Shown: in pieces, positions 1 through 64,000 of the stretch
Numbering within the stretch: the first letter of the stretch is position 1
How the letters are laid out: each line of letters starts with the position of its first letter
Assembly (NCBI RefSeq): GCF_017352215.1
Contig: NZ_CP071444.1
Location: 1,302,001 to 1,366,000, forward strand
Reading direction: 5' to 3'
Source: Alkalibacter rhizosphaerae
GTDB taxonomy: Bacteria; Bacillota; Clostridia; Eubacteriales; Alkalibacteraceae
Length of the DNA: 64,000 bases
Program-made: the position numbers and the translations under genes
The notes under the pieces: model-generated
The model's input: the letters and a program-made list of their open reading frames with translations, nothing else
Databases searched by the model: none
What the model was told of the DNA's origin: nothing

Positions 1-3000
1 TGAATGACTCCGGCACTCCTGGAGTCGGAATGTTTTCTCCCTTGACAATGGCTTCATAGGCTTTGACCCGTCCCACCACGTCATCGGATTTGACCGTCAA
101 GATCTCCTGCAGGGTGTGTGCCGCACCATATGCTTCCAGGGCCCACACTTCCATCTCCCCAAAACGCTGGCCTCCAAACTGGGCTTTTCCACCCAATGGT
201 TGCTGGGTGACCAGAGAGTAAGGTCCTGTGGATCTGGCATGCATCTTATCATCTACCAAGTGGTGCAATTTCAGTATGTACATATATCCAACAGTAACGT
301 CGTTGTCGAAAGGTTCTCCGGTACGACCGTCGTGAAGGGTTATTTTACCGTTTCGATTGTAATGGGCCTCTTCCAGAATATCCATGATGTCGTCTTCGTT
401 GGCTCCATCAAAAACCGGTGTTGCGATTTTCCATCCCAAGGCCTTTGCGGCCAAACCGAGGTGGACCTCCAGTACCTGTCCGATGTTCATCCTGGATGGT
501 ACTCCAAGAGGATTCAAGACGATCTCCACCGGTGTTCCATCGGGAAGAAATGGCATGTCCTCTTCCGGCAAGATCCTGGAAATAACACCCTTGTTTCCGT
601 GACGTCCCGCCATCTTGTCTCCTACGGATATTTTCCGCTTGCTGGCGACGTAGACGCGGACCAGTTGGTTAACACCCGGCTTCAGGTCTTCATCCTTGTT
701 TTCTCTGGAGAATACTTTTACGTCTACAACGATTCCGCTTTCTCCATGAGGAACTTTCAAGGAAGTATCTCGAACTTCTCTTGCTTTTTCACCAAAGATG
801 GCCCGCAACAGCTTCTCTTCCGCCGTCAATTCCGTTTCACCTTTGGGTGTTACTTTTCCAACCAGAATGTCCTCGGAGTTGACCTCCGCACCGATTCGAA
901 TGATGCCTCGCTCATCCAGATTCTTCAGTGCATCTTCTCCGACATTTGGAATGTCCCGAGTGATCTCTTCCGGTCCAAGTTTCGTTTCTCTTGCTTCCGA
1001 TTCGTATTCTTCTATATGTATGGATGTGAAAACATCTTCCTTCACCAGCTTTTCACTGATCAGGATGGCATCCTCATAGTTGTAGCCTTCCCATGTCATA
1101 AAGGCGATCAGTATGTTTCGACCCAGTGCGATCTCACCGTCATCTGTAGACGGACCATCGGCAAGGATCTGGCTTTTTTCTACTTTTTCCCCTTTTTCCA
1201 CAATGGGACGTTGATTGATGCACGTTCCCTGATTGGATCTTCTGAATTTCAACAGGGTGTATTTGTCCAGCTGTTGATCTTCACGTCGAACGGTGATCTC
1301 CGTCGCGGAGACTCGCTCCACTACACCGGGATTTTTTGCCAAGACACAAACTCCGGAATCTTTTGCCGCCACATGCTCGATCCCTGTTCCGATAATGGGG
1401 GATTCGGGCTTCAACAACGGCACTGCCTGACGCTGCATGTTGGATCCCATCAAGGCTCGGTTGGCGTCGTCGTTTTCCAAAAATGGGATCATGGACGTTG
1501 CCACGGAAACGATCTGCTTCGGTGAAATGTCCATATAGTCGACCCGTTCCGGCTCCACGGTTACAAAATCCCGCTTCAGTCCGGCTCGGCCTGTGACCTT
1601 GTCTCTCATAAAGCGGTTGTTCTCATCCAATGGCTCGTTGGCTTGGGCGATGGTGTATTTTCCTTCTTCATCCGCTGCAAGATATTCGATCTCGTCGCTG
1701 ACGATCCCATTGTTTACCAACAAGTAGGGTGCTTCAATAAACCCGTAATCATTGACTCGAGCATAGGTACTCAATGAACCGATCAGACCGATGTTGGGGC
1801 CCTCCGGCGTCTCGATGGGGCACATTCTTCCATAATGGGAGTGGTGCACGTCTCGAACTTCAAATCCGGCACGCTCTCTGGAAAGACCGCCTGGTCCCAA
1901 GGCAGAAAGACGTCGTTTGTGGGTCAGCTCTGCCAACGGGTTGGTCTGGTCCATAAATTGAGACAGTTGAGAACTGCCAAAAAATTCTTTTACTGCGGCA
2001 TTGACTGGTCGAATGTTGATCAGTCCCTGAGGCGTCACCGCTTCATTTCCCTGAATGGTCATTCGTTCTTTCACGACACGCTCCATTCGGGACAAACCGA
2101 TCCGGAATTGATTCTGCAGCAATTCTCCAACGGATCGAAGTCGACGATTCCCCAGGTGGTCGATGTCGTCCACCATGCCCAGATTGTAGTTTAATCCCAG
2201 GTTGTAGTTGACGGAAGCAAAGATGTCCTGGATCAATATATGTTTTGGGATCAATTCATCCAAACGCTTGTCGAAATCTTCCTTCATTTCTTCCGGTGTT
2301 TTCCCCGACTGGAGGATCTCTTGAAGGACATAGTAATTCACCATTTCCTCCACGACATCCGGATCATAATCGAATGGAAGGTCCTGCTTCTCGATATCGA
2401 CAAATCCGTTGCCGATCACTTTGAATTCCCGGTCTTCTTCCACGATAACAGTCACTTTGTCGATTCCGGCATTTTGGATCTCCCATGCCGTTTTTTCGTC
2501 TACAATGCTGTCGGCCTCTGCGATAAGTTCGCCAGTCAATGGATGGACGATGTTGTCCTTGATTTTTCTTCCAGTGATCCTGCCCGCAAGTGCCAACTTT
2601 TTATTGAATTTATAACGGCCGACTCTGGCCAGGTCGTATCTTCTTGGATCAAAAAACATGCTGTTGAGCAGAGATTCCGCACTGTCTACAGTGGGAGGCT
2701 CGCCTGGTCGCAGTCGCTTGTATACTTCCAGCAGTCCTTCTTCCCGATTTTCCGTTGCATCTTTTTCCAAAGTGGCAAGAAGTCTCGGGTCTTCTCCAAA
2801 ATAATCCAGGATCTGGGCTCTGGTTCCCAGACCAAATGCCCGCAACAATACGGTGATCGGCAATTTTCTCGTTCGATCCACCCGTACATGCAAAATATCG
2901 TTGGAATCCGACTCATATTCCAGCCATGCCCCACGGTTGGGGATGACTTGGGAAGAATACAAGGGTTTTCCCGTTTTGTCGATGTCCTCGGAAAAATAGG

Positions 3001-3427
3001 TTCCGGGAGATCGCACCAACTGGCTGACGATGACCCGTTCCGCACCGTTTATGATAAAAGTTCCATTTTCTGTCATCAGCGGAAAGTCCGCCATAAAAAC
3101 GCTTTGTTCCTTCACTTCTGCCGTTTCTTTGTTGATCAATCGAACCTTGACTTTCAACGACGTTGCATAGGTTGCGTCTCGTTCCTTGCACTCCGCTTCG
3201 GAGTACTTCGGCTCTCCATCCAAATTGTAGTCAATAAATTCGAGAATCAAGTTGCCCGTGTAGTCCATAATGGGAGAGATATCGTTAAAAACCTCTTTTA
3301 GTCCTTTTTCCAAAAACCACTTGTAAGACCTCTTCTGGATCGCAATCAGATTAGGAATGTCCAAGACTTCATTGATTTTTGAAAAACTCATCCGCGTGTT
3401 TTTCCCTAATTGTACAGGATGCACCAT
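1..3427 (-). CDS. rpoB: RNA polymerase subunit beta (RpoB), C-terminus cut by the left edge
   Basis: This is the beta subunit of RNA polymerase, which with beta-prime forms the catalytic centre for transcription. About 1142 codons are present and the frame is open to base 1, so only the last few dozen residues lie outside. Family stretches read clearly, including the rifampicin region ([16 protein letters not shown], then [13 protein letters not shown]) and [15 protein letters not shown] further on. The start is the ATG at 3427, with GAGGGG about ten bases upstream. It follows rplL after a 300-base spacer holding two hairpins. In the rifampicin region the family residues S, Q, D, H, R and S are all present, so no resistance change is evident by eye. 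Confidence 0.98.
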
Positions 3428-3459
3428 CCTCTATTCACCCCTCGCTTAAAAGTAAAAAG

Positions 3460-3504
3460 CCAAAAGCTAAGTAATCATTATGTATTTAGTTTACTCGCTT
3501 TTGG
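3460..3504 (-). terminator. hairpin with T-rich tail just upstream of rpoB
   Basis: On the minus strand CCAAAAGC and GCTTTTGG form an 8-bp stem. An inner AGTAA/TTACT pairing extends it around an A-rich loop, and CTTTTTACTTTT follows. The hairpin ends about 25 bases before the rpoB ribosome site. It could be an attenuator or an RNA processing site; the sequence alone does not decide. Confidence 0.5.
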
Positions 3505-3696
3505 TTGTTTCGTATTAGTATATATTTTTTTATGTCGTGACAAAATCTGCATCAATAACTAGAAAAATATTCTTTTGATGCAATTTACAATGCTATCATA
3601 GTTTTCATTTATTGTCAATCAAACTTGCATTATTTTTTCAGTTTTTTATACGCTCCCGTTCTTTTTTACAGCCGAAAGCCTTTCCCGGTTTCGACC

Positions 3697-3726
3697 ATAA
3701 AAAAAAGCGGGAAATCCCGCTTTAGC
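3697..3726 (-). terminator. rplL-rpoB attenuator/terminator
   Basis: A short GC-rich hairpin (AAGCGGGA, then TCCCGCTT) followed by eight T on the minus strand sits directly after the rplL stop codon. It has the form of an intrinsic terminator. As rpoB follows with no strong promoter, it probably works as a partial terminator that gives more L7/L12 than RNA polymerase, as known in other bacteria. Confidence 0.8.
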
Positions 3727-3727
3727 A

Positions 3728-4108
3728 TTACTTGACTTCTACAGAACCGCCAACTTCTTCAACTTTGGCTTTGATGGCTTCTGCTTCTTCTTTCGTAGCA
3801 GCTTCCTTGATTGCTTTCGGTGCATTGTCAACCAATTCTTTTGCTTCTTTCAATCCAAGACCAGTCAATTCTCTTACTACTTTGATGACTTTGATCTTTT
3901 GATCTCCAGCAGATGCCAGGATCACGTCGAACTCAGTTTGCTCTTCTGCTTCTTCTGCCGCTGCTGCAGCCGGAGCTGCTGCCATAGCTACAGGAGCCGC
4001 TGCACTTACACCAAACTCTTCTTCCAAAGCTTTAACCAGTTCGGAAAGCTCCAATACCGTCATGTTCTTTACTTCTTCAATCATTTGCAATACTTTTTCG
4101 CTTGCCAT
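3728..4108 (-). CDS. rplL: 50S ribosomal protein L7/L12
   Basis: L7/L12 forms the stalk of the large ribosomal subunit and recruits translation GTPases such as EF-Tu and EF-G. The 126-residue protein has the usual three parts: an N-terminal dimerisation helix ([20 protein letters not shown]), an Ala-rich hinge around residues 35-55, and a C-terminal domain with [19 protein letters not shown]. The ATG at 4108 follows GGAGGG. It lies 49 bases after rplJ in the same transcription unit, with the attenuator hairpin right behind its stop. Length and domains are normal. Confidence 0.98.
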
Positions 4109-4157
4109 TTTTATTTACCCTCCATATTATCTTTCTATTGTTTTAATTTTCAAATCC

Positions 4158-4685
4158 TTAAGCAGATGCTTCCTTTTGTCCTCTTACCTGATCAAGCGCT
4201 CTTGCCAAGCCGCTGATGTTCGCCTGCAATACGCCAACGAAACCTGCGATCGGTGCATTCAAGCCGCCAAGTACTTTTGCAACCAAAACTTCTTTCGGCG
4301 GCAACTCGGCCAAATCCTTGATCTCTTCGATACTGATGACTTTTCCGCCCACCAAGCCTCCTTTTACTTCCATGGCTTTGTGTTTCTTGGCGAATTCTGT
4401 GATCACTTTTGCTGCAGCAACGGGATCTTCCGTACTGAAGGCCACCGCCGTTGGTCCAACCAGGTAATCAAGCAATCCTTCATTGCCGGTTTCTTTTGCC
4501 GCAAATCGCATCATGGTGTTTTTATACACCTTGTAATCAACAGAAGCTTGTCGCGCGATACTTCTGAATTCATTGAGCTCTTCCACGTTCAATCCACGGT
4601 AATCCACCAGGATCATACTCTGGGCATTCTCCATTTTCGTTGAGATTTCTTTAACCACATCTTCTTTCAACTCTCTGATCGACAC
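4158..4685 (-). CDS. rplJ: 50S ribosomal protein L10
   Basis: L10 anchors the L7/L12 dimers on the large subunit and, in known relatives, represses its own mRNA by binding the leader. The reading frame extends further upstream, but the well-spaced ribosome site GGAGG nine bases before a GTG at 4685 marks that codon as the start (VSIRELKEDVVKEIS). This gives 175 residues, near the usual 165-175. The fold's DYRGLNVEELNEFR segment and the C-terminal L12-binding helices are visible. It has its own promoter and an L10 leader upstream. Confidence 0.97.
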   Translation of the reverse strand: MSIRELKEDVVKEISTKMENAQSMILVDYRGLNVEELNEFRSIARQASVDYKVYKNTMMRFAAKETGNEGLLDYLVGPTAVAFSTEDPVAAAKVITEFAKKHKAMEVKGGLVGGKVISIEEIKDLAELPPKEVLVAKVLGGLNAPIAGFVGVLQANISGLARALDQVRGQKEASA

Positions 4686-4723
4686 TATGTTCCACCTCCT
4701 TCTCCATTTCCTTGGGCGAAAGA

Positions 4724-4848
4724 TAAAAAAACTCTCTTTGCGCCGCGAGGCATACAAAGAGAGTATATTTCATACTAACAGTGTACCACCTCGATAGGAT
4801 ATTAAGCTTTCGCACCTATTGTCTTCGGTTTGGCTTTTATTTTAAATC
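4724..4848 (-). ncRNA. ribosomal protein L10 leader with terminator hairpin
   Basis: The 5' leader of rplJ has the conserved Firmicutes L10-leader elements on the minus strand: GGTGCGAAAGCTTAATATCC, then ATCGAGGTGGTACACTG, then a strong hairpin CTCTCTTTG (pairing with 4732-4740 and 4755-4763) followed by seven T. In this RNA family L10-L12 binding favours the terminator and so lowers synthesis of both proteins. The hairpin ends about 40 bases before the rplJ start. The match is by memory of the family, not by a covariance search. Confidence 0.88.
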
Positions 4849-4854
4849 ACATGA

Positions 4855-4883
4855 ATTATAACATCACGCAATCTGCTTGTCAA
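4855..4883 (-). promoter_or_regulatory. sigma-A type promoter of rplJ-rplL(-rpoB)
   Basis: On the minus strand TTGACA (4878-4883) and TATAAT (4855-4860) are separated by exactly 17 bases, both perfect consensus. It lies between the rplA stop and the L10 leader, so transcription should begin near 4848 at the leader's 5' end. Confidence 0.9.
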
Positions 4884-4888
4884 GATTA

Positions 4889-5578
4889 TTAGACCTTTGC
4901 AGGATTGATTTTGATCCCAGGACCCATGGTGCTGGTGATGGTGATGCTTCTAAAGTAGGTTCCCTTGGAAGAAGCAGGTTTCGCTTTCTTGACAGCCTCC
5001 AGCAAAACGCTAAGGTTTTCATGAAGTTTGTCGGTTTCGAAGGATCCCTTTCCTACCGGAACGTGAATGATGTTGGTCTTGTCCAGTCGGTACTCGACTT
5101 TACCAGCTTTGATATCGGCTACTGCTTTTGCCACATCAAAGGTTACAGTACCGGACTTTGGATTTGGCATCAAGCCTTTAGGTCCAAGGACCCGACCCAA
5201 TCTTCCTACAACACCCATCATGTCTGGAGTTGCAACAACCACATCAAAATCAAACCAATTTTCTTTTGTGATCTTATCCACCATTTCTTCGGCACCGACG
5301 AAATCAGCGCCTGCATTGGTGGCTTCCGTCGCTTTGTCTCCTTTTGCAAAAACCAATACGCGTACGGTTTTTCCAGTTCCATGAGGCAATACGATGGCAC
5401 CGCGGACTTGTTGGTCTGCATGTCTGGAATCCACACCCAATTTGATATGAGCTTCAATGGTTTCGTCGAACTTTGCTGTGGCGGTTTTCTTAACCGTTTC
5501 TACAGCTTCATCCAAATCATACAATCTGGAACGATCGACAAGTTTAAATTTGTCTTGGTAATTCTTTCCTCTTTTCAT
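4889..5578 (-). CDS. rplA: 50S ribosomal protein L1
   Basis: L1 binds 23S rRNA at the mobile L1 stalk and helps release tRNA from the E site. In many bacteria it also represses its own rplK-rplA mRNA. The 229-residue product begins [11 protein letters not shown] and has the conserved [15 protein letters not shown] and [18 protein letters not shown] segments. The ATG at 5578 follows GGAGGAA. It follows rplK by 50 bases and is the last gene before the separate rplJ promoter. Confidence 0.98.
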
Positions 5579-5628
5579 TTCTTCCTCCTTGTGGTATTAG
5601 CGGATTTACCTCCCACTGCGTTTCTTGC

Positions 5629-6054
5629 TTACTCTTCTACTGTAACTCCCATGCTTCGTGCAGTACCAGCAATCATTCTCATGGCGGATTCTACGGATGA
5701 AGCATTCAAATCGGGCATTTTCAGTTCAGCGATCTCTCGTAGCTTCTCCTGGCTGATCTTTGCCACTTTTTGCTTGTTGGGAACGCCGGATCCACTTTCA
5801 ATGCCAACTGCTTTTTTGATCAATACTGCTGCCGGCGGCGTTTTTGTGATGAAGCTGAAAGTTCGATCTTGATATACCGTAATAACTACCGGGATGATCA
5901 TACCTGCTTCATTTGCTGTTTTTGCGTTGAACTCCTTGCAAAATCCCATGATGTTCACACCATGCTGACCCAAAGCAGGACCTACTGGTGGAGCTGGTGT
6001 CGCTTTGCCGGCAGGTATTTGCAACTTTATCATTCCAATTACTTTTTTAGCCAT
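5629..6054 (-). CDS. rplK: 50S ribosomal protein L11
   Basis: L11 binds the GTPase-associated region of 23S rRNA, and in known bacteria is needed for RelA activation. The 141-residue protein has the usual length. It shows the Pro-rich N-terminal segment [20 protein letters not shown] and the C-terminal rRNA-binding part ending in [15 protein letters not shown]. The start ATG follows GGGAGG. It lies 55 bases after nusG, so is probably in the same transcript, with rplA next. Confidence 0.98.
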
Positions 6055-6109
6055 ATTTACACCTCCCTGTGCGTCGTTTCTATTTGTTTATTTTTTTCTG
6101 CTGTGCAGA

Positions 6110-6637
6110 TCAAAACTTGGCTACTTGCGTAAACTCCAATTCGGCAGGCGTTTCCCGGCCAAACATGGATATGTTTACTTTCAGTTTTTGTTTCTCGTGA
6201 TTCACTTCTTCAACAATGCCGGTAAAACCTTCCAACGGTCCTTCCTGCACTTTGACACTGTCTCCTATCTGGATGTCGATCTGAGGCAACTTTTCCTTGA
6301 TCCCCATGCTCTTCAATTCCGACTTGGTCAAAGCCACCGGTTTGGAAGCAGGACCGACAAAACCGGTCACTCCTCTGGTATTTCGAACCACATACCAGGA
6401 TTCATCGGTCATGACCATTTTCACCAGGATGTACCCCGGGAATACCTTCTTCTGGCTGATCTTTCGCTTGCCGTTTTTGACCTCTTCCACTTCCTGCATG
6501 GGAACATGCACTTCGAATATTTGATTCTGCATGTTTCGGTTTTCGACGGCTGCTTCGATATTCGCCTTTACCTTGTTCTCATAACCGGAATAGGTATGTG
6601 CTACATACCATTTCGCTTCTTCATTTTGGTTCATCAT
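6110..6637 (-). CDS. nusG: transcription termination/antitermination factor NusG
   Basis: NusG binds RNA polymerase and modulates pausing and termination, linking it to ribosomes or Rho. The 175-residue protein has an NGN domain (AKWYVAHTYSGYENKVKANI at residues 8-27), the FPGYILVKMVM core, and a C-terminal KOW domain (VQEGPLEGFTGIVEEVN). Two tandem ATG codons follow GAGGG; the first or second may start the protein. It sits 15 bases after secE, the standard secE-nusG pair. Confidence 0.98.
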   Translation of the reverse strand: MMNQNEEAKWYVAHTYSGYENKVKANIEAAVENRNMQNQIFEVHVPMQEVEEVKNGKRKISQKKVFPGYILVKMVMTDESWYVVRNTRGVTGFVGPASKPVALTKSELKSMGIKEKLPQIDIQIGDSVKVQEGPLEGFTGIVEEVNHEKQKLKVNISMFGRETPAELEFTQVAKF

Positions 6638-6652
6638 CGCTTACCCTCTTTA

Positions 6653-6907
6653 TCATCGTATGATCAGTGCCAACAACCCGCCCAGACCAACGTCAATTAC
6701 ATACACGATCAGCGTCAAAATGAATACGATACCCAATACCACCGAAGTATGCTGGAGCAGTTCTTTCCTGGTAGGCCAAGTTACTTTCTTCAACTCCGAC
6801 CAAACGCTCTTCAAAAATGTTATGGCTCGCTTGATCAGGCCCGGCTTTTTAACTTTGTCTTTTTTGACCGGTTTGTCTGACTTCACCGGTTTTTCTGCTT
6901 TCGCCAT
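6653..6907 (-). CDS. secE: preprotein translocase subunit SecE
   Basis: SecE is the small essential subunit that clamps the SecY channel in the membrane. The 84-residue protein has a Lys-rich N-terminal extension (residues 1-25), the amphipathic segment ITFLKSVWSELKKVTWPTRK, and one transmembrane helix near the C-terminus (residues 50-80). This is the single-helix form usual for Gram-positive bacteria. It lies between rpmG and nusG. Confidence 0.96.
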   Translation of the reverse strand: MAKAEKPVKSDKPVKKDKVKKPGLIKRAITFLKSVWSELKKVTWPTRKELLQHTSVVLGIVFILTLIVYVIDVGLGGLLALIIR

Positions 6908-6940
6908 TCTTCCACTTCCTTACACTGGAAATACGATTCC

Positions 6941-7090
6941 TTATTTTGTTTCCTTATGCGTCGTGTGTGTCTTGCAGAACTTGCAGTATTTACTCATTTC
7001 AAGTCTTTCTGGGTCATTTTTCTTGTTCTTCATCGTATGATAATTTCTTTGCTTGCAATCCGTACACGCCAACGTTACTTTCACTCTCAT
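6941..7090 (-). CDS. rpmG: 50S ribosomal protein L33
   Basis: This 49-residue ribosomal protein begins [19 protein letters not shown] and ends [10 protein letters not shown]. It has two CxxC pairs (C9-C12 and C36-C39), so it is the zinc-binding form of L33 rather than the Cys-free form used under zinc starvation. The ATG at 7090 follows AGGAGGTG. It is the first gene of the rpmG-secE-nusG-rplK-rplA unit, behind a strong promoter. Confidence 0.96.
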
Positions 7091-7172
7091 GACGACACCT
7101 CCTATGCTTAATCAACCACTTACAACTGCCTCTGTTCAAGGCACACGAACCCAATTTTGATTGTACTTATAG

Positions 7173-7201
7173 AAAATACCACAATTGATAATACGTGTCA
7201 A
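7173..7201 (-). promoter_or_regulatory. promoter of rpmG-secE-nusG-rplKA
   Basis: On the minus strand TTGACA (7196-7201) and TATTTT (7173-7178) have a 17-base spacing, about 80 bases before the rpmG start. It lies after the tuf unit's terminator, so it opens a new transcript. Confidence 0.75.
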
Positions 7202-7291
7202 CATTATTCCAATAAAAAAAGGCCTCAGCCCAAACAGTCTCAGCCCTACGATTATAACACATACTCGTTCCATTGAAAATCTTTTTTTTAA

Positions 7292-7327
7292 AAAAAGCAT
7301 GGAGGCCGGCTGGCTTCCATGCTTTTG
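7292..7327 (-). terminator. intrinsic terminator of tuf
   Basis: Ten bases after the tuf stop, AAAAGCATGGAAGCC pairs with GGCCTCCATGCTTTTTTT on the minus strand: a long GC-rich stem followed by a T-run. Confidence 0.9.
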
Positions 7328-7336
7328 AAGTTTTTA

Positions 7337-8530
7337 TTACTCGACGATCTCTGCTACGACACCGGATGCAACGGTTCGTCCACCTTCTCGGATGGCGAAA
7401 CGCAAGCCTTCTTCGATGGCGATGGGAGTGATCAGTTGGATCTCCATGGCGATGTTGTCGCCAGGCATTACCATCTCCACGCCTTCGCCCAGCTCGATGA
7501 TGCCGGTCACGTCAGTGGTTCTGAAATAAAACTGCGGTCGGTATCCATTGAAGAAAGGAGTATGTCGTCCACCCTCTTCTTTTGTCAATACGTATACTTC
7601 CGACTTGAATTTGGTGTGGGGATTTACAGTTCCCGGCTTGGCTAATACTTGTCCACGCTCGATCTCTGTTCGGTCCACTCCTCGAAGCAACGCTCCGATG
7701 TTGTCTCCGGCTACTGCCTGATCCAACAGTTTTCTAAACATCTCTACTCCGGTAACGACTACTTTTCTTCTCGTTTCCGTCATTCCGATGATCTCTACTT
7801 CTTCACCGACTTTGATGGTTCCACGCTCTACTCTACCTGTAGCTACGGTTCCTCGTCCTGTGATGGAGAAGACGTCCTCTACCGGCATCAGGAAGGGCTT
7901 GTCCGTTGCTCTTTCCGGGTCCGGGATGTACTCGTCTACCTCTTTCATCAGTTCAACGATCTTGTCGCCCCATTCTCCGTCCGGATCTTCCAGTGCGCGA
8001 AGGGCACTTCCTACTACGATCGGCGTGTCGTCGCCTGGGAATTCATATTCGTTGAGCAGCTCTCGTACTTCCATTTCCACCAGTTCGATCAACTCGTCGT
8101 CGTCGACCATGTCGGCTTTGTTCAGGAATACAACGATGTAAGGTACTCCTACCTGTCTGGACAAGAGGATGTGCTCTCTTGTTTGAGGCATGGGGCCGTC
8201 TGCTGCACTTACTACCAGGATGGCTCCGTCCATTTGGGCGGCTCCTGTGATCATGTTCTTTACGTAGTCGGCGTGTCCCGGGCAGTCAACGTGAGCGTAG
8301 TGTCTTGCATCTGTCTCGTACTCTACGTGAGAAGTGGAGATGGTGATCCCTCTTTCTCTCTCTTCCGGTGCCTTGTCGATTTTGTCAAATGCTACAGCGG
8401 ATCCTGTTCCGAATCTTTTGTTCAATACTGTTGTGATCGCTGCCGTCAACGTCGTTTTGCCGTGGTCTACGTGTCCAATGGTTCCAATGTTTACGTGGGT
8501 TTTGTTTCTTTCAAATTTTGCTTTTCCCAT
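7337..8530 (-). CDS. tuf: elongation factor Tu
   Basis: EF-Tu carries aminoacyl-tRNA to the ribosome at the cost of GTP. The 397-residue product starts [14 protein letters not shown], at the ATG at 8530 placed after GAGGAGG, six codons inside the longest open frame. GTPase motifs are clear: [10 protein letters not shown] (residues 18-27), DCPGH, NKAD and SAL. Domains II and III follow with normal length. Unlike many bacteria, it is not in the fusA operon here but lies behind two tRNA genes. Confidence 0.99.
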
Positions 8531-8602
8531 CTCTTGTTTCCTCCTCACAAATATTTAATGGTGTGCATATGTATGATACACTGTCGTGTCATTTACAAAT
8601 AA

Positions 8603-8678
8603 TGGAGCCCATAACCGGATTTGAACCGATGACCCCCACCTTACCATGGTGGTGCTCTACCTACTGAGCTATATGGGC
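8603..8678 (-). tRNA. tRNA-Thr (anticodon GGT)
   Basis: The minus strand folds into a 76-nt cloverleaf starting GCCCATATAGCTCAG and ending with GGTTCAAATCC and a genome-encoded CCA. The anticodon stem CCACC/GGTGG encloses the loop ATGGTAA, giving GGT, which reads ACC and ACT codons. It is five bases from the tRNA-Tyr gene and about 70 bases before tuf, with no terminator between. Confidence 0.96.
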
Positions 8679-8683
8679 TTAAA

Positions 8684-8768
8684 TGGTGGTGGGAGATGGA
8701 TTCGAACCATCGAAGGCGTTGCCAACAGATTTACAGTCTGCCCCCTTTGGCCACTCGGGAACCCCACC
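8684..8768 (-). tRNA. tRNA-Tyr (anticodon GTA)
   Basis: An 85-nt type II tRNA with a long variable arm, starting GGTGGGGTTCCCGAG and ending in an encoded CCA. The anticodon loop CTGTAAA gives GTA for tyrosine. It is the first gene after the promoter at 8802-8830 and is followed by tRNA-Thr and tuf. Confidence 0.96.
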
Positions 8769-8801
8769 GGATGCTTTGAAGCTGTTTAAAATCGCTATTA
8801 C

Positions 8802-8830
8802 ATAATACTAAAATAGAATAGGTATGTCAA
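8802..8830 (-). promoter_or_regulatory. promoter of the tRNA-Tyr, tRNA-Thr, tuf unit
   Basis: On the minus strand TTGACA (8825-8830) and TATTAT (8802-8807) with 17 bases between. It overlaps the last codon of sigH and lies about 35 bases before tRNA-Tyr, as expected for a stable-RNA promoter. Confidence 0.85.
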
Positions 8831-9486
8831 TTGTTTCGAATGTTTTTTGACGAATAATTTCCGCTGATCCTCTTTGCCAATTTTCGCTTGCATCGCTGCA
8901 GGGCGTTGTCGATGGCTTTTGGATCTCTTTCCAATGCCTCCCCGATCTGCTGGTAGCTGAGACCTTCCATGTGCAAACAGAGGACATCCCGTTCCAACAG
9001 GGTCAATTCAGCCAGAGAGTGCTTTACGTTGACGACGGCTTGCCGGTACATCAGGGCGGATTCCGGTTCCGAAAGCCGGTCTGCCGATAATACATCCCTC
9101 AGCATGGTTCCGTCGCCGTCCAGAGGTTTGTAGATGGATACGTAACGATTGAGAGGGCCGTGTTTTTTTCGGGTGGCCCTTTTGATGGCCGTCAGGATCT
9201 GACGCCGGATGCAGACCTGACAAAAAGTCCGGAAACTGGCTTTGCGATCCGGCCGGTATACTTCCACCGCTTTTAAAAGACCGATCATTCCCTCCTGATA
9301 CAGGTCATCCTGGTCCGCCCCTATCAGATGGTAGCCGTTGATGGCAAATCCCACCAAGTGGGAATACCTCCGCAAAACCATGTCTTTGGCTTCATTGTCT
9401 CCTTTTGCCGCCAGCTCCAGCAATGCCAGTTCCTCTTTTTCGTGGATCGAATCCTGTTGCTTTGTGCAATCGTACGTTCCTTTCAT
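8827..9486 (-). CDS. sigH: RNA polymerase sigma factor SigH (SigH/RpoS-like sigma-70 family)
   Basis: In Bacillus and Clostridium relatives this sigma factor drives transition-phase and early sporulation genes. The 219-residue protein has region 2 (residues about 35-105, with DDLYQEGMIGLLKAVEVY and FRTFCQVCIRRQI) and region 4 (LSYQQIGEALERDPKAIDNALQRCKRKL). The position after rlmB and yacP matches the conserved Firmicutes order, which supports SigH over other sigma factors. The host may or may not sporulate; no sporulation gene is otherwise visible here. Confidence 0.9.
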   Translation of the reverse strand: MKGTYDCTKQQDSIHEKEELALLELAAKGDNEAKDMVLRRYSHLVGFAINGYHLIGADQDDLYQEGMIGLLKAVEVYRPDRKASFRTFCQVCIRRQILTAIKRATRKKHGPLNRYVSIYKPLDGDGTMLRDVLSADRLSEPESALMYRQAVVNVKHSLAELTLLERDVLCLHMEGLSYQQIGEALERDPKAIDNALQRCKRKLAKRISGNYSSKNIRNN

Positions 9487-9502
9487 GTGATCCCGCCTTC
9501 GC

Positions 9503-10039
9503 TTATTTTTTATTGTCTCCAGTAAAATCCAATAAGCGCTGCAAGGTCGCCTGGTCCAGGTGTTGTGCCAGCTTGTTTTTTTCTGCCGACTGCTGCCTGG
9601 AAATTTTCTTCATGCTGGAACGGAGTGCAAACTCCACTTCTTTTTCCAACTCTCTGGCGCTGATGCGAATGCCACCAGCCGCCAATATCATCTTTTGCAG
9701 CATAAAATCTGATGTTGCCACCGTCACTTCGTGTAACGGGTGCAAATCGTATATGAACTTTTCAATATAGCTGTCTGCCGTTTGATTTTTCCCCGAATAG
9801 ACCACCTTTATTCCATGGATGTTCTCTTCCCTGGCCATTTCGCTGTTGTTGTAGGCATCAAACACCACCACCACGGTAAGGTTCTTCAACTTTGCGTATC
9901 CCTGCATCAGATCCACCAGGGCGTCTCGTGCATCTTCCAAACTGTGGTCCATCAGCCCTTTCAAACGATCCCAGTGGTTGATGATGTTGTAGCCGTCCAC
10001 CACCAGGAAATGTTTGATCCCTTTCAACTTATCGTTCAC
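9503..10039 (-). CDS. yacP: NYN-domain RNA-binding/nuclease-like protein YacP
   Basis: YacP (Rae1) is a ribosome-associated endoribonuclease in Bacillus subtilis. The protein carries the NYN/PIN-like fold start FLVVDGYNIINHWD with its acidic residue, then LEDARDALVDLMQGYA and VVVVFDAYNN. The open frame extends further upstream, but homologues begin right before the VDGYN segment, so the GTG at 10039 is preferred, giving 178 residues. This start overlaps the end of rlmB by 11 bases, which suggests translational coupling. An upstream ATG at 10093 is the alternative. Confidence 0.9.
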   Translation of the reverse strand: MNDKLKGIKHFLVVDGYNIINHWDRLKGLMDHSLEDARDALVDLMQGYAKLKNLTVVVVFDAYNNSEMAREENIHGIKVVYSGKNQTADSYIEKFIYDLHPLHEVTVATSDFMLQKMILAAGGIRISARELEKEVEFALRSSMKKISRQQSAEKNKLAQHLDQATLQRLLDFTGDNKK

Positions 10040-10883
10040 CCTTTCGCTGTCGCGCCGCTTCACAAAAGAGAACGCCGGCGGCAACGGATGCATTCAGGGA
10101 TTCCATGTTTCCGTACATGGGGATGGAGATGGTGAAATCGCAGTTCTCCTTGACCAGCCGTCCGATCCCCTTCCCTTCGCTGCCGATGACGATGGCCAGA
10201 GGACCTTTCAGGTTGGTATTGTAATAAGCCTCTCCCGACATGTCGGCTCCGCCGATCCAAAAACCCTTTTCCTTCAGATCCTGAAGGGTCTGGGCCAGGT
10301 TGGTGACTTTGCCGATCATCATGTGTTCGGCGGCTCCGGCGGAAGCTTTCACGGCAATGGGGGTCAGATCCACGGAACGGTTTTTGGTGATGATGATGCC
10401 GTGGACGCCGCAGGCATCTGCACTTCGTATGATGGCGCCGAAATTGTGGGGATCCGTCAGCTGGTCCAGGACCACTATAAATGGGTCCTCTCCCAGATCT
10501 TTGGCCTTCTGTATCATTTGTTCCGGCTCATAATAGGAGAAGTTGGTGGCAACAGCGATGATGCCCTGATGATTTCCTGTTTTGGTGGAATAGTCCAGCT
10601 TTTTCCGGTCCACCATCTGGATCTTGATGTTGCGCTCCTTGGCCAGATCGAAGATCTCTGTATTCCCGGTTTCCCTGCGTCCTTTTGCCACCATGATCTT
10701 TTCGATGGTCACATCGGAACGGAGTGCTTCCAGGACGGGATTCTTTCCTTCGATCTGCCGGACGTCCCGGGGAGGTCTTTCCGGTTTGTCTGTTTTCTCC
10801 GGAAGGTCTGTACTTTTGTCTTTTCCCCGTCGAAGATCTTTGCCTTGCTCTTTTGCATTTTTATCGTTTCGTTTTGCTTTCAT
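10029..10883 (-). CDS. rlmB: 23S rRNA (guanosine-2'-O-)-methyltransferase, TrmH/SpoU family
   Basis: This SPOUT methyltransferase is expected to methylate the ribose of a conserved 23S guanosine. After a Lys/Arg-rich N-terminal tail, an L30e-like substrate domain (about residues 45-120) leads into the knotted SpoU domain with NFGAIIRSADACGV, IVIGSEGKGIG and SLNASVAAGVLFCEAARQR. The start is the ATG at 10883 after AAGGAAGAG; the longer open frame would run into thyX. The product has 284 residues. It lies 11 bases after thyX. Confidence 0.93.
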   Translation of the reverse strand: MKAKRNDKNAKEQGKDLRRGKDKSTDLPEKTDKPERPPRDVRQIEGKNPVLEALRSDVTIEKIMVAKGRRETGNTEIFDLAKERNIKIQMVDRKKLDYSTKTGNHQGIIAVATNFSYYEPEQMIQKAKDLGEDPFIVVLDQLTDPHNFGAIIRSADACGVHGIIITKNRSVDLTPIAVKASAGAAEHMMIGKVTNLAQTLQDLKEKGFWIGGADMSGEAYYNTNLKGPLAIVIGSEGKGIGRLVKENCDFTISIPMYGNMESLNASVAAGVLFCEAARQRKGER

Positions 10884-10894
10884 CGGTCTCTTCC

Positions 10895-11665
10895 TTATAG
10901 GTTCTTGAATTTTTCGCGTATTTCGGTGATTTTCCCGCAAGTCATGGGTCCTTCCGGACAAGGTCCGTTGGCGCAGCTTGGTCCCGCATGCTTGAAGATC
11001 AATGGGGCTTCTTCCCGGACCAGTCGAAGCATCTGGGTGGCCAGTTCCCGAATTTCCCACTGGGCCCGTTCACAGCACCGGTGATGGAAGAAATGAAGCA
11101 ACTCCCTGGCGTTCATGGTGGCAATGATCTTGGTCTCGCAGGCATTGGGCAACACATATCGTGCATCCTCGATGGCCGTTTTTTCCGCCTTGCCTTTGGC
11201 CGCCTTTTCGCTGTCTCCGGCCTCCAAATATTCCCGAAGTCGGGCTTCCCTCAATTTTTCCACCAGTTGATCGTAGATCTCCTGGTCTTTTTCCATGGCC
11301 TTTACAAACAACTCTTTGGCTTCCGGTATCTCTGCGATCTGAGGCGGAACCACATACTCAAACTGGTTCTCTGTGACGTATCTTTGGGATTTTTGGGAGT
11401 AGCTGGCTACTCGGTGGCGCACCAGTTGGTGGGTCAGGCTGCGGGAGACTCCTTCGATGCCAAAAGTAAAGGATACGTGCTCTATGGGGGATTCATGTCC
11501 CATGTCCATCAATTTGGACAAAAAATTGTTGACGGTTTTTTCATCCAACCCTTCCATCAGTTTTTCGATCCCGCTGGGCGAATAGCACAGCTTGGCAGCG
11601 GCGGAGATCAATTTCTCCGGCTCCGGGGTGTGGGCCAAAATTTCCACTTTCAATGTTGTTTCCAT
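10895..11665 (-). CDS. thyX: flavin-dependent thymidylate synthase
   Basis: ThyX makes dTMP from dUMP using methylenetetrahydrofolate and FAD. The signature reads [14 protein letters not shown], a recognisable version of the RHRxxSxNxxSxR motif with Tyr and Lys variants. [12 protein letters not shown] precedes it, and a C-terminal [19 protein letters not shown] segment binds substrate. Two starts are near each other; the ATG at 11665 after GGAGGAA is better placed than the one at 11680. A Cys-rich tail ([19 protein letters not shown]) is unusual in composition but seen in Clostridia. Confidence 0.94.
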
Positions 11666-11708
11666 CTGCGATTCCTCCATCCATGTATTTTTCGATCCAT
11701 TGCTTCAT

Positions 11709-12830
11709 CTATACCCTGGGAAAGTACTGGTAAAAGTAGGCAAGCACATTTCCGTTGTATAACTTTCGGTTTCTTTTTGCCTTCATGCCGAAATGCCGCT
11801 CAAATTCCAGATGTCCCGTTAAAACGTGGAGGGAATGGTCTTTCAACTTTTTATACGCCTTTCCCACATCCCGATAGAGTTCTTCCACTTCCCGCTTGCC
11901 CATCAGCCGCTCTCCATAGGGCGGATTCATGATGATGGTCCCTTTCCCCTGCAGGGTCCCCAGTTGCCTGGCATCCCGTTTCTCAAATCGGATCAGGTGA
12001 TCCACTCCCGCCAGGCGGGCGTTTTCCCTGGCTATGGCCAAAGATGCTTCGTCAATGTCCCAACCGGTGATCTTCACGCCTTCCACCTGCTCAGGAGTGT
12101 AGTTTTTCTCCACCTGGAATGCAGATCGAAAAGACTCGTTCCAGGTTTCACTGACAAAGGTCCGATGGCGGCCGGGTTTATCCTCCATGGCCAGCAGGGC
12201 CGCTTCGATAAGGATGGTCCCCGACCCGCAAAAGGGATCCAGAAGGGGGATGTCTTTTCTCCATCCGGACAAGAGTACCATGGCTGCTGCCAGGGTCTCT
12301 TTCAGGGGGGCTTCGTTCCCCTTTGCCCGGTAACCCCGCTTGTTCAATCCACTTCCGCTGGTATCCAGGAACAAGGTCACCTGGTCTTTCAGGATGTGGA
12401 CATGGATGGGCACCATGTTTTCCGTTTCATCGAACCAGTCGATGCGGTATTTGGATTGGAGTCGGTCCACCACCGCTTTTTTTACGATCCTCTGGCAGTC
12501 GGATTTGCTGAAAAGGGCCGACTTGACGGAGGTGGCCTTGGCTACGGGGAAGGCGTCCTTCTTTCCGATCCACTCTTCCCAAGGCAGGGCTTTTGTTTTT
12601 TCAAATAGCTCGTCAAAGGTGACGGCTTCAAAGGTGCCCACCACCAGCAAGACCCGGTCGGCGGTGCGAAGACCTACGTTAGCCCTGGCCACGTCGGCCT
12701 GGGTCCCCGTAAAATACACCTTCCCGTTGTCCGCCTTGGCGTCCTGGTACCCCATCCGAAACAGTTCCTTTTTCAGTATGCCTTCCAGGCCAAAGGTACA
12801 GGCTGCCGCGATCTGAAATTTACGATCCAT
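11709..12830 (-). CDS. THUMP-domain class I SAM-dependent RNA methyltransferase (RlmL/YpsC type)
   Basis: This is a predicted 23S rRNA guanine-N2 methyltransferase. An N-terminal ferredoxin-like and THUMP domain (residues 1-155) is followed by a Rossmann methyltransferase with LLDPFCGSGTILIEAALLA for SAM binding and the catalytic IMNPPYGERL motif. The ATG at 12830 follows AGGTGG, giving 373 residues and an 11-base overlap with the hisS end; a GTG three codons earlier is possible. It matches the N-terminal half of the E. coli RlmKL fusion. Confidence 0.9.
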   Translation of the reverse strand: MDRKFQIAAACTFGLEGILKKELFRMGYQDAKADNGKVYFTGTQADVARANVGLRTADRVLLVVGTFEAVTFDELFEKTKALPWEEWIGKKDAFPVAKATSVKSALFSKSDCQRIVKKAVVDRLQSKYRIDWFDETENMVPIHVHILKDQVTLFLDTSGSGLNKRGYRAKGNEAPLKETLAAAMVLLSGWRKDIPLLDPFCGSGTILIEAALLAMEDKPGRHRTFVSETWNESFRSAFQVEKNYTPEQVEGVKITGWDIDEASLAIARENARLAGVDHLIRFEKRDARQLGTLQGKGTIIMNPPYGERLMGKREVEELYRDVGKAYKKLKDHSLHVLTGHLEFERHFGMKAKRNRKLYNGNVLAYFYQYFPRV

Positions 12831-14073
12831 TGGGTCCACCTAAAGTCTGTACTTCTTCATCCCTGCCAAAGATCCACAAGTGGGTGAATCCGGCTTCTTC
12901 CAGCTGGCCGATCTGTTTGCCCAATTTCTTTTTCGCTTTCATGACGGATACGGCAAAGCCGCCTTCTCGAAGTTGGTCCGCCTTCTCCACGACCCGGGCC
13001 ACAGGATCCGTTTCATCGTAGAGCAATGCCAGACGCTGCAAGGCATCGGACCGGGACCGGCCTTCCTCCTGCAAAATGGTGACGATCCGTTCGAATCCGA
13101 TGGAGAATCCCACGGCGGGAACGGATTGTTTGGAAAACTTTCCGATCAGTCCGTCGTAGCGACCCCCTCCTGCAATGGAAAATCCGTATGGACCATAGGA
13201 AACTTCAAAGATCATTCCCGTATAGTACCCCATTCCCCGTACCAGGGTGGGATCGAAGCTGACTTGATACTTCCCTTGGGAGAGCTGCTCCATGGCTTCC
13301 ATGGTGCCCACCAGGCCTTCTACGGCGGTCTCGTCCAATCCCTGGCCTTTCAGGTCGCCTGCGGACAGGCCTTCCGCCAGATCCAGCAGCCGTTGGGCTC
13401 CTTCCGGCCCTTGTTCCATGGCGGAGAGTTCCTCCAATACCCCTTGCGCTCCGATCTTGTCCAGCTTGTCCAAGATGACGCTGACCGCTCCCATCTGCTC
13501 CGTCTCGTATCCCGCCTTGGCCATCATGCCTGTAAGGATCCGTCGATCGTTGATGCGGACGGTGAAATTTTCGAAACCTATTTCCTGGAGTGCTTTTGCC
13601 GTCGTATCGATCAGCTCCACTTCCGCCTGCCAGGATCCATCCCCAATAATGTCGATGTCACACTGCTTGAAAGAACGGAAACGTCCCTTTTGGGGTCGCT
13701 CCGCCCGGTAGACGTTGCCGATCTGGATGGCTTTGAAGGGCATGGGCAGATGTTGCCGGTTGTTGGAATAAAAACGGCTCAAGGGCAGGGTCAGGTCGTA
13801 GCGCAGTCCGATGTCGCACAGGTCCATGACCGATGCATTTTCGTCCAGCTGAAGCTTCTCTCCCCTTTTTAAAATAGTGAAGAGCATTTTTAGATTTTCT
13901 CCGCCTTCGCTGTCCAACAACAGCTCCAAACTTTCCAGAGCCGGCGTTTCGATGCGCTGGAACCCGTGGGTGGTGTATGTTTTCAATATGGCTGCTTCCA
14001 ACCGGTCCCGCACGATCATTTCATCGGGCAGGATGTCTCTTGTTCCCCGAACCGGGGTTGCGTTTTTTGCCAT
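12820..14073 (-). CDS. hisS: histidyl-tRNA synthetase
   Basis: This class II synthetase charges tRNA-His. The 417-residue protein starts MAKNATPVRGTRDILPDE. It has motif 2 (QIGNVYRAERPQKGRFRSFKQCDIDIIGD), the histidine-A loops LVRGMGYYTGMIFE and GGGRYDGLIG, and motif 3 GFSIGFERI. A short anticodon-binding domain ends the protein. It lies 64 bases after tyrS, with a strong hairpin between them. No T-box leader is visible. Confidence 0.97.
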   Translation of the reverse strand: MAKNATPVRGTRDILPDEMIVRDRLEAAILKTYTTHGFQRIETPALESLELLLDSEGGENLKMLFTILKRGEKLQLDENASVMDLCDIGLRYDLTLPLSRFYSNNRQHLPMPFKAIQIGNVYRAERPQKGRFRSFKQCDIDIIGDGSWQAEVELIDTTAKALQEIGFENFTVRINDRRILTGMMAKAGYETEQMGAVSVILDKLDKIGAQGVLEELSAMEQGPEGAQRLLDLAEGLSAGDLKGQGLDETAVEGLVGTMEAMEQLSQGKYQVSFDPTLVRGMGYYTGMIFEVSYGPYGFSIAGGGRYDGLIGKFSKQSVPAVGFSIGFERIVTILQEEGRSRSDALQRLALLYDETDPVARVVEKADQLREGGFAVSVMKAKKKLGKQIGQLEEAGFTHLWIFGRDEEVQTLGGPNGS

Positions 14074-14091
14074 GGTTACCTCCTGTTTGCA

Positions 14092-14134
14092 AAAGATGCC
14101 GCCTGATGATCTCTTTCGTCAGCAAGCGGCATCG
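14092..14134 (-). terminator. hairpin between tyrS and hisS
   Basis: On the minus strand GATGCCGC and TGA pair with TCA and GCGGCATC around a loop of about ten bases, followed by TTTTG. It may end tyrS transcripts partly or work as a stabilising or attenuating structure before the hisS ribosome site. The T-run is short. Confidence 0.55.
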
Positions 14135-14136
14135 CA

Positions 14137-15360
14137 TTATCTGAACTTGATGCGGTGATATACTTTCTTTCCTTTTTTAATGACGATATGGTCTTGCGAC
14201 AAGGTCTCTACGGGGATCTGGTAGTGGATGTCTTCGATCTTTTCTCCATCGACCTGGATCCCTCCCTGGACCACCAAACGTCTGGCTTCGCTTTTGCTGG
14301 GGGCAAGTCCCGCCTCCACCAAAAGATCCAGAATGGCCTTTTCTCCAAGTTCCTCTGCCGTCATTTCCGTGGTGGGCATGTCTTCTGCTTCGCCGCCGCC
14401 GGCGAACAAGCTTCGGGCCAGTTCCTGGGCCTTTTGGGCCTCTTCTTCGCCATGGATGATCTTCGTTACTTCAAAAGCCAGCACTTCCTTGGCACGGTTT
14501 ATTTCCGCTCCATCCAGGCTGGACAGGGAATTCACTTCCTCCATGGGAAGGAAGGTGAGAAGACACAGGCATTTGTTCACATCGGCGTCATCCACATTTC
14601 GCCAGTACTGGTAAAACTCATAGGGACTTGTTTTTTCCGGATCCAGCCATAAGGCGCCTTTTTCCGTCTTGCCCATCTTTTTACCGTCGGCAGTGGTCAA
14701 CAGGGTGAAGGTCATGCCGTAAGCCTGACCGCCTTCTTTTCTGCGGATCAATTCCGTACCTGCCAAAATATTGGACCACTGGTCGTTTCCGCCCAGCTGC
14801 ATTTTGCATTGATGATCCTGGTACAAGACCAAAAAGTCGTAAGCCTGCATGATCATGTAGTTGAATTCCAAAAAGGTGAGGCCTTTCTCCATCCGGGTTT
14901 TGTAGCAGTCCGCCGCCAGCATCCGATTGACGGAAAAGTGGACTCCCACTTCCCGAAGGAGGGTCACGTAATTCAAATCCAGAAGCCAGGATGCATTGTC
15001 CAGCATCATTGCTTTTCCATCGGAAAAATCCAGAAACTTTTTAAACACTTCCCGGAACCTCTCTCCATTGGCCTGGATCTGTTCCTGGGTGAGCATCTTT
15101 CGCATGTCTGTCTTGTCCGTAGGATCCCCCACCATGGTGGTTCCACCCCCGATCAGGGCAATGGGTCGGTGTCCGTGACGCTGCATGTGGGTCATGACCA
15201 TGATCTGGAGAAAATGCCCGATATGCAGGCTGTCTGCCGTTGGATCGAATCCTATATAAAAAGTGACGGCTTCCTTGGCAAGAAGTTCCCGGATCTCCTC
15301 TTCGTGGGTGCATTGTTCGATAAATCCCCGTTCCTGTAATACATCAAATACGTTGTTCAT
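14137..15360 (-). CDS. tyrS: tyrosyl-tRNA synthetase
   Basis: This class I synthetase charges tRNA-Tyr. It has the HIGH motif as LHIGHFLQ (around residue 48), the tyrosine-binding [22 protein letters not shown], and KMGKT in place of KMSKS, as in the Bacillus-type TyrRS. An S4 RNA-binding domain ends the protein ([14 protein letters not shown]). The ATG at 15360 follows GGAGG by five bases, giving 407 residues. The upstream region is divergent with lspA and too short for the T-box common before Firmicutes tyrS. Confidence 0.97.
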
Positions 15361-15407
15361 TGGTTCCTCCTGTTTGTTCCCTCTGTTTTGTGGTTCCTTG
15401 AAATGTA

Positions 15408-15437
15408 TTGTACAGCATCTCAAGAGTATATTATACT
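15408..15437 (+). promoter_or_regulatory. promoter of lspA, overlapping a candidate tyrS promoter
   Basis: TTGTAC (15408-15413) and TATACT (15432-15437) with 18 bases between point toward lspA. On the opposite strand TATAAT covers 15430-15435, so the -10 boxes of the two divergent genes may overlap. The minus-strand -35 is weak. Confidence 0.6.
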
Positions 15438-15468
15438 ATATCTACAATACTATTTTGGAGGGTCGCTG

Positions 15469-15927
15469 TTGAGTTATTTTATCATATTTTTCATCGTTGT
15501 TCTGGATCAATTTTCAAAGCATCTGGTGCTGACCCGTTTGGTCGGCCGGGGAACATATCCCCTCATCGACGGCGTCTTTCACCTTACCTATGTGGAAAAC
15601 ACCGGCGCAGCATTCAGCATATTCACGGATATGCAGCTTTTTTTAAAGATCGTTACTTCCATATTCATCATTTTTTTGTTTTTCCTTCTTATTTTTCACT
15701 TGAGAAGAGAAAAAAAATTCACATGGAAGGCCTTGTCCCTGTCTTTCGTCATCGGCGGAGCCATCGGAAACCTGATCGACCGCTTTCGATTTCAGTTCGT
15801 CGTGGACTTTTTTGATTTTCGCCTGATCAATTTTGCCGTCTTCAATGTGGCGGACAGCTTCATTGTCGTTGGAAGCATTCTGTTGATCCTTGTCTTGATG
15901 AAGGATCCTTCCGATCACCTATTCTGA
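15469..15927 (+). CDS. lspA: lipoprotein signal peptidase (signal peptidase II)
   Basis: LspA cuts the signal peptides of lipoproteins in the membrane; MetQ at 30.1 kb would be one substrate. The TTG at 15469, seven bases after GGAGGG, is the best start and gives 152 residues with four membrane helices. Conserved features are DQFSKHLV near the N-terminus, VENTGAAFSIF, GNLIDR with the first catalytic Asp, and VFNVADSFIVVG with the second. Its end overlaps the convergent GntR gene by nine bases. Confidence 0.95.
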   Translation: MSYFIIFFIVVLDQFSKHLVLTRLVGRGTYPLIDGVFHLTYVENTGAAFSIFTDMQLFLKIVTSIFIIFLFFLLIFHLRREKKFTWKALSLSFVIGGAIGNLIDRFRFQFVVDFFDFRLINFAVFNVADSFIVVGSILLILVLMKDPSDHLF

Positions 15928-16599
15928 TTTGGAACGGTCTTCAATGGAAGTGATCAGCCGCTCCGTTGTTGCGATGTGGGTCTCTGCCACGATCCTGGCT
16001 TTTTCCGAATCATTGTTGGCGATGGCTTCCAGCAATTCGTTGTGTTCGGCGATCAAGATCTCCGTATTTTTGATCTTGGTGAAATAAGCCACCCGAAAAC
16101 GCTGTACTTGCTCTCTTAAAGAACTGATCAACTGGATCAGTTTTTTATTTTTTGAAGCCCGGTACATGACGTCGTGAAATTCCGAATCAAAGTGGATCAG
16201 CTTGACCACGTCCTGGTCACTGGCCGCCTGCTTGAATTTATCCACGATCTCCCGCAGGGTAGACACCTCTTCTTCACCGGCGTTTTTTGCTGCCAGGGAT
16301 GCAGCCAGACCTTCCAATACGGCCCGGATCTCCAAAACTTCCTTCACATCTTCACTGGACAGTCCGGCAACATAGGCTCCTTTTCTGGGGACCATGATCA
16401 CCAGTCCTTCCAACTCCAGCTTTCGGATCGCTTCCCGGACCGGGGTCCTGCTCACACCCATCTGTTCCGCCAGCTGGACTTCCATCAGTCGTTGCCCCGG
16501 CTTGAAATCTCCGTTGACGATGGCTTCCCGCATGGTGGTAAAAACGATCTCCCGCAAGGGTTTATAGGTGTCCATGTCGATTTTCAAAAAATGTTCCAT
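15919..16599 (-). CDS. GntR-family regulator with FCD effector domain
   Basis: This is a FadR-subfamily transcription factor. The N-terminal winged helix (residues about 10-75) contains LAEQMGVSRTPVREAIRKLELEGLV and the wing PRKGAYV. The all-helical FCD domain follows, with metal-ligand type residues in FDSEFHDVMYRAS and EHNELLEAI. The ATG at 16599 is chosen (226 residues), although the frame continues upstream to the end of ispE. It lies 25 bases after ispE. Its ligand cannot be told from sequence; FCD regulators often sense organic acids. Confidence 0.85.
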   Translation of the reverse strand: MEHFLKIDMDTYKPLREIVFTTMREAIVNGDFKPGQRLMEVQLAEQMGVSRTPVREAIRKLELEGLVIMVPRKGAYVAGLSSEDVKEVLEIRAVLEGLAASLAAKNAGEEEVSTLREIVDKFKQAASDQDVVKLIHFDSEFHDVMYRASKNKKLIQLISSLREQVQRFRVAYFTKIKNTEILIAEHNELLEAIANNDSEKARIVAETHIATTERLITSIEDRSKSE

Positions 16600-16624
16600 T
16601 GATTGTTCCACTCCTTCGTTTTCC

Positions 16625-17472
16625 TTAACAAGTTCCGGCAAGGTAGGTCTCCCTGTACAGGGTGCGGAAATGTTCCCGGACCTCTTCCGCTTTGTCCCGA
16701 TCCCGGAAAAGACCGTACATGGTGGGACCGCTGCCGCTCATGAGACATCCGTCCGCTCCCAGACGGGTGAAGTCTTTCTTGATCTTTCCCAACAGGGGGT
16801 AGGCTTCGAAAGTGCCTGGTTCAAAGACGTTGACCAGCCCCGATTCGATGGTTTTTCGGTCGCCTTTTCGGATGGCTTGGCACATTCCAAGGTTGTCTGG
16901 CCGCAGGAGCCGTTCCCCTGGTTTGAAATGGGAGAAAGCCCATCCGGTGGAGATCCCAAAATCCGGCTTCACCAAAACCACATGGTATTCGGGTAGGGGG
17001 GGCAGGGGGGTCAAAATATTCCCCGTCCCTTCTGCAAGGGCCGTCCCCCCAGCAGGCAGAAAGGCACGTCTGCACCGATGGTGTTTCCCAGGTCCATCAA
17101 GGTTTCCCGGGACATGCCAAGCTCCCACATGGCGTTCAGGGCCTTCAACACCCCGGCTGCGTTGGCGGATCCTCCCGCCAGGCCCGCTTCCAAGGGTATG
17201 TTCTTTTCGATGTGGATGCGGATCCCTTTTCGGATCCCCGCCTTCTCCATGATGACCCGGGCCGCTTTATAGACCAGGTTGGAGGGGTCGCAGGGGATCC
17301 TTGGATCGGTGCAGCCGACCTGGATGCCCCCTTCCCCTTCTTCCAGGGTGAGCACATCGCAAAGATCCACGGTCTGCATGATCATGGACAGATCGTGGTA
17401 GCCGTCCTCCCGTTTTCCCAGGATGTCCAAGGTCAAATTGATTTTTGCCGGTGTTCTTATGGTCGTTTTCAT
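16625..17472 (-). pseudogene. ispE: 4-diphosphocytidyl-2-C-methyl-D-erythritol kinase, with an apparent one-base frameshift
   Basis: IspE phosphorylates CDP-ME in the MEP isoprenoid pathway. The N-terminal part (from ATG at 17472 after GAGG) reads KTTIRTPAKINLTLDI through IPLEAGLAGGSANAAGVLKA, the GHMP-kinase ATP site, to ADVPFCLLGG. It then hits a stop at 17011 in this frame. The frame shifted by one base continues with TALAEGTGNILTPLPPLP and runs through LMSGSGPTMYG to 16625. The break is at a run of six G (17045-17050). One more base would give a normal 282-residue protein. Sequencing error, a real mutation, or -1 slippage are all possible; the pathway is usually essential. Confidence 0.88.
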
Positions 17473-17565
17473 TGTTGCCTCTTTTGTTTTTTTAATATTG
17501 TATACTAAATTCAATCTACTATGATACTACCCTACCTGCATCGCAGCTGTCAATATCATTGTATC

Positions 17566-20500
17566 TCAAAGGAGGACCGCTTCATTGGAGTGGAGCAGAT
17601 ACAAAAATGCCTCCTTCACCCGTTGGCCCGTTGCCGTTTCAACGGCCCTGGAATACATCTCCACCTGACTGCGGTATCCGTCCACCTTCTCCTGTTTTTC
17701 TTCTTCATTGCGAAAATAGTCGCTTTTGTAATCCACCAGGACCCAGCCGTCTTCTTCCCAAAAGAAACAGTCGATCATCCCCTGGACCAGGACCGATTCT
17801 TTCGCCCCCTGTCCACCGGCCAGTAAATCACCGGGAAGGGACATGGTGAACCGCTGTTCCCGTCGAAGGTCCTGTCCATGGATCATCCGCTGTCCCAATC
17901 CGCTTTCAAAGAAGGCAGCAATGGCATCCAGCTGGACCAGGTCTGCCGTTTCCTGCACCAGCATGCCGGAGCCGACCATCTCTTCCAGGGACCCGGCCAG
18001 GTTTTCACGGATCCTGTTCCGATCCGTCAATCGATCCAGATCCACGTTCTGCAGTACGTAGTGGTTGGCGCTGCCAACCTCCGCCCTGGTTTTCCTCGCC
18101 TCTCCCTGGAGAAATACCGGCAGCTTGATCTCCACCGTAGGATCCTGCAATACCTTCGTTTCCTGAAACCTCTTGATCTGGGTTACGGACATTTTTGCCG
18201 GAAGGCGCAGGGCCTCTTCCCCCGGGTACCGCCAGGACAAACGGGCTTCCACCACCGGATCCAAGGTTTTCCCCCGGGCTTTCAACGCTTGAAAGAAACG
18301 GCCGGTGTTTTTCAGATGTTCCGTCTTTTCCTTCTTGTCCCGCTGCAGTTCCCCTTTGGGAACCAGCCGGACAAGGTGGTCCATTCTTTCCTGGATGACG
18401 CCTTCGGTTGTTGCAGGGGCTCCCCTTTCCAATAAAGCCGACAGGACCCAGTCCAGGTAGTTGGCACTCTTGGATACACTGTATGGAGTGGGGGTCTTAT
18501 CCCACTTGGCCCACTTTTTCTCATCCAGGGAAGCACATCCCAGGAGGATCAGCTTGTTCTGCGCCCTGGTCATGGCAACATACAAGATCCGCATTTCTTC
18601 CGACAAGACTTCCAGGCCGATTTTTTCCTTTGCAATGCTTTTGAACAGAGTGCTGCAGTGCCTTCTCTCCCGGGGATCCACATATTCGGGACAAATGCCC
18701 AGATCCTTGTGAAGGAGGAGCATGCTTCTTGTATCCTGGGTGTTGAATCCTTTTCCCATGCCTCCCACCATGACCAGGGGAAACTCCAATCCCTTGCTTT
18801 TATGGATGCTCATGATCCGGACCACGTTTTCCATGGGACCCAATACCCGGGCCAGTTCCATGTCGCTGTCCACATCCTTCATTTCCTGAACGAATTGAAT
18901 GAACTGAAACAGCCCCTTCAGGGACGATTCGCTGAAGGCCCGGGCCCGATCGATGAGGACGCGGACGTTGGCCTGCCGCTGTACTCCGCCAGGCAGGGCC
19001 CCCACATAGTGATAGTAGTTGGTTTCCATCATCAAGGTCCACAGGAACCGATCCAAAGGGACGATCCTGGATCGTTCCTTCCATTTTTCCACGGAAGCTT
19101 TCATCCGGCGGCATTTTTCTGCAAGGGCATTTCCCTGCTCTTCTGCGTACTGGTCCAGACTTTTCCAAAAAGGACCTGATGAATAGCATCGTCGGATCTC
19201 CACCAGCTCCTCTACGGTAAAGTGAAACATGGGGGATCGAAGGACGGAGAGAAGTGCCACGTCCTGTTGCCGGTTGTCGATGACCCGAAGCAGATCCAGC
19301 ACCATGCTGATCTCCAGGGTGTCGAAATACCCCAGGCCGCTTTGGGCGTGAACAGGGATCCCCTCTTCCATGAAAACTTCCTGGTAGATTGGGCCGTTTG
19401 TTTTGACGGAGCGCAGCAGGACCACCACATCCCGATACTCCAGGGGCCGATGGATCTGTCTCTTCCCGTCGTAGATCTGTGTTCCGATCAATTCCTTGAT
19501 CCTCCTGGCCGCCAGGGCGGCTTCCAGCTCTGCACTGGACAAGTCTTCCAGGCCGTCTTCCGATACCGGCCGGTCTTCTGCTTCCCCATCCTCCTTGTCT
19601 TCCTCCGGTTCCGCCTTGTCGATGACCAGGATCTCCGTTTTTCCGAACTCCGATTCCGGCAGGTCCAACCCGGAATACAACCGCTCGTTGGTATCGTAGT
19701 CGATCTCTCCGACGAATTCGTTCATGATCTTTTCGAAAACGGCGTTGATGGTCTGGATCACCAGTTCATTGCTTCGAAAGTTGGTGTTCAGGTAGATGAC
19801 CCGGGACATAGGATCCTCCTCTCCCCCGAAGGTCCGGTTTTTCTCCAGGAACAAGGCGGGATCCGACAGTCGAAACCGATAGATGCTCTGTTTTACGTCC
19901 CCTACGAGAAACAAGTTGTCTTTTCTGCGGATCTTTTCGCTGATGGCATCCTGGATCTGGTTGCTGTCCTGGTATTCGTCGATAAAAATATAGGCGTATT
20001 CCCGTTGCAGCTCTTCCACGGCTTCCGGCTTTTGCAGGATGGCCAGGGCGTAATGCTCCAGGTCGTTGAAATCCAGCAACCCCTTTTCCAGCTTCATCTC
20101 CTGGTAGGTTTCCCGAAATCGGCCGGCAAGACGGTCCAAGGTCTCCATTACGCCCCCCATTTCTTTCAGGTTGTCGAAAAGCACCCGGACCGGTTCGTAG
20201 GCCAGATCTTTTTTCAGGGAGTTCACCAGCTCTTTTGCTTCGTTTCGCAGGCGGACCAATTCCTTCTTCACATCCTCGTCTTCCGCCTGAACCGTCAACC
20301 GGTCGAACCCGACTCCTTCCAGTGCGTCGTGAAACCTGGAAAATCCTTCTTCCAAACCCAAGACCAAGCTCTGGATCTGCTGGTATTCCCTGGTCAAGAC
20401 ATCCGTCACCTTGTCCCTGTTTTTTACGTCTTCCGCCAATGTTAAAGCTTCCTGAAGGGCCTCCATGCCGTGGTCCAGCCGCTGATGGACCACTTGGACC

Positions 20501-21141
20501 AGGGTCTGGTAGAAATCGCTGTCATCAAAGGAGGCCATGTCCATCTGGAACTTGGCCAGACTCTGTTTGCTCCATTGCCTGGGATCCGGTCGATTCATGA
20601 TGAAACGATAATACCGGAGCAGGGTCTCCCGCAATCGGGCGTCCTGACGCCCTTCCCCAAAACTCTCCAGGACCCGGATAAAGGCTTCCGATCCCTCTTC
20701 GTATTCGGCTTCCAGCACTTCTTCCATGGCCCGCTGGGTCAAGATGGACAGGACCGTCTCGTTTCCCACGGAAAACCCGGGATCCAGTTGGATCAAGTGG
20801 GCGTATTTTCGCACCACGCTGTGGCAAAAGGAGTGGATGGTGCTGATGGATGCAAAGGGCAGGCTGTGGATCTGGCCGGATAGAAATTCCCGTTCTTCTC
20901 CCTTGGCCGTTTCCAATCGTTCCAGGAGGGAATTGGAGATCCGTTCCTTCATCTCTTCTGCCGCCGCTTTTGTAAAAGTGACCACCAGAAGACTCTCCAC
21001 CGGGACCTTTTCCATGGTCACCAGTTGAATAATCCGTGCCACCAGCACTGCCGTTTTCCCGGATCCCGCCGCTGCTGAAACCAGCAGGTTTCTGTTGCGT
21101 TGGGTGATGGCTTCCCCTTGTTGTGTTGTCCATTTATTCAT
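17566..21141 (-). CDS. addA: helicase-exonuclease AddAB, subunit AddA
   Basis: AddA is the UvrD-like helicase and nuclease subunit of AddAB, which resects double-strand breaks for RecA. The 1191-residue protein has Walker A AAAGSGKTAVLVARI (residues 23-37), Walker B FIDEYQDSNQIQ, and other SF1 motifs (YLNTNFRSNELVI, MSIHKSKGLEFPLVMVGG, LYVAMTRAQNKLIL). The C-terminal PD-(D/E)XK nuclease has GMIDCFFW and WVLVDYKSDYF. It overlaps addB by eight bases. Length is near the usual 1150-1250. Confidence 0.97.
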   Translation of the reverse strand: MNKWTTQQGEAITQRNRNLLVSAAAGSGKTAVLVARIIQLVTMEKVPVESLLVVTFTKAAAEEMKERISNSLLERLETAKGEEREFLSGQIHSLPFASISTIHSFCHSVVRKYAHLIQLDPGFSVGNETVLSILTQRAMEEVLEAEYEEGSEAFIRVLESFGEGRQDARLRETLLRYYRFIMNRPDPRQWSKQSLAKFQMDMASFDDSDFYQTLVQVVHQRLDHGMEALQEALTLAEDVKNRDKVTDVLTREYQQIQSLVLGLEEGFSRFHDALEGVGFDRLTVQAEDEDVKKELVRLRNEAKELVNSLKKDLAYEPVRVLFDNLKEMGGVMETLDRLAGRFRETYQEMKLEKGLLDFNDLEHYALAILQKPEAVEELQREYAYIFIDEYQDSNQIQDAISEKIRRKDNLFLVGDVKQSIYRFRLSDPALFLEKNRTFGGEEDPMSRVIYLNTNFRSNELVIQTINAVFEKIMNEFVGEIDYDTNERLYSGLDLPESEFGKTEILVIDKAEPEEDKEDGEAEDRPVSEDGLEDLSSAELEAALAARRIKELIGTQIYDGKRQIHRPLEYRDVVVLLRSVKTNGPIYQEVFMEEGIPVHAQSGLGYFDTLEISMVLDLLRVIDNRQQDVALLSVLRSPMFHFTVEELVEIRRCYSSGPFWKSLDQYAEEQGNALAEKCRRMKASVEKWKERSRIVPLDRFLWTLMMETNYYHYVGALPGGVQRQANVRVLIDRARAFSESSLKGLFQFIQFVQEMKDVDSDMELARVLGPMENVVRIMSIHKSKGLEFPLVMVGGMGKGFNTQDTRSMLLLHKDLGICPEYVDPRERRHCSTLFKSIAKEKIGLEVLSEEMRILYVAMTRAQNKLILLGCASLDEKKWAKWDKTPTPYSVSKSANYLDWVLSALLERGAPATTEGVIQERMDHLVRLVPKGELQRDKKEKTEHLKNTGRFFQALKARGKTLDPVVEARLSWRYPGEEALRLPAKMSVTQIKRFQETKVLQDPTVEIKLPVFLQGEARKTRAEVGSANHYVLQNVDLDRLTDRNRIRENLAGSLEEMVGSGMLVQETADLVQLDAIAAFFESGLGQRMIHGQDLRREQRFTMSLPGDLLAGGQGAKESVLVQGMIDCFFWEEDGWVLVDYKSDYFRNEEEKQEKVDGYRSQVEMYSRAVETATGQRVKEAFLYLLHSNEAVLL

Positions 21142-24100
21142 CGGATCTTCCTCCCATCAGTCTGTTCACCACTTCTTCGTCTTTCAGCTTTCCACGGATC
21201 CGATATCGGTTTCCTTCGAATTGGTCGTCAAACTGACAGATCGTCTTGTATGGGCAAAAACGGCAGGCCGGTTTCCCGTCGTTTTTCACAGGGGAAACAG
21301 CGATGTTGCCTTGGATGATCTCTTTCCCCATTTTCCGGGCAACGTCCATGGTGTGTTCCAGGAGTCGGTCAAAAACGGCGGCTTCCACCAACCCTTTGCT
21401 GCTTTTGCCAAAGTCCCCGTCCTTCTTGATCTTCAGGCGGACCACGTCGGAATCGCCGGTGTCCTCTTCCAACCCCTTGTCCATGGCGGTGACCACTTCC
21501 ATTTTTTTCACCAGGAGGCCCAAGAGGCGAAGGCGGCTGGTGATCTTGCGATCCATCTCTTCCCTTTCATGGGAATATGCCTGGATCATGGGATCATCCA
21601 GCTTGAAATAGAAGGCGCCGGCGGGCATGGCTTGGGGGATGCTCTCCAGGCATACCTGAAGGTACATGAGCAGCTGCAAGGTCAATCCGTAATAGACATC
21701 TTTCAGCTCCAGGGTCTTTTCTCCGGTTTTATAGTCGATGATCTTTACATAGACCCCGTCGTCTTGTCGAAGTACATCCATCCGGTCGATCCGTCCTTCC
21801 AGTACCATGCGGATATCCTCGTCGTAAGTGAAGACCACCGGCGAATATTCCCGGTCCTCTCCAAATGCCGCCTCCGCCTTTTCCAGGCGGAAGGCTCCCT
21901 TGGACATGTGATATGTCAGGGTGTTGACGGCCCGGATCATCAGCCGGTTCAGATAGTAGGCCAGATACTGGTAGCGGCCCTTGCTGGCAAAGACCCCTTC
22001 TTTGTACATCTGGATCTTTTCCTCCACAATGGCGCCGCACATCCCTATTCGCGCTTCTTCCTCTACGTCTTCCCAGGGAGTGCCTTCCCCCTGCAGCCTT
22101 CTGGTATATTCCTGAAGGCTGTCGTGGAGCAGTTCCCCCATGTCGGGGATGGATACTTCATATACGGGCCGCTGGGCCGGGTGGAGGCCGTAGCGGACGA
22201 AATATCGAAAGGGACACTGACCGTAAGTTTCCAGACTGGTCACGCTGTTTTTGATGGTTTTTCCATAGAGTCCTTCCACCTGGTCCCGGTCCAGCTTGTC
22301 CACCTTGTTGGCATAGGTCATGGCCCCTGTCAATTGGTCCAGCCGATCCTTCCACTCTTCCTGACTCGCATACCAGCGGTAGGTCTCCTCCCACACGGGA
22401 TCCCCTTTGCCTCCCTGGTCCATGGCATGGCGAAAATGGGCTACCATGGGGCGCAAGGTGCCTCTGGCATTGGTGATCCAGTCCAAAGCATCCTCTTCGT
22501 CCCTGCCGCTCTCCAGCCGGGGAAACAGTTCTTTCAACCGCTTCATATAAAAGGAAGGCCGCATGGCACTTCCTTCAAAGTCCGCCTGTGCACAGCTGAA
22601 ATAGATCCGCTCTTCCCCCTTGGATAGGAGGGTCTGAAAGAGATATTTTTCCTGGATGGCCTGATAGGTGTGATCTTGAAACAGGGGGATGCCCCCGTCC
22701 TCCAACACCTTTCCTTCCCGGGTCGTAAAAATGCCGATGGTCTCCCCTTCCCCCGGCAGGATCCCTTCGTTGACACCCAGAATGAACAGGGCGGCAAGAC
22801 TTCCCTGCCGGCTCCGCTTCACATCTCCGATCAGCACTTCGTCTCCGGAAGCAGGCAGCACTCCCAGTTCGGAAGCTGCCACTCCCTCTTTGAGGATCTC
22901 CGCAAATTCCCTCAATGTGGTTTTTTCTTCCCCAAACACTTCCACCAGCTCGTCCAAGAGCTCCATGATCCGGTTGAACACCTGGTTGTTTTCCGCTCCG
23001 TGTTCCAGATCCCCATGCTGCTGGAGGGCGGCCGTCAAGGCCTGGGTCTTTTCCACGACCCGGTTTTCTTCCAAGTAACCATACAGGGCTTTGGCGATGG
23101 AGGCGAAGGTGGGGGCTTGTCGGACACGGCTTCTCAGACGCTCCAGTGGTTCCACCACTTTTTCACGCAGCAGGTCCAATTCCTCCAAGGGCAAAAGGGT
23201 CTTGTTGTTGCACTTGTGAAAAGGGGTCTTCCACTGGGATCCCCGTATGCCGAATTGGAGACAATAGTTTTCCAGGCTTTCCCATTCCCCTTCTTCCAGG
23301 TTGGAAAATCCCGTCTTCAGCATGGAAAATACATCTTCGTACCGGTAGTTTCGGACCAGCACCTGGAGGCTGGATACGACAAACAATCCCAGGGGCTTGT
23401 CGGCCATGGACCGCTTGGCATCCAGAAAACAGGGGATCCCGTATTCCTCCATGGTCCGCTGGATGGCAAATCCATAGCTGCTCAAGTCATTGACGACGAC
23501 CCCCATATCCTTGTAGGACCAGCCTTTTTCCCGGGCCAGGACAGCGATTTCCTTGACGGCGTGGTCGATCTCCCGATAGACATTCTGGGATTCCAGCACC
23601 CGGATCCCGTCCACTTCCTCCGTCCACTTTCCATAGGGATAGGCAAAAAATTCCTGCTTCAGGTGATCCAGATCTTTTTTTGAACTTCTTTGGGAAGAAA
23701 ACAGCTCCACCTCCAGCTCGTCGGCCCACAACTCCCGAAAAGTCTGGAGGGTCTTTCGGTTGATCCCGAACACTTCCTTGTCCGGCGCGTCGTCGTCCAC
23801 GTCCAGATCCAGGGTGAGGACCACTCCTTGGGCATGGTCGGAAAGGGCCTTGATGAAATGGACCAGCTGCTTCGTAAAGGTGTGGAACCCATGGATCCAT
23901 ATTCTGGATCCTTTGATCCGCAAGGACTGGGAAACCGCCTCTATCCCCTCTGCGATCCGGTGTTCGTTGTCCGTATAGCCTTTCTCCAGATATCGCTGGT
24001 AGGCTTCGTAGATCCGGACCATGTCCCCCACCTTTTTTTCCAGCATCCCGGTCCCTTCGTACCCCCGGGCAAATCCCCGAAGTCCCTCCGGTTCCACCAT

Positions 24101-24490
24101 GTTTTCTTTGAAGTTTTGGAGCACATTCTCCACCTCTTCGATGAAACCGGACTTGTCGATCATGGATCCGAAGACCTGCAATTCCTTTTTCTCTTCCTTC
24201 AAGATCCGTTTCAGGATCATCCGTTTCCCCGTGGCCGTGACGATGGTCTTCTCCCGTTCCAGAGCCGTGTCCAGCAGATCGTCCACCAGCCGGTTGAACC
24301 CCATGACCTCCAATTGAAAAAAACCTTGGAGCTCCAGAACTTCCATCAGCTCTTTTTCTGCTTCCAAGGTATATTGTTCCGGCACCAGCACGATCAGATT
24401 TTCTTCCCCGCCTTGAAGGGCGTCTTTGATCTGGCGGTACATTTCTTTTGTTTTTCCGGAATCGTTTCTCCCGGCCAAAATTTTCAACAT
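21134..24490 (-). CDS. addB: helicase-exonuclease AddAB, subunit AddB
   Basis: AddB is the partner of AddA and holds the second nuclease domain and an iron-sulfur cluster. The 1118-residue protein starts MLKILAGRNDSGKT, a P-loop near residues 7-14. Near the C-terminus it has CPFRYFVRYGL, the nuclease segment KIIDYKTGEKTLEL, and CRFCPYKTIC; together the four Cys are placed as in the family's 4Fe-4S site. The ATG at 24490 follows GGGAGG. addA follows directly. Confidence 0.96.
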   Translation of the reverse strand: MLKILAGRNDSGKTKEMYRQIKDALQGGEENLIVLVPEQYTLEAEKELMEVLELQGFFQLEVMGFNRLVDDLLDTALEREKTIVTATGKRMILKRILKEEKKELQVFGSMIDKSGFIEEVENVLQNFKENMVEPEGLRGFARGYEGTGMLEKKVGDMVRIYEAYQRYLEKGYTDNEHRIAEGIEAVSQSLRIKGSRIWIHGFHTFTKQLVHFIKALSDHAQGVVLTLDLDVDDDAPDKEVFGINRKTLQTFRELWADELEVELFSSQRSSKKDLDHLKQEFFAYPYGKWTEEVDGIRVLESQNVYREIDHAVKEIAVLAREKGWSYKDMGVVVNDLSSYGFAIQRTMEEYGIPCFLDAKRSMADKPLGLFVVSSLQVLVRNYRYEDVFSMLKTGFSNLEEGEWESLENYCLQFGIRGSQWKTPFHKCNNKTLLPLEELDLLREKVVEPLERLRSRVRQAPTFASIAKALYGYLEENRVVEKTQALTAALQQHGDLEHGAENNQVFNRIMELLDELVEVFGEEKTTLREFAEILKEGVAASELGVLPASGDEVLIGDVKRSRQGSLAALFILGVNEGILPGEGETIGIFTTREGKVLEDGGIPLFQDHTYQAIQEKYLFQTLLSKGEERIYFSCAQADFEGSAMRPSFYMKRLKELFPRLESGRDEEDALDWITNARGTLRPMVAHFRHAMDQGGKGDPVWEETYRWYASQEEWKDRLDQLTGAMTYANKVDKLDRDQVEGLYGKTIKNSVTSLETYGQCPFRYFVRYGLHPAQRPVYEVSIPDMGELLHDSLQEYTRRLQGEGTPWEDVEEEARIGMCGAIVEEKIQMYKEGVFASKGRYQYLAYYLNRLMIRAVNTLTYHMSKGAFRLEKAEAAFGEDREYSPVVFTYDEDIRMVLEGRIDRMDVLRQDDGVYVKIIDYKTGEKTLELKDVYYGLTLQLLMYLQVCLESIPQAMPAGAFYFKLDDPMIQAYSHEREEMDRKITSRLRLLGLLVKKMEVVTAMDKGLEEDTGDSDVVRLKIKKDGDFGKSSKGLVEAAVFDRLLEHTMDVARKMGKEIIQGNIAVSPVKNDGKPACRFCPYKTICQFDDQFEGNRYRIRGKLKDEEVVNRLMGGRSDE

Positions 24491-24508
24491 GTTTCCATCC
24501 TCCCATCT

Positions 24509-25663
24509 TTACCGGTAGAGCAATTTCCCCAACAGGGTCTCTCCCACTTCCAAAGCCCCCACCGGGCAGAGTTCCTGGCAGCAAAAGCAACGGATACAGG
24601 TCTTTCGATCGAAAACGGGGACCATCTTCCCCTGTTTTTCCGTCATGGTGATGACTTTTGGCCGTTCCGGACACACTTCCTCGCAGCGGTTGCAGCTGAT
24701 GCACTTCTCCCAGGTCAGCTTGGGATAAGGGGCGATGAAGTTTTTCACCAGCTTCAGGGAATCCAGATTGCCGAAGATCTCTTTGGTCCCCCGGATCTTC
24801 TGAAAATCATCCACTTTCATGGTTTCCAGATCCTCGCCCACCACCTGGATGTCCTGGGGCAATACCGGGCCCCATCCTGTTTCCCGGACAACGTCGTATT
24901 GGGGGACCTCCGTCGGATCTGCATAACCGATCAACTGCAGAGCCACCGAATCCACCGCCGTAATGGAAGGACCCATCAGGATGGCATCCATGGCCCGGGG
25001 CGTTCCGCTTTTGGGACCGTTGCCTTCCATGGCGACGATGGCGTCCATGATGGCAAACTTGGTTTGGACCACCTGGTTCAGGTCCAGTAGCATCTTGGCA
25101 AAATTCCGGCTGTTGTTCATTCGGGCGTGCCACAAGGCCTTTTGGGTGCCGGGCACACACCCGAACTGGTTTTTCACCGCACCGGTGAAATACATCATCC
25201 CATGGGTCTTCAATTTGGGCAGACTGATGAGCACGTCGCTTTCATAAGAGACTCGGGCCACTTCCCAGTTCTTCACCAGCAGGGAATCATGGAGCTGCAC
25301 CGTTACTTTGTCCGTAAAATCGTCGAAGGCCACCCCGTAGCGCTTAGCCACTTCCATGAGGCCTGCCTTTTGGGCCGCCCGCTGGGAAGTACCGAATCCG
25401 GGGGAGTCTCCGAAAGTCAGTTGATCCGTATAGTCTTTCAACACCCGGATCACGCTTTCAAAAAATACATGGTTGGTGACCACAGGACTGTCCATGTCCT
25501 CAACAGAGAGAAGATTGGGTTTGAGCAAGACCTTCGCTCCCGTCGGGATCAGCTGTCGGACATAGGCGTCCCCTCCAAGCAGGTCAAAGCCTTCCCGCAG
25601 TTTTTCTTCGATCCTGTCTACGTTGTATCCTTGATTTTTCAGCAATACCACTTTTTCTTTCAT
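24509..25663 (-). CDS. DUF362-domain protein with two 4Fe-4S motifs
   Basis: The N-terminal 270 residues match the DUF362 type (VLLKPNLLSVEDMDSPVVTN, LISLPKLKTHGMMYFTGAVKNQFG), and the C-terminus carries two ferredoxin motifs, CISCNRCEEVCPERPK and CIRCFCCQELCPVGA. The function of this family is not settled; a redox or electron-transfer role is likely. It sits between nfo (one base away) and addB (18 bases), so is almost surely co-transcribed with DNA-repair genes. The 384-residue length is usual for the family. Confidence 0.85.
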   Translation of the reverse strand: MKEKVVLLKNQGYNVDRIEEKLREGFDLLGGDAYVRQLIPTGAKVLLKPNLLSVEDMDSPVVTNHVFFESVIRVLKDYTDQLTFGDSPGFGTSQRAAQKAGLMEVAKRYGVAFDDFTDKVTVQLHDSLLVKNWEVARVSYESDVLISLPKLKTHGMMYFTGAVKNQFGCVPGTQKALWHARMNNSRNFAKMLLDLNQVVQTKFAIMDAIVAMEGNGPKSGTPRAMDAILMGPSITAVDSVALQLIGYADPTEVPQYDVVRETGWGPVLPQDIQVVGEDLETMKVDDFQKIRGTKEIFGNLDSLKLVKNFIAPYPKLTWEKCISCNRCEEVCPERPKVITMTEKQGKMVPVFDRKTCIRCFCCQELCPVGALEVGETLLGKLLYR

Positions 25664-25664
25664 A

Positions 25665-26507
25665 TTACGACGCTTCCTCTACATAGTTTTTTCGCAAATA
25701 GGCGATCTCTTCCCGGTATCCTTCCAGCTCGTTGGGGGTCTCCAGGTTGAAAATCAAATGGCGAAGTTTTGGATGGTTGATGATCCGGACGATGGCTTCC
25801 TTGCCGATGGTCCCTTCTCCCAGAACTTCATGGCGGTCCTTGTTGGAGGCGAAGGCCACCTTGCTGTCGTTGAGATGGATGCCTTTGAGCCGGTCCAGAC
25901 CGACGGTCTTATCGATGTTCTCCAGGATCCCGTCCAGGTCCGACACCACATCGTACCCGGCGGAATACAAGTGGCAACTGTCCACCAGGATCCCCAACTG
26001 CCTGTTGTGACGGATCCCCTGGATGATGTCTCTCAATTCTTCCAGCCGTCCACCCACTTCCGATCCCTTGCCGCTCATCCCTTCCAAAAGGATGGGTACC
26101 TCATTGTCCGCTCCGATGCTTTTGTTCAGGGCGTCCACGATGTATTCGATCCCCTTGTCCACCCCCTGGCCCACATGACTTCCCGGATGAAAAATATAAT
26201 AGGAAGGAGGCAGCCGGCGAAGGCGCTCCAGGTCTTCCTGGAAAACTCGAAGGGCAAATTCCCGGACCTCCTCCTTGTCGGAGCACAGGTTCATGGTATA
26301 GGGTGCATGGGCGAAGAGGGGGGCAAAGCCGTTTTCCTCAAACAAACGGGAAAAGGTTGCCAGGTCCTTTTCGTCCAGAGCCTTGGCATTGCCCCCTCTG
26401 GGGTTTCTGGTGAAATATTGGAAGGTGTTGGCCCCGATGGCCAGGGCGTCCTCTCCCGCCTTGGTGTATCCTTTTGCAATGGACAAATGACATCCGATCT
26501 TCAGCAT
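25665..26507 (-). CDS. nfo: endonuclease IV (AP endonuclease)
   Basis: Endonuclease IV cuts DNA next to abasic sites in base excision repair, using three zinc ions. The 280-residue TIM-barrel protein starts MLKIGCHLSIAKGY and contains FQYFTRNPRGGNAK, FAHAPYTMNLCS, YYIFHPGSHVGQG, LLEGMSGKGSEVG, ILVDSCHLYSAGYD and GIHLNDSK with the conserved His, Glu and Asp zinc ligands. It is placed between the VWA protein and the DUF362 protein. Confidence 0.95.
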   Translation of the reverse strand: MLKIGCHLSIAKGYTKAGEDALAIGANTFQYFTRNPRGGNAKALDEKDLATFSRLFEENGFAPLFAHAPYTMNLCSDKEEVREFALRVFQEDLERLRRLPPSYYIFHPGSHVGQGVDKGIEYIVDALNKSIGADNEVPILLEGMSGKGSEVGGRLEELRDIIQGIRHNRQLGILVDSCHLYSAGYDVVSDLDGILENIDKTVGLDRLKGIHLNDSKVAFASNKDRHEVLGEGTIGKEAIVRIINHPKLRHLIFNLETPNELEGYREEIAYLRKNYVEEAS

Positions 26508-26522
26508 GTTTTTTCCTTTCCA

Positions 26523-28310
26523 CTACTCGTAGTTCTGGATGATCCGCTTCAGATAGACGCCAACGATGTCTGCGAAGCGGTCCACCTCTCGCGTGTAAAT
26601 GAAGTCCTTGCCGTATATGTACTTCTCTGCGTACAGGTCTTCCTCTTTTCCGGTAAAGACACCCAATACCAGGGCGCCATTTTTCCTGGCTTTCCGCACT
26701 TCCAGGGCCGTGTCCTTGATGGCCTTCATCCCCTTGTAGGAAGTCTCCCCCCGGATGGTGCTGGTCTTGGCGATCTTGATGTCGTTGGGTTTCCCGTCGC
26801 TAAGGATGATCAGGATCTTGTGTTCTTCCGGCCGTCGGAACAGGTCCCTGCATACGGCCCGTATGGCCAGGCCGTCCCGGTTGTTCCCTGTGGCGTAATA
26901 CTCGAAGATGTTTCGGTTGTCCGATTCCGGGCTGTCGTAATCCCGAAACCGCCGAAGGATGGTGTAATCCAGAAAGCTGGAAAAGCTCATGACCCGATTG
27001 GGGATCCCCGCCAGGGTCAGGGCTTGAGAGATGATGTATCCCTGGGCGGCCACGTTTCCCTGGCGGCTTCGCTGGGATCCGCTGCCGTCGAGAAAGATGT
27101 CCACCACGTATCCGCCTTTTTCGTTTTTCAGCACCTTGTTGAAGACCTTCAAGTCTGCCACCCGGCCTACTTTCCAAAGTTTGGAGGGCACGATCTCCCC
27201 ATAGCTGCTGGGGATGGTGCTTACTTCCGTTTCCATGGTCAAGGTGCGGATGATGGTCTCTTTCAGCTTCAACACGTTGCGCTTGTGGATCTGGCTGAAT
27301 TTGTTGAAATGATGAAGGTTGTTCTCCTTCTGTTTTTCCACATACTTGATTTGAAAGGAATTCTCCACACCGGCCCGGAGTACTCCGTCTGTAAAGTGGA
27401 CCCGGCAACCTTCGTGGGACTGGCGGCAGATCTTGGATTCCATGGCCTTTACCTCTTCCGGTTTGAGAAAGCTCTTGCCATGGTAATAGGAGATCTGGTC
27501 GTAGATCTTGCTGGCCATCTCCTCGTCGATGGAGATCACCCGGTTGTCCCGGGCCTCCTTTTCCGAGGGATTGGTTTCGCCCATGGATTCCACCACCAGG
27601 GTGGAAGAGATCCTCTCTACGGCATCGGAAATGACATCATCGTAGTATTCTTCCGCCATGAAATCCTTGTAGGCGTCTCCCCGATGGTCCATGTCGTTGG
27701 CATATTGCTCCAGATATTCCACGGTCTGTTCCTTGTCTTCGTATAGAAAATCCACGTTGTCCCGATTTCCTTCAAAGTGTTTCACATAAATGTCTTCCAC
27801 CTTTTGAAGGATCTCCACCGTATCCATGGTTTCATGGACCTCTTCGATCTCGTCCACGATCTGGACCACCATTCGATCCATCTGGACGCTCTTTCCCGTT
27901 TGTCGCAAAAACACCAGGTATTTCACCTTGTCCATGAGGGTCTTGTTCTTGGACAGAAGAAAATTCTCCAGAAGGTCCCGATACCCCGCTTCCCGGATCT
28001 CCACCATCCCCGGACGCTCCTGAACCAGTTTGGACTCCACGGCCACGTCGCAGCAGATCTGGGCAAGGTCGATGAGGACATCCCCATTGGCACCCCGATG
28101 GATCCGGTAATTCAGATAGCCTTTCACCAAATTCCACTGGATGTATTTTTTTCTGGCCCCGGATTTGGCCGCATAGTACAGGCCAAGATCGTGGGAAAGG
28201 TCTGCGTACTCCTCCAACCGTTCCAGATCTTCGCTGTAGTCTTCACTGACCGTCCACAAGATGTTTTTCAGTCGCGTGGACTTTTCATAATCGCTGTAGA
28301 TCCAATCCAT
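26523..28310 (-). CDS. VWA-domain protein of the MoxR-associated type (CoxE/NorD-like)
   Basis: The C-terminal 220 residues form a von Willebrand A domain with the metal site DxSxS as DIFLDGSGSQ, and a later LSDGKPND. In known systems such proteins pair with MoxR AAA ATPases to insert cofactors or remodel target proteins. The first 370 residues are helical, charged and not recognised. The ATG at 28310 after GAAGGTGG gives 595 residues. The MoxR gene lies 11 bases upstream, so the two surely act together; the target is unknown. nfo follows by 15 bases. Confidence 0.85.
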   Translation of the reverse strand: MDWIYSDYEKSTRLKNILWTVSEDYSEDLERLEEYADLSHDLGLYYAAKSGARKKYIQWNLVKGYLNYRIHRGANGDVLIDLAQICCDVAVESKLVQERPGMVEIREAGYRDLLENFLLSKNKTLMDKVKYLVFLRQTGKSVQMDRMVVQIVDEIEEVHETMDTVEILQKVEDIYVKHFEGNRDNVDFLYEDKEQTVEYLEQYANDMDHRGDAYKDFMAEEYYDDVISDAVERISSTLVVESMGETNPSEKEARDNRVISIDEEMASKIYDQISYYHGKSFLKPEEVKAMESKICRQSHEGCRVHFTDGVLRAGVENSFQIKYVEKQKENNLHHFNKFSQIHKRNVLKLKETIIRTLTMETEVSTIPSSYGEIVPSKLWKVGRVADLKVFNKVLKNEKGGYVVDIFLDGSGSQRSRQGNVAAQGYIISQALTLAGIPNRVMSFSSFLDYTILRRFRDYDSPESDNRNIFEYYATGNNRDGLAIRAVCRDLFRRPEEHKILIILSDGKPNDIKIAKTSTIRGETSYKGMKAIKDTALEVRKARKNGALVLGVFTGKEEDLYAEKYIYGKDFIYTREVDRFADIVGVYLKRIIQNYE

Positions 28311-28321
28311 GTTTCCACCTT

Positions 28322-29245
28322 CTATTTCCCGGGAAATACGTCTTCGCTGGTCCAAGATTCGGGGATCCTGGTTCGGATCACATCCCCCACGATCTCTTTC
28401 TCGTACTCGTCAAATGTCTTTCCCGTTACTCCCATGCCAACAGCCAGTTTGGGCTGAAGTCCCCGGCGAATGGTCTTGATGCAGGAGATCATCCCCCGCA
28501 GGTCCACTGCTTTTGTGGAGATCTCCCCGTTTTCCGATTTGATCTGCAGATCCAAAAACAACCCGGCGAACTGGCTCAGCTTGTCCACGTCCGCTTCCGG
28601 AAAATACCCTTCCAGTATCAGCATCAACTTGTTTTTTTCCACCTGGGGGATGTCCACCACCAAAAACCGGCTGACCAGGGCTTCGTTGAGCTCCTTGGTA
28701 CCGGCATACTCGTAGTTCATGGTACCGATGAACCGGGTGGCTTCGTGGAGCTTGATCTTTTCATAGCCGGGGATGTCGATCATCTTTCGATAATCCAAGG
28801 CGGAGTGAAGTACCACGATGGCATCGTTTTTGGCCATGTTGATCTCGTCGAATACGCCGAACCCTCCGTGGATGGCGCATTCGTATACCGCGCCTTTTCG
28901 CAGCTGCACCCGGTTGTCGATGAAGGTGTCCGTGCCGATGAGGCTGGCGCTGTCCGTGTTCACATGAAAGCTGACGTTCCACTGGGGTCTGCCGAACAGG
29001 GCGCAAATGTTGTCCGCCAGCAGGTTTTTCCCGGTGGCCTTGGGTCCGGAAAGCAGGATGTGCTCCCCTTCCAAAATGGCGGTGATGCACATTTCCCAGA
29101 TGTCCTTTCCAAAAAAGTATCCGGCAGGTTCAGGCACCCGCAGTGCCAGGTTCCCTTCCAAGGCATAGAATTCACGAAATCGGTCCACTTCTTCCAGCAA
29201 ACCTTCTTTAATTCCCTGATCCAATAAAAACTCGCGCAGATTCAT
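28322..29245 (-). CDS. MoxR-family AAA ATPase (CbbQ/NorQ-like)
   Basis: This 307-residue AAA ATPase has Walker A GPKATGKNLLADNI, Walker B GVFDEINMAKND, and sensor segment FIGTMNYEYAGTKEL with the second-region Arg in ALVSRFLVVDIP. MoxR proteins work as chaperone-like activators with VWA partners. It is the first gene of the minus-strand run leading to the VWA gene, nfo, addB and addA. An extended -10 promoter lies in front. Its substrate cannot be told. Confidence 0.88.
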   Translation of the reverse strand: MNLREFLLDQGIKEGLLEEVDRFREFYALEGNLALRVPEPAGYFFGKDIWEMCITAILEGEHILLSGPKATGKNLLADNICALFGRPQWNVSFHVNTDSASLIGTDTFIDNRVQLRKGAVYECAIHGGFGVFDEINMAKNDAIVVLHSALDYRKMIDIPGYEKIKLHEATRFIGTMNYEYAGTKELNEALVSRFLVVDIPQVEKNKLMLILEGYFPEADVDKLSQFAGLFLDLQIKSENGEISTKAVDLRGMISCIKTIRRGLQPKLAVGMGVTGKTFDEYEKEIVGDVIRTRIPESWTSEDVFPGK

Positions 29246-29280
29246 AAGAAATCATCCTTTATCTTTCAGTTTATTTTCTC

Positions 29281-29286
29281 ATTATA
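29281..29286 (-). promoter_or_regulatory. extended -10 promoter of the MoxR-VWA-nfo-addBA run
   Basis: TATAAT preceded by TGA (TGATATAAT on the minus strand) about 35 bases before the MoxR start. The -35 region is weak. It is divergent from the TetR promoter 60 bases away. Confidence 0.55.
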
Positions 29287-29346
29287 TCACAAAGCACCCT
29301 TGTTTCACGGTACTGCAGATACAAAACCCCGTATTTCACAGGAGTG

Positions 29347-29375
29347 TTGACAGCCCTAATTTAAACCAGTAAAAT
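29347..29375 (+). promoter_or_regulatory. promoter of the TetR gene
   Basis: TTGACA (29347-29352) and TAAAAT (29370-29375) with 17 bases between. The transcript would start near 29382. Confidence 0.75.
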
Positions 29376-29414
29376 AGAGATTATGAAATAAGCATTATGG
29401 AAGGATCTGGTTAC

Positions 29415-30068
29415 GTGGGCACCAATAAAAAAGGGGAACAGACAAAAGAATACATTTTCGGCATCGCCAAGCAATTGTTTTACGACATCGGATATAAAAA
29501 AACCACCTTGTCCAAAATATCGGAGACGGCCCAAGTGCCCATCGGATTGATCCCATATCATTTTACCAACAAGGACAACATCGTCACTTTGATCTACAGC
29601 GAATACATGGATACGATCCGACAACGCCTCTCCGCCTATGAACATCTGGCCATGGACAACGCCATTTTGTATCACGGGGTCCTGTCCAGGATCTACTACC
29701 ACATCATTTTATCCGACGACCACAACAAGCGTTTTTACCACGATGTGCTGATGAAAAAATCTCATTACAAGATCTTGAACAGCCTGATCCGGGAAGTATA
29801 TAAAGATTATATCTCCGATTTTGACATCCACATCGATAAAGACGATTTTGACGACGTGGTCCTGGCCGATTTCGGCGCCAGGAGGGAATTTATACTGCAC
29901 CACCTGGAAAGCGGCCAACCCCTGGACATCCAGAAGATGGTCACCTTCGCCAACGGCATCGTGCCCAGACTCATGAAAATGGATTCCGCCCTGATAGACG
30001 AGATCCTGGAGACCTCTTTGGAGCTCTTCTACAAGGTGGATTTTGACGATATACGATTTTTGGTCTGA
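29415..30068 (+). CDS. TetR/AcrR-family regulator
   Basis: The N-terminal helix-turn-helix reads TTLSKISETAQVPIGLIPYHFTNKDNIVTLIY, typical for TetR, and the remaining residues form an unrecognised ligand domain. The GTG at 29415 is preferred because AAGGA lies nine bases upstream; an ATG at 29397 is possible but lies only 15 bases from the likely transcript start and lacks a ribosome site. It is divergent from the MoxR operon, which makes that operon a candidate target. A shared terminator with metQ follows. Confidence 0.83.
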   Translation: MGTNKKGEQTKEYIFGIAKQLFYDIGYKKTTLSKISETAQVPIGLIPYHFTNKDNIVTLIYSEYMDTIRQRLSAYEHLAMDNAILYHGVLSRIYYHIILSDDHNKRFYHDVLMKKSHYKILNSLIREVYKDYISDFDIHIDKDDFDDVVLADFGARREFILHHLESGQPLDIQKMVTFANGIVPRLMKMDSALIDEILETSLELFYKVDFDDIRFLV

Positions 30069-30089
30069 CCACAAACAAAGGCAATGAAA

Positions 30090-30122
30090 AAGAGAGCGCA
30101 AATGCGCTCTCCATTTTTTTGT
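30090..30122. terminator. bidirectional terminator between tetR and metQ
   Basis: GAGAGCGC and GCGCTCTC form an 8-bp stem with an AAAT loop. T-rich tracts lie on both sides, so it can end both the TetR and the metQ transcripts. Confidence 0.85.
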
Positions 30123-30124
30123 TT

Positions 30125-30964
30125 TTAGAACATGGGAACGACGGCTCCGCCGTACTTGTCCTCCAGGAATTCCCGAACTGCCTCCGACTGAAGGATGTTC
30201 TTCAATACATCGAACATCTCCCGGTCGTCTCCTGTACGGGTGACGATGACGTTGGCAAAAGTCTGTGCTGCCAGGGAGTCCTTGTCTTCCGACGCCAATG
30301 CGTCCTCTCCGGCGCTGAGGCCGGCTTCAATGGCGTAGTTTCCGTTGATGACACCAAAGTTCACATCCGGCAACGCTCTTGGGATCTGTGCTGCCTCCAG
30401 CTCCACGATCTCCAGATTTTTCGGGTTGCTGGTAATGTCCCGAATGGTGGCTTGCAGGCCTGCATTGGCATCCACTTCGATCAATCCCGCCGACTGGAGC
30501 AGCAAGAGGGCTCTCGCTTCGTTGGTGGTGTCGTTGGGCACGGCGATCTTGTCCCCGTCCTGGATCTCTTCCAGGGTGGCTGTCTGTCCCGGATACAGGC
30601 CCAAGGGCTCAAAGTGGACCGGAATGATGGCGCTCAGGTCCGTGTCGTTTTTCTCATTGAAATCTTCCAGGTACGGAACGTGCTGGAAAAAGTTCGCATC
30701 CAGTTCTTCGTTCTCCAGGGCCATGTTGGGAAGCACATAGTCCGTAAATTCCTGGATCTCCAGCTCGATCCCTTCTTCCGCCAACAATGGTTTGACGAAC
30801 TCCAGGATCTCATAGTGGGGGACCGGTGTTGCGCCGATCTTCATGGGCACCATGTCTCCACCGGCGTCGTTCCCGTCTCCATTTCCATTGTCGCTGCCGC
30901 AGCCGGCAAAGGCCAGGCTGATCAACAGCACTACTGCCAATAACAATACTCCTTTTTTCTTCAT
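30125..30964 (-). CDS. metQ: NlpA/MetQ-family substrate-binding lipoprotein
   Basis: This is the binding protein of a methionine-type ABC importer. A signal peptide (MKKKGVLLLAVVLLISLAFAGCG) has the lipobox LAFAGC, so Cys21 would be lipidated and the protein held on the outer face of the membrane. The mature part has family segments MKIGATPVPHYEILEFV, ALYPG-like LGLYPGQTATLEEI and IAVPNDTTNEARALLLLQ. It is the last gene of rrf2-rrf2-metN-metI-metQ. The substrate may be methionine or another sulfur compound. Confidence 0.92.
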   Translation of the reverse strand: MKKKGVLLLAVVLLISLAFAGCGSDNGNGDGNDAGGDMVPMKIGATPVPHYEILEFVKPLLAEEGIELEIQEFTDYVLPNMALENEELDANFFQHVPYLEDFNEKNDTDLSAIIPVHFEPLGLYPGQTATLEEIQDGDKIAVPNDTTNEARALLLLQSAGLIEVDANAGLQATIRDITSNPKNLEIVELEAAQIPRALPDVNFGVINGNYAIEAGLSAGEDALASEDKDSLAAQTFANVIVTRTGDDREMFDVLKNILQSEAVREFLEDKYGGAVVPMF

Positions 30965-31001
30965 TCCCTTTTCTCCTTTTCCCCGGACCCCTTGGAGTCC
31001 T

Positions 31002-31664
31002 TTAATTTAATCGATTGATCCGTTTGGACAATCGGTTCCCAATGCCTTGGATCACTTGCACGATGATGATGAGAAGCAAGATGGTGACGACCATCAAGTC
31101 CGATTCATAGCGATAATATCCATACCGGATGGCGATGTCTCCCAGACCGCCGCCGCCGATAACGCCGGCCATGGCGGAATACCCCACCAGGGTGATGGTG
31201 GTCAGAGATGCTCCTAAAATCAGGGATGGCAAACTCTCCGGGATCATGACCTTGTAGATGATCTCAAATTTGGAACACCCCATGGAGGTGGCCGCTTCGA
31301 TGATCCCCTTGTTCAGTTCCTTCATGGATCCCTCCACCAGTCGCGCAACAAAAGGTGTTGCTCCAATGACCAGGGGGACGATGGATGCGTTCACCCCGAT
31401 GGCCGTCCCCATGATGGCCCTGGTAAAAGGGATCAATGCGATCATGAGGATCAAGAACGGTACGGATCGGGTCACATTCACCACCGTGCCCAGGGCCCGG
31501 TTAAAGTGGCTGGCCGGCAGGATGTGGTTGTCCTCCGTCACCACCAGGGCGATCCCCAGGGGAAGGCCGAAGATATAAGCGATCAGTGTGGCGGCAAAGA
31601 CCATGTACAGGGTATCCAGGGTCCCTTTCGCCAGTATGTCTCCAAATTCTGCGATGACGTCCAT
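31002..31664 (-). CDS. metI: ABC transporter permease, MetI type
   Basis: MetI forms the membrane channel of the methionine-type importer. The 220-residue protein has five predicted membrane helices and the ATPase-coupling loop EAATSMGCSKFEIIYKVMIPESLPS. The start at 31664 follows GGGGAGGTG and overlaps the region of the metN stop. The neighbours metN and metQ complete the transporter. Confidence 0.93.
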   Translation of the reverse strand: MDVIAEFGDILAKGTLDTLYMVFAATLIAYIFGLPLGIALVVTEDNHILPASHFNRALGTVVNVTRSVPFLILMIALIPFTRAIMGTAIGVNASIVPLVIGATPFVARLVEGSMKELNKGIIEAATSMGCSKFEIIYKVMIPESLPSLILGASLTTITLVGYSAMAGVIGGGGLGDIAIRYGYYRYESDLMVVTILLLIIIVQVIQGIGNRLSKRINRLN

Positions 31665-31665
31665 G

Positions 31666-32373
31666 TCACACCTCCCCAAAATGATGGATGATGTCCTTGG
31701 TCCATCCATCCTTTACGATCTTGGCGCTTTCTATGACCGCCACTTTATTGCAAATGGTTTCCACCACTTTCATCTCATGGGTGATGATGATGATGGTGAC
31801 CCCCAGTTTTTCGTTGATGTCCTTGAGCAGCTTTAGTATGGACAAGGTGGTCACCGGGTCCAGAGCCGAAGTGGCTTCATCGCAAAGAAGGACCTTTGGA
31901 TGGTTTGCCAACGCTCGGGCAATGGCCACCCGTTGCTTTTGACCGCCGCTGAGTTGGGCCGGATAGCTGTTGGCCTTGTCCTGCAGACCTACCAGTTCCA
32001 GTAGTTCCGCCACCCGATTTTCGGCATCTTTTTTGTTCACTTTGGCGATCTCCAGAGGAAATCGGATGTTGTCCGTAACGCTTCGCTGCATGAGCAGGTT
32101 GAAATCCTGAAAGATCATGCCCAGGGATTGTCTGGTCTTTCGAAGCTGGTCTTCTCCCATGGCGGTGATCTCTTCCCCGTCGATGTATACCTTGCCTTCC
32201 GTGGGGCGTTCCAGCAGGTTGATGCAGCGGACCAGGGTGCTTTTCCCCGCTCCGCTGAGTCCGATGACGCCGTAGATGTCTCCTTTATCCACGTTCAAGC
32301 TGACGTTTTCCAAGGCCAGAAAGTCTCCTGCCTGGTTGGAATATATCTTTGTGATGTTCTCGATTTTGATCAT
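31666..32373 (-). CDS. metN: ABC transporter ATP-binding protein, MetN type without the C-terminal NIL domain
   Basis: This is the ATPase of the importer, with Walker [10 protein letters not shown], signature [15 protein letters not shown] and Walker [14 protein letters not shown]. At 235 residues it is about 100 shorter than typical MetN, which carry a NIL domain that binds methionine and shuts the transporter. The gene ends directly before metI with no sign of a frameshift, so the short form seems genuine. It follows the second rrf2 gene by 31 bases. Lack of the sensor domain may point to a different ligand or control at the transcription level. Confidence 0.9.
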
Positions 32374-32404
32374 TCGTTAGTTCCCTTTCCAGTGCCGCTC
32401 CCCT

Positions 32405-32854
32405 TCAAATATAGTACATGGGAGCGTGGAGACCCAATTTCTTCTTGTAGTCTTCCACCATTTCTTCCAGTGTGATGCCATCCACCAGGTCCCGTATGTT
32501 GGCATCGATCCGCCGCCATACCATGTCGTTGATGCAGGTCGTCAATTTGCTATGTTCCGCTCCTACATCTTCGTTGCCGTAGTCGATGATGGAGACGTCC
32601 CCCTCCAGGACCCGCAGAATGTCGCCGGCGGTCACATCTTTGGGATCCACAGCCAGCAGATACCCGCCCTGGGCCCCCTTGACGCTTTGGACCATGTTGT
32701 TTTTGCGAAGAGCGGAAAACACTTGCTCCAGATAGATTTCAGAAACGTTCTGCCGCTGGGCGATCTGCCCCAGTGCCTGATGTCCGTTGCTGCTGTATAT
32801 GGCCAGATCGATCATGGCTCGAAGGCCGTACCGACCCTTGGTCGAAATCTTCAC
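32405..32854 (-). CDS. Rrf2-family regulator without Cys cluster (CymR-like)
   Basis: The 149-residue protein has the Rrf2 winged helix: MKISTKGRYGLRAMIDLAIYS, QNVSEIYLEQVFSALRKNNMV and VKGAQGGYLLA. In place of the usual iron-sulfur cysteines it has IDYGNEDVGAEHSKLTTC, with a single Cys. That resembles CymR, which controls cysteine and methionine supply in Bacillus and Staphylococcus through partner CysK. It lies 23 bases after the other rrf2 gene and 31 before metN. Confidence 0.88.
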   Translation of the reverse strand: MKISTKGRYGLRAMIDLAIYSSNGHQALGQIAQRQNVSEIYLEQVFSALRKNNMVQSVKGAQGGYLLAVDPKDVTAGDILRVLEGDVSIIDYGNEDVGAEHSKLTTCINDMVWRRIDANIRDLVDGITLEEMVEDYKKKLGLHAPMYYI

Positions 32855-32877
32855 CCTGTTCCCTCCTTCGCAATTTA

Positions 32878-33321
32878 TTAAATATAATACTCCAATTCCA
32901 CGTCGGTCATGGACCCTTCATAGCAAACAAGCAGATCCTGCAGGGTGATCTGGTCCATCACCCGGTTGATCTCCATGCCCACTTTGCCCCAAACCTGCAT
33001 GGTGGGACATACTTCCTTATTGGGACATTTGCCGTCGTCTTCCAGACAGTGGACCGGCAACAAAGACCCTTCCACTGGGCGTACGATGTCGCCAACAGTG
33101 AAGTCTTCGGGATTTTTGGCAAGGCGGTACCCGCCCTGGGCCCCCCGAACGCTTACCACCACGCCGGCTTTTCGAAGCTGTACAAACAGCTGCTCCAGGT
33201 AATTTTTCGATTTGCCCAACCGTTGGGCCACATTTTTTAAACTTTCCAATTCTTCCTTGCTGTTGTGAGCCAGATCCACCACTGCTTCCAGCGCATATCG
33301 GCCCTTCGTAGAAATCTTCAT
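32878..33321 (-). CDS. Rrf2-family regulator with three Cys, iron-sulfur type
   Basis: The 147-residue protein has the Rrf2 winged helix (MKISTKGRYALEAVVDLAH, GKSKNYLEQLFVQLRKAGVV, VRGAQGGYRLA). It also has a Cys set C-LEDDGK-C-PNKEV-C, close to the spacing of iron-sulfur Rrf2 proteins such as IscR. So it may sense iron-sulfur or redox state, unlike the Cys-free neighbour. It is the first gene of the rrf2-rrf2-metNIQ unit, behind promoter TTGAAT-17-TAATAT. Confidence 0.88.
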   Translation of the reverse strand: MKISTKGRYALEAVVDLAHNSKEELESLKNVAQRLGKSKNYLEQLFVQLRKAGVVVSVRGAQGGYRLAKNPEDFTVGDIVRPVEGSLLPVHCLEDDGKCPNKEVCPTMQVWGKVGMEINRVMDQITLQDLLVCYEGSMTDVELEYYI

Positions 33322-33333
33322 AATTACCTCCAG

Positions 33334-33374
33334 ATATACTACTATATATTACCACTTCGTTTTCATCGATTCAA
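33334..33374 (-). promoter_or_regulatory. promoter of rrf2-rrf2-metNIQ with a small palindrome
   Basis: On the minus strand TTGAAT (33369-33374) and TAATAT (33346-33351) with 17 bases between. Downstream, ATATA-GTAG-TATAT (33334-33347) forms a small inverted repeat at the expected transcript start, a plausible self-control site for an Rrf2 protein. Confidence 0.6.
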
Positions 33375-33380
33375 CCGGAT

Positions 33381-33411
33381 TAAAAAAAAAGCCGCCCAAC
33401 AGGCGACTTTT
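33381..33411 (-). terminator. terminator after the UroD/small-protein pair
   Basis: On the minus strand GTCGCC-TGTT-GGGCGGC forms a stem followed by nine T. It lies just after the stop of the 54-residue protein and just before the rrf2 promoter. Confidence 0.8.
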
Positions 33412-33416
33412 CCGGT

Positions 33417-33581
33417 TCAATTGCTTAAAGTGGTCAACGTGAAGTACAAGATCATGTCTTCCACCAGTTGCATGGTCTCGTCCACGTCTTCTCTGGCTTC
33501 TTCCGGGATGTCGTACTTGGCCAGGGTATCGTCCAGATCCGTGTAGTATTCGCTTTTGATTTTGATTTTCTTCGTATCCAT
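33417..33581 (-). CDS. small protein of unknown function, 54 residues
   Basis: This short gene begins at an ATG seven bases after AGGAGG and encodes MDTKKIKIKSEYYTDLDDTL to ILYFTLTTLSN. It is acidic in the middle (PEEAREDVDETMQLVED) and probably helical; I recognise no motif. It lies nine bases after the UroD-family gene and before the terminator, so is co-transcribed with it. The strong ribosome site and the terminator make it a likely real protein. It may assist the UroD-family enzyme; this is inference. Confidence 0.75.
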   Translation of the reverse strand: MDTKKIKIKSEYYTDLDDTLAKYDIPEEAREDVDETMQLVEDMILYFTLTTLSN

Positions 33582-33590
33582 GAGAACCTC

Positions 33591-34754
33591 CTAGTACTTT
33601 CCGTAGTTGTGGACCGTATCCAACAGGGGTTGGAAATTGTCCCAATTGATCTGTGCGGCCCGCAGGATGGACTTGTCGAAGTTGAAGGTATAGCCTCCAT
33701 CCACCGCCAGGATGTCCATATATTCCTTGGCCTTGTCGCACACTTCTTCTTTCGTTCCTTTTTTCAGCAGGTTCACCGGGAACAATCCGGAGATGATATG
33801 CCGGTCCCCCACTTTTTCCTTGATCACTTTGGGGTCGCCGTATTCAAACTGCAGCTCGCATCCCGGCGGCAGCTCGTTGAGGTAATCCAGGATGTGCATC
33901 CAGTTTTCTTCGCAGAAAATGTTCACGCCGAATCCGGCATTGTAAACGCCCCATACCGTTTCTTTAAAGGTGGGCCACCAGAACTTGGCAAAATCCTTTT
34001 CCCTCATATAGGTGGGCATGTGGAGGGCGAAGAAGATTCGGTTGGTCCGGTTTGGATTTTCGATGTTTCGCGGCGTTCCTCCCTTGATCATGAGGGGGGT
34101 GATCAGTTCCACTGCCTCCAGCACCTGCTGGGGCTTTCGCCGGATGTCGATAAGGGATCCGGTGAAGGATCGCAGGTAATCTGCAAAATAATCGAAAGGA
34201 GCCCGGCAGATCCCGGAAAGGCCCGGCAATCTGGATTTCTGGTGTTTTTCGATCAGTCCGATGTTTCCCCGGACCAGCTTGCCGTTGATCTCGTCGGAGG
34301 CTTTGATGGTCTTTGCCATGGCAAAGGCCGCTTTCATGGGTGGAGCGTCGAATTCCGTAAACACCCTGGGAATGACCGTCTCCCATATGAATTTCAGGGG
34401 ATCCGCCAAGAGCTGGTCATACTCGTCCTCTTCCATGCCGTGGACATTGGGGTGCTGGATGAACCCATCCGCTCCCATGACATTGGTCCTGCTTCCCGTA
34501 AATTTGCCCAACCAAGGCGTACCGGGCCAGGTCCCGATCAGGTTGTCCGTATCGTAGGTCCCGTTGAGTTGATCCGTTGCATCCAGTACTTTTGTCACCC
34601 CGTACTGGGCTGTTCGCAGGTCGTAGCCTGCCAATTCCAATGCAGCACAGGCATTGACTCCCAGCTTTTCCGGCACCCGGTCCGGCTTTTGACCGGTATA
34701 GATGTCCGTAAAAAGCTTGGTTTTGTATTCGCTGGTCTTTACATCCATTGTCAT
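33591..34754 (-). CDS. uroporphyrinogen decarboxylase-family protein (corrinoid methyltransferase type)
   Basis: The 387-residue protein has the UroD TIM-barrel character (KPDRVPEKLGVNACAALELAG, WPTFKETVWGVYNAGFGVNIFCEENW, PPGCELQFEYGDPKVIKEKVGDRHIISGLFP). No haem genes lie nearby, so it is more likely a methyltransferase of the kind that works with corrinoid proteins than a haem enzyme; no corrinoid protein is in the window. The start ATG follows AGGGG. It has its own promoter with a palindrome, and a 54-residue companion downstream. Confidence 0.78.
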   Translation of the reverse strand: MTMDVKTSEYKTKLFTDIYTGQKPDRVPEKLGVNACAALELAGYDLRTAQYGVTKVLDATDQLNGTYDTDNLIGTWPGTPWLGKFTGSRTNVMGADGFIQHPNVHGMEEDEYDQLLADPLKFIWETVIPRVFTEFDAPPMKAAFAMAKTIKASDEINGKLVRGNIGLIEKHQKSRLPGLSGICRAPFDYFADYLRSFTGSLIDIRRKPQQVLEAVELITPLMIKGGTPRNIENPNRTNRIFFALHMPTYMREKDFAKFWWPTFKETVWGVYNAGFGVNIFCEENWMHILDYLNELPPGCELQFEYGDPKVIKEKVGDRHIISGLFPVNLLKKGTKEEVCDKAKEYMDILAVDGGYTFNFDKSILRAAQINWDNFQPLLDTVHNYGKY

Positions 34755-34787
34755 CTTGTATCCCCTTTCAAAATTGATTCCATTTTA

Positions 34788-34799
34788 ACTTGTACAAGT
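34788..34799. promoter_or_regulatory. perfect 12-bp palindrome at the UroD-family promoter
   Basis: ACTTGTACAAGT reads the same on both strands and lies right after the -10 box, over the expected transcript start. The position suits a repressor site. No regulator gene lies next to it. Confidence 0.6.
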
Positions 34800-34802
34800 A
34801 AG

Positions 34803-34831
34803 ATTATATACAAAATATTTTCAATTATCAA
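34803..34831 (-). promoter_or_regulatory. promoter of the UroD-family gene
   Basis: On the minus strand TTGATA (34826-34831) and TATAAT (34803-34808) with 17 bases between, 50 bases before the gene. Confidence 0.8.
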
Positions 34832-34927
34832 CATTTAAATTTAAATTCGTTTAAAGAAAAGACAAAAAAATAAAAAAAACTCCGATACCATCGTTTCCGA
34901 AGTAGTACCCGAGCTTTTATACGAAGT

Positions 34928-35003
34928 TGGTGATCCCGACTGGACTTGAACCAGCGACCTCTACCGTGTCAGGGTAGCGCTCTCCCAGCTGAGCTACGAG
35001 ATC
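34928..35003 (-). tRNA. tRNA-Val (anticodon GAC)
   Basis: A 76-nt cloverleaf starting GATCTCGTAGCTCAGC, with the acceptor GATCTCG/CGGGATC and an encoded CCA. The anticodon stem CTACC/GGTAG encloses CTGACAC, giving GAC, which reads GTC and GTT. It stands alone behind its own promoter. Confidence 0.95.
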
Positions 35004-35014
35004 ATTACCAACTT

Positions 35015-35043
35015 ATTATACAGACAACCCCTGCAACTTTCAA
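35015..35043 (-). promoter_or_regulatory. promoter of tRNA-Val
   Basis: On the minus strand TTGAAA (35038-35043) and TATAAT (35015-35020) with 17 bases between. It overlaps the last codons of the P-type ATPase gene. Confidence 0.75.
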
Positions 35044-37214
35044 GCCTTATTTGCTTTCTTTGAGGTATAAAATATTCTGCTGACGTTCAATACGGCAATG
35101 AGGGCCACTCCTACGTCGGCAAAGACTGCCGCCCACATGTTGGCCTGTCCCAGGGCGCCCAGTCCCATGACCAGGGCTTTTACCCCCAGGGCAAAGACGA
35201 TGTTTTGTACGACGATCTTGTTGGTGTATTTTGCGATGCGAATGCCGTCTGCGATCTTGGCAGGATCGTCCTGCATGATCACGATGTCGCTGGCTTCTAC
35301 CGCCGCATCCGATCCCAGGGATCCCATGGAGATGCCGATGTCCGCCATGGCAAGCACCGGTGCGTCGTTGATGCCGTCCCCCACAAACCCAATGGTCTTT
35401 TTGTCCTTCTTCTCCTCTTTCAGCGTTTCAAACACGGCCACCTTGTCCTGGGGAAGAAGTTCCGATCGGTACTCGTCCATGTGAAGTTGGTCGGCCACGT
35501 GACGGGCTATGTTTTCGTGATCTCCCGTAAGAAGGATGGTCCGCTTCACGCCCAGGTTTTTGAGGGCATCCATCAATCCTGCTGCGCTGTCCTTGATCTC
35601 GTCGGCAATGAGGATATAGCCCAGGTACCTTCCATCCACGGCCACATGGACCACGGTGCCGATATCGTCGGCGGTCAGGATCTCCAATTCATGATCCTCC
35701 ATCAGCTTTCGGTTTCCTGCCAGGATCTCCTGATCCCTGTATTGGACACGGACCCCTTTTCCGCCAATCTCCTCATGGGATCGAATCTCCTGGGTCAACA
35801 CTTCCAGGGGATACTTGTTTCGAATGGAGGATGCGATGGGGTGGTTGGACTGGCTTTCCCCAATGGAACCGTAGCGGAGGACCTCCTCCTCGTCCACTCC
35901 CTCTGCTGCCGTCACCTTGACGACACGGAAAACACCCTTGGTCAAGGTCCCCGTCTTGTCAAAAACTACTGTATCCATGTTTTTCAGGGCTTCCAGGTAC
36001 TGGCTTCCTTTAATGAGGATGCCGGCCCGGGATGCGGCGCCAATGCCGCCGAAGTATCCCAGGGGGATGGATATGACCAAGGCACAAGGACAGGAGATGA
36101 CCAGAAAGATCAGGCCCCGCTGGAGCCATTGGGAAAAGGGATCCCCGGTGACAAGGGGCGGGATCACGGATAAAGCCGCCGCCATGAAAACCACCGCCGG
36201 AGTATAATACCGGGCAAACCGGGTGATGAACTTTTCCGTATTGGATTTCTTGCCGCTGGCGTTTTCGATAAGGTGGAGGATCTTTGCCACGGCAGAATCT
36301 TCATAGGTACTGGTCACTTCCACCTGAAGGGAGGCATTGGTGTTGATGTAGCCGCCCAAAACAGGATCGTCCACGCTCAATTCCCTGGGCACCGATTCCC
36401 CTGTCAGGGCTGCCGTATCCAAAAGGGATCTCCCCGACCGAATGACCCCGTCCACCGGCACTTTTTCTCCCGGCTTGACCAGGATCCGGTCTCCCGTTGC
36501 CAAGGCCTCCGGCTTGACCTGGACCCAATCTCCGTCCAGCAACTTGTTGGCAAAGGAAGCTTTCAGATCCACCAGATCCTTGATGGATTTTCTGGAACTG
36601 TCCACGGCGTAGTCCTGGAACACTTCCCCCACCTGATAAAAAAGCATGACCGCCACGGCTTCGATGTTTTCTCTCAGGAAAAAGGCGCCGATGGTGGCGA
36701 TGACCATGAGAAAGTTTTCATCAAAGACTTCCCCCCGAAAAATATTTCGTATGGCCGTATAAATGACATGATAACCGATCAAAAAGTAGGCGACCAGATA
36801 CAAGACCAGAGAATATTCCATTCGTTGGTCGAAAGCAATGGCCAGGGCGTATGCGGCGATCCCCGCCCACAGGCGATGCTGGGAGAGCAAATAAGAGACA
36901 AGGGATTTTTTCTCTCTTCCCTCTGGTGGCCGGTTTTCGTCTTCACAGCCCACGCACTGGATCTCCCCGGCCTGGTAGCCCTCCGGTTCCTCCCCCTTGA
37001 GCCATACGGTCACATCCGGCTCGTAGCGTTTCACCAGGTCCTTGATCTGCTGGACCAGGACCTGCTGGTCCACCGACTCCCGGGCTTCCACCAAAAGAGA
37101 GCTGTTGACGAAATGGACGGTGGCCGACTTCACCGAGTCCATCCTGTTTGCGTGATCTTCGATTTTTGCTGCACAGGACGTGCAGTTGAGTCCGTCTAAA
37201 ATAAATTCCAACAT
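35040..37214 (-). CDS. cadA: P1B-type heavy-metal ATPase (zinc/cadmium/lead exporter, CadA/ZntA type)
   Basis: This membrane pump exports divalent metals at the cost of ATP. The 724-residue protein has an N-terminal metal-binding domain with GLNCTSCAAK (Cys11, Cys14), a short linker with CVGCED, eight expected helices, CPC in FLVISCPCALVIS, TGES, the phosphorylation site DKTGT, SNHPIA and GDGINDAP. The CPC motif plus the next-door zinc sensor point to Zn/Cd/Pb rather than copper. It lies nine bases after arsR in one transcript. Confidence 0.94.
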   Translation of the reverse strand: MLEFILDGLNCTSCAAKIEDHANRMDSVKSATVHFVNSSLLVEARESVDQQVLVQQIKDLVKRYEPDVTVWLKGEEPEGYQAGEIQCVGCEDENRPPEGREKKSLVSYLLSQHRLWAGIAAYALAIAFDQRMEYSLVLYLVAYFLIGYHVIYTAIRNIFRGEVFDENFLMVIATIGAFFLRENIEAVAVMLFYQVGEVFQDYAVDSSRKSIKDLVDLKASFANKLLDGDWVQVKPEALATGDRILVKPGEKVPVDGVIRSGRSLLDTAALTGESVPRELSVDDPVLGGYINTNASLQVEVTSTYEDSAVAKILHLIENASGKKSNTEKFITRFARYYTPAVVFMAAALSVIPPLVTGDPFSQWLQRGLIFLVISCPCALVISIPLGYFGGIGAASRAGILIKGSQYLEALKNMDTVVFDKTGTLTKGVFRVVKVTAAEGVDEEEVLRYGSIGESQSNHPIASSIRNKYPLEVLTQEIRSHEEIGGKGVRVQYRDQEILAGNRKLMEDHELEILTADDIGTVVHVAVDGRYLGYILIADEIKDSAAGLMDALKNLGVKRTILLTGDHENIARHVADQLHMDEYRSELLPQDKVAVFETLKEEKKDKKTIGFVGDGINDAPVLAMADIGISMGSLGSDAAVEASDIVIMQDDPAKIADGIRIAKYTNKIVVQNIVFALGVKALVMGLGALGQANMWAAVFADVGVALIAVLNVSRIFYTSKKANKA

Positions 37215-37223
37215 TATATTTTC

Positions 37224-37523
37224 CTACCTTTTATGTTCGACGTGTTTGTATGCGATCTCCAAGATGGACGCGATGTGTTCATCATCCAGGGAATAGTACA
37301 TGTTTTTTCCGTCCCGTCGGGACTTGACCAGCCCGCTGGCCTTGAGGAGGCGCAACTGGTGGCTGATGGCCGACTGGGTCACTTCCAGCTGGTCCGTGAT
37401 GCAATTGACGCAAAGCTCCTTGCCATGGAGCAGGATCGTCAGGATCTTCATTCGGGTGGGATCCCCAAAAACTTTGAAAAACTCCGATATTTCCTTGATC
37501 ATTTCATCGTTGTAGGCTTCCAT
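37224..37523 (-). CDS. ArsR/SmtB-family metal sensor
   Basis: This 99-residue winged-helix repressor is expected to release DNA when bound to metal. It has FFKVFGDPTRMKILTILL, the recognition helix VTQSAISHQLRLLKASGLV, and the C-terminal zinc-site pattern D-x-H-x10-H-x2-H in DDEHIASILEIAYKHVEH, as in SmtB and CzrA. A Cys pair (ELCVNC) like that of CadC/ArsR is also present, so both sites may exist. The ATG at 37523 follows GGAGG. It heads the arsR-cadA unit and should repress it. Confidence 0.93.
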   Translation of the reverse strand: MEAYNDEMIKEISEFFKVFGDPTRMKILTILLHGKELCVNCITDQLEVTQSAISHQLRLLKASGLVKSRRDGKNMYYSLDDEHIASILEIAYKHVEHKR

Positions 37524-37544
37524 CGTTTTCCTCCAGTTTATATC

Positions 37545-37564
37545 ATATGAATACATGCTCATAT
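37545..37564. promoter_or_regulatory. ArsR/SmtB operator
   Basis: ATATGA-8 bases-TCATAT forms an inverted repeat (central bases ATACATGC) of the ATATGAA-type seen for zinc and cadmium sensors. It lies directly after the -10 box over the expected transcript start. Confidence 0.75.
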
Positions 37565-37567
37565 ATT

Positions 37568-37596
37568 AATATAAATCCATTGTCCTCTTTTGTCAA
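37568..37596 (-). promoter_or_regulatory. promoter of arsR-cadA
   Basis: On the minus strand TTGACA (37591-37596) and TATATT (37568-37573) with 17 bases between. Confidence 0.8.
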
Positions 37597-37688
37597 GTGG
37601 AAAAGGTGGACTCCTTTGGATGACAAAAGAATTTTTTTCATATAAAATAGAAGCGGAAGTTACAAGAGTCTAAACAAGGAGGTCCGTC

Positions 37689-38375
37689 ATGGCACCCACT
37701 TTTCACAACGACTGGAAGGAACTGCTGAAAGATCGTTTTCAAACCGAGTCGTATCTGCAATTGCGCACTGCCTTGAAGAAAGAATATGCCGCACATCGCG
37801 TCTTTCCGCCCATGGATCTAATCTTTCATGCACTGGAACTGACCGCTTATAAAGACACAAAAGTCCTCATTCTAGGCCAGGACCCTTATCACGGAGAAAA
37901 CCAGGCCCACGGCCTTTGTTTTTCCGTCAATCCAACGGTGGATATTCCTCCATCCCTGCGAAACATCTACACGGAGCTGGAGTCGGACCTGGGCTGCAAC
38001 CGGCCAAATCACGGTTTTTTGGAAAAATGGGCAAGGCAGGGAGTCCTGATGCTCAATGCCGTACTGACGGTCCGAGCCGGCCAGGCCGCTTCCCACCGGA
38101 ATATTGGATGGCAAGCTTTCACGGATCATATCATCCACCTGCTCAACCAAAAAGAGGAACCCATGGTCTTCATCCTTTGGGGCCGGTACGCCCAAAGCAA
38201 AAAAGAAGCCATCACCAACCCCAGGCATTTGATCCTGGAATCCCCCCATCCCAGTCCCCTGTCTGCTTCCCGGGGTTTTTTCGGCAGCAGGCCCTTTTCC
38301 AAAACCAACCAGTTTCTTAAGGACAACGGCATGGAACCCATCGACTGGCAAATCGAACCTGTTGTGGAACTATGA
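37689..38375 (+). CDS. ung: uracil-DNA glycosylase
   Basis: Family 1 UDG removes uracil from DNA. The catalytic loop GQDPYHGENQAHGLCFSV (with Asp), the FLEKWARQGVLMLNAVLTVR stretch and the Leu loop ESPHPSPLSASRGF are all clear. The 228-residue protein starts at an ATG after AAGGAGG. It is followed by fbp after 30 bases, a pairing that looks like a small operon, though the functions are unrelated. Confidence 0.97.
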   Translation: MAPTFHNDWKELLKDRFQTESYLQLRTALKKEYAAHRVFPPMDLIFHALELTAYKDTKVLILGQDPYHGENQAHGLCFSVNPTVDIPPSLRNIYTELESDLGCNRPNHGFLEKWARQGVLMLNAVLTVRAGQAASHRNIGWQAFTDHIIHLLNQKEEPMVFILWGRYAQSKKEAITNPRHLILESPHPSPLSASRGFFGSRPFSKTNQFLKDNGMEPIDWQIEPVVEL

Positions 38376-38405
38376 TGATGAAAACAAAATGATGGAGGTA
38401 TATTG

Positions 38406-40379
38406 ATGAATCTTTTCACCGAACCGGAATTGTTTGAAAAAAAAGAGTACCTGGAACTGCTTTCAGAAAAATTTGGAAACATTCCCTACGCCACGTCTGA
38501 AGTGGTCAACCTGAAAGCCATTTTGAACCTGCCCAAGGGAACGGAACACTTCCTGACGGACATTCACGGGGAATACGTGGCCTTCAACCACGTCATGCGA
38601 AATGCCTCCGGCGTGGTCAAGCGAAAGATCAAGGATGTGCTGGGCAAGACCCTGTCTGCCAGCGAGATTACGGAACTGGCCATTCTCATTTACTATCCGG
38701 AAGAAAAGCTCCAGTATATCAAAAAGCGGGAACCGGATCTTGCCAACTGGTACAAGGTGACCATTTACCGGCTGATCCAGGTCTGCCGGGACGCTTCCTC
38801 CAAATACACCCGATCCAAAGTCCGAAAAGCATTGCCCAAGGAATTCGCCTACATGATGGAGGAACTGCTCCATGAAGACGAAGACCGGTTCAACAAGCGG
38901 GACTATTACAACAAGATCATCGACACCATTGTAGAACTGGAACGGGCCGACAAGTTCATCATCCAGATCTCTGCCGTGATCCAGCGGTTGACCATCGACC
39001 ATCTCCACATCCTTGGTGACGTCTACGACCGGGGACCGGGACCCCATTACATCATGGACACCCTGATGAACCATCACTCCGTGGACTTCCAGTGGGGAAA
39101 CCACGACATCCTCTGGATGGGCGCTGCAGCCGGCGACAGGGCTTGCATCGCCAACGCCGTCCGCATTTGCCTGCGCTACGCCAACATGGACATCCTGGAA
39201 GACGGTTACGGCGTCAACATGCTCCCCCTTGCCACTTTTGCCATGCGGACCTATCGGGAAGACGATTGCAAAAAATTCATGCCCAAGCTGTCGGAAAAGG
39301 AACTCCTCTCCGACAACGACCGGAACATGCTGGCAAAAATGCACAAAGCCATCTCCATGATCCAATTCAAGCTGGAGCATCAGATCGTCATGGAAAACCC
39401 CGATTTCGGCATGGAAAACCGGCTCTTGCTGGACAAGATCAATTACGAAAACCACACCATCCAGATCGACGGAACGATCTATCCCTTGAACACCACGCAT
39501 TTCCCCACGGTGGACCCGCAGACCCCCTGGATGCTGACGGAAGACGAACAGCACGTCATGGACCGACTGCAGACGTCCTTTCTAACGGCGGAAAAACTGC
39601 AGACCCACATTCGCTTTCTATACGCCAAAGGAAGCATTTATTTGAAATACAATGGAAATCTTCTCTTCCACGCCTCCATTCCCATGAATGAAGACGGCAC
39701 CTTCAAGGAAGTCACCCTCTACGGGGAAACCGCATCGGGAAAAGCCCTGATGACCAAAATGGACCAATGGGCCAGAGAAGCCTACTTCAGCAAGTCCAGG
39801 CGAAGCTGCGGCACCGCCTTTCTCTGGTACCTGTGGTGTCACGAAGATTCCCCCTTGTTTGGAAAAGACAAGATGGCTACCTTCGAACGGTATTTCGTAG
39901 ACGACAAGGGACCCCACAAGGAGCGCTACACTCCCTATTTCACCCTGGTCAACGAAGAATCCACCGCCATACGGGTACTCCAGGAATTCGGATTGGACCC
40001 GAAAGAGAACCACATCATCAACGGCCACGTCCCCGTCAAAACCACCTCTGGAGAATCTCCCATCAAGGCCAACGGCAGGCTTCTGGTCATAGACGGAGGT
40101 TTTGCCAAAGCCTACCAGAGCACGACGGGGATCGCCGGATATACCCTGATCTACAATTCCTACGGCCTCCAGCTGGCCAGCCACGAGCCCTTCGAATCCG
40201 TGGAAAAAGCCATCAACGACGGCGTGGACATCCGCTCCACCATCAGCGTCATTGAAAAGGTATTGGAGCGAAAACGGGTGGAAAACACCGACATCGGAGA
40301 AAAGTTGAAAAAACAGATCTACTATCTGGAGATGCTGATCCAGGCTTACCGAAAAGGCATCGTCAAGGAAAAACAATGA
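38406..40379 (+). CDS. fbp: fructose-1,6-bisphosphatase, class III
   Basis: This enzyme makes fructose-6-phosphate in gluconeogenesis. The 657-residue length and the calcineurin-like metal motifs (TDIHGEYVAF, LGDVYDRGPGPH, WGNHDILWMGA) mark the Firmicutes class III type, which is unrelated to the E. coli enzyme. INGHVPVK gives a later His ligand. The ATG at 38406 follows GGAGG by seven bases. A strong terminator follows the stop. Confidence 0.96.
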   Translation: MNLFTEPELFEKKEYLELLSEKFGNIPYATSEVVNLKAILNLPKGTEHFLTDIHGEYVAFNHVMRNASGVVKRKIKDVLGKTLSASEITELAILIYYPEEKLQYIKKREPDLANWYKVTIYRLIQVCRDASSKYTRSKVRKALPKEFAYMMEELLHEDEDRFNKRDYYNKIIDTIVELERADKFIIQISAVIQRLTIDHLHILGDVYDRGPGPHYIMDTLMNHHSVDFQWGNHDILWMGAAAGDRACIANAVRICLRYANMDILEDGYGVNMLPLATFAMRTYREDDCKKFMPKLSEKELLSDNDRNMLAKMHKAISMIQFKLEHQIVMENPDFGMENRLLLDKINYENHTIQIDGTIYPLNTTHFPTVDPQTPWMLTEDEQHVMDRLQTSFLTAEKLQTHIRFLYAKGSIYLKYNGNLLFHASIPMNEDGTFKEVTLYGETASGKALMTKMDQWAREAYFSKSRRSCGTAFLWYLWCHEDSPLFGKDKMATFERYFVDDKGPHKERYTPYFTLVNEESTAIRVLQEFGLDPKENHIINGHVPVKTTSGESPIKANGRLLVIDGGFAKAYQSTTGIAGYTLIYNSYGLQLASHEPFESVEKAINDGVDIRSTISVIEKVLERKRVENTDIGEKLKKQIYYLEMLIQAYRKGIVKEKQ

Positions 40380-40385
40380 ATGAAA

Positions 40386-40425
40386 AAAGCTGCAGCCCCT
40401 TTACCGGGTCGCTGCAGCTTTTCTT
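40386..40425. terminator. bidirectional terminator after fbp
   Basis: AAAAGCTGCAGC and GCTGCAGCTTTT form a 12-bp stem. T-runs follow in both directions, so it can serve fbp and the convergent zinc-ribbon gene. Confidence 0.9.
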
Positions 40426-40430
40426 TTTCT

Positions 40431-41150
40431 TTAGGTATGAAACCGTCGCTTGATCTGTTCTTTCATGCTTTGGGGAAAATAATAGTGGAAGTACAACATG
40501 GAAAGTCCAAGGGCGCTTAAAGGGATCCCTCCGATGTAGGACCAAAAGAGATGGATCTTTCCGAAAAAATATCCAGTTACGGCTCCTTCCACTACGATAA
40601 AGTAAAGTCCCGCCAACATCATGAAAACGCCGGCCAGGATCAGGGGTTTTCGCTTTAAATGGCGATAGGCGAACACGCCGATCAGGCTCAAAAGGAATAT
40701 CCCCGCCACCAGAGGCAGGCCCAGGGACCAAAACCAGTTCAATTCTCCGCCGATCCAGTCCATGGTAAATAAAAACCCTAAGGTGATCAGGGCGGACGCC
40801 GTCACAAAGAAATAGGGATTGGGTATGAAATTCAAAAATACGGCAATGTAGGCCAGCAGAAAGAAAGTGGCCGCCACGCTGTACCGGGCCCAGGTCAAGG
40901 TCCCCTGAAGCAGGATGTTTTGAAAGTACATGACCACAACAGCCAGCAAAAGAAAGACGGCAATGTTTTTGAAGATCCGCTTCTTGATGACCTTGAATTC
41001 TTTCGGATATACATTTTCCGGTGTGGGAAAGGGATGGGTTTGTTCTTCAACCTCTTCCTCTACCACCGGTATGGGAAAATCGCACAAGGGACAGTCCTTC
41101 CCTCCGTGATCTACCTTAACGCCGCATTTTGGACAATAGGCCATTTTCAT
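40431..41150 (-). CDS. zinc-ribbon membrane protein (DUF6320-like)
   Basis: The N-terminus has a zinc ribbon, YCPKCGVKVDHGGKDCPLC, with two CxxC pairs. It is followed by an acidic linker and about six membrane helices (residues 60-225). No enzyme motif is seen. Its start overlaps the stop of the acyltransferase-like gene by four bases, so the two are translationally coupled and probably act together at the membrane. I recall such pairs in Clostridia, but the assignment to DUF6320 is from memory. Confidence 0.7.
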   Translation of the reverse strand: MKMAYCPKCGVKVDHGGKDCPLCDFPIPVVEEEVEEQTHPFPTPENVYPKEFKVIKKRIFKNIAVFLLLAVVVMYFQNILLQGTLTWARYSVAATFFLLAYIAVFLNFIPNPYFFVTASALITLGFLFTMDWIGGELNWFWSLGLPLVAGIFLLSLIGVFAYRHLKRKPLILAGVFMMLAGLYFIVVEGAVTGYFFGKIHLFWSYIGGIPLSALGLSMLYFHYYFPQSMKEQIKRRFHT

Positions 41151-42412
41151 CCCTCCAGATTGGTTTCGATCATTACTTCCATTCCCATTTCAACCAGATT
41201 GCGAAAAAACTCCCGCTCCAGTTCTTTTTCCAGGGTCAGTTTGCCAAAGGTGATGTGGATCTTTCCCTTGAATCCGACGCAGGTCACCTTGATGATGTTG
41301 CCGCTGCTGGGTGCCGGGTACACGTGAACGCTTTCCACTTCCTTTTCCAACTCTTCCCCCAGGGAGACCAGTCCCACATTGGAAAAGCCGGAAGTGTATC
41401 CTCTTTCCCCGTAAAAATGATAGATCCAGGGCATGATCAAGTCTTTTATAAAAACCGGAAAGGTCCGCAGGATCCAGTGCCGTTCGTTTTTCACATTTCG
41501 ACTGATGATCTGGTCCATATATTTTTTGTCCACCTGCATTTCCATGAAATTCTTCACATATCGGAGGATCTCATCGAAGCTGTAGGTTCCCAGGCGGGGA
41601 TCCAGCATGGGGGTGATGGGCGCAAAAAAATTCCGCATGGTTTTGGATGGATACAACAATCGCAAGTTCGCCGGTACATTCAGGACCACAGGACGCTTTT
41701 TATATCCTTTTTTTTCGATCCGATCCAGTATGGTTTTAAAGTAGACACCAATGAGAAATTCCGTAATGGTGACGCCCTTTTCTTTGGAGAGCCTCTTTAT
41801 ATCCGCCAGTTCCACCGTTCCCGTAACAACGTGGAACACTCCCTTTGGCAGAAGCTTATAGGGAAGGTGGAAAGCCTTTCCGCCTTTTTTGGATGCGGGA
41901 TACCCTTTTTTGTAATACTTGGAGAAGCTGTCCTCCACTTCATCGGCCAGGACATCCTTCCCGGGTCGCTGAAGCTCTTCGTTGGTGGCCGTTTCCTTTT
42001 TCATCAGTCGCACATATTCCCGGATCAAGGTCTGCAAAAAAATCAGGCCTCCCGTCCCGTCGGTGATAATATGGGTGAACTCCACGCTGAGCCGTCTTTT
42101 ATAATAGAGTACGCGAAAGGGAAAATTCCCCTTCTTTTTTACTTGATAGTGCATGCAGGGAAAATATCTTTCTTCCGTAGGCACGGGGATCTCCGTGTTT
42201 TCTTCAATGTAGTACCAAAATATCCCCCGCTTCACATGGGTGGCAAAGTAGGGAAATCGGGGCATGACATTCTGAAGGGCCGCTCCCAGGATCGCCGGAT
42301 CCACTTCTTCCTTGAACACGGCGGAGAGTCGAAACATGGTGGTGTCCCTGTAATTGGCGATGGAGGCGTAGAGTCGTCCGATGTTGTCCAGTCGAAACCA
42401 TTTTTTATTCAT
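41147..42412 (-). CDS. condensation-domain/alcohol acetyltransferase-like acyltransferase
   Basis: The 421-residue protein looks like a member of the condensation/CoA-dependent acyltransferase fold. The catalytic motif is HIITDGTGG (the HHxxxDG motif with the first His replaced), and a later LNVPANLRLLYPSKTMRNFF fits the second conserved segment, with the FSNVG near the end a version of the third. The acyl donor and acceptor are unknown. It is linked to the membrane zinc-ribbon gene and lies 10 bases after the ATP-grasp gene. Confidence 0.72.
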   Translation of the reverse strand: MNKKWFRLDNIGRLYASIANYRDTTMFRLSAVFKEEVDPAILGAALQNVMPRFPYFATHVKRGIFWYYIEENTEIPVPTEERYFPCMHYQVKKKGNFPFRVLYYKRRLSVEFTHIITDGTGGLIFLQTLIREYVRLMKKETATNEELQRPGKDVLADEVEDSFSKYYKKGYPASKKGGKAFHLPYKLLPKGVFHVVTGTVELADIKRLSKEKGVTITEFLIGVYFKTILDRIEKKGYKKRPVVLNVPANLRLLYPSKTMRNFFAPITPMLDPRLGTYSFDEILRYVKNFMEMQVDKKYMDQIISRNVKNERHWILRTFPVFIKDLIMPWIYHFYGERGYTSGFSNVGLVSLGEELEKEVESVHVYPAPSSGNIIKVTCVGFKGKIHITFGKLTLEKELEREFFRNLVEMGMEVMIETNLEG

Positions 42413-42421
42413 GGATCCCCC

Positions 42422-43408
42422 TTAAAATCCCAGCAGATCCAGCAGTTTTTTCTCCACGCCCCGATTTTCACCGATGTATGGATGATTGTGCATATGGATG
42501 GCCGGATTGAAATTCAGTTCAATGACGCCGTAGTTGTCCCTGCTTGGAGGGGCCGTCGTATCCTGGATCATCACATCTGCTCCCGTAATGGCGGCACCTA
42601 CCAGCTTTGCGCATCGAAGGGCCAATTCCTTATATCCGGGATGGACCTTGTCCGTAAAATCCAGACTGTCTCCCCCAGTGCTGATGTTGGAATTTTCCCG
42701 CAGGTAGACCTTTTGTCCCTGAGGCAGTATGGAATCAAAGGTGAAGGACTGTTTTTTCAAGAAAGCAGCTTCCACCTCGCCCAGCTTTATTTTTTCCAAA
42801 GGCGTCACATACCCGGAACCCCGAAGAGGATCTTCGTTTTTTGCCGCCACCAGCTGCTGTACGGTGGACGCTCCGTCTCCGACAACGTTGGCCGGTTCCC
42901 GGTGGAGGACCGCCACCACTTCATCCCCCATGACCAGAAAACGATATTCTTTGCCGGGGATGTATTCTTCCACCATGACGGTCTCGTCAAACAAAAAGGC
43001 GTATTCCAGAGCTTCCTTGAACTCCTCTTCCGTTTCCAGGGGTTGAAATACCACCACCCCCACGCCAAAATTAGTGGATAATGGTTTTACCACTACACTG
43101 GTAGTCTTGAATTCTTCAAATCGCTCCAGACCTTCTTCCACATCGTGGATGCGGATCCCCTGGGGAACACGGATTCCGCCTTCCCGTAGAAGCAGCTTGG
43201 TGACTTCCTTGTTTTCCATGATCTGAGCGGCAATGTAGCTGTCCAGTGCCGTCTTTGTTGCCTGCCGAAGGATCTGTACCCGATCTCCTTTTCGGAGTCG
43301 AATGAAGTTGCTTTCCTCATCCAGTATTTCCACGTCCACCCCTCGCCGCCATGCTTCTTCCACGACCAGCTGGGTCGATAGTTCCAATGCCTTGATGTTC
43401 ACCCTCAT
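42422..43408 (-). CDS. ATP-grasp protein like the C-terminal half of GshF (glutathione synthetase type)
   Basis: The 328-residue protein has ELSTQLVVEEAWRRGVDVE, ATKTALDSYIAAQIMENK, EEYIPGKEYRFLVMGDEVVAVLHREP and VIELNFNPAIHMHNHP. These match the ATP-grasp half of bifunctional GshF, or of cyanophycin-synthetase-like proteins. The glutamate-cysteine ligase half is absent and no such gene is in the window, so the substrate may not be gamma-glutamylcysteine. The ATG at 43408 follows GGTGG. It heads the run with the acyltransferase and membrane protein. Confidence 0.8.
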   Translation of the reverse strand: MRVNIKALELSTQLVVEEAWRRGVDVEILDEESNFIRLRKGDRVQILRQATKTALDSYIAAQIMENKEVTKLLLREGGIRVPQGIRIHDVEEGLERFEEFKTTSVVVKPLSTNFGVGVVVFQPLETEEEFKEALEYAFLFDETVMVEEYIPGKEYRFLVMGDEVVAVLHREPANVVGDGASTVQQLVAAKNEDPLRGSGYVTPLEKIKLGEVEAAFLKKQSFTFDSILPQGQKVYLRENSNISTGGDSLDFTDKVHPGYKELALRCAKLVGAAITGADVMIQDTTAPPSRDNYGVIELNFNPAIHMHNHPYIGENRGVEKKLLDLLGF

Positions 43409-43484
43409 CTCATTTCCACCATCCTTCCAAGTCCATCTTAACACGAGCATTCCACCCTTGGCAACGGCAACCCCGGGATGCAAG

Positions 43485-43516
43485 AAATCCAGCATTGCCT
43501 AAGCAACGCTGGATTT
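43485..43516 (-). terminator. hairpin after the DEAD-box gene
   Basis: AAATCCAGC and GCTGGATTT form a 9-bp stem just after the helicase stop on the minus strand; the tail is TTTCTTGC, so the T-run is weak. Confidence 0.55.
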
Positions 43517-43520
43517 ATGG

Positions 43521-45212
43521 TCAACTTCTTTTATCTCTTCCTCTTTTCGGGAAACGATCCTGACTTCCTCGTTTTCCTCGAACATTGGTCTTTCGGACCG
43601 CCTTGGCCCGTTCAATGTTGATCTTGGTTCCCTTGATGGTGTTCTTGCTCATGATCTCCAAGACTTGGTCGGCATACTCTTCCGGGATCTCCACGTAAGT
43701 GTAGTCGTCGAAAATGTCGATGCTTCCGATGCTGCTGCCGCTGACCCCGGTTTCTCCCGCAATGGATCCCACCACGTCACCAGGTCGGATCTGATGGTTT
43801 TTGCCCACATTGATGAACAACTTGGCCATGGGCTCCTTGCTTCTGCCCCTCTTTGATCCTTTTGACGTGGGCAGATTGTCTTTTTTGAAGCCTCTCATAT
43901 CCACATTGTCTTTTTCCGGCAGTTCCAGTTCTTCCTTGATAAGTGCTGCCGCTACCTCGATGGCCTGGTAATCTTCTGTTTCCAGCAAGCTTTCCAGGAT
44001 CTTTATGTATCGCTCCAGCCCGCCTTGTTGGATCTTGCTCTTGATCTTTTCAACAAATGCATCGGTTTTTACCGTCTCGATCTCTCCAATGCTTGGGATG
44101 GGATGGCGCTTGATCTTCTTTTTGGTGTAGTTCATGACGCTTTTGAGCAGGTTGTAGTCTCGTGGCGTCACCATGGTGAACGCGGTTCCCGTACGACCTG
44201 CACGACCCGTTCTTCCGATCCGGTGGACGTAGTACTCTTCGTGGCTTGGCATGTCGTAATTCAAGACAATGGCCACATCGTCGATGTCCAGCCCCCGTGC
44301 CGCCACGTCCGTGGCAATGAGGATGTCGATGTCTCCCCGCTTGAACTTGGCGATGACGTTGGATCGAACCATTTGCTTCATGTCGCCGTGGATCTTGTCG
44401 GCGCTGTATCCCCTGGTTTGGAGAAGTTCCGTCACATCATCCACTTTCCGTTTGGTGTTGCAGAAGATGATGGCCAGATTGGGGTTGTAGACGTCGATCA
44501 ACCGGGTCATGACCTCCATCTTGTCCTTTTCCTTGGTTTCCAGATAGAACTGCTCCACATTGGGGGTGGTCAATTCCTTGTGCTCCACCTTCACGATTTG
44601 TGGATCGTTCTGGTAGGTGTTGATGATCTCCAGGATGGCCTTTGGCATGGTGGCGGAAAAGAGCAGTGTCTGCTTCTCGTGCTCCACGCTTTCCAGTATG
44701 GTCTCGATGTCTTCCCGAAAGCCCATGTTCAGCATTTCGTCGGCTTCATCCAGGATGAATTTGTTTAGCTGGTCTATTTTAAGGGTTCGTCTTCTCAAGT
44801 GGTCCATGATCCGTCCCGGCGTTCCGATGACGATCTGTGCGCCTCGTTTCAGTCCCTGGATCTGACGGTCGATGGACTGTCCTCCAAAGACGGGCAGAAC
44901 TTTGATCCCACGTTTGTACTTTGCCAGTTTTGATATCTCTTCAGATACCTGCAGGGCCAATTCCCGGGTGGGGCAAAGGATCAATGCCTGTGTTCTCTTG
45001 TCATCGGCATCGATGGCATCGATGGTTGGAATCCCGAATGCAGCGGTTTTTCCCGTGCCGGTCTGGGCTTGCCCAACGATATCCAGTCCTTGGTATACCA
45101 ATGGGATCGACAATTGCTGTATCGGGGTCATCTCTTCAAAACCCATATCCTCGACGGCTTTTTTGATCTCGTCGCTGATTTGGGGTATTTCTTCAAACTT
45201 CATTTTTTCCAT
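43521..45212 (-). CDS. DEAD-box RNA helicase with DbpA-type RNA-binding domain (DeaD/CshA-like)
   Basis: This ATP-dependent helicase likely acts in ribosome assembly or mRNA decay. It has motif Q, I (AQTGTGKT), DEAD (ILDEADEM), SAT, and motif VI HRIGRTGRAGRTG. A C-terminal domain near residues 465-540 (AKLFINVGKNHQIRPGDVVG) is the DbpA/CsdA RNA-binding fold, followed by a basic tail ending RGRDKRS. The ATG at 45212 follows AAAGGA. The leader is about 115 bases. Confidence 0.94.
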   Translation of the reverse strand: MEKMKFEEIPQISDEIKKAVEDMGFEEMTPIQQLSIPLVYQGLDIVGQAQTGTGKTAAFGIPTIDAIDADDKRTQALILCPTRELALQVSEEISKLAKYKRGIKVLPVFGGQSIDRQIQGLKRGAQIVIGTPGRIMDHLRRRTLKIDQLNKFILDEADEMLNMGFREDIETILESVEHEKQTLLFSATMPKAILEIINTYQNDPQIVKVEHKELTTPNVEQFYLETKEKDKMEVMTRLIDVYNPNLAIIFCNTKRKVDDVTELLQTRGYSADKIHGDMKQMVRSNVIAKFKRGDIDILIATDVAARGLDIDDVAIVLNYDMPSHEEYYVHRIGRTGRAGRTGTAFTMVTPRDYNLLKSVMNYTKKKIKRHPIPSIGEIETVKTDAFVEKIKSKIQQGGLERYIKILESLLETEDYQAIEVAAALIKEELELPEKDNVDMRGFKKDNLPTSKGSKRGRSKEPMAKLFINVGKNHQIRPGDVVGSIAGETGVSGSSIGSIDIFDDYTYVEIPEEYADQVLEIMSKNTIKGTKINIERAKAVRKTNVRGKRGSQDRFPKRGRDKRS

Positions 45213-45334
45213 TTTATCATTCCTTTGATTTATTGAGAATTATTCAGTATATTCACGAACAGAACATAGATTGTTTTCGGGGAGTCCTTAGAATCAGTGT
45301 TTAATCGACGTGTTCCTTCAAATCCTATCTAGTC

Positions 45335-45364
45335 ATTATACCAGTCTTAGACTTAAACGTCCAA
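45335..45364 (-). promoter_or_regulatory. promoter of the DEAD-box helicase gene
   Basis: On the minus strand TTGGAC (45359-45364) and TATAAT (45335-45340, with TGG in front, an extended -10) with 18 bases between. It overlaps the last codons of the HAD gene and leaves a 5' leader of about 115 bases before the helicase. Confidence 0.75.
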
Positions 45365-46015
45365 CGAATTCGTCTTTAGGTGGATCAAGATCTCTCCAAG
45401 GGAGCTTACGATCATATGAGCCCGGGACAGATCCTGCTCTCCCGAATTGGGGTTGTACAGTCCGTAAACAAACATATTGGCCTGCCGTGCAGCCTGGATG
45501 CCGTGGGTGGAATCCTCGATGACAATGCAGGCTTCCGGTTCGCATCCCATCCATGCCGCCGCCATCAGAAATATATCCGGTTCCGGCTTGCCTCGTTTGG
45601 GATCTTCGCCGCTGACCACGGCATCGAACCAGGATGTGATCTGAAGCTGGTCCAATACATGACGGATGAATTTCTTCTTGGAGGAAGAAGCCAGTCCGAT
45701 CTTGAAGCCCTGTCCCTTCAAGTGATCCATCAGTTCCATAAGACCCTCCATGGGTTTCATGGACACTTCCTTGAAGACCGCCTCCTTGTGCTTTTTCTGT
45801 TTTTCCAACAGATCCTCCACCGTTTCCGTCAACCCGTGTTTTTGCTTTAATGCTCCATAGGTTTGCCGGTCCGGCGTACCGATGTAGGGTTTCATGTCTT
45901 CAAAGATCAGATCGACCCCCACTTCCGCCATGGTCCGTCGATCGCTTTCAAAGTGAAGGGGTTCGCTGTCCACGATGACCCCGTCCATGTCAAAAATGAC
46001 TCCTTTTATATCCAC
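45353..46015 (-). CDS. HAD-superfamily phosphatase (beta-phosphoglucomutase/phosphatase-like)
   Basis: The 220-residue protein has HAD motif I IFDMDGVIVDSEPLHF, motif II LASSSKKKF, and motifs III and IV as KRGKPEPDIFLMAA and CIVIEDSTHGIQAA. The cap region is of the subfamily I type used by sugar-phosphate phosphatases and mutases. The likely start is the GTG at 46015. The substrate is not evident. It is divergent from the universal stress protein gene. Confidence 0.88.
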   Translation of the reverse strand: MDIKGVIFDMDGVIVDSEPLHFESDRRTMAEVGVDLIFEDMKPYIGTPDRQTYGALKQKHGLTETVEDLLEKQKKHKEAVFKEVSMKPMEGLMELMDHLKGQGFKIGLASSSKKKFIRHVLDQLQITSWFDAVVSGEDPKRGKPEPDIFLMAAAWMGCEPEACIVIEDSTHGIQAARQANMFVYGLYNPNSGEQDLSRAHMIVSSLGEILIHLKTNSLDV

Positions 46016-46040
46016 CGCCGCCTTTCTTCCAATATTTTAT

Positions 46041-46069
46041 TTGATATATATTTCATTTTAGGGTACAAA
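46041..46069 (+). promoter_or_regulatory. promoter of the universal stress protein gene
   Basis: TTGATA (46041-46046) and TACAAA (46064-46069) with 17 bases between, about 30 bases before the start codon. Confidence 0.6.
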
Positions 46070-46099
46070 TAGAGAAAGTACAATATAGGAGGGCTTCCC

Positions 46100-46972
46100 A
46101 TGTTTAAAAGAGTGATCGTAGCAACAGACCTATCCCCAACATCCGACGGCCTGGTCCGCTGTCTGGACCAGTTGAAGCCGTTCAACACGAAAGAATGCCT
46201 GCTGCTGCAATGCCTGAGCGTTCAGGAAACGGCATCCATCGCCATCGGAACCACGGCCACCGTGTTGGAAAAAGCATTGCAAAGGCAGAAAACCTGGCTG
46301 GAGGAATACGGATTTTCGGTAGATACCAGAGTCGTTTCCGGGCAGATCAAAAGTGAGATCAACCAGATCGCCCAAAAGGAAAAATATGGCCTCATCGTTA
46401 CCGGTTCCAAAAAACAATCCGCCGCCAGTGAAGTCTTCTTCAAGGGATTGCCCTACGATCTGGCCCTCCACTCCAAGGTTCCGGTCCTGCTGGTTCGACT
46501 GGAAGAGACGGCAGCCGGGATCACTTGCCAGAAACCCTTTTCCGATCCCGAAGAAACTTCCCTGCTCTTCCCAACGGATTTTTCAAAAAATGCCAACGTG
46601 GCCTTTGAACGCCTGATGGATATGGTATCCGACGGCATCACCCGCATCACCCTGATGCATGTCCAAAACAAGTCCCGTATGAAACCCGAAATGGTGGCCC
46701 GCCTGGAAGAATTCAACAAACAGGACCAGGAGAAGCTGGACCTACTGCGGCAGCAGCTGCTGGACAAGGGAGCGAAGGACGTGGAGATCCTGATCAAATT
46801 CGGAGAACCCTCCGAGGAGATCCTGTTGGTGGCAGAGTCGATCCAACCCCAGTTGATCGTCATGGGCAGCCAGGGCCGCGGCTTCGTCCGGGAAATGCTC
46901 CTTGGAAGCGTTAGCCGGCGCATCACCAGAAGCGCCAATACCTCCGTCTTGCTGGTTCCGGCAAGAGGTTGA
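46100..46972 (+). CDS. universal stress protein with two Usp domains
   Basis: Two UspA domains lie in tandem (about residues 1-140 and 150-290). The second has the ATP-binding pattern G-x2-G-x9-GS in GSQGRGFVREMLLGSVS. In the first, this stretch (GSKKQSAASEVFFKG) is degenerate, so only the second may bind nucleotide. The ATG follows AGGAGGG. It converges on the mannitol operon with a shared terminator. Confidence 0.92.
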   Translation: MFKRVIVATDLSPTSDGLVRCLDQLKPFNTKECLLLQCLSVQETASIAIGTTATVLEKALQRQKTWLEEYGFSVDTRVVSGQIKSEINQIAQKEKYGLIVTGSKKQSAASEVFFKGLPYDLALHSKVPVLLVRLEETAAGITCQKPFSDPEETSLLFPTDFSKNANVAFERLMDMVSDGITRITLMHVQNKSRMKPEMVARLEEFNKQDQEKLDLLRQQLLDKGAKDVEILIKFGEPSEEILLVAESIQPQLIVMGSQGRGFVREMLLGSVSRRITRSANTSVLLVPARG

Positions 46973-46979
46973 ATGCACT

Positions 46980-47010
46980 GCAAAAAGGTCGGCAACATTG
47001 CCGACCTTTC
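46980..47010. terminator. bidirectional terminator between usp and mtlD
   Basis: AAAGGTCGGC and GCCGACCTTT form a 10-bp stem. The minus-strand tail is TTTTTG, right after the mtlD stop, and the plus-strand tail is CTTTCTTCT. Confidence 0.88.
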
Positions 47011-47012
47011 TT

Positions 47013-48155
47013 CTATGCATACGCATTTTTGATGCGATCATACAAAGCTTCCGACGGGTCCAATCCGCAAACGTCCACCAGTACGCCGTCCAAACCATTT
47101 TCCTTCAATTTTGTTGACAGGGAAACTGCTGCCGGATCCTGGGGATGATCGAATTTCAGGGCTGCCACGATCCCCTTCACCAAATTCTCCGGTTCCACCC
47201 CGTATTCCAGGGCGGTCCTCGCTGGTGCGATCAGCCGATCTTTGGGCCCCAATTTCCGCAAGGGGTCTCTTCCCACCCGTTCCACCGGATCTATCAGGGC
47301 GGCATTTTCGAATCGCCCCATGATCTTTTGAATATAGGCTTCATGCTGGTCCGGATCGAATCCGTGTTTTTTTACCAGGGCCTGTCCCGTTTCCCCCATG
47401 GCACCCAGCACCACTTCCTTGATCTCAGGATCTGCCACCGCATCCAGAATGGTGGGCTGTTGGTTCTGATATCCCAGGTAAGCGGCGATGGCATGGCCTG
47501 TATTCAAGGTGAACAATTTTCTTTCGATGTAGGCGCTCAAATTGTCCACCAGGTTCATGCCTGGGATCTCATCCAGGCTCCCCACCAGTTTGCTTCTTTC
47601 CACGTTCCATTCGTAAAAGGGTTCCACCAAGACGGACAGGAGTTCCGACTTGTCCGTGTTTTCCGGGACGATCCGGTCCACGGTAGTATTTGGAAATCCA
47701 ACGTTTTCATCACAAAACTTTTGTCCTTCCAGGGACAAATGTTCATACACGGAATTTTTTAGAATGTCCCCGTTCCCCACGGCGTTCTCGCAGGCCATAA
47801 TGTTCAAGGTCTTGGATGGATCTTTTCGAGCGATCCTTTCCAGGGAGGCAGCCATGCTTTTCCCGATGATGGGAAGCACATTGACGCCGACGGCGGTGGT
47901 GACCACTTCCGCCTCTGCAATGGCTTGGTCCAATGCTTCCTGGTTTCTGCTGTTCAGTCCCCGAACTTGACGGACCCAGATCACTTCTTCGTCGCCTCCG
48001 GCGATATGTACCGGATAGCTGCCTTTTTCATTGAGCTCCTGCAACACGGTCTCGTTGACATCCACAAAGGTCACCTGGTATCCGGCTTGGGCCAGCAGCA
48101 GGCCGATAAATCCCCTGCCGATGTTGCCGGCGCCAAAATGTACGGCATTTTTCAT
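47013..48155 (-). CDS. mtlD: mannitol-1-phosphate 5-dehydrogenase
   Basis: MtlD oxidises mannitol-1-phosphate to fructose-6-phosphate with NAD. The 380-residue protein starts MKNAVHFGAGNIGRGFIG, the Rossmann motif. It also has the active-site stretch KLFTLNTGHAIAAYLGY with the catalytic Lys and His, and the ENAVGNGD segment. It is the last gene of mtlA-mtlR-mtlF-mtlD. Confidence 0.97.
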   Translation of the reverse strand: MKNAVHFGAGNIGRGFIGLLLAQAGYQVTFVDVNETVLQELNEKGSYPVHIAGGDEEVIWVRQVRGLNSRNQEALDQAIAEAEVVTTAVGVNVLPIIGKSMAASLERIARKDPSKTLNIMACENAVGNGDILKNSVYEHLSLEGQKFCDENVGFPNTTVDRIVPENTDKSELLSVLVEPFYEWNVERSKLVGSLDEIPGMNLVDNLSAYIERKLFTLNTGHAIAAYLGYQNQQPTILDAVADPEIKEVVLGAMGETGQALVKKHGFDPDQHEAYIQKIMGRFENAALIDPVERVGRDPLRKLGPKDRLIAPARTALEYGVEPENLVKGIVAALKFDHPQDPAAVSLSTKLKENGLDGVLVDVCGLDPSEALYDRIKNAYA

Positions 48156-48164
48156 GATCTCACC

Positions 48165-48602
48165 TCACACGGTTTCCGTAAACTTGTGGTAGATGACGTC
48201 CGGGTCCTTGGCATTGACCATTTCCTCCACATTTTCCATCTCATTGAAAATGGTGGCGATGTTGGCCAGGATGTTCAGGTGTTCCCCATCCTTGCCGGCA
48301 ATGCCGATCACCATGAAGGCCGTGTTCCCGTCTCCAAAATCCACTCCGCCAGGCACTTGGACCACCACGATGCCGGAGTTTTTGATGACATTTCCTTCTC
48401 TGGATTTCGCCACGCCATGAGGGATGGCCAATCCATTTCCCATAAAGGTGGACATGACCGTTTCCCGTTCTTTCATCAGATCGATGTATTCCGGTCCCAC
48501 ATAGCCGGAATCCACCAGCATGTTTCCTACGTATTCCACGGCTTGGTCCTTGCTGTCAAAGGTTGCTCCCAAAACGATGTTTTCCTTTTTTAAAATATCC
48601 AT
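48165..48602 (-). CDS. mtlF: mannitol PTS component EIIA
   Basis: EIIA-Mtl passes phosphate from HPr to the EIIB domain of MtlA. The 145-residue protein starts MDILKKENIVLGATF, after GAGGAGG. It has the active His in GNGLAIPHGVAKS, and IGIAGKDGEHLNILANIA. The length is typical of a separate EIIA. It lies between mtlR and mtlD. Confidence 0.95.
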   Translation of the reverse strand: MDILKKENIVLGATFDSKDQAVEYVGNMLVDSGYVGPEYIDLMKERETVMSTFMGNGLAIPHGVAKSREGNVIKNSGIVVVQVPGGVDFGDGNTAFMVIGIAGKDGEHLNILANIATIFNEMENVEEMVNAKDPDVIYHKFTETV

Positions 48603-48613
48603 TGTGATCCTCC

Positions 48614-50746
48614 TCATTTATCTATTCTGGTCTTTTGCACGTAAGCATGGACCAGTTTTCCATACACTTGTTTCACATATTCCTTCCATTGATCCAGCGT
48701 GCCTTCCCGCAAGAGGGCAATGAACTCCCTGTCCTCTACCAGGGAAGCGCTGATTTGGCTCAACCCTTCCATGTCCTCTTTGGTGGCCTGGGTCCCTGCC
48801 AGCAGCAAGAGCACCAGATCCACGGAAACGGGTTTGCCTTCCATGTCCTGGAATGCCACTTCCTGTCGATTCCGAAAGACGCCCACCAAAATTTTCTCCA
48901 GGGTCCCGGTTCGAGTATGTACCAGGGCCAGCTTGTGCTCCCCAATGGCAGTACCCATCAATCCTTCCCGCTTCTTCAATTCTTCCTTCAAGCGGTCTTC
49001 CTTGACCTTGTCCCCATAGTGGACGTAGCGGGCAATGTAGTCCAGCCAGGTATTTTTCGATCCGATATCCAGTCCATCCTTTATGAAGAGCAGGGGTTCC
49101 AGCCCTTCCCAGGAGTGCAGGTACCGGACGACCCGGTCCAGTTCAAAGATGGATTTGTCCGATTCCATAGAAGTTGGCACCACCTGGTACTGTTTTGCCA
49201 CATTGCGCCGATACCGGGCTCGGATTTTGGCAACGTCCTCTTCCGACAACAAGGGACTTACCACCGTGTAGGAAAAGGTGCGCTCTCCCAGATCCACCGT
49301 GGAGATCACCAGGTCCACCAGGGGATTCATGGAAAGAAAATCTTCCGCTTCCTCCATGGACGTGGTCCCCAGGACCTTTACTTCCTGCAGATTTTGCTGG
49401 ATCCTGGATGTGAGCATCCGGGAGGTCCCCAACCCACTGGGGCACACCACCAAAACGTGCACGTTTTCCAGATCCTTGGCCTTTCTTCTTTCCACAAAAG
49501 CACCCAGGTGCATGGATATGAAAGCCACTTCTTCTTCCGGCACCGGTTTTTTCACCGCTTCCGAAAGGATCTTGCATACTTCCCGCCCCAGATAAAACAA
49601 CTCTCCATACTGGTCTTTGATCTGGGTCAGCAGGGGGTTTCGGATCTCCATCCCATGCTCCAGGCGGGTGATGGCCGGTCTCAAATGGATGGCCAGTCCC
49701 TGGTGAAGGTCCTCGTCTCCGTCAAAATCCATGCCCGTCAACTCTGCCGCCTTTTGGATCATTTGTCTGGCAATGCTGTCCACGTCGTATTTGTCTTCTA
49801 CCTCTTTTTCAAAAGCCAGCCGTTTCCCGATCAGTTTGGCCCCTCGAAGGTGCATGGTGATGTAGGCCGTTTCTTCCACGGGGATGATGCACTGCAGCCG
49901 TTCCTCCAACTTCTCCACTGCTTTGGATGCAATGGCGAATTCCCTGGTGGAACGAAGGCTTTCCAGGATCTCCGGAGATATGGTGATCATTTCTCCCCGT
50001 CCGATCCGGGTCAGGGCGATCATCATGTGGACGAACAGTCCCAGGTAGGCATCGTCGGAAAATCGGCTGCCCCGCTCATCTTCCATGTATCGAATACTTT
50101 CCTCTACAGAAACAAGGCTCCGCTCATCCATGGCTCCCAAGAGCCGCTCCACCGGATCGGTGTTTTTCAAATCCGGGTTTTTGCCTTGGTTGGAGAGCAG
50201 TTCCCGAACCCGGTTGAAGCCGGCTTCCTGAAACACCACTTCCATGATGGCATTTCGGATCTGGTTTTCCTCCCCGTCCAAATATACGCCAAGACCCTGT
50301 TTTCGGACCAGGTGAACTTGATGGTCGGACATCCAGGACTCCAGTTTGTCCAGGTCGTTGATGATGGTGCTCTCCGTCACATGGAGGCGGTGTGCCAGCG
50401 CGAAGATCTTGAGAGGGGGCTCTCCAAACAGCAGTTCCGTCAAGATGGCCATCCGCCTGCTTTGGGCATCGTACTTGGTCTTGTTTTTTTCTTCGTGAAG
50501 AAGGGTTTCGATACGGTCCCGTATGGAATGCCGCTGCTGCCAGATGATGACATGTCCTTCTTTTTTGTCGGAAGGTTCCAGGATCTTTCGCTGCACCATC
50601 CACTCCAGGATCTTTTTTACGTCCCGGTAGAGGGTCCGCTCATGGATGTCCAGCAGGTCTGCTACCTGTCCATAGGACTCCAGGGGTTGGTCCAGCATAT
50701 GATAAAGCACCTTGATCTGACGTTCATTTAATCCGATGGCCAACAC
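48614..50746 (-). CDS. mtlR: mannitol operon activator MtlR (PRD, EIIB-like and EIIA-like domains)
   Basis: MtlR activates the mtl operon; its PRD domains are phosphorylated by HPr and EIIB. The 710-residue protein has an N-terminal helix-turn-helix (LLDIHERTLYRDVKKIL), a second HTH (LAHRLHVTESTIINDLDKL), two PRDs with conserved His (ETAYITMHLRGAKL, EVAFISMHLGAF), an EIIB-like part (HVLVVCPSGLGTSRMLTSRI) and an EIIA-like end (GEHKLALVHTRT). The start is uncertain: a GTG at 50746 and TTG at 50743 lie on or right after AGGAGG, too close, while the best-spaced codon is an ATC. Confidence 0.92.
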   Translation of the reverse strand: MLAIGLNERQIKVLYHMLDQPLESYGQVADLLDIHERTLYRDVKKILEWMVQRKILEPSDKKEGHVIIWQQRHSIRDRIETLLHEEKNKTKYDAQSRRMAILTELLFGEPPLKIFALAHRLHVTESTIINDLDKLESWMSDHQVHLVRKQGLGVYLDGEENQIRNAIMEVVFQEAGFNRVRELLSNQGKNPDLKNTDPVERLLGAMDERSLVSVEESIRYMEDERGSRFSDDAYLGLFVHMMIALTRIGRGEMITISPEILESLRSTREFAIASKAVEKLEERLQCIIPVEETAYITMHLRGAKLIGKRLAFEKEVEDKYDVDSIARQMIQKAAELTGMDFDGDEDLHQGLAIHLRPAITRLEHGMEIRNPLLTQIKDQYGELFYLGREVCKILSEAVKKPVPEEEVAFISMHLGAFVERRKAKDLENVHVLVVCPSGLGTSRMLTSRIQQNLQEVKVLGTTSMEEAEDFLSMNPLVDLVISTVDLGERTFSYTVVSPLLSEEDVAKIRARYRRNVAKQYQVVPTSMESDKSIFELDRVVRYLHSWEGLEPLLFIKDGLDIGSKNTWLDYIARYVHYGDKVKEDRLKEELKKREGLMGTAIGEHKLALVHTRTGTLEKILVGVFRNRQEVAFQDMEGKPVSVDLVLLLLAGTQATKEDMEGLSQISASLVEDREFIALLREGTLDQWKEYVKQVYGKLVHAYVQKTRIDK

Positions 50747-50823
50747 CTCCTATCCTTATTGCTTACCTATCATTGATACCCCAACTCGCCGGGGTCAACC
50801 TGCATGGATTTTCTCCAGGATGA

Positions 50824-50853
50824 AACAAAAGCAGCGGAAGGCTCCGCTGCTCT
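50824..50853 (-). terminator. terminator between mtlA and mtlR
   Basis: AGCAGCGGA and TCCGCTGCT form a 9-bp stem with a three-base loop on the minus strand, followed by TTTGTTTC. It may lower mtlR-mtlF-mtlD levels relative to mtlA by partial termination. Confidence 0.8.
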
Positions 50854-50860
50854 CGATCCC

Positions 50861-52267
50861 TTATTTCTCCGTAAGTCGTTGGGTCAGTTCGTCGTATTTT
50901 GGGCTTCCAAGGAAATTGTCCACGGAAACGTGCTCTGCATTGGGTACTTTTTCTTTCGCCCGAGGCGTCAAGGACTGCTGAGTGATGACGATGTCCACAT
51001 CTTCCGGCAGGTCGTTGATGGCCACGTTGGTCACGTCGATGTCCAGTCCGGCGCTTTTGAACTTGTTGCGAAGCAGGCTGGCTCCCATGGCGCTGGAACC
51101 CATGCCGGCGTCACAGGCAAAGATGACTTTTTTTACATCCGAAGCTGCCTTCTGGGTGGTCTGTGCCACGCTGCTCTTTTTGCCTTTCAGGGCTTCCATT
51201 TTTTCCGTTGCCGCCGAAAGATCTTCCGTGTCTCCTTTGGTCGCTTTCAACAGGATGGACGCAATCAGGAAGGACACAACGGCAGCCACCAGCACTCCCA
51301 ACAAGACACCCAGGTGGTCTCCTCTTGGGGTCATGGCGATATAGGCGAAGATGCTTCCCGGTGAGGGAGTGGCCACCAAACCGACTTTCAGCAAGGAGAA
51401 GGTGAAGACGCCGCTGACACCGCCGCCGATTGCTGCAAGGATCAGTTTCGGGTTCATCAATATGTAGGGGAAGTAGATCTCATGGATGCCCCCGAAGAAA
51501 TGGATGATGACGGCTCCAGGTGCGGATTGCTTTGCATTTCCCTTTCCTGCGATCATATAGGCCAACAGGATCCCCAAGCCGGGTCCCGGGTTGCTTTCCA
51601 TCATGAAGAAGATGGACTTTCCAAGTTCCGCCGATTCTTTCACGCCCAGGGGTCCCAATACGCCGTGGTTGATGGCATTGTTGAGGAAGAGGACTTTTGC
51701 AGGTTCAATAAAGATGTTTGCCAAAGGCAGCAGGCCGGCGCTGACGATAAAGTCCACTCCTGCTTCCAGAATGTTGTTCAGACCCAGTACCACCGGTCCG
51801 ATGGCCACCAAGCCCAGCATGGGTAATAATACAGCCAAGATGCCGGCGGTGAAATTGTTGACCAGCATTTCAAAACCGGTGCGGATCTTGTTTTCCAAGA
51901 CCTTGTCCACCAACTTGATCAAATATCCCCCCAAGGGTCCCATGATCATGGCCCCCATAAACATGGGGATGTCCGCTCCTACGATGACCCCCATGGTGGC
52001 AGCCGCTCCCACAACGCCCCCTCGGACATCATGGACCAGCTTGCCTCCCGTGTACCCGATCAGAAGGGGCAACAGGAAATTGATCATAGGCCCTACCAGG
52101 GTGGCGAATTTTTCATTGGGCAACCATCCGGTCGGGATGAAAAATGCGGTAATAAGTCCCCAAGCGATAAATGCGCCCATGTTAGGCATGATCATTCCGC
52201 TCATAAAACGTCCAAAACTTTGAATTTTCACAGATGCCGACGATCTAGATTGTGTTTTCTCACTCAT
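50861..52267 (-). CDS. mtlA: mannitol PTS permease EIICB (MtlA)
   Basis: MtlA imports and phosphorylates mannitol. The EIIC part (residues about 15-340) has the membrane helices and the conserved FFGGIHEIYFPY, and the C-terminal EIIB domain has the active Cys near residue 385 in FACDAGMGSSAMG. No fused EIIA is present, matching the separate mtlF. Two ATG codons follow GGAGG; the second at 52267 has the better spacing. It is the first gene of the operon. Confidence 0.96.
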   Translation of the reverse strand: MSEKTQSRSSASVKIQSFGRFMSGMIMPNMGAFIAWGLITAFFIPTGWLPNEKFATLVGPMINFLLPLLIGYTGGKLVHDVRGGVVGAAATMGVIVGADIPMFMGAMIMGPLGGYLIKLVDKVLENKIRTGFEMLVNNFTAGILAVLLPMLGLVAIGPVVLGLNNILEAGVDFIVSAGLLPLANIFIEPAKVLFLNNAINHGVLGPLGVKESAELGKSIFFMMESNPGPGLGILLAYMIAGKGNAKQSAPGAVIIHFFGGIHEIYFPYILMNPKLILAAIGGGVSGVFTFSLLKVGLVATPSPGSIFAYIAMTPRGDHLGVLLGVLVAAVVSFLIASILLKATKGDTEDLSAATEKMEALKGKKSSVAQTTQKAASDVKKVIFACDAGMGSSAMGASLLRNKFKSAGLDIDVTNVAINDLPEDVDIVITQQSLTPRAKEKVPNAEHVSVDNFLGSPKYDELTQRLTEK

Positions 52268-52322
52268 CATGATTCCTCCTTCATTTCTTTATTTAGATTT
52301 TAGCATTTCTGCCTGGTCTGCA

Positions 52323-52363
52323 ATTTTAAAAGATACCCAAGTCTTGTCAAAAGCCTCTTGACA
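52323..52363 (-). promoter_or_regulatory. mtlA promoter with inverted repeat over the -35 box
   Basis: On the minus strand TTGACA (52345-52350) and TAAAAT (52323-52328) lie 16 bases apart. TGTCAA and TTGACA (52345-52350 and 52358-52363), seven bases apart, form a perfect inverted repeat whose proximal arm is the -35 box. It is a candidate MtlR or catabolite-control site. Confidence 0.65.
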
Positions 52364-52408
52364 TTTTTACAAAATTCCAAGGGACTGTTTTCATTTCCTC
52401 CTTATTTT

Positions 52409-52417
52409 TGGTATAAT
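52409..52417 (+). promoter_or_regulatory. extended -10 promoter of the 84-residue gene
   Basis: TGG then TATAAT (52412-52417) makes an extended -10, 25 bases before the start codon; the -35 is weak (TTTTCA). It is divergent from the mtlA promoter. Confidence 0.6.
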
Positions 52418-52441
52418 GATTCCAATGTTTAGGAGGCGCTT

Positions 52442-52696
52442 ATGAATACAACTGTCTTTGATGAGATCATCAATGCCGTCAGCAACAAGTACGATGCCTT
52501 TACCGTGGAAGAGACGGCAAACAAAACCACATACACCCTGGTCAGCAACAGCCGCAGTGATTTCGGCGCCATCAAAAGCAACCTGGAAAGCTATGTGGGC
52601 GGTACGGTCCGCCTTCACGGCACCGACCGGTTCAAGGTACACGTCATCGACGATTTGGGCTTGTACCGGATCGTTTTTGAACGAATGGAAGCCTGA
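52442..52696 (+). CDS. small protein of unknown function, 84 residues
   Basis: The gene starts at an ATG seven bases after TAGGAGG and encodes MNTTVFDEIINAVSNKYDAF to IVFERMEA. It is a soluble, mixed alpha/beta sequence with no Cys and no motif that I know. It stands between the mtlA promoter and radC; 128 bases separate it from radC, so it may not be in one transcript. The strong ribosome site and -10 box support it as a real gene. Confidence 0.78.
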   Translation: MNTTVFDEIINAVSNKYDAFTVEETANKTTYTLVSNSRSDFGAIKSNLESYVGGTVRLHGTDRFKVHVIDDLGLYRIVFERMEA

Positions 52697-52824
52697 CACT
52701 TCATTAGAACTCATACCCATTAAATGTATTGTTAAAAACACAAAAGGAAAACCCGTACTTTTGTCGAATAAGACAGGACAGGAACCATTTGGATCCTGAA
52801 ACCACAAAGATATAGGAGCCTGTC

Positions 52825-53502
52825 ATGACAAAACCACACCACCAAGGGCATCGCCAGCGCATTCGGGACCGTTTTCTCCTGGAAGGCCTGGATGGCTTTG
52901 CCGATCATCAAGTGCTGGAGATGCTGCTCTTTTACTGCATCCCCCGGAAAAATACCAATGAACTGGCCCATCAGATGCTCCAGGAGTACGGAAGCCTCTC
53001 CCTTTTGTTTGATGCATCCCCGGAGGAGATCCATCGGCGCTGCGGCGTCAGCATGAACACGGCCATCCTCATCAGCGCCATTCCACAACTGTCCAAAAGG
53101 TACCAACGCTCCCGTTGGGGCGACAAACCATTGATCAACAGTTCCTCCAAAGCCGGCAATTATGCCAAAGACCTCTTCACGGGGAAAAAATACGAATCGT
53201 TTTTTCTTATCAGTTTGGATGCTCAAAACAATGTGAACCATGCATCCCTGGTCCATGAGGGGACCATCAATGAGGCCCCGGTCTATCCAAGACTTCTGGT
53301 GGAAACCGCCCTGCGTCACCAGGCCAGCAGCGTCATACTGGCCCACAACCATCCCGGCGGCAGCCTTCATCCGTCCCGGGCCGACCTGGACGTGACGGAA
53401 AAGATCCGCAGCGCCATGCAGTCCATCCACATCAAAGTGGTGGACCACATCATCGTCGCCGGTGACCACTACTACAGCTTTGCAGAAAACGGCGATCTAT
53501 GA
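52825..53502 (+). CDS. radC: RadC-family JAB/MPN-domain protein
   Basis: The N-terminal helix-hairpin-helix-like part is followed by a JAB-fold domain (residues about 105-225) with the metal motif H-x-H-P-x8-10-D seen as AHNHPGGSLHPSRADLD. The function is unclear; an early link with DNA repair has been doubted. The Glu upstream (VHEGTINEAPVYPR) is in place. yihY follows after 20 bases. Confidence 0.92.
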   Translation: MTKPHHQGHRQRIRDRFLLEGLDGFADHQVLEMLLFYCIPRKNTNELAHQMLQEYGSLSLLFDASPEEIHRRCGVSMNTAILISAIPQLSKRYQRSRWGDKPLINSSSKAGNYAKDLFTGKKYESFFLISLDAQNNVNHASLVHEGTINEAPVYPRLLVETALRHQASSVILAHNHPGGSLHPSRADLDVTEKIRSAMQSIHIKVVDHIIVAGDHYYSFAENGDL

Positions 53503-53522
53503 CCTTAGGCCAGGAGGAGTTT

Positions 53523-54458
53523 ATGATGTCTCAAAAAAAACCTGTTTCCTTTATAAAATTACTCTTGCAGCGCACCGGCGAAGACAATCTGATCGCCTAC
53601 GCCTATCAGCTGACCTACAGCCTCATGTTGGCTGTCTTTCCCTTCCTCATTTTTTTGTTTACCCTGGTTGGATACAGCAATTTGGACTCTGGGCCCATTC
53701 TGGAATTTCTACGGACTGCACTGCCCCTCAACATCTATGAACTGATTGCTTCCATCGTCATCGACATCGTGGACCAACAGCGATCCGGACTCATGAGCAT
53801 ATCGGTGGTGCTGGCCATTTATTCCGCATCTGCCGGTTTTCGGGCATTCATGCGGGGGACCAATGTGGCACTTGGCTTGTCCGATCAACGACACCTGGTC
53901 AAAAGATACCTCTTGTCCCTGCTCCTGGTGGTGCTGTTTGCCGTCACCATCTTACTCTCCCTGTTGGGCATCGTATTCGGCCAGCAGATCCTGGATCTGA
54001 TCACGGCCTTTATACCCAGGCTGCCCTTGGAAAACCTCCTGAAGATCCTGCGGATCCTCTTGCCCCTGGCCTTCATCTTTTTTCTGATCCTGTGCTTTTA
54101 CGTCTTTGTTCCCGCCAAACGGCTTCGGTTTCGCCATGCCCTGCCAGGTGCGATCTTTTCCACCGTCACCTGGTCCTTGTTCACTTTTGCCTTTCAATAC
54201 TACGTAAACCAATTTTCCAATTATTCCCGCTTTTATGGGGCATTGGGGGCCGTAGTGGCACTCATGTTGTGGTTGCTGCTGACCTCTGAGATTTTGCTGA
54301 TCGGTGTGGAATGGAATGCGGTCTTGCTGGAGATCAACCAGGTGGAAGAACCTTTCAACCGCCCTTTGAAATACTGGAACCATTTCCAAAAAAACAAGAA
54401 ATCAGAAAAGGAGACGGACAAAAATGAACAAGAAGGAAGAAATCATCCAAAGCATTGA
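53523..54458 (+). CDS. YihY/BrkB-family membrane protein
   Basis: The 311-residue protein has six predicted membrane helices and the family segments DNLIAYAYQLTYSLMLAVFP, YSASAGFRAFMRGTN and YGALGAVVALMLWLLLTSEI. The C-terminal tail is charged (KKSEKETDKNEQEGRNHPKH). Its function is unclear; older reports called relatives ribonuclease BN in error. ATG at 53523 follows AGGAGGAG. Its end overlaps the next gene by 35 bases. Confidence 0.9.
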   Translation: MMSQKKPVSFIKLLLQRTGEDNLIAYAYQLTYSLMLAVFPFLIFLFTLVGYSNLDSGPILEFLRTALPLNIYELIASIVIDIVDQQRSGLMSISVVLAIYSASAGFRAFMRGTNVALGLSDQRHLVKRYLLSLLLVVLFAVTILLSLLGIVFGQQILDLITAFIPRLPLENLLKILRILLPLAFIFFLILCFYVFVPAKRLRFRHALPGAIFSTVTWSLFTFAFQYYVNQFSNYSRFYGALGAVVALMLWLLLTSEILLIGVEWNAVLLEINQVEEPFNRPLKYWNHFQKNKKSEKETDKNEQEGRNHPKH

Positions 54459-54924
54459 ATCGGCGGCCGTGGATGCCCAGCTGCGGGACGACATCTGCGC
54501 CAGAAGCACCATGCACGGGTTGCAGACGTATTTTGACTTTATTCCGGAAGAGATGGTGACCGCCACCCTGTCTTTGGCCGGAGGATGCGGTTCCGCCAGT
54601 GGCTCCTGCGGCGCCTACTGCAGCGGACTGCTGGCAGTGGGTCTGAAATTCAACCCCACCTTGGAAGAGGAGTTGAAAAACCCTGAATCCAGAATGCGGG
54701 GGGCCATGAAATTCATGGAATATCGGGACCGTTTTCTGGAGATCTACGGAACCACCCTTTGTCCGGAGATCCAGAAGCAGCTCTTTGGAAAAGGCTTCGA
54801 TTTGACGGACGACAAAGACCATGCCGAATTTTTGACCACTCCGGGTCATGAAGCAAAGTGCGGTGAGGTGGTGGCCGAAGCCGCCCGCCTGGCAGCCGAG
54901 ATGATCCTGGAAGGGGAATCGTGA
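54424..54924 (+). CDS. C_GCAxxG_C_C-family putative redox protein
   Basis: The family motif reads GGCGSASGSCGAYCSGLLA around residues 53-71, with further Cys at CARST, LCPEI and AKCGE. Such proteins are thought to be redox or metal proteins of anaerobes; the role is unknown. The 166-residue gene starts inside the end of yihY in another frame, 35 bases before that gene's stop, so translation of the two may be linked. Confidence 0.83.
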   Translation: MNKKEEIIQSIESAAVDAQLRDDICARSTMHGLQTYFDFIPEEMVTATLSLAGGCGSASGSCGAYCSGLLAVGLKFNPTLEEELKNPESRMRGAMKFMEYRDRFLEIYGTTLCPEIQKQLFGKGFDLTDDKDHAEFLTTPGHEAKCGEVVAEAARLAAEMILEGES

Positions 54925-54933
54925 TCCTACCTG

Positions 54934-54973
54934 CAGAAAAAAAGAGTCAACCCAGATCGGGTTGGCTCTTCTT
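54934..54973 (-). terminator. terminator at the end of the DUF697 gene
   Basis: On the minus strand GAGCCAACCC and GGGTTGACTC form a stem followed by seven T. The hairpin includes the last codons and stop of the gene. The plus side is T-poor but could slow the convergent transcript. Confidence 0.8.
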
Positions 54974-55864
54974 CAATTTTCCTGCCAGCATCATGATCAT
55001 CCGGCCAAAACCCCTGGGAACGGAGCCGGCGCTTTTGGGCAGCACCTCCAGGACCAGGCTTTTCCGGGCTGCCCGTCGGATGGATCGCCGAAATCCGTAC
55101 TCTTTGGTTTGTGCGGGATCCACCAGGACCGCTTTGGCGGCATAGCCGATCTTCAAGGTGACAAAAGCCGCCAATACTCCCTGGATCACGGAATCCATGG
55201 TCTTTGCCAGCAGTTTTCCTGTGGCCACATCCCCGAAGGATTCCATCATTTCTTCCATGTATTCATTGATCTCCAGTTCTTCCAGCTGGTTTACCACAAA
55301 GGCAGTCAGAAAAACATTTCGCAAGATCCGCAGGATGTTGAAAAAAGAGGGCCGTACGCCAAAACGGTCCACCAGTTTTCCGATCATGCGAAAATTGTAG
55401 TAGACCACGGCAATGATGTCAACAACGCCGTTGGGTGAGATGGCCGTGGTGAGAAAGGTCAAAATACTGGTTTGAACGATGGTATCGTCCACTTCTTTTT
55501 CCCGCAATTGCAAGGCATCCACCAACCCCTGCCGGGAAGGGACCGCTTCCAGCAGGTCCTTTTTCTCCTCTTCTTCCGCATTTTTCATCAATGCCTGCTG
55601 GATCTCTTTCAGGGTTTTTGCATCCGGTTCCTCTTCCTTAAAAAGGGCGCCAAAATCTCGAACCGGAGCCTTCAACATCCACCGGACCGGAATAGCGATG
55701 GCCCATAGGATCAGAAAGACCAGGAATACGTAGAATCCGATTTCCACCCAGGGATGGATCCTTCCCAGCCGCTCTCCCATCTCCAACATGTCGTTGACCA
55801 GGCGCAAAAGGAAAAAAACAAATAGCAAACTCAACAAAATGGACCAGCTTTTTTTCATCCTCAA
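54947..55864 (-). CDS. DUF697-family membrane protein
   Basis: The 305-residue protein has two N-terminal membrane helices (residues 5-25 and 38-65), an acidic segment, and then a region with VDDTIVQTSILTFLTTAISPNGVVDIIAVVYYN-type sequence typical of DUF697/YcjF, followed by a further hydrophobic part. The function is unknown. It is the last of four linked genes, its start overlapping the M50 stop by four bases. Confidence 0.75.
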   Translation of the reverse strand: MRMKKSWSILLSLLFVFFLLRLVNDMLEMGERLGRIHPWVEIGFYVFLVFLILWAIAIPVRWMLKAPVRDFGALFKEEEPDAKTLKEIQQALMKNAEEEEKKDLLEAVPSRQGLVDALQLREKEVDDTIVQTSILTFLTTAISPNGVVDIIAVVYYNFRMIGKLVDRFGVRPSFFNILRILRNVFLTAFVVNQLEELEINEYMEEMMESFGDVATGKLLAKTMDSVIQGVLAAFVTLKIGYAAKAVLVDPAQTKEYGFRRSIRRAARKSLVLEVLPKSAGSVPRGFGRMIMMLAGKLKKSQPDLG

Positions 55865-57030
55865 CGATCTTCTCCTTTATCCAGATCCAATCCAACCCTG
55901 TCTTTTCCAGAACCCAGCATGGAATGGATGTGCAGGTAGTTCAATATGTCCGTTCGGGATACGATCCCCAACAATTCTCCTTCTTCCATGACCAATACCC
56001 GGCCCACGCCGTTTCGAAAGACCTTCTCCATGGCTTTGGATACACAATCTCCCGGAGCCACCACCAAGTCTTCCCCCAGCGGCTGGGCCATGCTTCCAAC
56101 GGTGGTTTCGTCCCACAGGGTCCGGTCCAGGCGGCGGACCTGTTCCACGCCGATGATCCCCATGATCTCGTTGATTCGGCGCACCGGAAAGATGGAGTAC
56201 TTGTATTTGTAGAAATAATCTTCCGTCAAGGTTTTGATATCGGTAAAGTAGGCCACTTCCACCACGTTTTTGGTCATGAACTCCCGTACGCATATTTTAT
56301 TGAACAGGTCCGACATCATGACCTGCTGGTAGCTTGTCTGTGCAGCCTGGGTGATGAACCAGCCGATGAACAGCATCCACAAGCCATTGAGGAAGTTTCC
56401 GCTGAACGCCAGAAAAACTCCGTTGAAAATGAGCAGGTATCCGAAAAAAGTACCGGTCATGGATGCGATCCGAGTGGCCTTTTTCCGATCCTTGGTTTTT
56501 TTCCAGATGATGGCCCGGAGCACCCGTCCTCCATCCAACGGAAAGGCCGGCACCAGGTTGAACAGGGCCAGGATAAAATTCACCATGCTCAGATATCCCA
56601 ACGGTACATAGATCAGTGCGGGTCCCCCTAATCTGGCCAGCAGTTCCCCTGCCAGCAAAAACACACCACCCAAAATCAGGCTGGTGGCCGGTCCTGCAAT
56701 GGCGATTCGAAATTCTTTTCCCGGCTCGTCTGCGTCCTGTTCGATCTGGGCCAACCCTCCAAAAATGAACAAGGTGATCTTTTTCACTTCCGTCCCTTCC
56801 CTCAAGGCCACCAGGGAGTGGGCCAACTCGTGGAGCAAGACGGAACTGAAAAACAAAAGGGCCATGATCACGGCGATCATCCATGCCGTGGTTGCTGCAA
56901 CCCCCTCAAAGTTCATCGGCAGATAGCTGGTGGCCAACGCATAGGTCAGTAATGCAAATATAACGATCCAGCTTATGTTGATCTCAATGGATATGCCTTT
57001 GATCTTTCCTATTTCAAATGAATTTTTCAT
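55861..57030 (-). CDS. M50 site-2 protease with CBS domains
   Basis: This zinc protease works inside the membrane. The N-terminal part has HELAH in SSVLLHELAHSLVAL with six helices, and the second metal motif as FPLDGGRVLRA. Two CBS-like domains fill residues about 240-375, with a version of the pattern VREFMTKNVVEV and LLGIVSRTDIL, so activity may depend on a nucleotide. The target is unknown; anti-sigma factors are common ones. It lies 22 bases after the phosphoesterase. Confidence 0.9.
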   Translation of the reverse strand: MKNSFEIGKIKGISIEINISWIVIFALLTYALATSYLPMNFEGVAATTAWMIAVIMALLFFSSVLLHELAHSLVALREGTEVKKITLFIFGGLAQIEQDADEPGKEFRIAIAGPATSLILGGVFLLAGELLARLGGPALIYVPLGYLSMVNFILALFNLVPAFPLDGGRVLRAIIWKKTKDRKKATRIASMTGTFFGYLLIFNGVFLAFSGNFLNGLWMLFIGWFITQAAQTSYQQVMMSDLFNKICVREFMTKNVVEVAYFTDIKTLTEDYFYKYKYSIFPVRRINEIMGIIGVEQVRRLDRTLWDETTVGSMAQPLGEDLVVAPGDCVSKAMEKVFRNGVGRVLVMEEGELLGIVSRTDILNYLHIHSMLGSGKDRVGLDLDKGEDR

Positions 57031-57052
57031 TGCATCCCTCCTACCTCTTGCT

Positions 57053-57943
57053 TCAATACATGAACTGACTCAAGTGGGCGGGACCCTTTAAAACGTCCCG
57101 GTAAACGGTCAGCGCACCCGTGGAGTCCGGACGTATGTGCCATTTCACCAGGGCGATGTTTCCGTCGGAGATCTCCAGTCCCGTTATGCCCAGGGGAAAA
57201 ACACAGGCTCCCGTATTAAAATAGGACTCCCCTGTATTGCTGACAAACTTGGGCCGGTGGGTATGTCCGGCGATCAGCATTTTTTTGTTTTCCTTGATCC
57301 ACTTGGAATAATTTCGCTCGATTTTATGACATTTGTGCATGTTTTTCGACGGGCTGGACGGATTTTTGAATCCAATGACATGAAAATAATGCCACAAGTG
57401 CCGGTTCAAAAACTTGGTCACCGGCCAAAACTGATCATTAAGGAAATCTCCCTGGTGTCCATGGACCACCAGGATCTCCTTTTGGGTGTCTTCATGCTCC
57501 AGTACCAATGCCTCATGGACCCGAAGACCCGGGAAGAGGATATCAAAGGTATCTTCATAGATATCGTAAAATTGATGAAGATTCTGTTCCACATACTCTT
57601 CGAATTTCAGCTCCATATTGTGATTTCCATATAACATGTACAGCCGGTTTTGCCGGTAAAACTCGCTGATCAGGGTATAAATGTCTCCATAGGCTCGTAT
57701 GATGTACTTGAATTTTTCATGTTCCCACAGCTCATCCCCGTCTCCTGCTTCAATATAGGTATATCCATTGTCAAAGTAGTAGTTCAAGGCATGGTAATAA
57801 ATGTTCTGGTTGTGGGCAAATTCATCGGAAAGAGAATTGTCTCCCCGATGGACATCGCTGAAAATGATGAACTTTGACCGGTCATTGAAGGAGACCCGAT
57901 GTGCTGTTTCGTATGCTTCCGTCAACCGCTGTGTGGTTTTCAT
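57053..57943 (-). CDS. calcineurin-like metallophosphoesterase
   Basis: The 296-residue protein has the metal motifs FSDVHRGDN, AGDGDELWE, YGNHNME, VVHGHQGD and AGHTHRPKF, all of the two-metal kind. It is closest in look to LpxH-like or UDP-diacyl type phosphoesterases, but the host has no lipid A genes visible here. It lies 17 bases after msrAB. The substrate is unknown. Confidence 0.86.
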   Translation of the reverse strand: MKTTQRLTEAYETAHRVSFNDRSKFIIFSDVHRGDNSLSDEFAHNQNIYYHALNYYFDNGYTYIEAGDGDELWEHEKFKYIIRAYGDIYTLISEFYRQNRLYMLYGNHNMELKFEEYVEQNLHQFYDIYEDTFDILFPGLRVHEALVLEHEDTQKEILVVHGHQGDFLNDQFWPVTKFLNRHLWHYFHVIGFKNPSSPSKNMHKCHKIERNYSKWIKENKKMLIAGHTHRPKFVSNTGESYFNTGACVFPLGITGLEISDGNIALVKWHIRPDSTGALTVYRDVLKGPAHLSQFMY

Positions 57944-57960
57944 GTCCTTCCTCCTCTACG

Positions 57961-59049
57961 TCAAAATAACATCTTTAATGATCCATATCCTTCTTCTTCC
58001 AGCTTGTCCAGGGGTATGAACCGAAGCGCTCCGCTGTTCATGCAAAAGCGAAGTCCCCCTTCCGCCCTTGGACCGTCTGGGAAAACGTGACCCAGGTGGG
58101 TCTTTCCGCTGCGGCTGATCACTTCTACCCGCTCCATCCCCAGGGAGGTGTCCACCACGTACTCCACCACGTCCCACTGGATGGGTTTGGTAAAGCTTGG
58201 CCAACCGGTCCCCGAGTCGAATTTATCCGTGGACAAAAACAGAGGCTCTCCTGTCACGATGTCCACATACAAACCTTCTTCCTTGTTGTCCCAATAGGCA
58301 TTGTCGAATGCCCGTTCCGTGCCCTTCCCCTGGGTGATCTGGTATTGCTGGGTGCTCAACCGCTCCTGTAGCTCCTCCTCGGAGGGCTTGGGATAATCCC
58401 GAGCCCGGATCACCGGTTTTTCGTTGGGTATGTCAGCAAGGGAAATGTGACAGTATCCTCCCGGGTTTTTATCCAGATAATCCTGATGGTAATCCTCCGC
58501 CAGGACGTAGTTTTTCAAGGGTTCCCTTTCCGTGACCACCGCTTCTTCCAACTTGCTTTCCACGGCAGCCGTCACCTCTTCGATGATCTTCTTGTCTGCC
58601 GGATCCACATAATAGATCCCCGTGCGATATTGCACTCCTACGTCGTTCCCCTGCCGGTTCAAACTGGTGGGATCGATGATCTCATAATAATAGGTGAGCA
58701 GGGTATCCAGGGAAAGACGCTGGGGGTCATAGACGATGTACACCGTCTCTGCATGTCCTGTTCTTCCAATAGTACGATAGGAGGTTTCCTCTCCTTGGCC
58801 ATTGGCATATCCCACATTGGTGTATACCACGCCATTTATTCGATTGAAATACGCCTCCACTCCCCAAAAGCAGCCTCCAGCAAGGTAGATTTCCTTGTAT
58901 CGGCTCCTTGTATAATCCGGCGTCACCTCTTTGTTCATGCGATCCAGGTCATCTTCGTCGTTTCGAAAACGATGGAACAACTGAAATCCACCGAGCAGCA
59001 CGACGATGCCCAAACCGATAGCGATCCATTTCATCCATGTCCAATCCAT
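57961..59049 (-). CDS. msrAB: membrane-anchored bifunctional methionine sulfoxide reductase MsrA-MsrB
   Basis: This protein repairs oxidised methionine. A membrane helix (residues 7-24) anchors it; the MsrA domain has GGCFWG with catalytic Cys60, and the MsrB domain has [11 protein letters not shown] with Cys336. The Cys pairs that bind zinc in some MsrB are missing ([25 protein letters not shown]), so this is the zinc-free form. The ATG at 59049 follows GGAAGGG. The anchor suggests that it acts outside the membrane on envelope proteins. Confidence 0.94.
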
Positions 59050-59118
59050 GATGTTCCCTTCCTTTCTTTGTGATACGTCCCTTATACCCAAAAACCAAAA
59101 GAATCAATCCAACAGAAA

Positions 59119-59141
59119 ACACCATCCCGGTGGAATGGTGT
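59119..59141 (-). terminator. terminator after the membrane ferredoxin gene
   Basis: ACACCAT and ATGGTGT form a 7-bp stem with a GC-rich loop on the minus strand, followed by TTTTCTGTT, 35 bases after the gene. Confidence 0.65.
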
Positions 59142-59173
59142 GGTGGGTCATATTTGTTCTAGGGAACAACACG

Positions 59174-59809
59174 TTATCTTTTTCCATAGGAAATGGCATT
59201 GACAGGACAGATGACGGTGCAATTCTGGCACTGGTGACAAAGGGTGGCATCGATCCGAGCTTTCCGGTTTTCCGGATCCACGGCAATGGCGGCAGAGGGG
59301 CAGACTTTTTCGCATTTTTTACAGCCGATGCAATCTTCCATCGACACTTTTTTCGACAACCTGGCAAATCGGCCCGTCCAGCTCTGGACCAGTCCGAAGG
59401 GACACAGGTGATTGTGAAAAAATTCCGGCCGGTAAAAAATGGTCACTACGACGGCGATGCCCAGAAATACGAACAGCAAGGGGATGTTTTTCCCCAGAAA
59501 TCTTTTGGACAACACCAAAATTGCCACGGAAAGCACCAGAAGGATTGCTGCTCCGGCCTGTCCCTTCAAAAACTTCGGAACTTCCCGCCGTTTCAAGCCC
59601 ATTTTCCTGGTGATCCAATCCACGGGAACCATCAAAGTATTCATGGGGCAAACATACCCGCAAAAAAATCTGCCAAAGAACAGTGCTCCCACGACGGTCA
59701 CACCAAACAAGGCCAGCCATAGATTCATCTTTCCTTGGAGAATCAACCATAAAAAAATTCCCAGAAAAGCAATTCGCACCAAGGTGGTGACTGTCTTTTT
59801 CATCATCAT
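59174..59809 (-). CDS. membrane-bound 4Fe-4S ferredoxin (NapH/NosR C-terminal type)
   Basis: The 211-residue protein has four membrane helices, the CGYVCPMNT and CPFG motifs typical of NapH-like proteins, and two 4Fe-4S motifs near the C-terminus (CIGCKKCEKVCPSAA, CHQCQNCTVICPVNA). It likely passes electrons between the membrane and the cytosol; the partner is unknown. The ATG follows GGGGAG. It is divergent from the Crp/Fnr gene, with a palindrome between. Confidence 0.85.
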   Translation of the reverse strand: MMMKKTVTTLVRIAFLGIFLWLILQGKMNLWLALFGVTVVGALFFGRFFCGYVCPMNTLMVPVDWITRKMGLKRREVPKFLKGQAGAAILLVLSVAILVLSKRFLGKNIPLLFVFLGIAVVVTIFYRPEFFHNHLCPFGLVQSWTGRFARLSKKVSMEDCIGCKKCEKVCPSAAIAVDPENRKARIDATLCHQCQNCTVICPVNAISYGKR

Positions 59810-59821
59810 TCTCCCCTTTCC

Positions 59822-59850
59822 TTTACTTATGATCAGGATACCGGTATAAT
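59822..59850 (+). promoter_or_regulatory. promoter of the Crp/Fnr-family gene
   Basis: TTTACT (59822-59827) and TATAAT (59845-59850) with 17 bases between, 43 bases before the start codon. Confidence 0.7.
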
Positions 59851-59860
59851 GACAAAAAAG

Positions 59861-59878
59861 GTGTTACATATGTCACAC
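59861..59878. promoter_or_regulatory. 18-bp near-perfect palindrome, likely Crp/Fnr-family site
   Basis: GTGTTACATATGTCACAC is a palindrome except for one base pair per arm, close to the TGTGA-type half-sites of Crp/Fnr proteins. It lies just after the -10 box of the regulator gene, where binding would block its own transcription, and upstream of the divergent ferredoxin gene. Confidence 0.75.
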
Positions 59879-59892
59879 TAGGAGGTTTTTTT

Positions 59893-60561
59893 ATGGAAAC
59901 TGCCTTCCGGCAAACAAATCCCCTCTTGCAGACCCTTTCTCAGGAACAGATCGACCGCCTTCTTTCCCAAGGCAAAGTGACAAAAAAAACAGTCCAGCGG
60001 GGACAGGTCCTTCACTTGGAAGGAGATCCCTGTACCGGTTTGGAGATCCTTCTAACCGGTCAGGTCCACGTGGAAAGAACGGACGAGAACGGCTATGTAC
60101 TCATCGTATCCCGTTTTTTGCCTGGAGATCTTCTGGGCGGCAACCTCCTCTTTTCCAAAGAACCCTTCTATCCAATGCTGGTACAAGCCAAAGAGACAAG
60201 CCATATCCTCCATCTGCCCAAACAGACGGTACTGGACCTGTGCTTGTCCAACGGTGACTTTCTACTGAGATTTTTAGAAGGGATCTCCGACAATGCCTCT
60301 CTCCTTGGCAATGCCATCCGCAATCATATACGGGTCCCCTTGCGCCAGAGCCTCCTGCGATTTTTGGAAAAGGAAGCCCAGCGCCAGGGCACCAGGGTGA
60401 TCTTGCTGCCCTGTTCCAAAAAAACCTTGGCAGACATGTTCGGCGTGGCCAGGACCAGCTTTTCCAGAACATTGCAGGAAATGAGAGAGGAAGGACTGCT
60501 GGATTTTGACCGTAAGACCATCACACTCCATGATAAATTGGACGCTCATGATCCTCGGTGA
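59893..60561 (+). CDS. Crp/Fnr-family transcription regulator
   Basis: The 222-residue protein has a cyclic-nucleotide-type sensor domain (residues about 20-125; GQVLHLEGDPCTGLEILLTGQVHV) and a C-terminal helix-turn-helix (SKKTLADMFGVARTSFSRTLQEMREEGLL). It lacks the Cys set of Fnr, so an effector other than an iron-sulfur cluster is likely. The ATG follows AGGAGG. It is divergent from the ferredoxin gene, its probable target. Confidence 0.9.
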   Translation: METAFRQTNPLLQTLSQEQIDRLLSQGKVTKKTVQRGQVLHLEGDPCTGLEILLTGQVHVERTDENGYVLIVSRFLPGDLLGGNLLFSKEPFYPMLVQAKETSHILHLPKQTVLDLCLSNGDFLLRFLEGISDNASLLGNAIRNHIRVPLRQSLLRFLEKEAQRQGTRVILLPCSKKTLADMFGVARTSFSRTLQEMREEGLLDFDRKTITLHDKLDAHDPR

Positions 60562-60626
60562 AGGTTTTGTCCGGCACATAGTTGGGTATACCATCAGTAA
60601 TCAAACAAGATATCGGAGGGATCCTA

Positions 60627-61496
60627 GTGGAAACAAGAATGTTGGAAAGTTTTGACAAGACCAAATTGTACCTGAAAATCGACAAGCCACTCCATGCCAA
60701 AGCCATGGTGCTGATCGTCCATGGCCTGTGCGAACACCTGGGCCGCTACGACTATTTGACGGGAAAACTGTTGCGGAAAGGTTTTGGCGTATATCGCTTC
60801 GACCATCGGGGACATGGCCAGTCGGAAGGGACCCGGGTCTATTATGACGATTTCACGCAAATTTTTGAAGATGTCAATGCCGTCGTGGACCTTATCCAAA
60901 AAGAAGAACCGGACCTGCCCCTGTTTGTGATCGGTCACAGCATGGGCGGATATGCCGTAACACTCTTCGGCAGCCATTTTCCCAACAAGGTGGCGGGTTT
61001 TGTCCTATCTGGAGCCCTGACCAGAAACCGGGGATCCATCGGAGAGGAGCTGCCTCGGAATTTAGATCCCAAACAGTACTTTCCCAACGAACTGGGCTCC
61101 GGGGTGTGCAGCGACCCTGCTGTCGTGGAAGCCTACGCCAAAGATCCCTTGGTGGAGAAGCAGATCTCTTTCGGATTGTTCTACACCATCTTTGAGGGAG
61201 TCCAATGGTTGAAGGAAAATCCCCATCGCTTTGAAGATCCGGTCCTGATCCTTCATGGAGCCAAAGACGGATTGGTGTCTTATGAAGATTCTCTGGAACT
61301 TTTCAAAGAGATCGACTCCGACGACAAATCCCTGAAAGTGTACTCCGGCCTGCAGCATGAGATCTTCAACGAGTACACAAAAGACGAAGTGATCGGCGAT
61401 GCTCTTTTCTGGCTGGAAAAGCAGCTGGATCCGGATCACGTGGATATTTCCTATTCGGAACACACGGACAGTGTCATTGAAGATCTGGGACTGTAG
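60627..61496 (+). CDS. alpha/beta hydrolase (monoacylglycerol lipase-like)
   Basis: The 289-residue protein has the nucleophile elbow GHSMGG, an oxyanion region VHGLCEHLGRYDYL, the Asp in LHGAKDGLVS and the His in LQHEIFNE. This matches the lysophospholipase/monoacylglycerol lipase group. The GTG at 60627 is preferred because GGAGGG lies seven bases in front; the frame begins further upstream. A strong terminator follows. Confidence 0.88.
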   Translation: METRMLESFDKTKLYLKIDKPLHAKAMVLIVHGLCEHLGRYDYLTGKLLRKGFGVYRFDHRGHGQSEGTRVYYDDFTQIFEDVNAVVDLIQKEEPDLPLFVIGHSMGGYAVTLFGSHFPNKVAGFVLSGALTRNRGSIGEELPRNLDPKQYFPNELGSGVCSDPAVVEAYAKDPLVEKQISFGLFYTIFEGVQWLKENPHRFEDPVLILHGAKDGLVSYEDSLELFKEIDSDDKSLKVYSGLQHEIFNEYTKDEVIGDALFWLEKQLDPDHVDISYSEHTDSVIEDLGL

Positions 61497-61512
61497 CACC
61501 TTTCACGACAGT

Positions 61513-61556
61513 ATGGAAAAAAGCTGCAACACCTATACAGGGTTGCAGCTTTTTTT
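61513..61556. terminator. bidirectional terminator
   Basis: AAAAGCTGCAAC and GTTGCAGCTTTT form a 12-bp stem with T-runs on both sides, ending the hydrolase and the convergent reductive-dehalogenase-like gene. Confidence 0.9.
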
Positions 61557-62775
61557 AGAATCCTTTTCTTCTTGGCTTTAGTACTTTTGGTTGATTTCCC
61601 CATACATTGCTTTCCAGATAACCGTATTTGATGCGCAAATGGGTGTTGACCTGCAAAGCGCAACCGATCTTAGTTTCACACCGGTCGCATTCAAAACACT
61701 GCATAGACTCAAACCCTCGGGTAAAGGGACATACCGCGATGCAATTTGCACAACTGGATCCGTTTTTCTGCCAATATCGGAGGCATTTTTCCGGGTAGAT
61801 GTACCATTTTTCCACCCCGGAGTTGTTGTTGTCGCATACTCCTTCCAGGGTCGGTTCTCCATAACCGATGGAACCGGAAGGACAATGATCGGCACACAGA
61901 TAGCAGTTTTTGCAAAATTCCGTGATCCCGAAGTCCACGGGGCTATCCACGTCCAAAGGCATGTCCGTCAGCACTTTTGCCAGGCGTACATTGGGACCGA
62001 ATTCCGGCGTGATCAGAAGACCCAGACGACCCAGCTGACCCAACCCCGCTTCAACAGCCAGTGGAATGTTCAAAGCCGTATCGTTCATGGAGGGGATCGC
62101 CTGATACCCCAAAGCACGTATGTACTCCGCCAAGGCCACAACGGCGATCCCCATGCGGGAGTACCCGATGGAAGTGGCCGTACTGGCCGGGACCTCTGGA
62201 GATTCATTGATCATGTCATCGTTCATGGCAAAAGCCATGACAATGCTCTTGTTTATTTTTCTTGGAATGAGAAAGGCTTCCTCCGTCTCTTCCGGTGCAG
62301 ATCCCTCGGACAGGACGAAGGGTTTGAAGAGATCCTGACTGTAGATCCACTTGGGATCCAGGTCGGTGATCCCTACCAGGTCCGCTCCATACAGCTGGGC
62401 TCCATCCTTGACCAGGGTCGTCAACTGGCTGCTGGGTAATGCCAGGGGGGTTTTCTGCATCAGCTCCGGTGTAAACATGGGTTTCCATTGGAGAAGCTGA
62501 AAATTGGGAAATCCATATTGTCCAATGATCAGATTGAAAGCATTGGCGCCCAGATCCAGGGCATTGTCCTGCTGCTGATGCCCCTTTTCCCCCTCCATCA
62601 TCCGGCGGACCATGTTCTCTTTCATTTTTTCCAAAAAATGAAGATAGCTGATCTCTCCTTTGTCTTTGGTGCTGACCGTAACAAAAGCTTGCCTGGTCAC
62701 AGGATATCGTTGGTATAGGGACTCATCCAAAACATAGGCTTTTTCCGCCTCTTTCATTTCATTTCTCGGGATCAT
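61555..62775 (-). CDS. reductive dehalogenase-like corrinoid/iron-sulfur protein
   Basis: The 406-residue protein has the RdhA/QueG-type cobalamin-reductase region (residues about 120-285; GYSRMGIAVVALAEYIRALGYQ, GLGQLGRLGLLITPEFGPNVRLAKVLTDMPL). Two 4Fe-4S motifs follow: Cys288-291-294-298 and Cys331-342-345-349. A further Cys set lies at 360, 363, 366 and 372. There is no TAT signal and no RdhB anchor gene, so it is cytosolic. It is not a proven dehalogenase. The ATG at 62775 follows GGAGGTG. It may be linked to the TetR gene upstream. Confidence 0.82.
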   Translation of the reverse strand: MIPRNEMKEAEKAYVLDESLYQRYPVTRQAFVTVSTKDKGEISYLHFLEKMKENMVRRMMEGEKGHQQQDNALDLGANAFNLIIGQYGFPNFQLLQWKPMFTPELMQKTPLALPSSQLTTLVKDGAQLYGADLVGITDLDPKWIYSQDLFKPFVLSEGSAPEETEEAFLIPRKINKSIVMAFAMNDDMINESPEVPASTATSIGYSRMGIAVVALAEYIRALGYQAIPSMNDTALNIPLAVEAGLGQLGRLGLLITPEFGPNVRLAKVLTDMPLDVDSPVDFGITEFCKNCYLCADHCPSGSIGYGEPTLEGVCDNNNSGVEKWYIYPEKCLRYWQKNGSSCANCIAVCPFTRGFESMQCFECDRCETKIGCALQVNTHLRIKYGYLESNVWGNQPKVLKPRRKGF

Positions 62776-62872
62776 GTTTTCACCTCCGGCTCCTTTTCTG
62801 CCTTCAGTATACCAAATTTGTTCCTCTCCTACCACGGTATTTCCAATGGAGGTCATTTCCCCAATTGATTGC

Positions 62873-62902
62873 AAAAAAAAGAAGGGGGTTCCCCTCTTCT
62901 TG
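62873..62902 (-). terminator. terminator after the TetR gene
   Basis: AAGAAGGGGG and CCCCTCTTCTT pair on the minus strand, followed by eight T, just after the TetR stop. It separates the regulator from the reductive-dehalogenase-like gene. Confidence 0.85.
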
Positions 62903-62910
62903 TACTCTGC

Positions 62911-63591
62911 TTATTTTTTGATGCTGCATTTGCTCTTTAGATCTTCCTTCATGGACAGGTCCACCTTTTGGAACAGAATATCGGATTTTTTCTTTACGAT
63001 CTCGATGAACTCGTTGTTGAACCCGAAGATCTTCAAGTACATTTCGATCTGCTTTTCTCCCAGATAATCGGCTTTGCAATCGATAAGTTCTTTGTCGTGT
63101 AAAATAATGAAGGTCCCGATGGTGGATGCGATGCTGAAATGGACCAGCTTCTTTTCGTTTTCGTCGTACTCCAGTCCATACTTTTCACAGACCCGATCCG
63201 TGATCTCGATTCCTCCATGGCCGGAGCTGAAGGTCATGATGTTGTCCATGGACAATTCCACCATCAACCGCTTGTATTTTGGATTTTTTTCCCGCAATCT
63301 TGCCAGATGACGAAATTCCGCCCCCAGTTGCACCAGCAGTTCTGGTTCTTCTCCCATTTTTTTATAGGTATTGATGAGTTGCTGCCGGATGTTGATCACC
63401 ATTTCATTGGCAACGGTAAAAGCCAGATCTCCCTTGCTGCCAAAATGATAGGAGATCAACGCACGATTCACCTGCGCTGCATCCGAAATGTTTTTCACCG
63501 ATGTTTCATAATACCCCTTCTCGTAAAACAGGGTGCGGGCGGCACTAACGATCTTGTCCCTGGTGTCATCGCTCTTCTTATATCTTCTCAT
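62911..63591 (-). CDS. TetR/AcrR-family regulator
   Basis: The helix-turn-helix reads SVKNISDAAQVNRALISYHFGSKGDLAFTVAN, typical of TetR. The rest of the 226 residues is a helical ligand domain of unknown type. The ATG at 63591 lies six bases after GGAGG; a TTG two codons before is less likely. The reductive-dehalogenase-like gene lies downstream after a terminator, a candidate target. Confidence 0.85.
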   Translation of the reverse strand: MRRYKKSDDTRDKIVSAARTLFYEKGYYETSVKNISDAAQVNRALISYHFGSKGDLAFTVANEMVINIRQQLINTYKKMGEEPELLVQLGAEFRHLARLREKNPKYKRLMVELSMDNIMTFSSGHGGIEITDRVCEKYGLEYDENEKKLVHFSIASTIGTFIILHDKELIDCKADYLGEKQIEMYLKIFGFNNEFIEIVKKKSDILFQKVDLSMKEDLKSKCSIKK

Positions 63592-63736
63592 GTTCAACCT
63601 CCATTCATTTTATGCCAGGACCTCGTGGCTTTTCGGTGGTTGTCCCTTTTCCATATATGGATGGTCGCAACGCCTTTTTGTCTTCGAATGTTTAGCCACC
63701 GTATTGCAATTTTAAACGCTTGTCTTGTCACTTTCT

Positions 63737-63766
63737 ATCTTAATCAATTGATATGGAAATTGTCAA
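63737..63766 (-). promoter_or_regulatory. promoter of the right-hand TetR gene
   Basis: On the minus strand TTGACA (63761-63766) and TAAGAT (63737-63742) with 18 bases between. It leaves a leader of about 140 bases. Confidence 0.6.
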
Positions 63767-63890
63767 CATTTTTATGTGTTTAAATTTATATTTCCTAATT
63801 TCCCTCTTCTTTGTCATTATTTGCTTCTTTTTGTCATATTATTTCATTTCGCGACGATATTGAAAAATGTTAGTGATATATAATTTGCTA

Positions 63891-63919
63891 TGTACAATTT
63901 AAAAAAAAGAGAGTATAAT
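63891..63919 (+). promoter_or_regulatory. promoter pointing out of the window
   Basis: TGTACA (63891-63896) and TATAAT (63914-63919) with 17 bases between, followed by about 80 bases of AT-rich leader to the edge. Confidence 0.55.
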
Positions 63920-64000
63920 GAATTAAACGCATCTTATAATTATATTTGTGTTTACAACTTAATCCATGTATAAAGGGCTGCAAATAAATTTATATAAAGG

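Follow-up and report, generated by a model that had tools for sequence, protein, structure and literature searches.

A one-base frame break in ispE of Alkalibacter rhizosphaerae is most likely an assembly artefact at a G run

In the window, by which we mean the whole 64,000-nucleotide stretch of DNA analysed here, ispE lies on the minus strand at positions 16625 to 17472, as one gene carried in two different reading frames. The open reading frame of the N-terminal half (17514 to 17011) contains the ATG, at 17472, and stays open through CTG CTG GGG GGA CGG; after ...PFCLLGG it adds about a dozen out-of-frame codons before a TGA ends it. The open reading frame of the C-terminal half (17128 to 16625) is in the frame one base back and encodes TALAEGTGNIL...GSGPTMYGLF..., with the final stop codon ending at 16625. 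The two halves match consecutive, slightly overlapping ranges of the NCBIfam profile TIGR00154 (Table 1), and when the break is read through, the product matches positions 1 to 269 in one stretch with 254 bits (cut-off, 138.7), which places it in the IspE family. Compared with the protein of G002, the same-genus genome that served as the control, both halves retain family-level identity, and the C half is normal. A sequence-only reading of this DNA had proposed that the halves of IspE lie in different frames on either side of a G run and that a -1 slip at that point restores the family sequence; both points are borne out, since the break falls at a run of six G (17050 to 17045) and the read-through product matches the profile over its full length.

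The break in ispE is not an isolated defect. A scan of 664 kb of the 2.45-Mb assembly (the window plus 30 stretches of 20 kb each) was made using a three-periodic codon model in which the frame may change; the junctions were then inspected, and both sides were tested against NCBIfam or Pfam, or against proteins from the same genus. Eleven genes, ispE included, were found to be split within one protein (Table 1). All 11 are one base short (two-sided p of 0.001 for the direction), and a short run of G or C (3 to 6 bases) is present at or near the break in every one; in the majority, the family-matching residues place the break inside that run. G/C runs of at least four bases number 2,999 versus 10,448 A/T runs, and yet an A/T run is the best location for none of the breaks. 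The glycosyltransferase is counted on the strength of its reading frame and codon usage, since its Pfam match is confined to the C half. Two further frame changes, at L097:6127 (coaD-like) and L134:16976 (ABC permease), may represent either long gene overlaps or additional split genes, and they were left out of the count as possible ordinary overlaps.

Table 1. Parts of the ispE locus and split genes in the 664-kb sample (numbers without a stretch label are window positions)
Feature	Location	Strand	Evidence or frame offset
ispE N-terminal half, ATG to CLLGG	17047..17472	-	TIGR00154 positions 1-155, 175 bits; 65% identity to G002 protein (same genus)
Six-G run at frame break, probable place of one missing base	17045..17050	-	Sequence; frame offset one base short
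ispE C-terminal half, TALAEG to stop codon	16625..17047	-	TIGR00154 positions 145-269, 69 bits; 56% identity to G002; GHMP_kinases_C, 48 bits
ispE, split	17045		One base short
ispF (MEP pathway), split	L129:10081 (genome 2,010,081)		One base short
EF-G gene (fusA) adjoining tuf, split	L106:13111		One base short
ackA (acetate kinase), split	L097:3394		One base short; break equally possible in neighbouring T pair
fakA/yloV, split	L097:10027		One base short
prmC, split	L107:2493		One base short
leuA, split	L108:17998		One base short
Peptidase_S11, D-Ala-D-Ala carboxypeptidase, split	L132:4847		One base short
GGDEF protein, split	L136:9707		One base short
EamA transporter, split	L098:4449		One base short; exact break place uncertain
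GT4 glycosyltransferase, split	L105:354		One base short; Pfam match for C half only

Other core genes that were encountered, such as ispH, the gene for DRL (DXR type II) and an EF-G paralogue, proved intact; the rate of errors would thus be low, at roughly one per 60 kb, which counts against systematic sequence errors. The EF-G paralogue is an unbroken frame of 719 amino acids that scores above the EF-G cut-off (G000:C1:1771845-1773899, L173). Because this second EF-G-like gene exists, the split EF-G gene by itself is no proof; the set of split genes as a whole, however, is hard to explain by mutation.

When the same scan was applied to 556 kb of G002, three junctions were left, at least two of which read as ordinary gene overlaps. 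The difference between 11 splits in 664 kb and at most 1 in 556 kb has a p value of approximately 0.007, a comparison between genomes that differ in GC content and one that is uncorrected for this difference. A reciprocal tblastn census gave five "frameshifts" in G002, all of which were discarded because on inspection they looked like antisense shadow open reading frames; two hits in stretch L129 were discarded as well. In its spectrum of homopolymer lengths, the assembly was not clearly truncated relative to G002, and the spectrum therefore gave no independent support to deletion errors.

Whether a broken ispE could be tolerated depends on the state of the MEP pathway. The genome comprises 2,449,552 bases in one contig and is 98.9% complete. 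The sequence-only reading had considered a dead ispE unlikely unless another copy or pathway exists, and had named a second intact ispE or a mevalonate pathway as what would make this copy a plain pseudogene; the genome yielded neither a second ispE nor HMG-CoA reductase. The GHMP kinase N domain occurs in two regions only, namely, ispE itself and a 306-amino-acid gene with a weak ispE match that probably encodes a putative homoserine kinase, and a search of the genome for HMG-CoA reductase was negative. The steps of the MEP pathway that were checked are kept: IspH is intact, and while the genome lacks Dxr, the catalytic domain of DRL is present (224 bits; L150, genome positions 472,242 to 472,727). 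DXR-II has been described in Firmicutes, and Eubacterium limosum is named in a table of that study (PMC3847144). The distribution of Dxr and DRL within the order is patchy, with some genomes carrying both, and each of the five genomes that lack Dxr among the 15 searched has DRL. In this genome, DRL replaces the missing Dxr in the MEP pathway. Most likely, the cell uses this pathway, and a working IspE is to be expected; with no second ispE, no HMG-CoA reductase, an intact IspH and DRL in place of Dxr, a plain ispE pseudogene is implausible. The split ispF and the absence of Dxr had raised the possibility that the pathway is decaying; this was rejected, since DRL is present here and in all of the Dxr-lacking genomes among the 15, and since fusA, ackA and prmC are split as well.

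Relatives provide a second view of the break. An ispE match was found in 39 of the 41 genomes searched, the window's own genome being among the 41; with the sole exception of the window's own, all matches are uninterrupted frames of normal length, and in named genomes, too, the frame continues across the site. The comparison with close relatives that the sequence-only reading had called for thus yielded no split and no slippery ispE, and the site is not conserved even within the genus: same-genus sequences read GGT GGA ACG and GGA GGC ACC at this point, with no G run. Some intact distant homologues (L053, L054) carry GGG GGG ACG, which indicates that a stretch of seven G is a natural coding solution here. 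Removal of one G from such a stretch generates the "slippery" heptamer automatically.

This last point bears on the possibility that full-length IspE arises from programmed -1 frameshifting of ribosomes at the G GGG GGA site, or from transcriptional slippage on the G run. The heptamer is present in frame at the transition (17050 to 17044) and fits the X XXY YYZ pattern, as had been observed from the sequence; a -1 slip there restores the family sequence, and the organism needs IspE. Given its automatic origin by loss of one of seven G, and given that G_GGG_GGN occurs in frame at 12 other places in the 342 long open reading frames of the sample that are not broken, the in-frame heptamer is weak evidence of slippage. 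The frame transition is not conserved among homologues, and no stimulatory RNA structure is predicted downstream, where folding was no better than that of shuffled sequences (z scores of 0.87, -0.51 and -0.52, in a test that does not extend to pseudoknots). In E. coli, the lowest reported frequency for heptamers of this type is 0.018%, for G_GG.G_GG.U rather than GGGGGGA (PMC4066793). The other ten breaks lie mostly at runs of 3 to 5 bases, too short for a heptamer of this kind. Programmed slippage, which the sequence-only reading had raised as the more exciting option, is thus left without support, and we regard it as extremely unlikely. It can also be envisioned that the base counts are real and that many core genes (EF-G, IspE, IspF, AckA and PrmC) depend entirely for their expression on a general -1 slip or gain of a base at short runs of G/C, a proposal to which we give practically no credence.

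Explanations that place the change in the DNA of the cells fare little better. A real one-base deletion would make ispE a recent pseudogene, or would mean that the sequenced culture carried a damaged allele; the frame break is indeed real in the deposited sequence, and ispF, from the same pathway, is also split. Nevertheless, the C half of ispE retains normal identity, DRL and IspH are kept in a genome that has neither HMG-CoA reductase nor a second ispE, and ten other genes are broken in the same direction, including ackA, prmC and the EF-G gene adjoining tuf, a burden that is not tolerable for a living cell; this explanation is very improbable. Phase variation, in which the length of the G run would vary between cells and the assembly would have taken the short allele from a sub-population, is consistent with a break at a homopolymer, a type of tract that can vary through slipped-strand mispairing (PMC3711429). 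However, a run of six G is short by the standard of contingency tracts, the affected genes are housekeeping genes and other break sites have runs of just 3 or 4 bases, so that there is only the slightest chance of its being correct.

Based on these data, it is concluded, with a probability of approximately 0.93, that the ispE split is a systematic one-base deletion error, one of a set at short G/C runs in this assembly. On this view, ispE is a required and otherwise normal gene from whose G homopolymer the deposited sequence has lost one base, and the chromosome most likely carries it unbroken, with ordinary translation. An error of sequencing or assembly is almost certain because at least ten other genes in the sampled parts are split by a one-base loss of the same kind; breaks that agree in size, direction and sequence class, spread over unrelated core genes and rare in the nearest relative, point to a consensus error process. 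The cause most likely lies at the sequencing or consensus step; papers on the probable genus contained no details of sequencing. A missed G in the homopolymer, which the sequence-only reading had named as the simplest cause, is thus the favoured explanation. It agrees with the expectation that unclustered frameshifts with homology support are mostly sequencing errors (PMC3711429).

A tempting claim of recoding in ispE is thereby settled as a likely artefact rather than a real feature of the organism. The split genes of this assembly, essential ones among them, should not be annotated as pseudogenes or as frameshifted genes before accurate reads have been used to check the assembly.

The locus can be compared with three known systems. 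On read-through, the gene is a full-length TIGR00154 IspE (4-diphosphocytidyl-2-C-methyl-D-erythritol kinase), from which the window's copy differs solely by the one-base frame break. With programmed -1 frameshifting at X_XXZ_ZZN, as in dnaX and the IS3 family, it shares a correctly formed heptamer in the appropriate frame; unlike those systems, the ispE site is not conserved, has no predicted stimulator and belongs to a poor class of motif, and breaks of a similar kind occur elsewhere without a heptamer. There is also a likeness to the gene-fragmenting indels of long-read assemblies, in which deletions are concentrated at homopolymers, most frequently those of approximately 4 to 5 bases (PMC12007338): here too, unrelated and essential genes are one base short at short homopolymers, with the distinction that in this assembly the losses fall on G/C runs.
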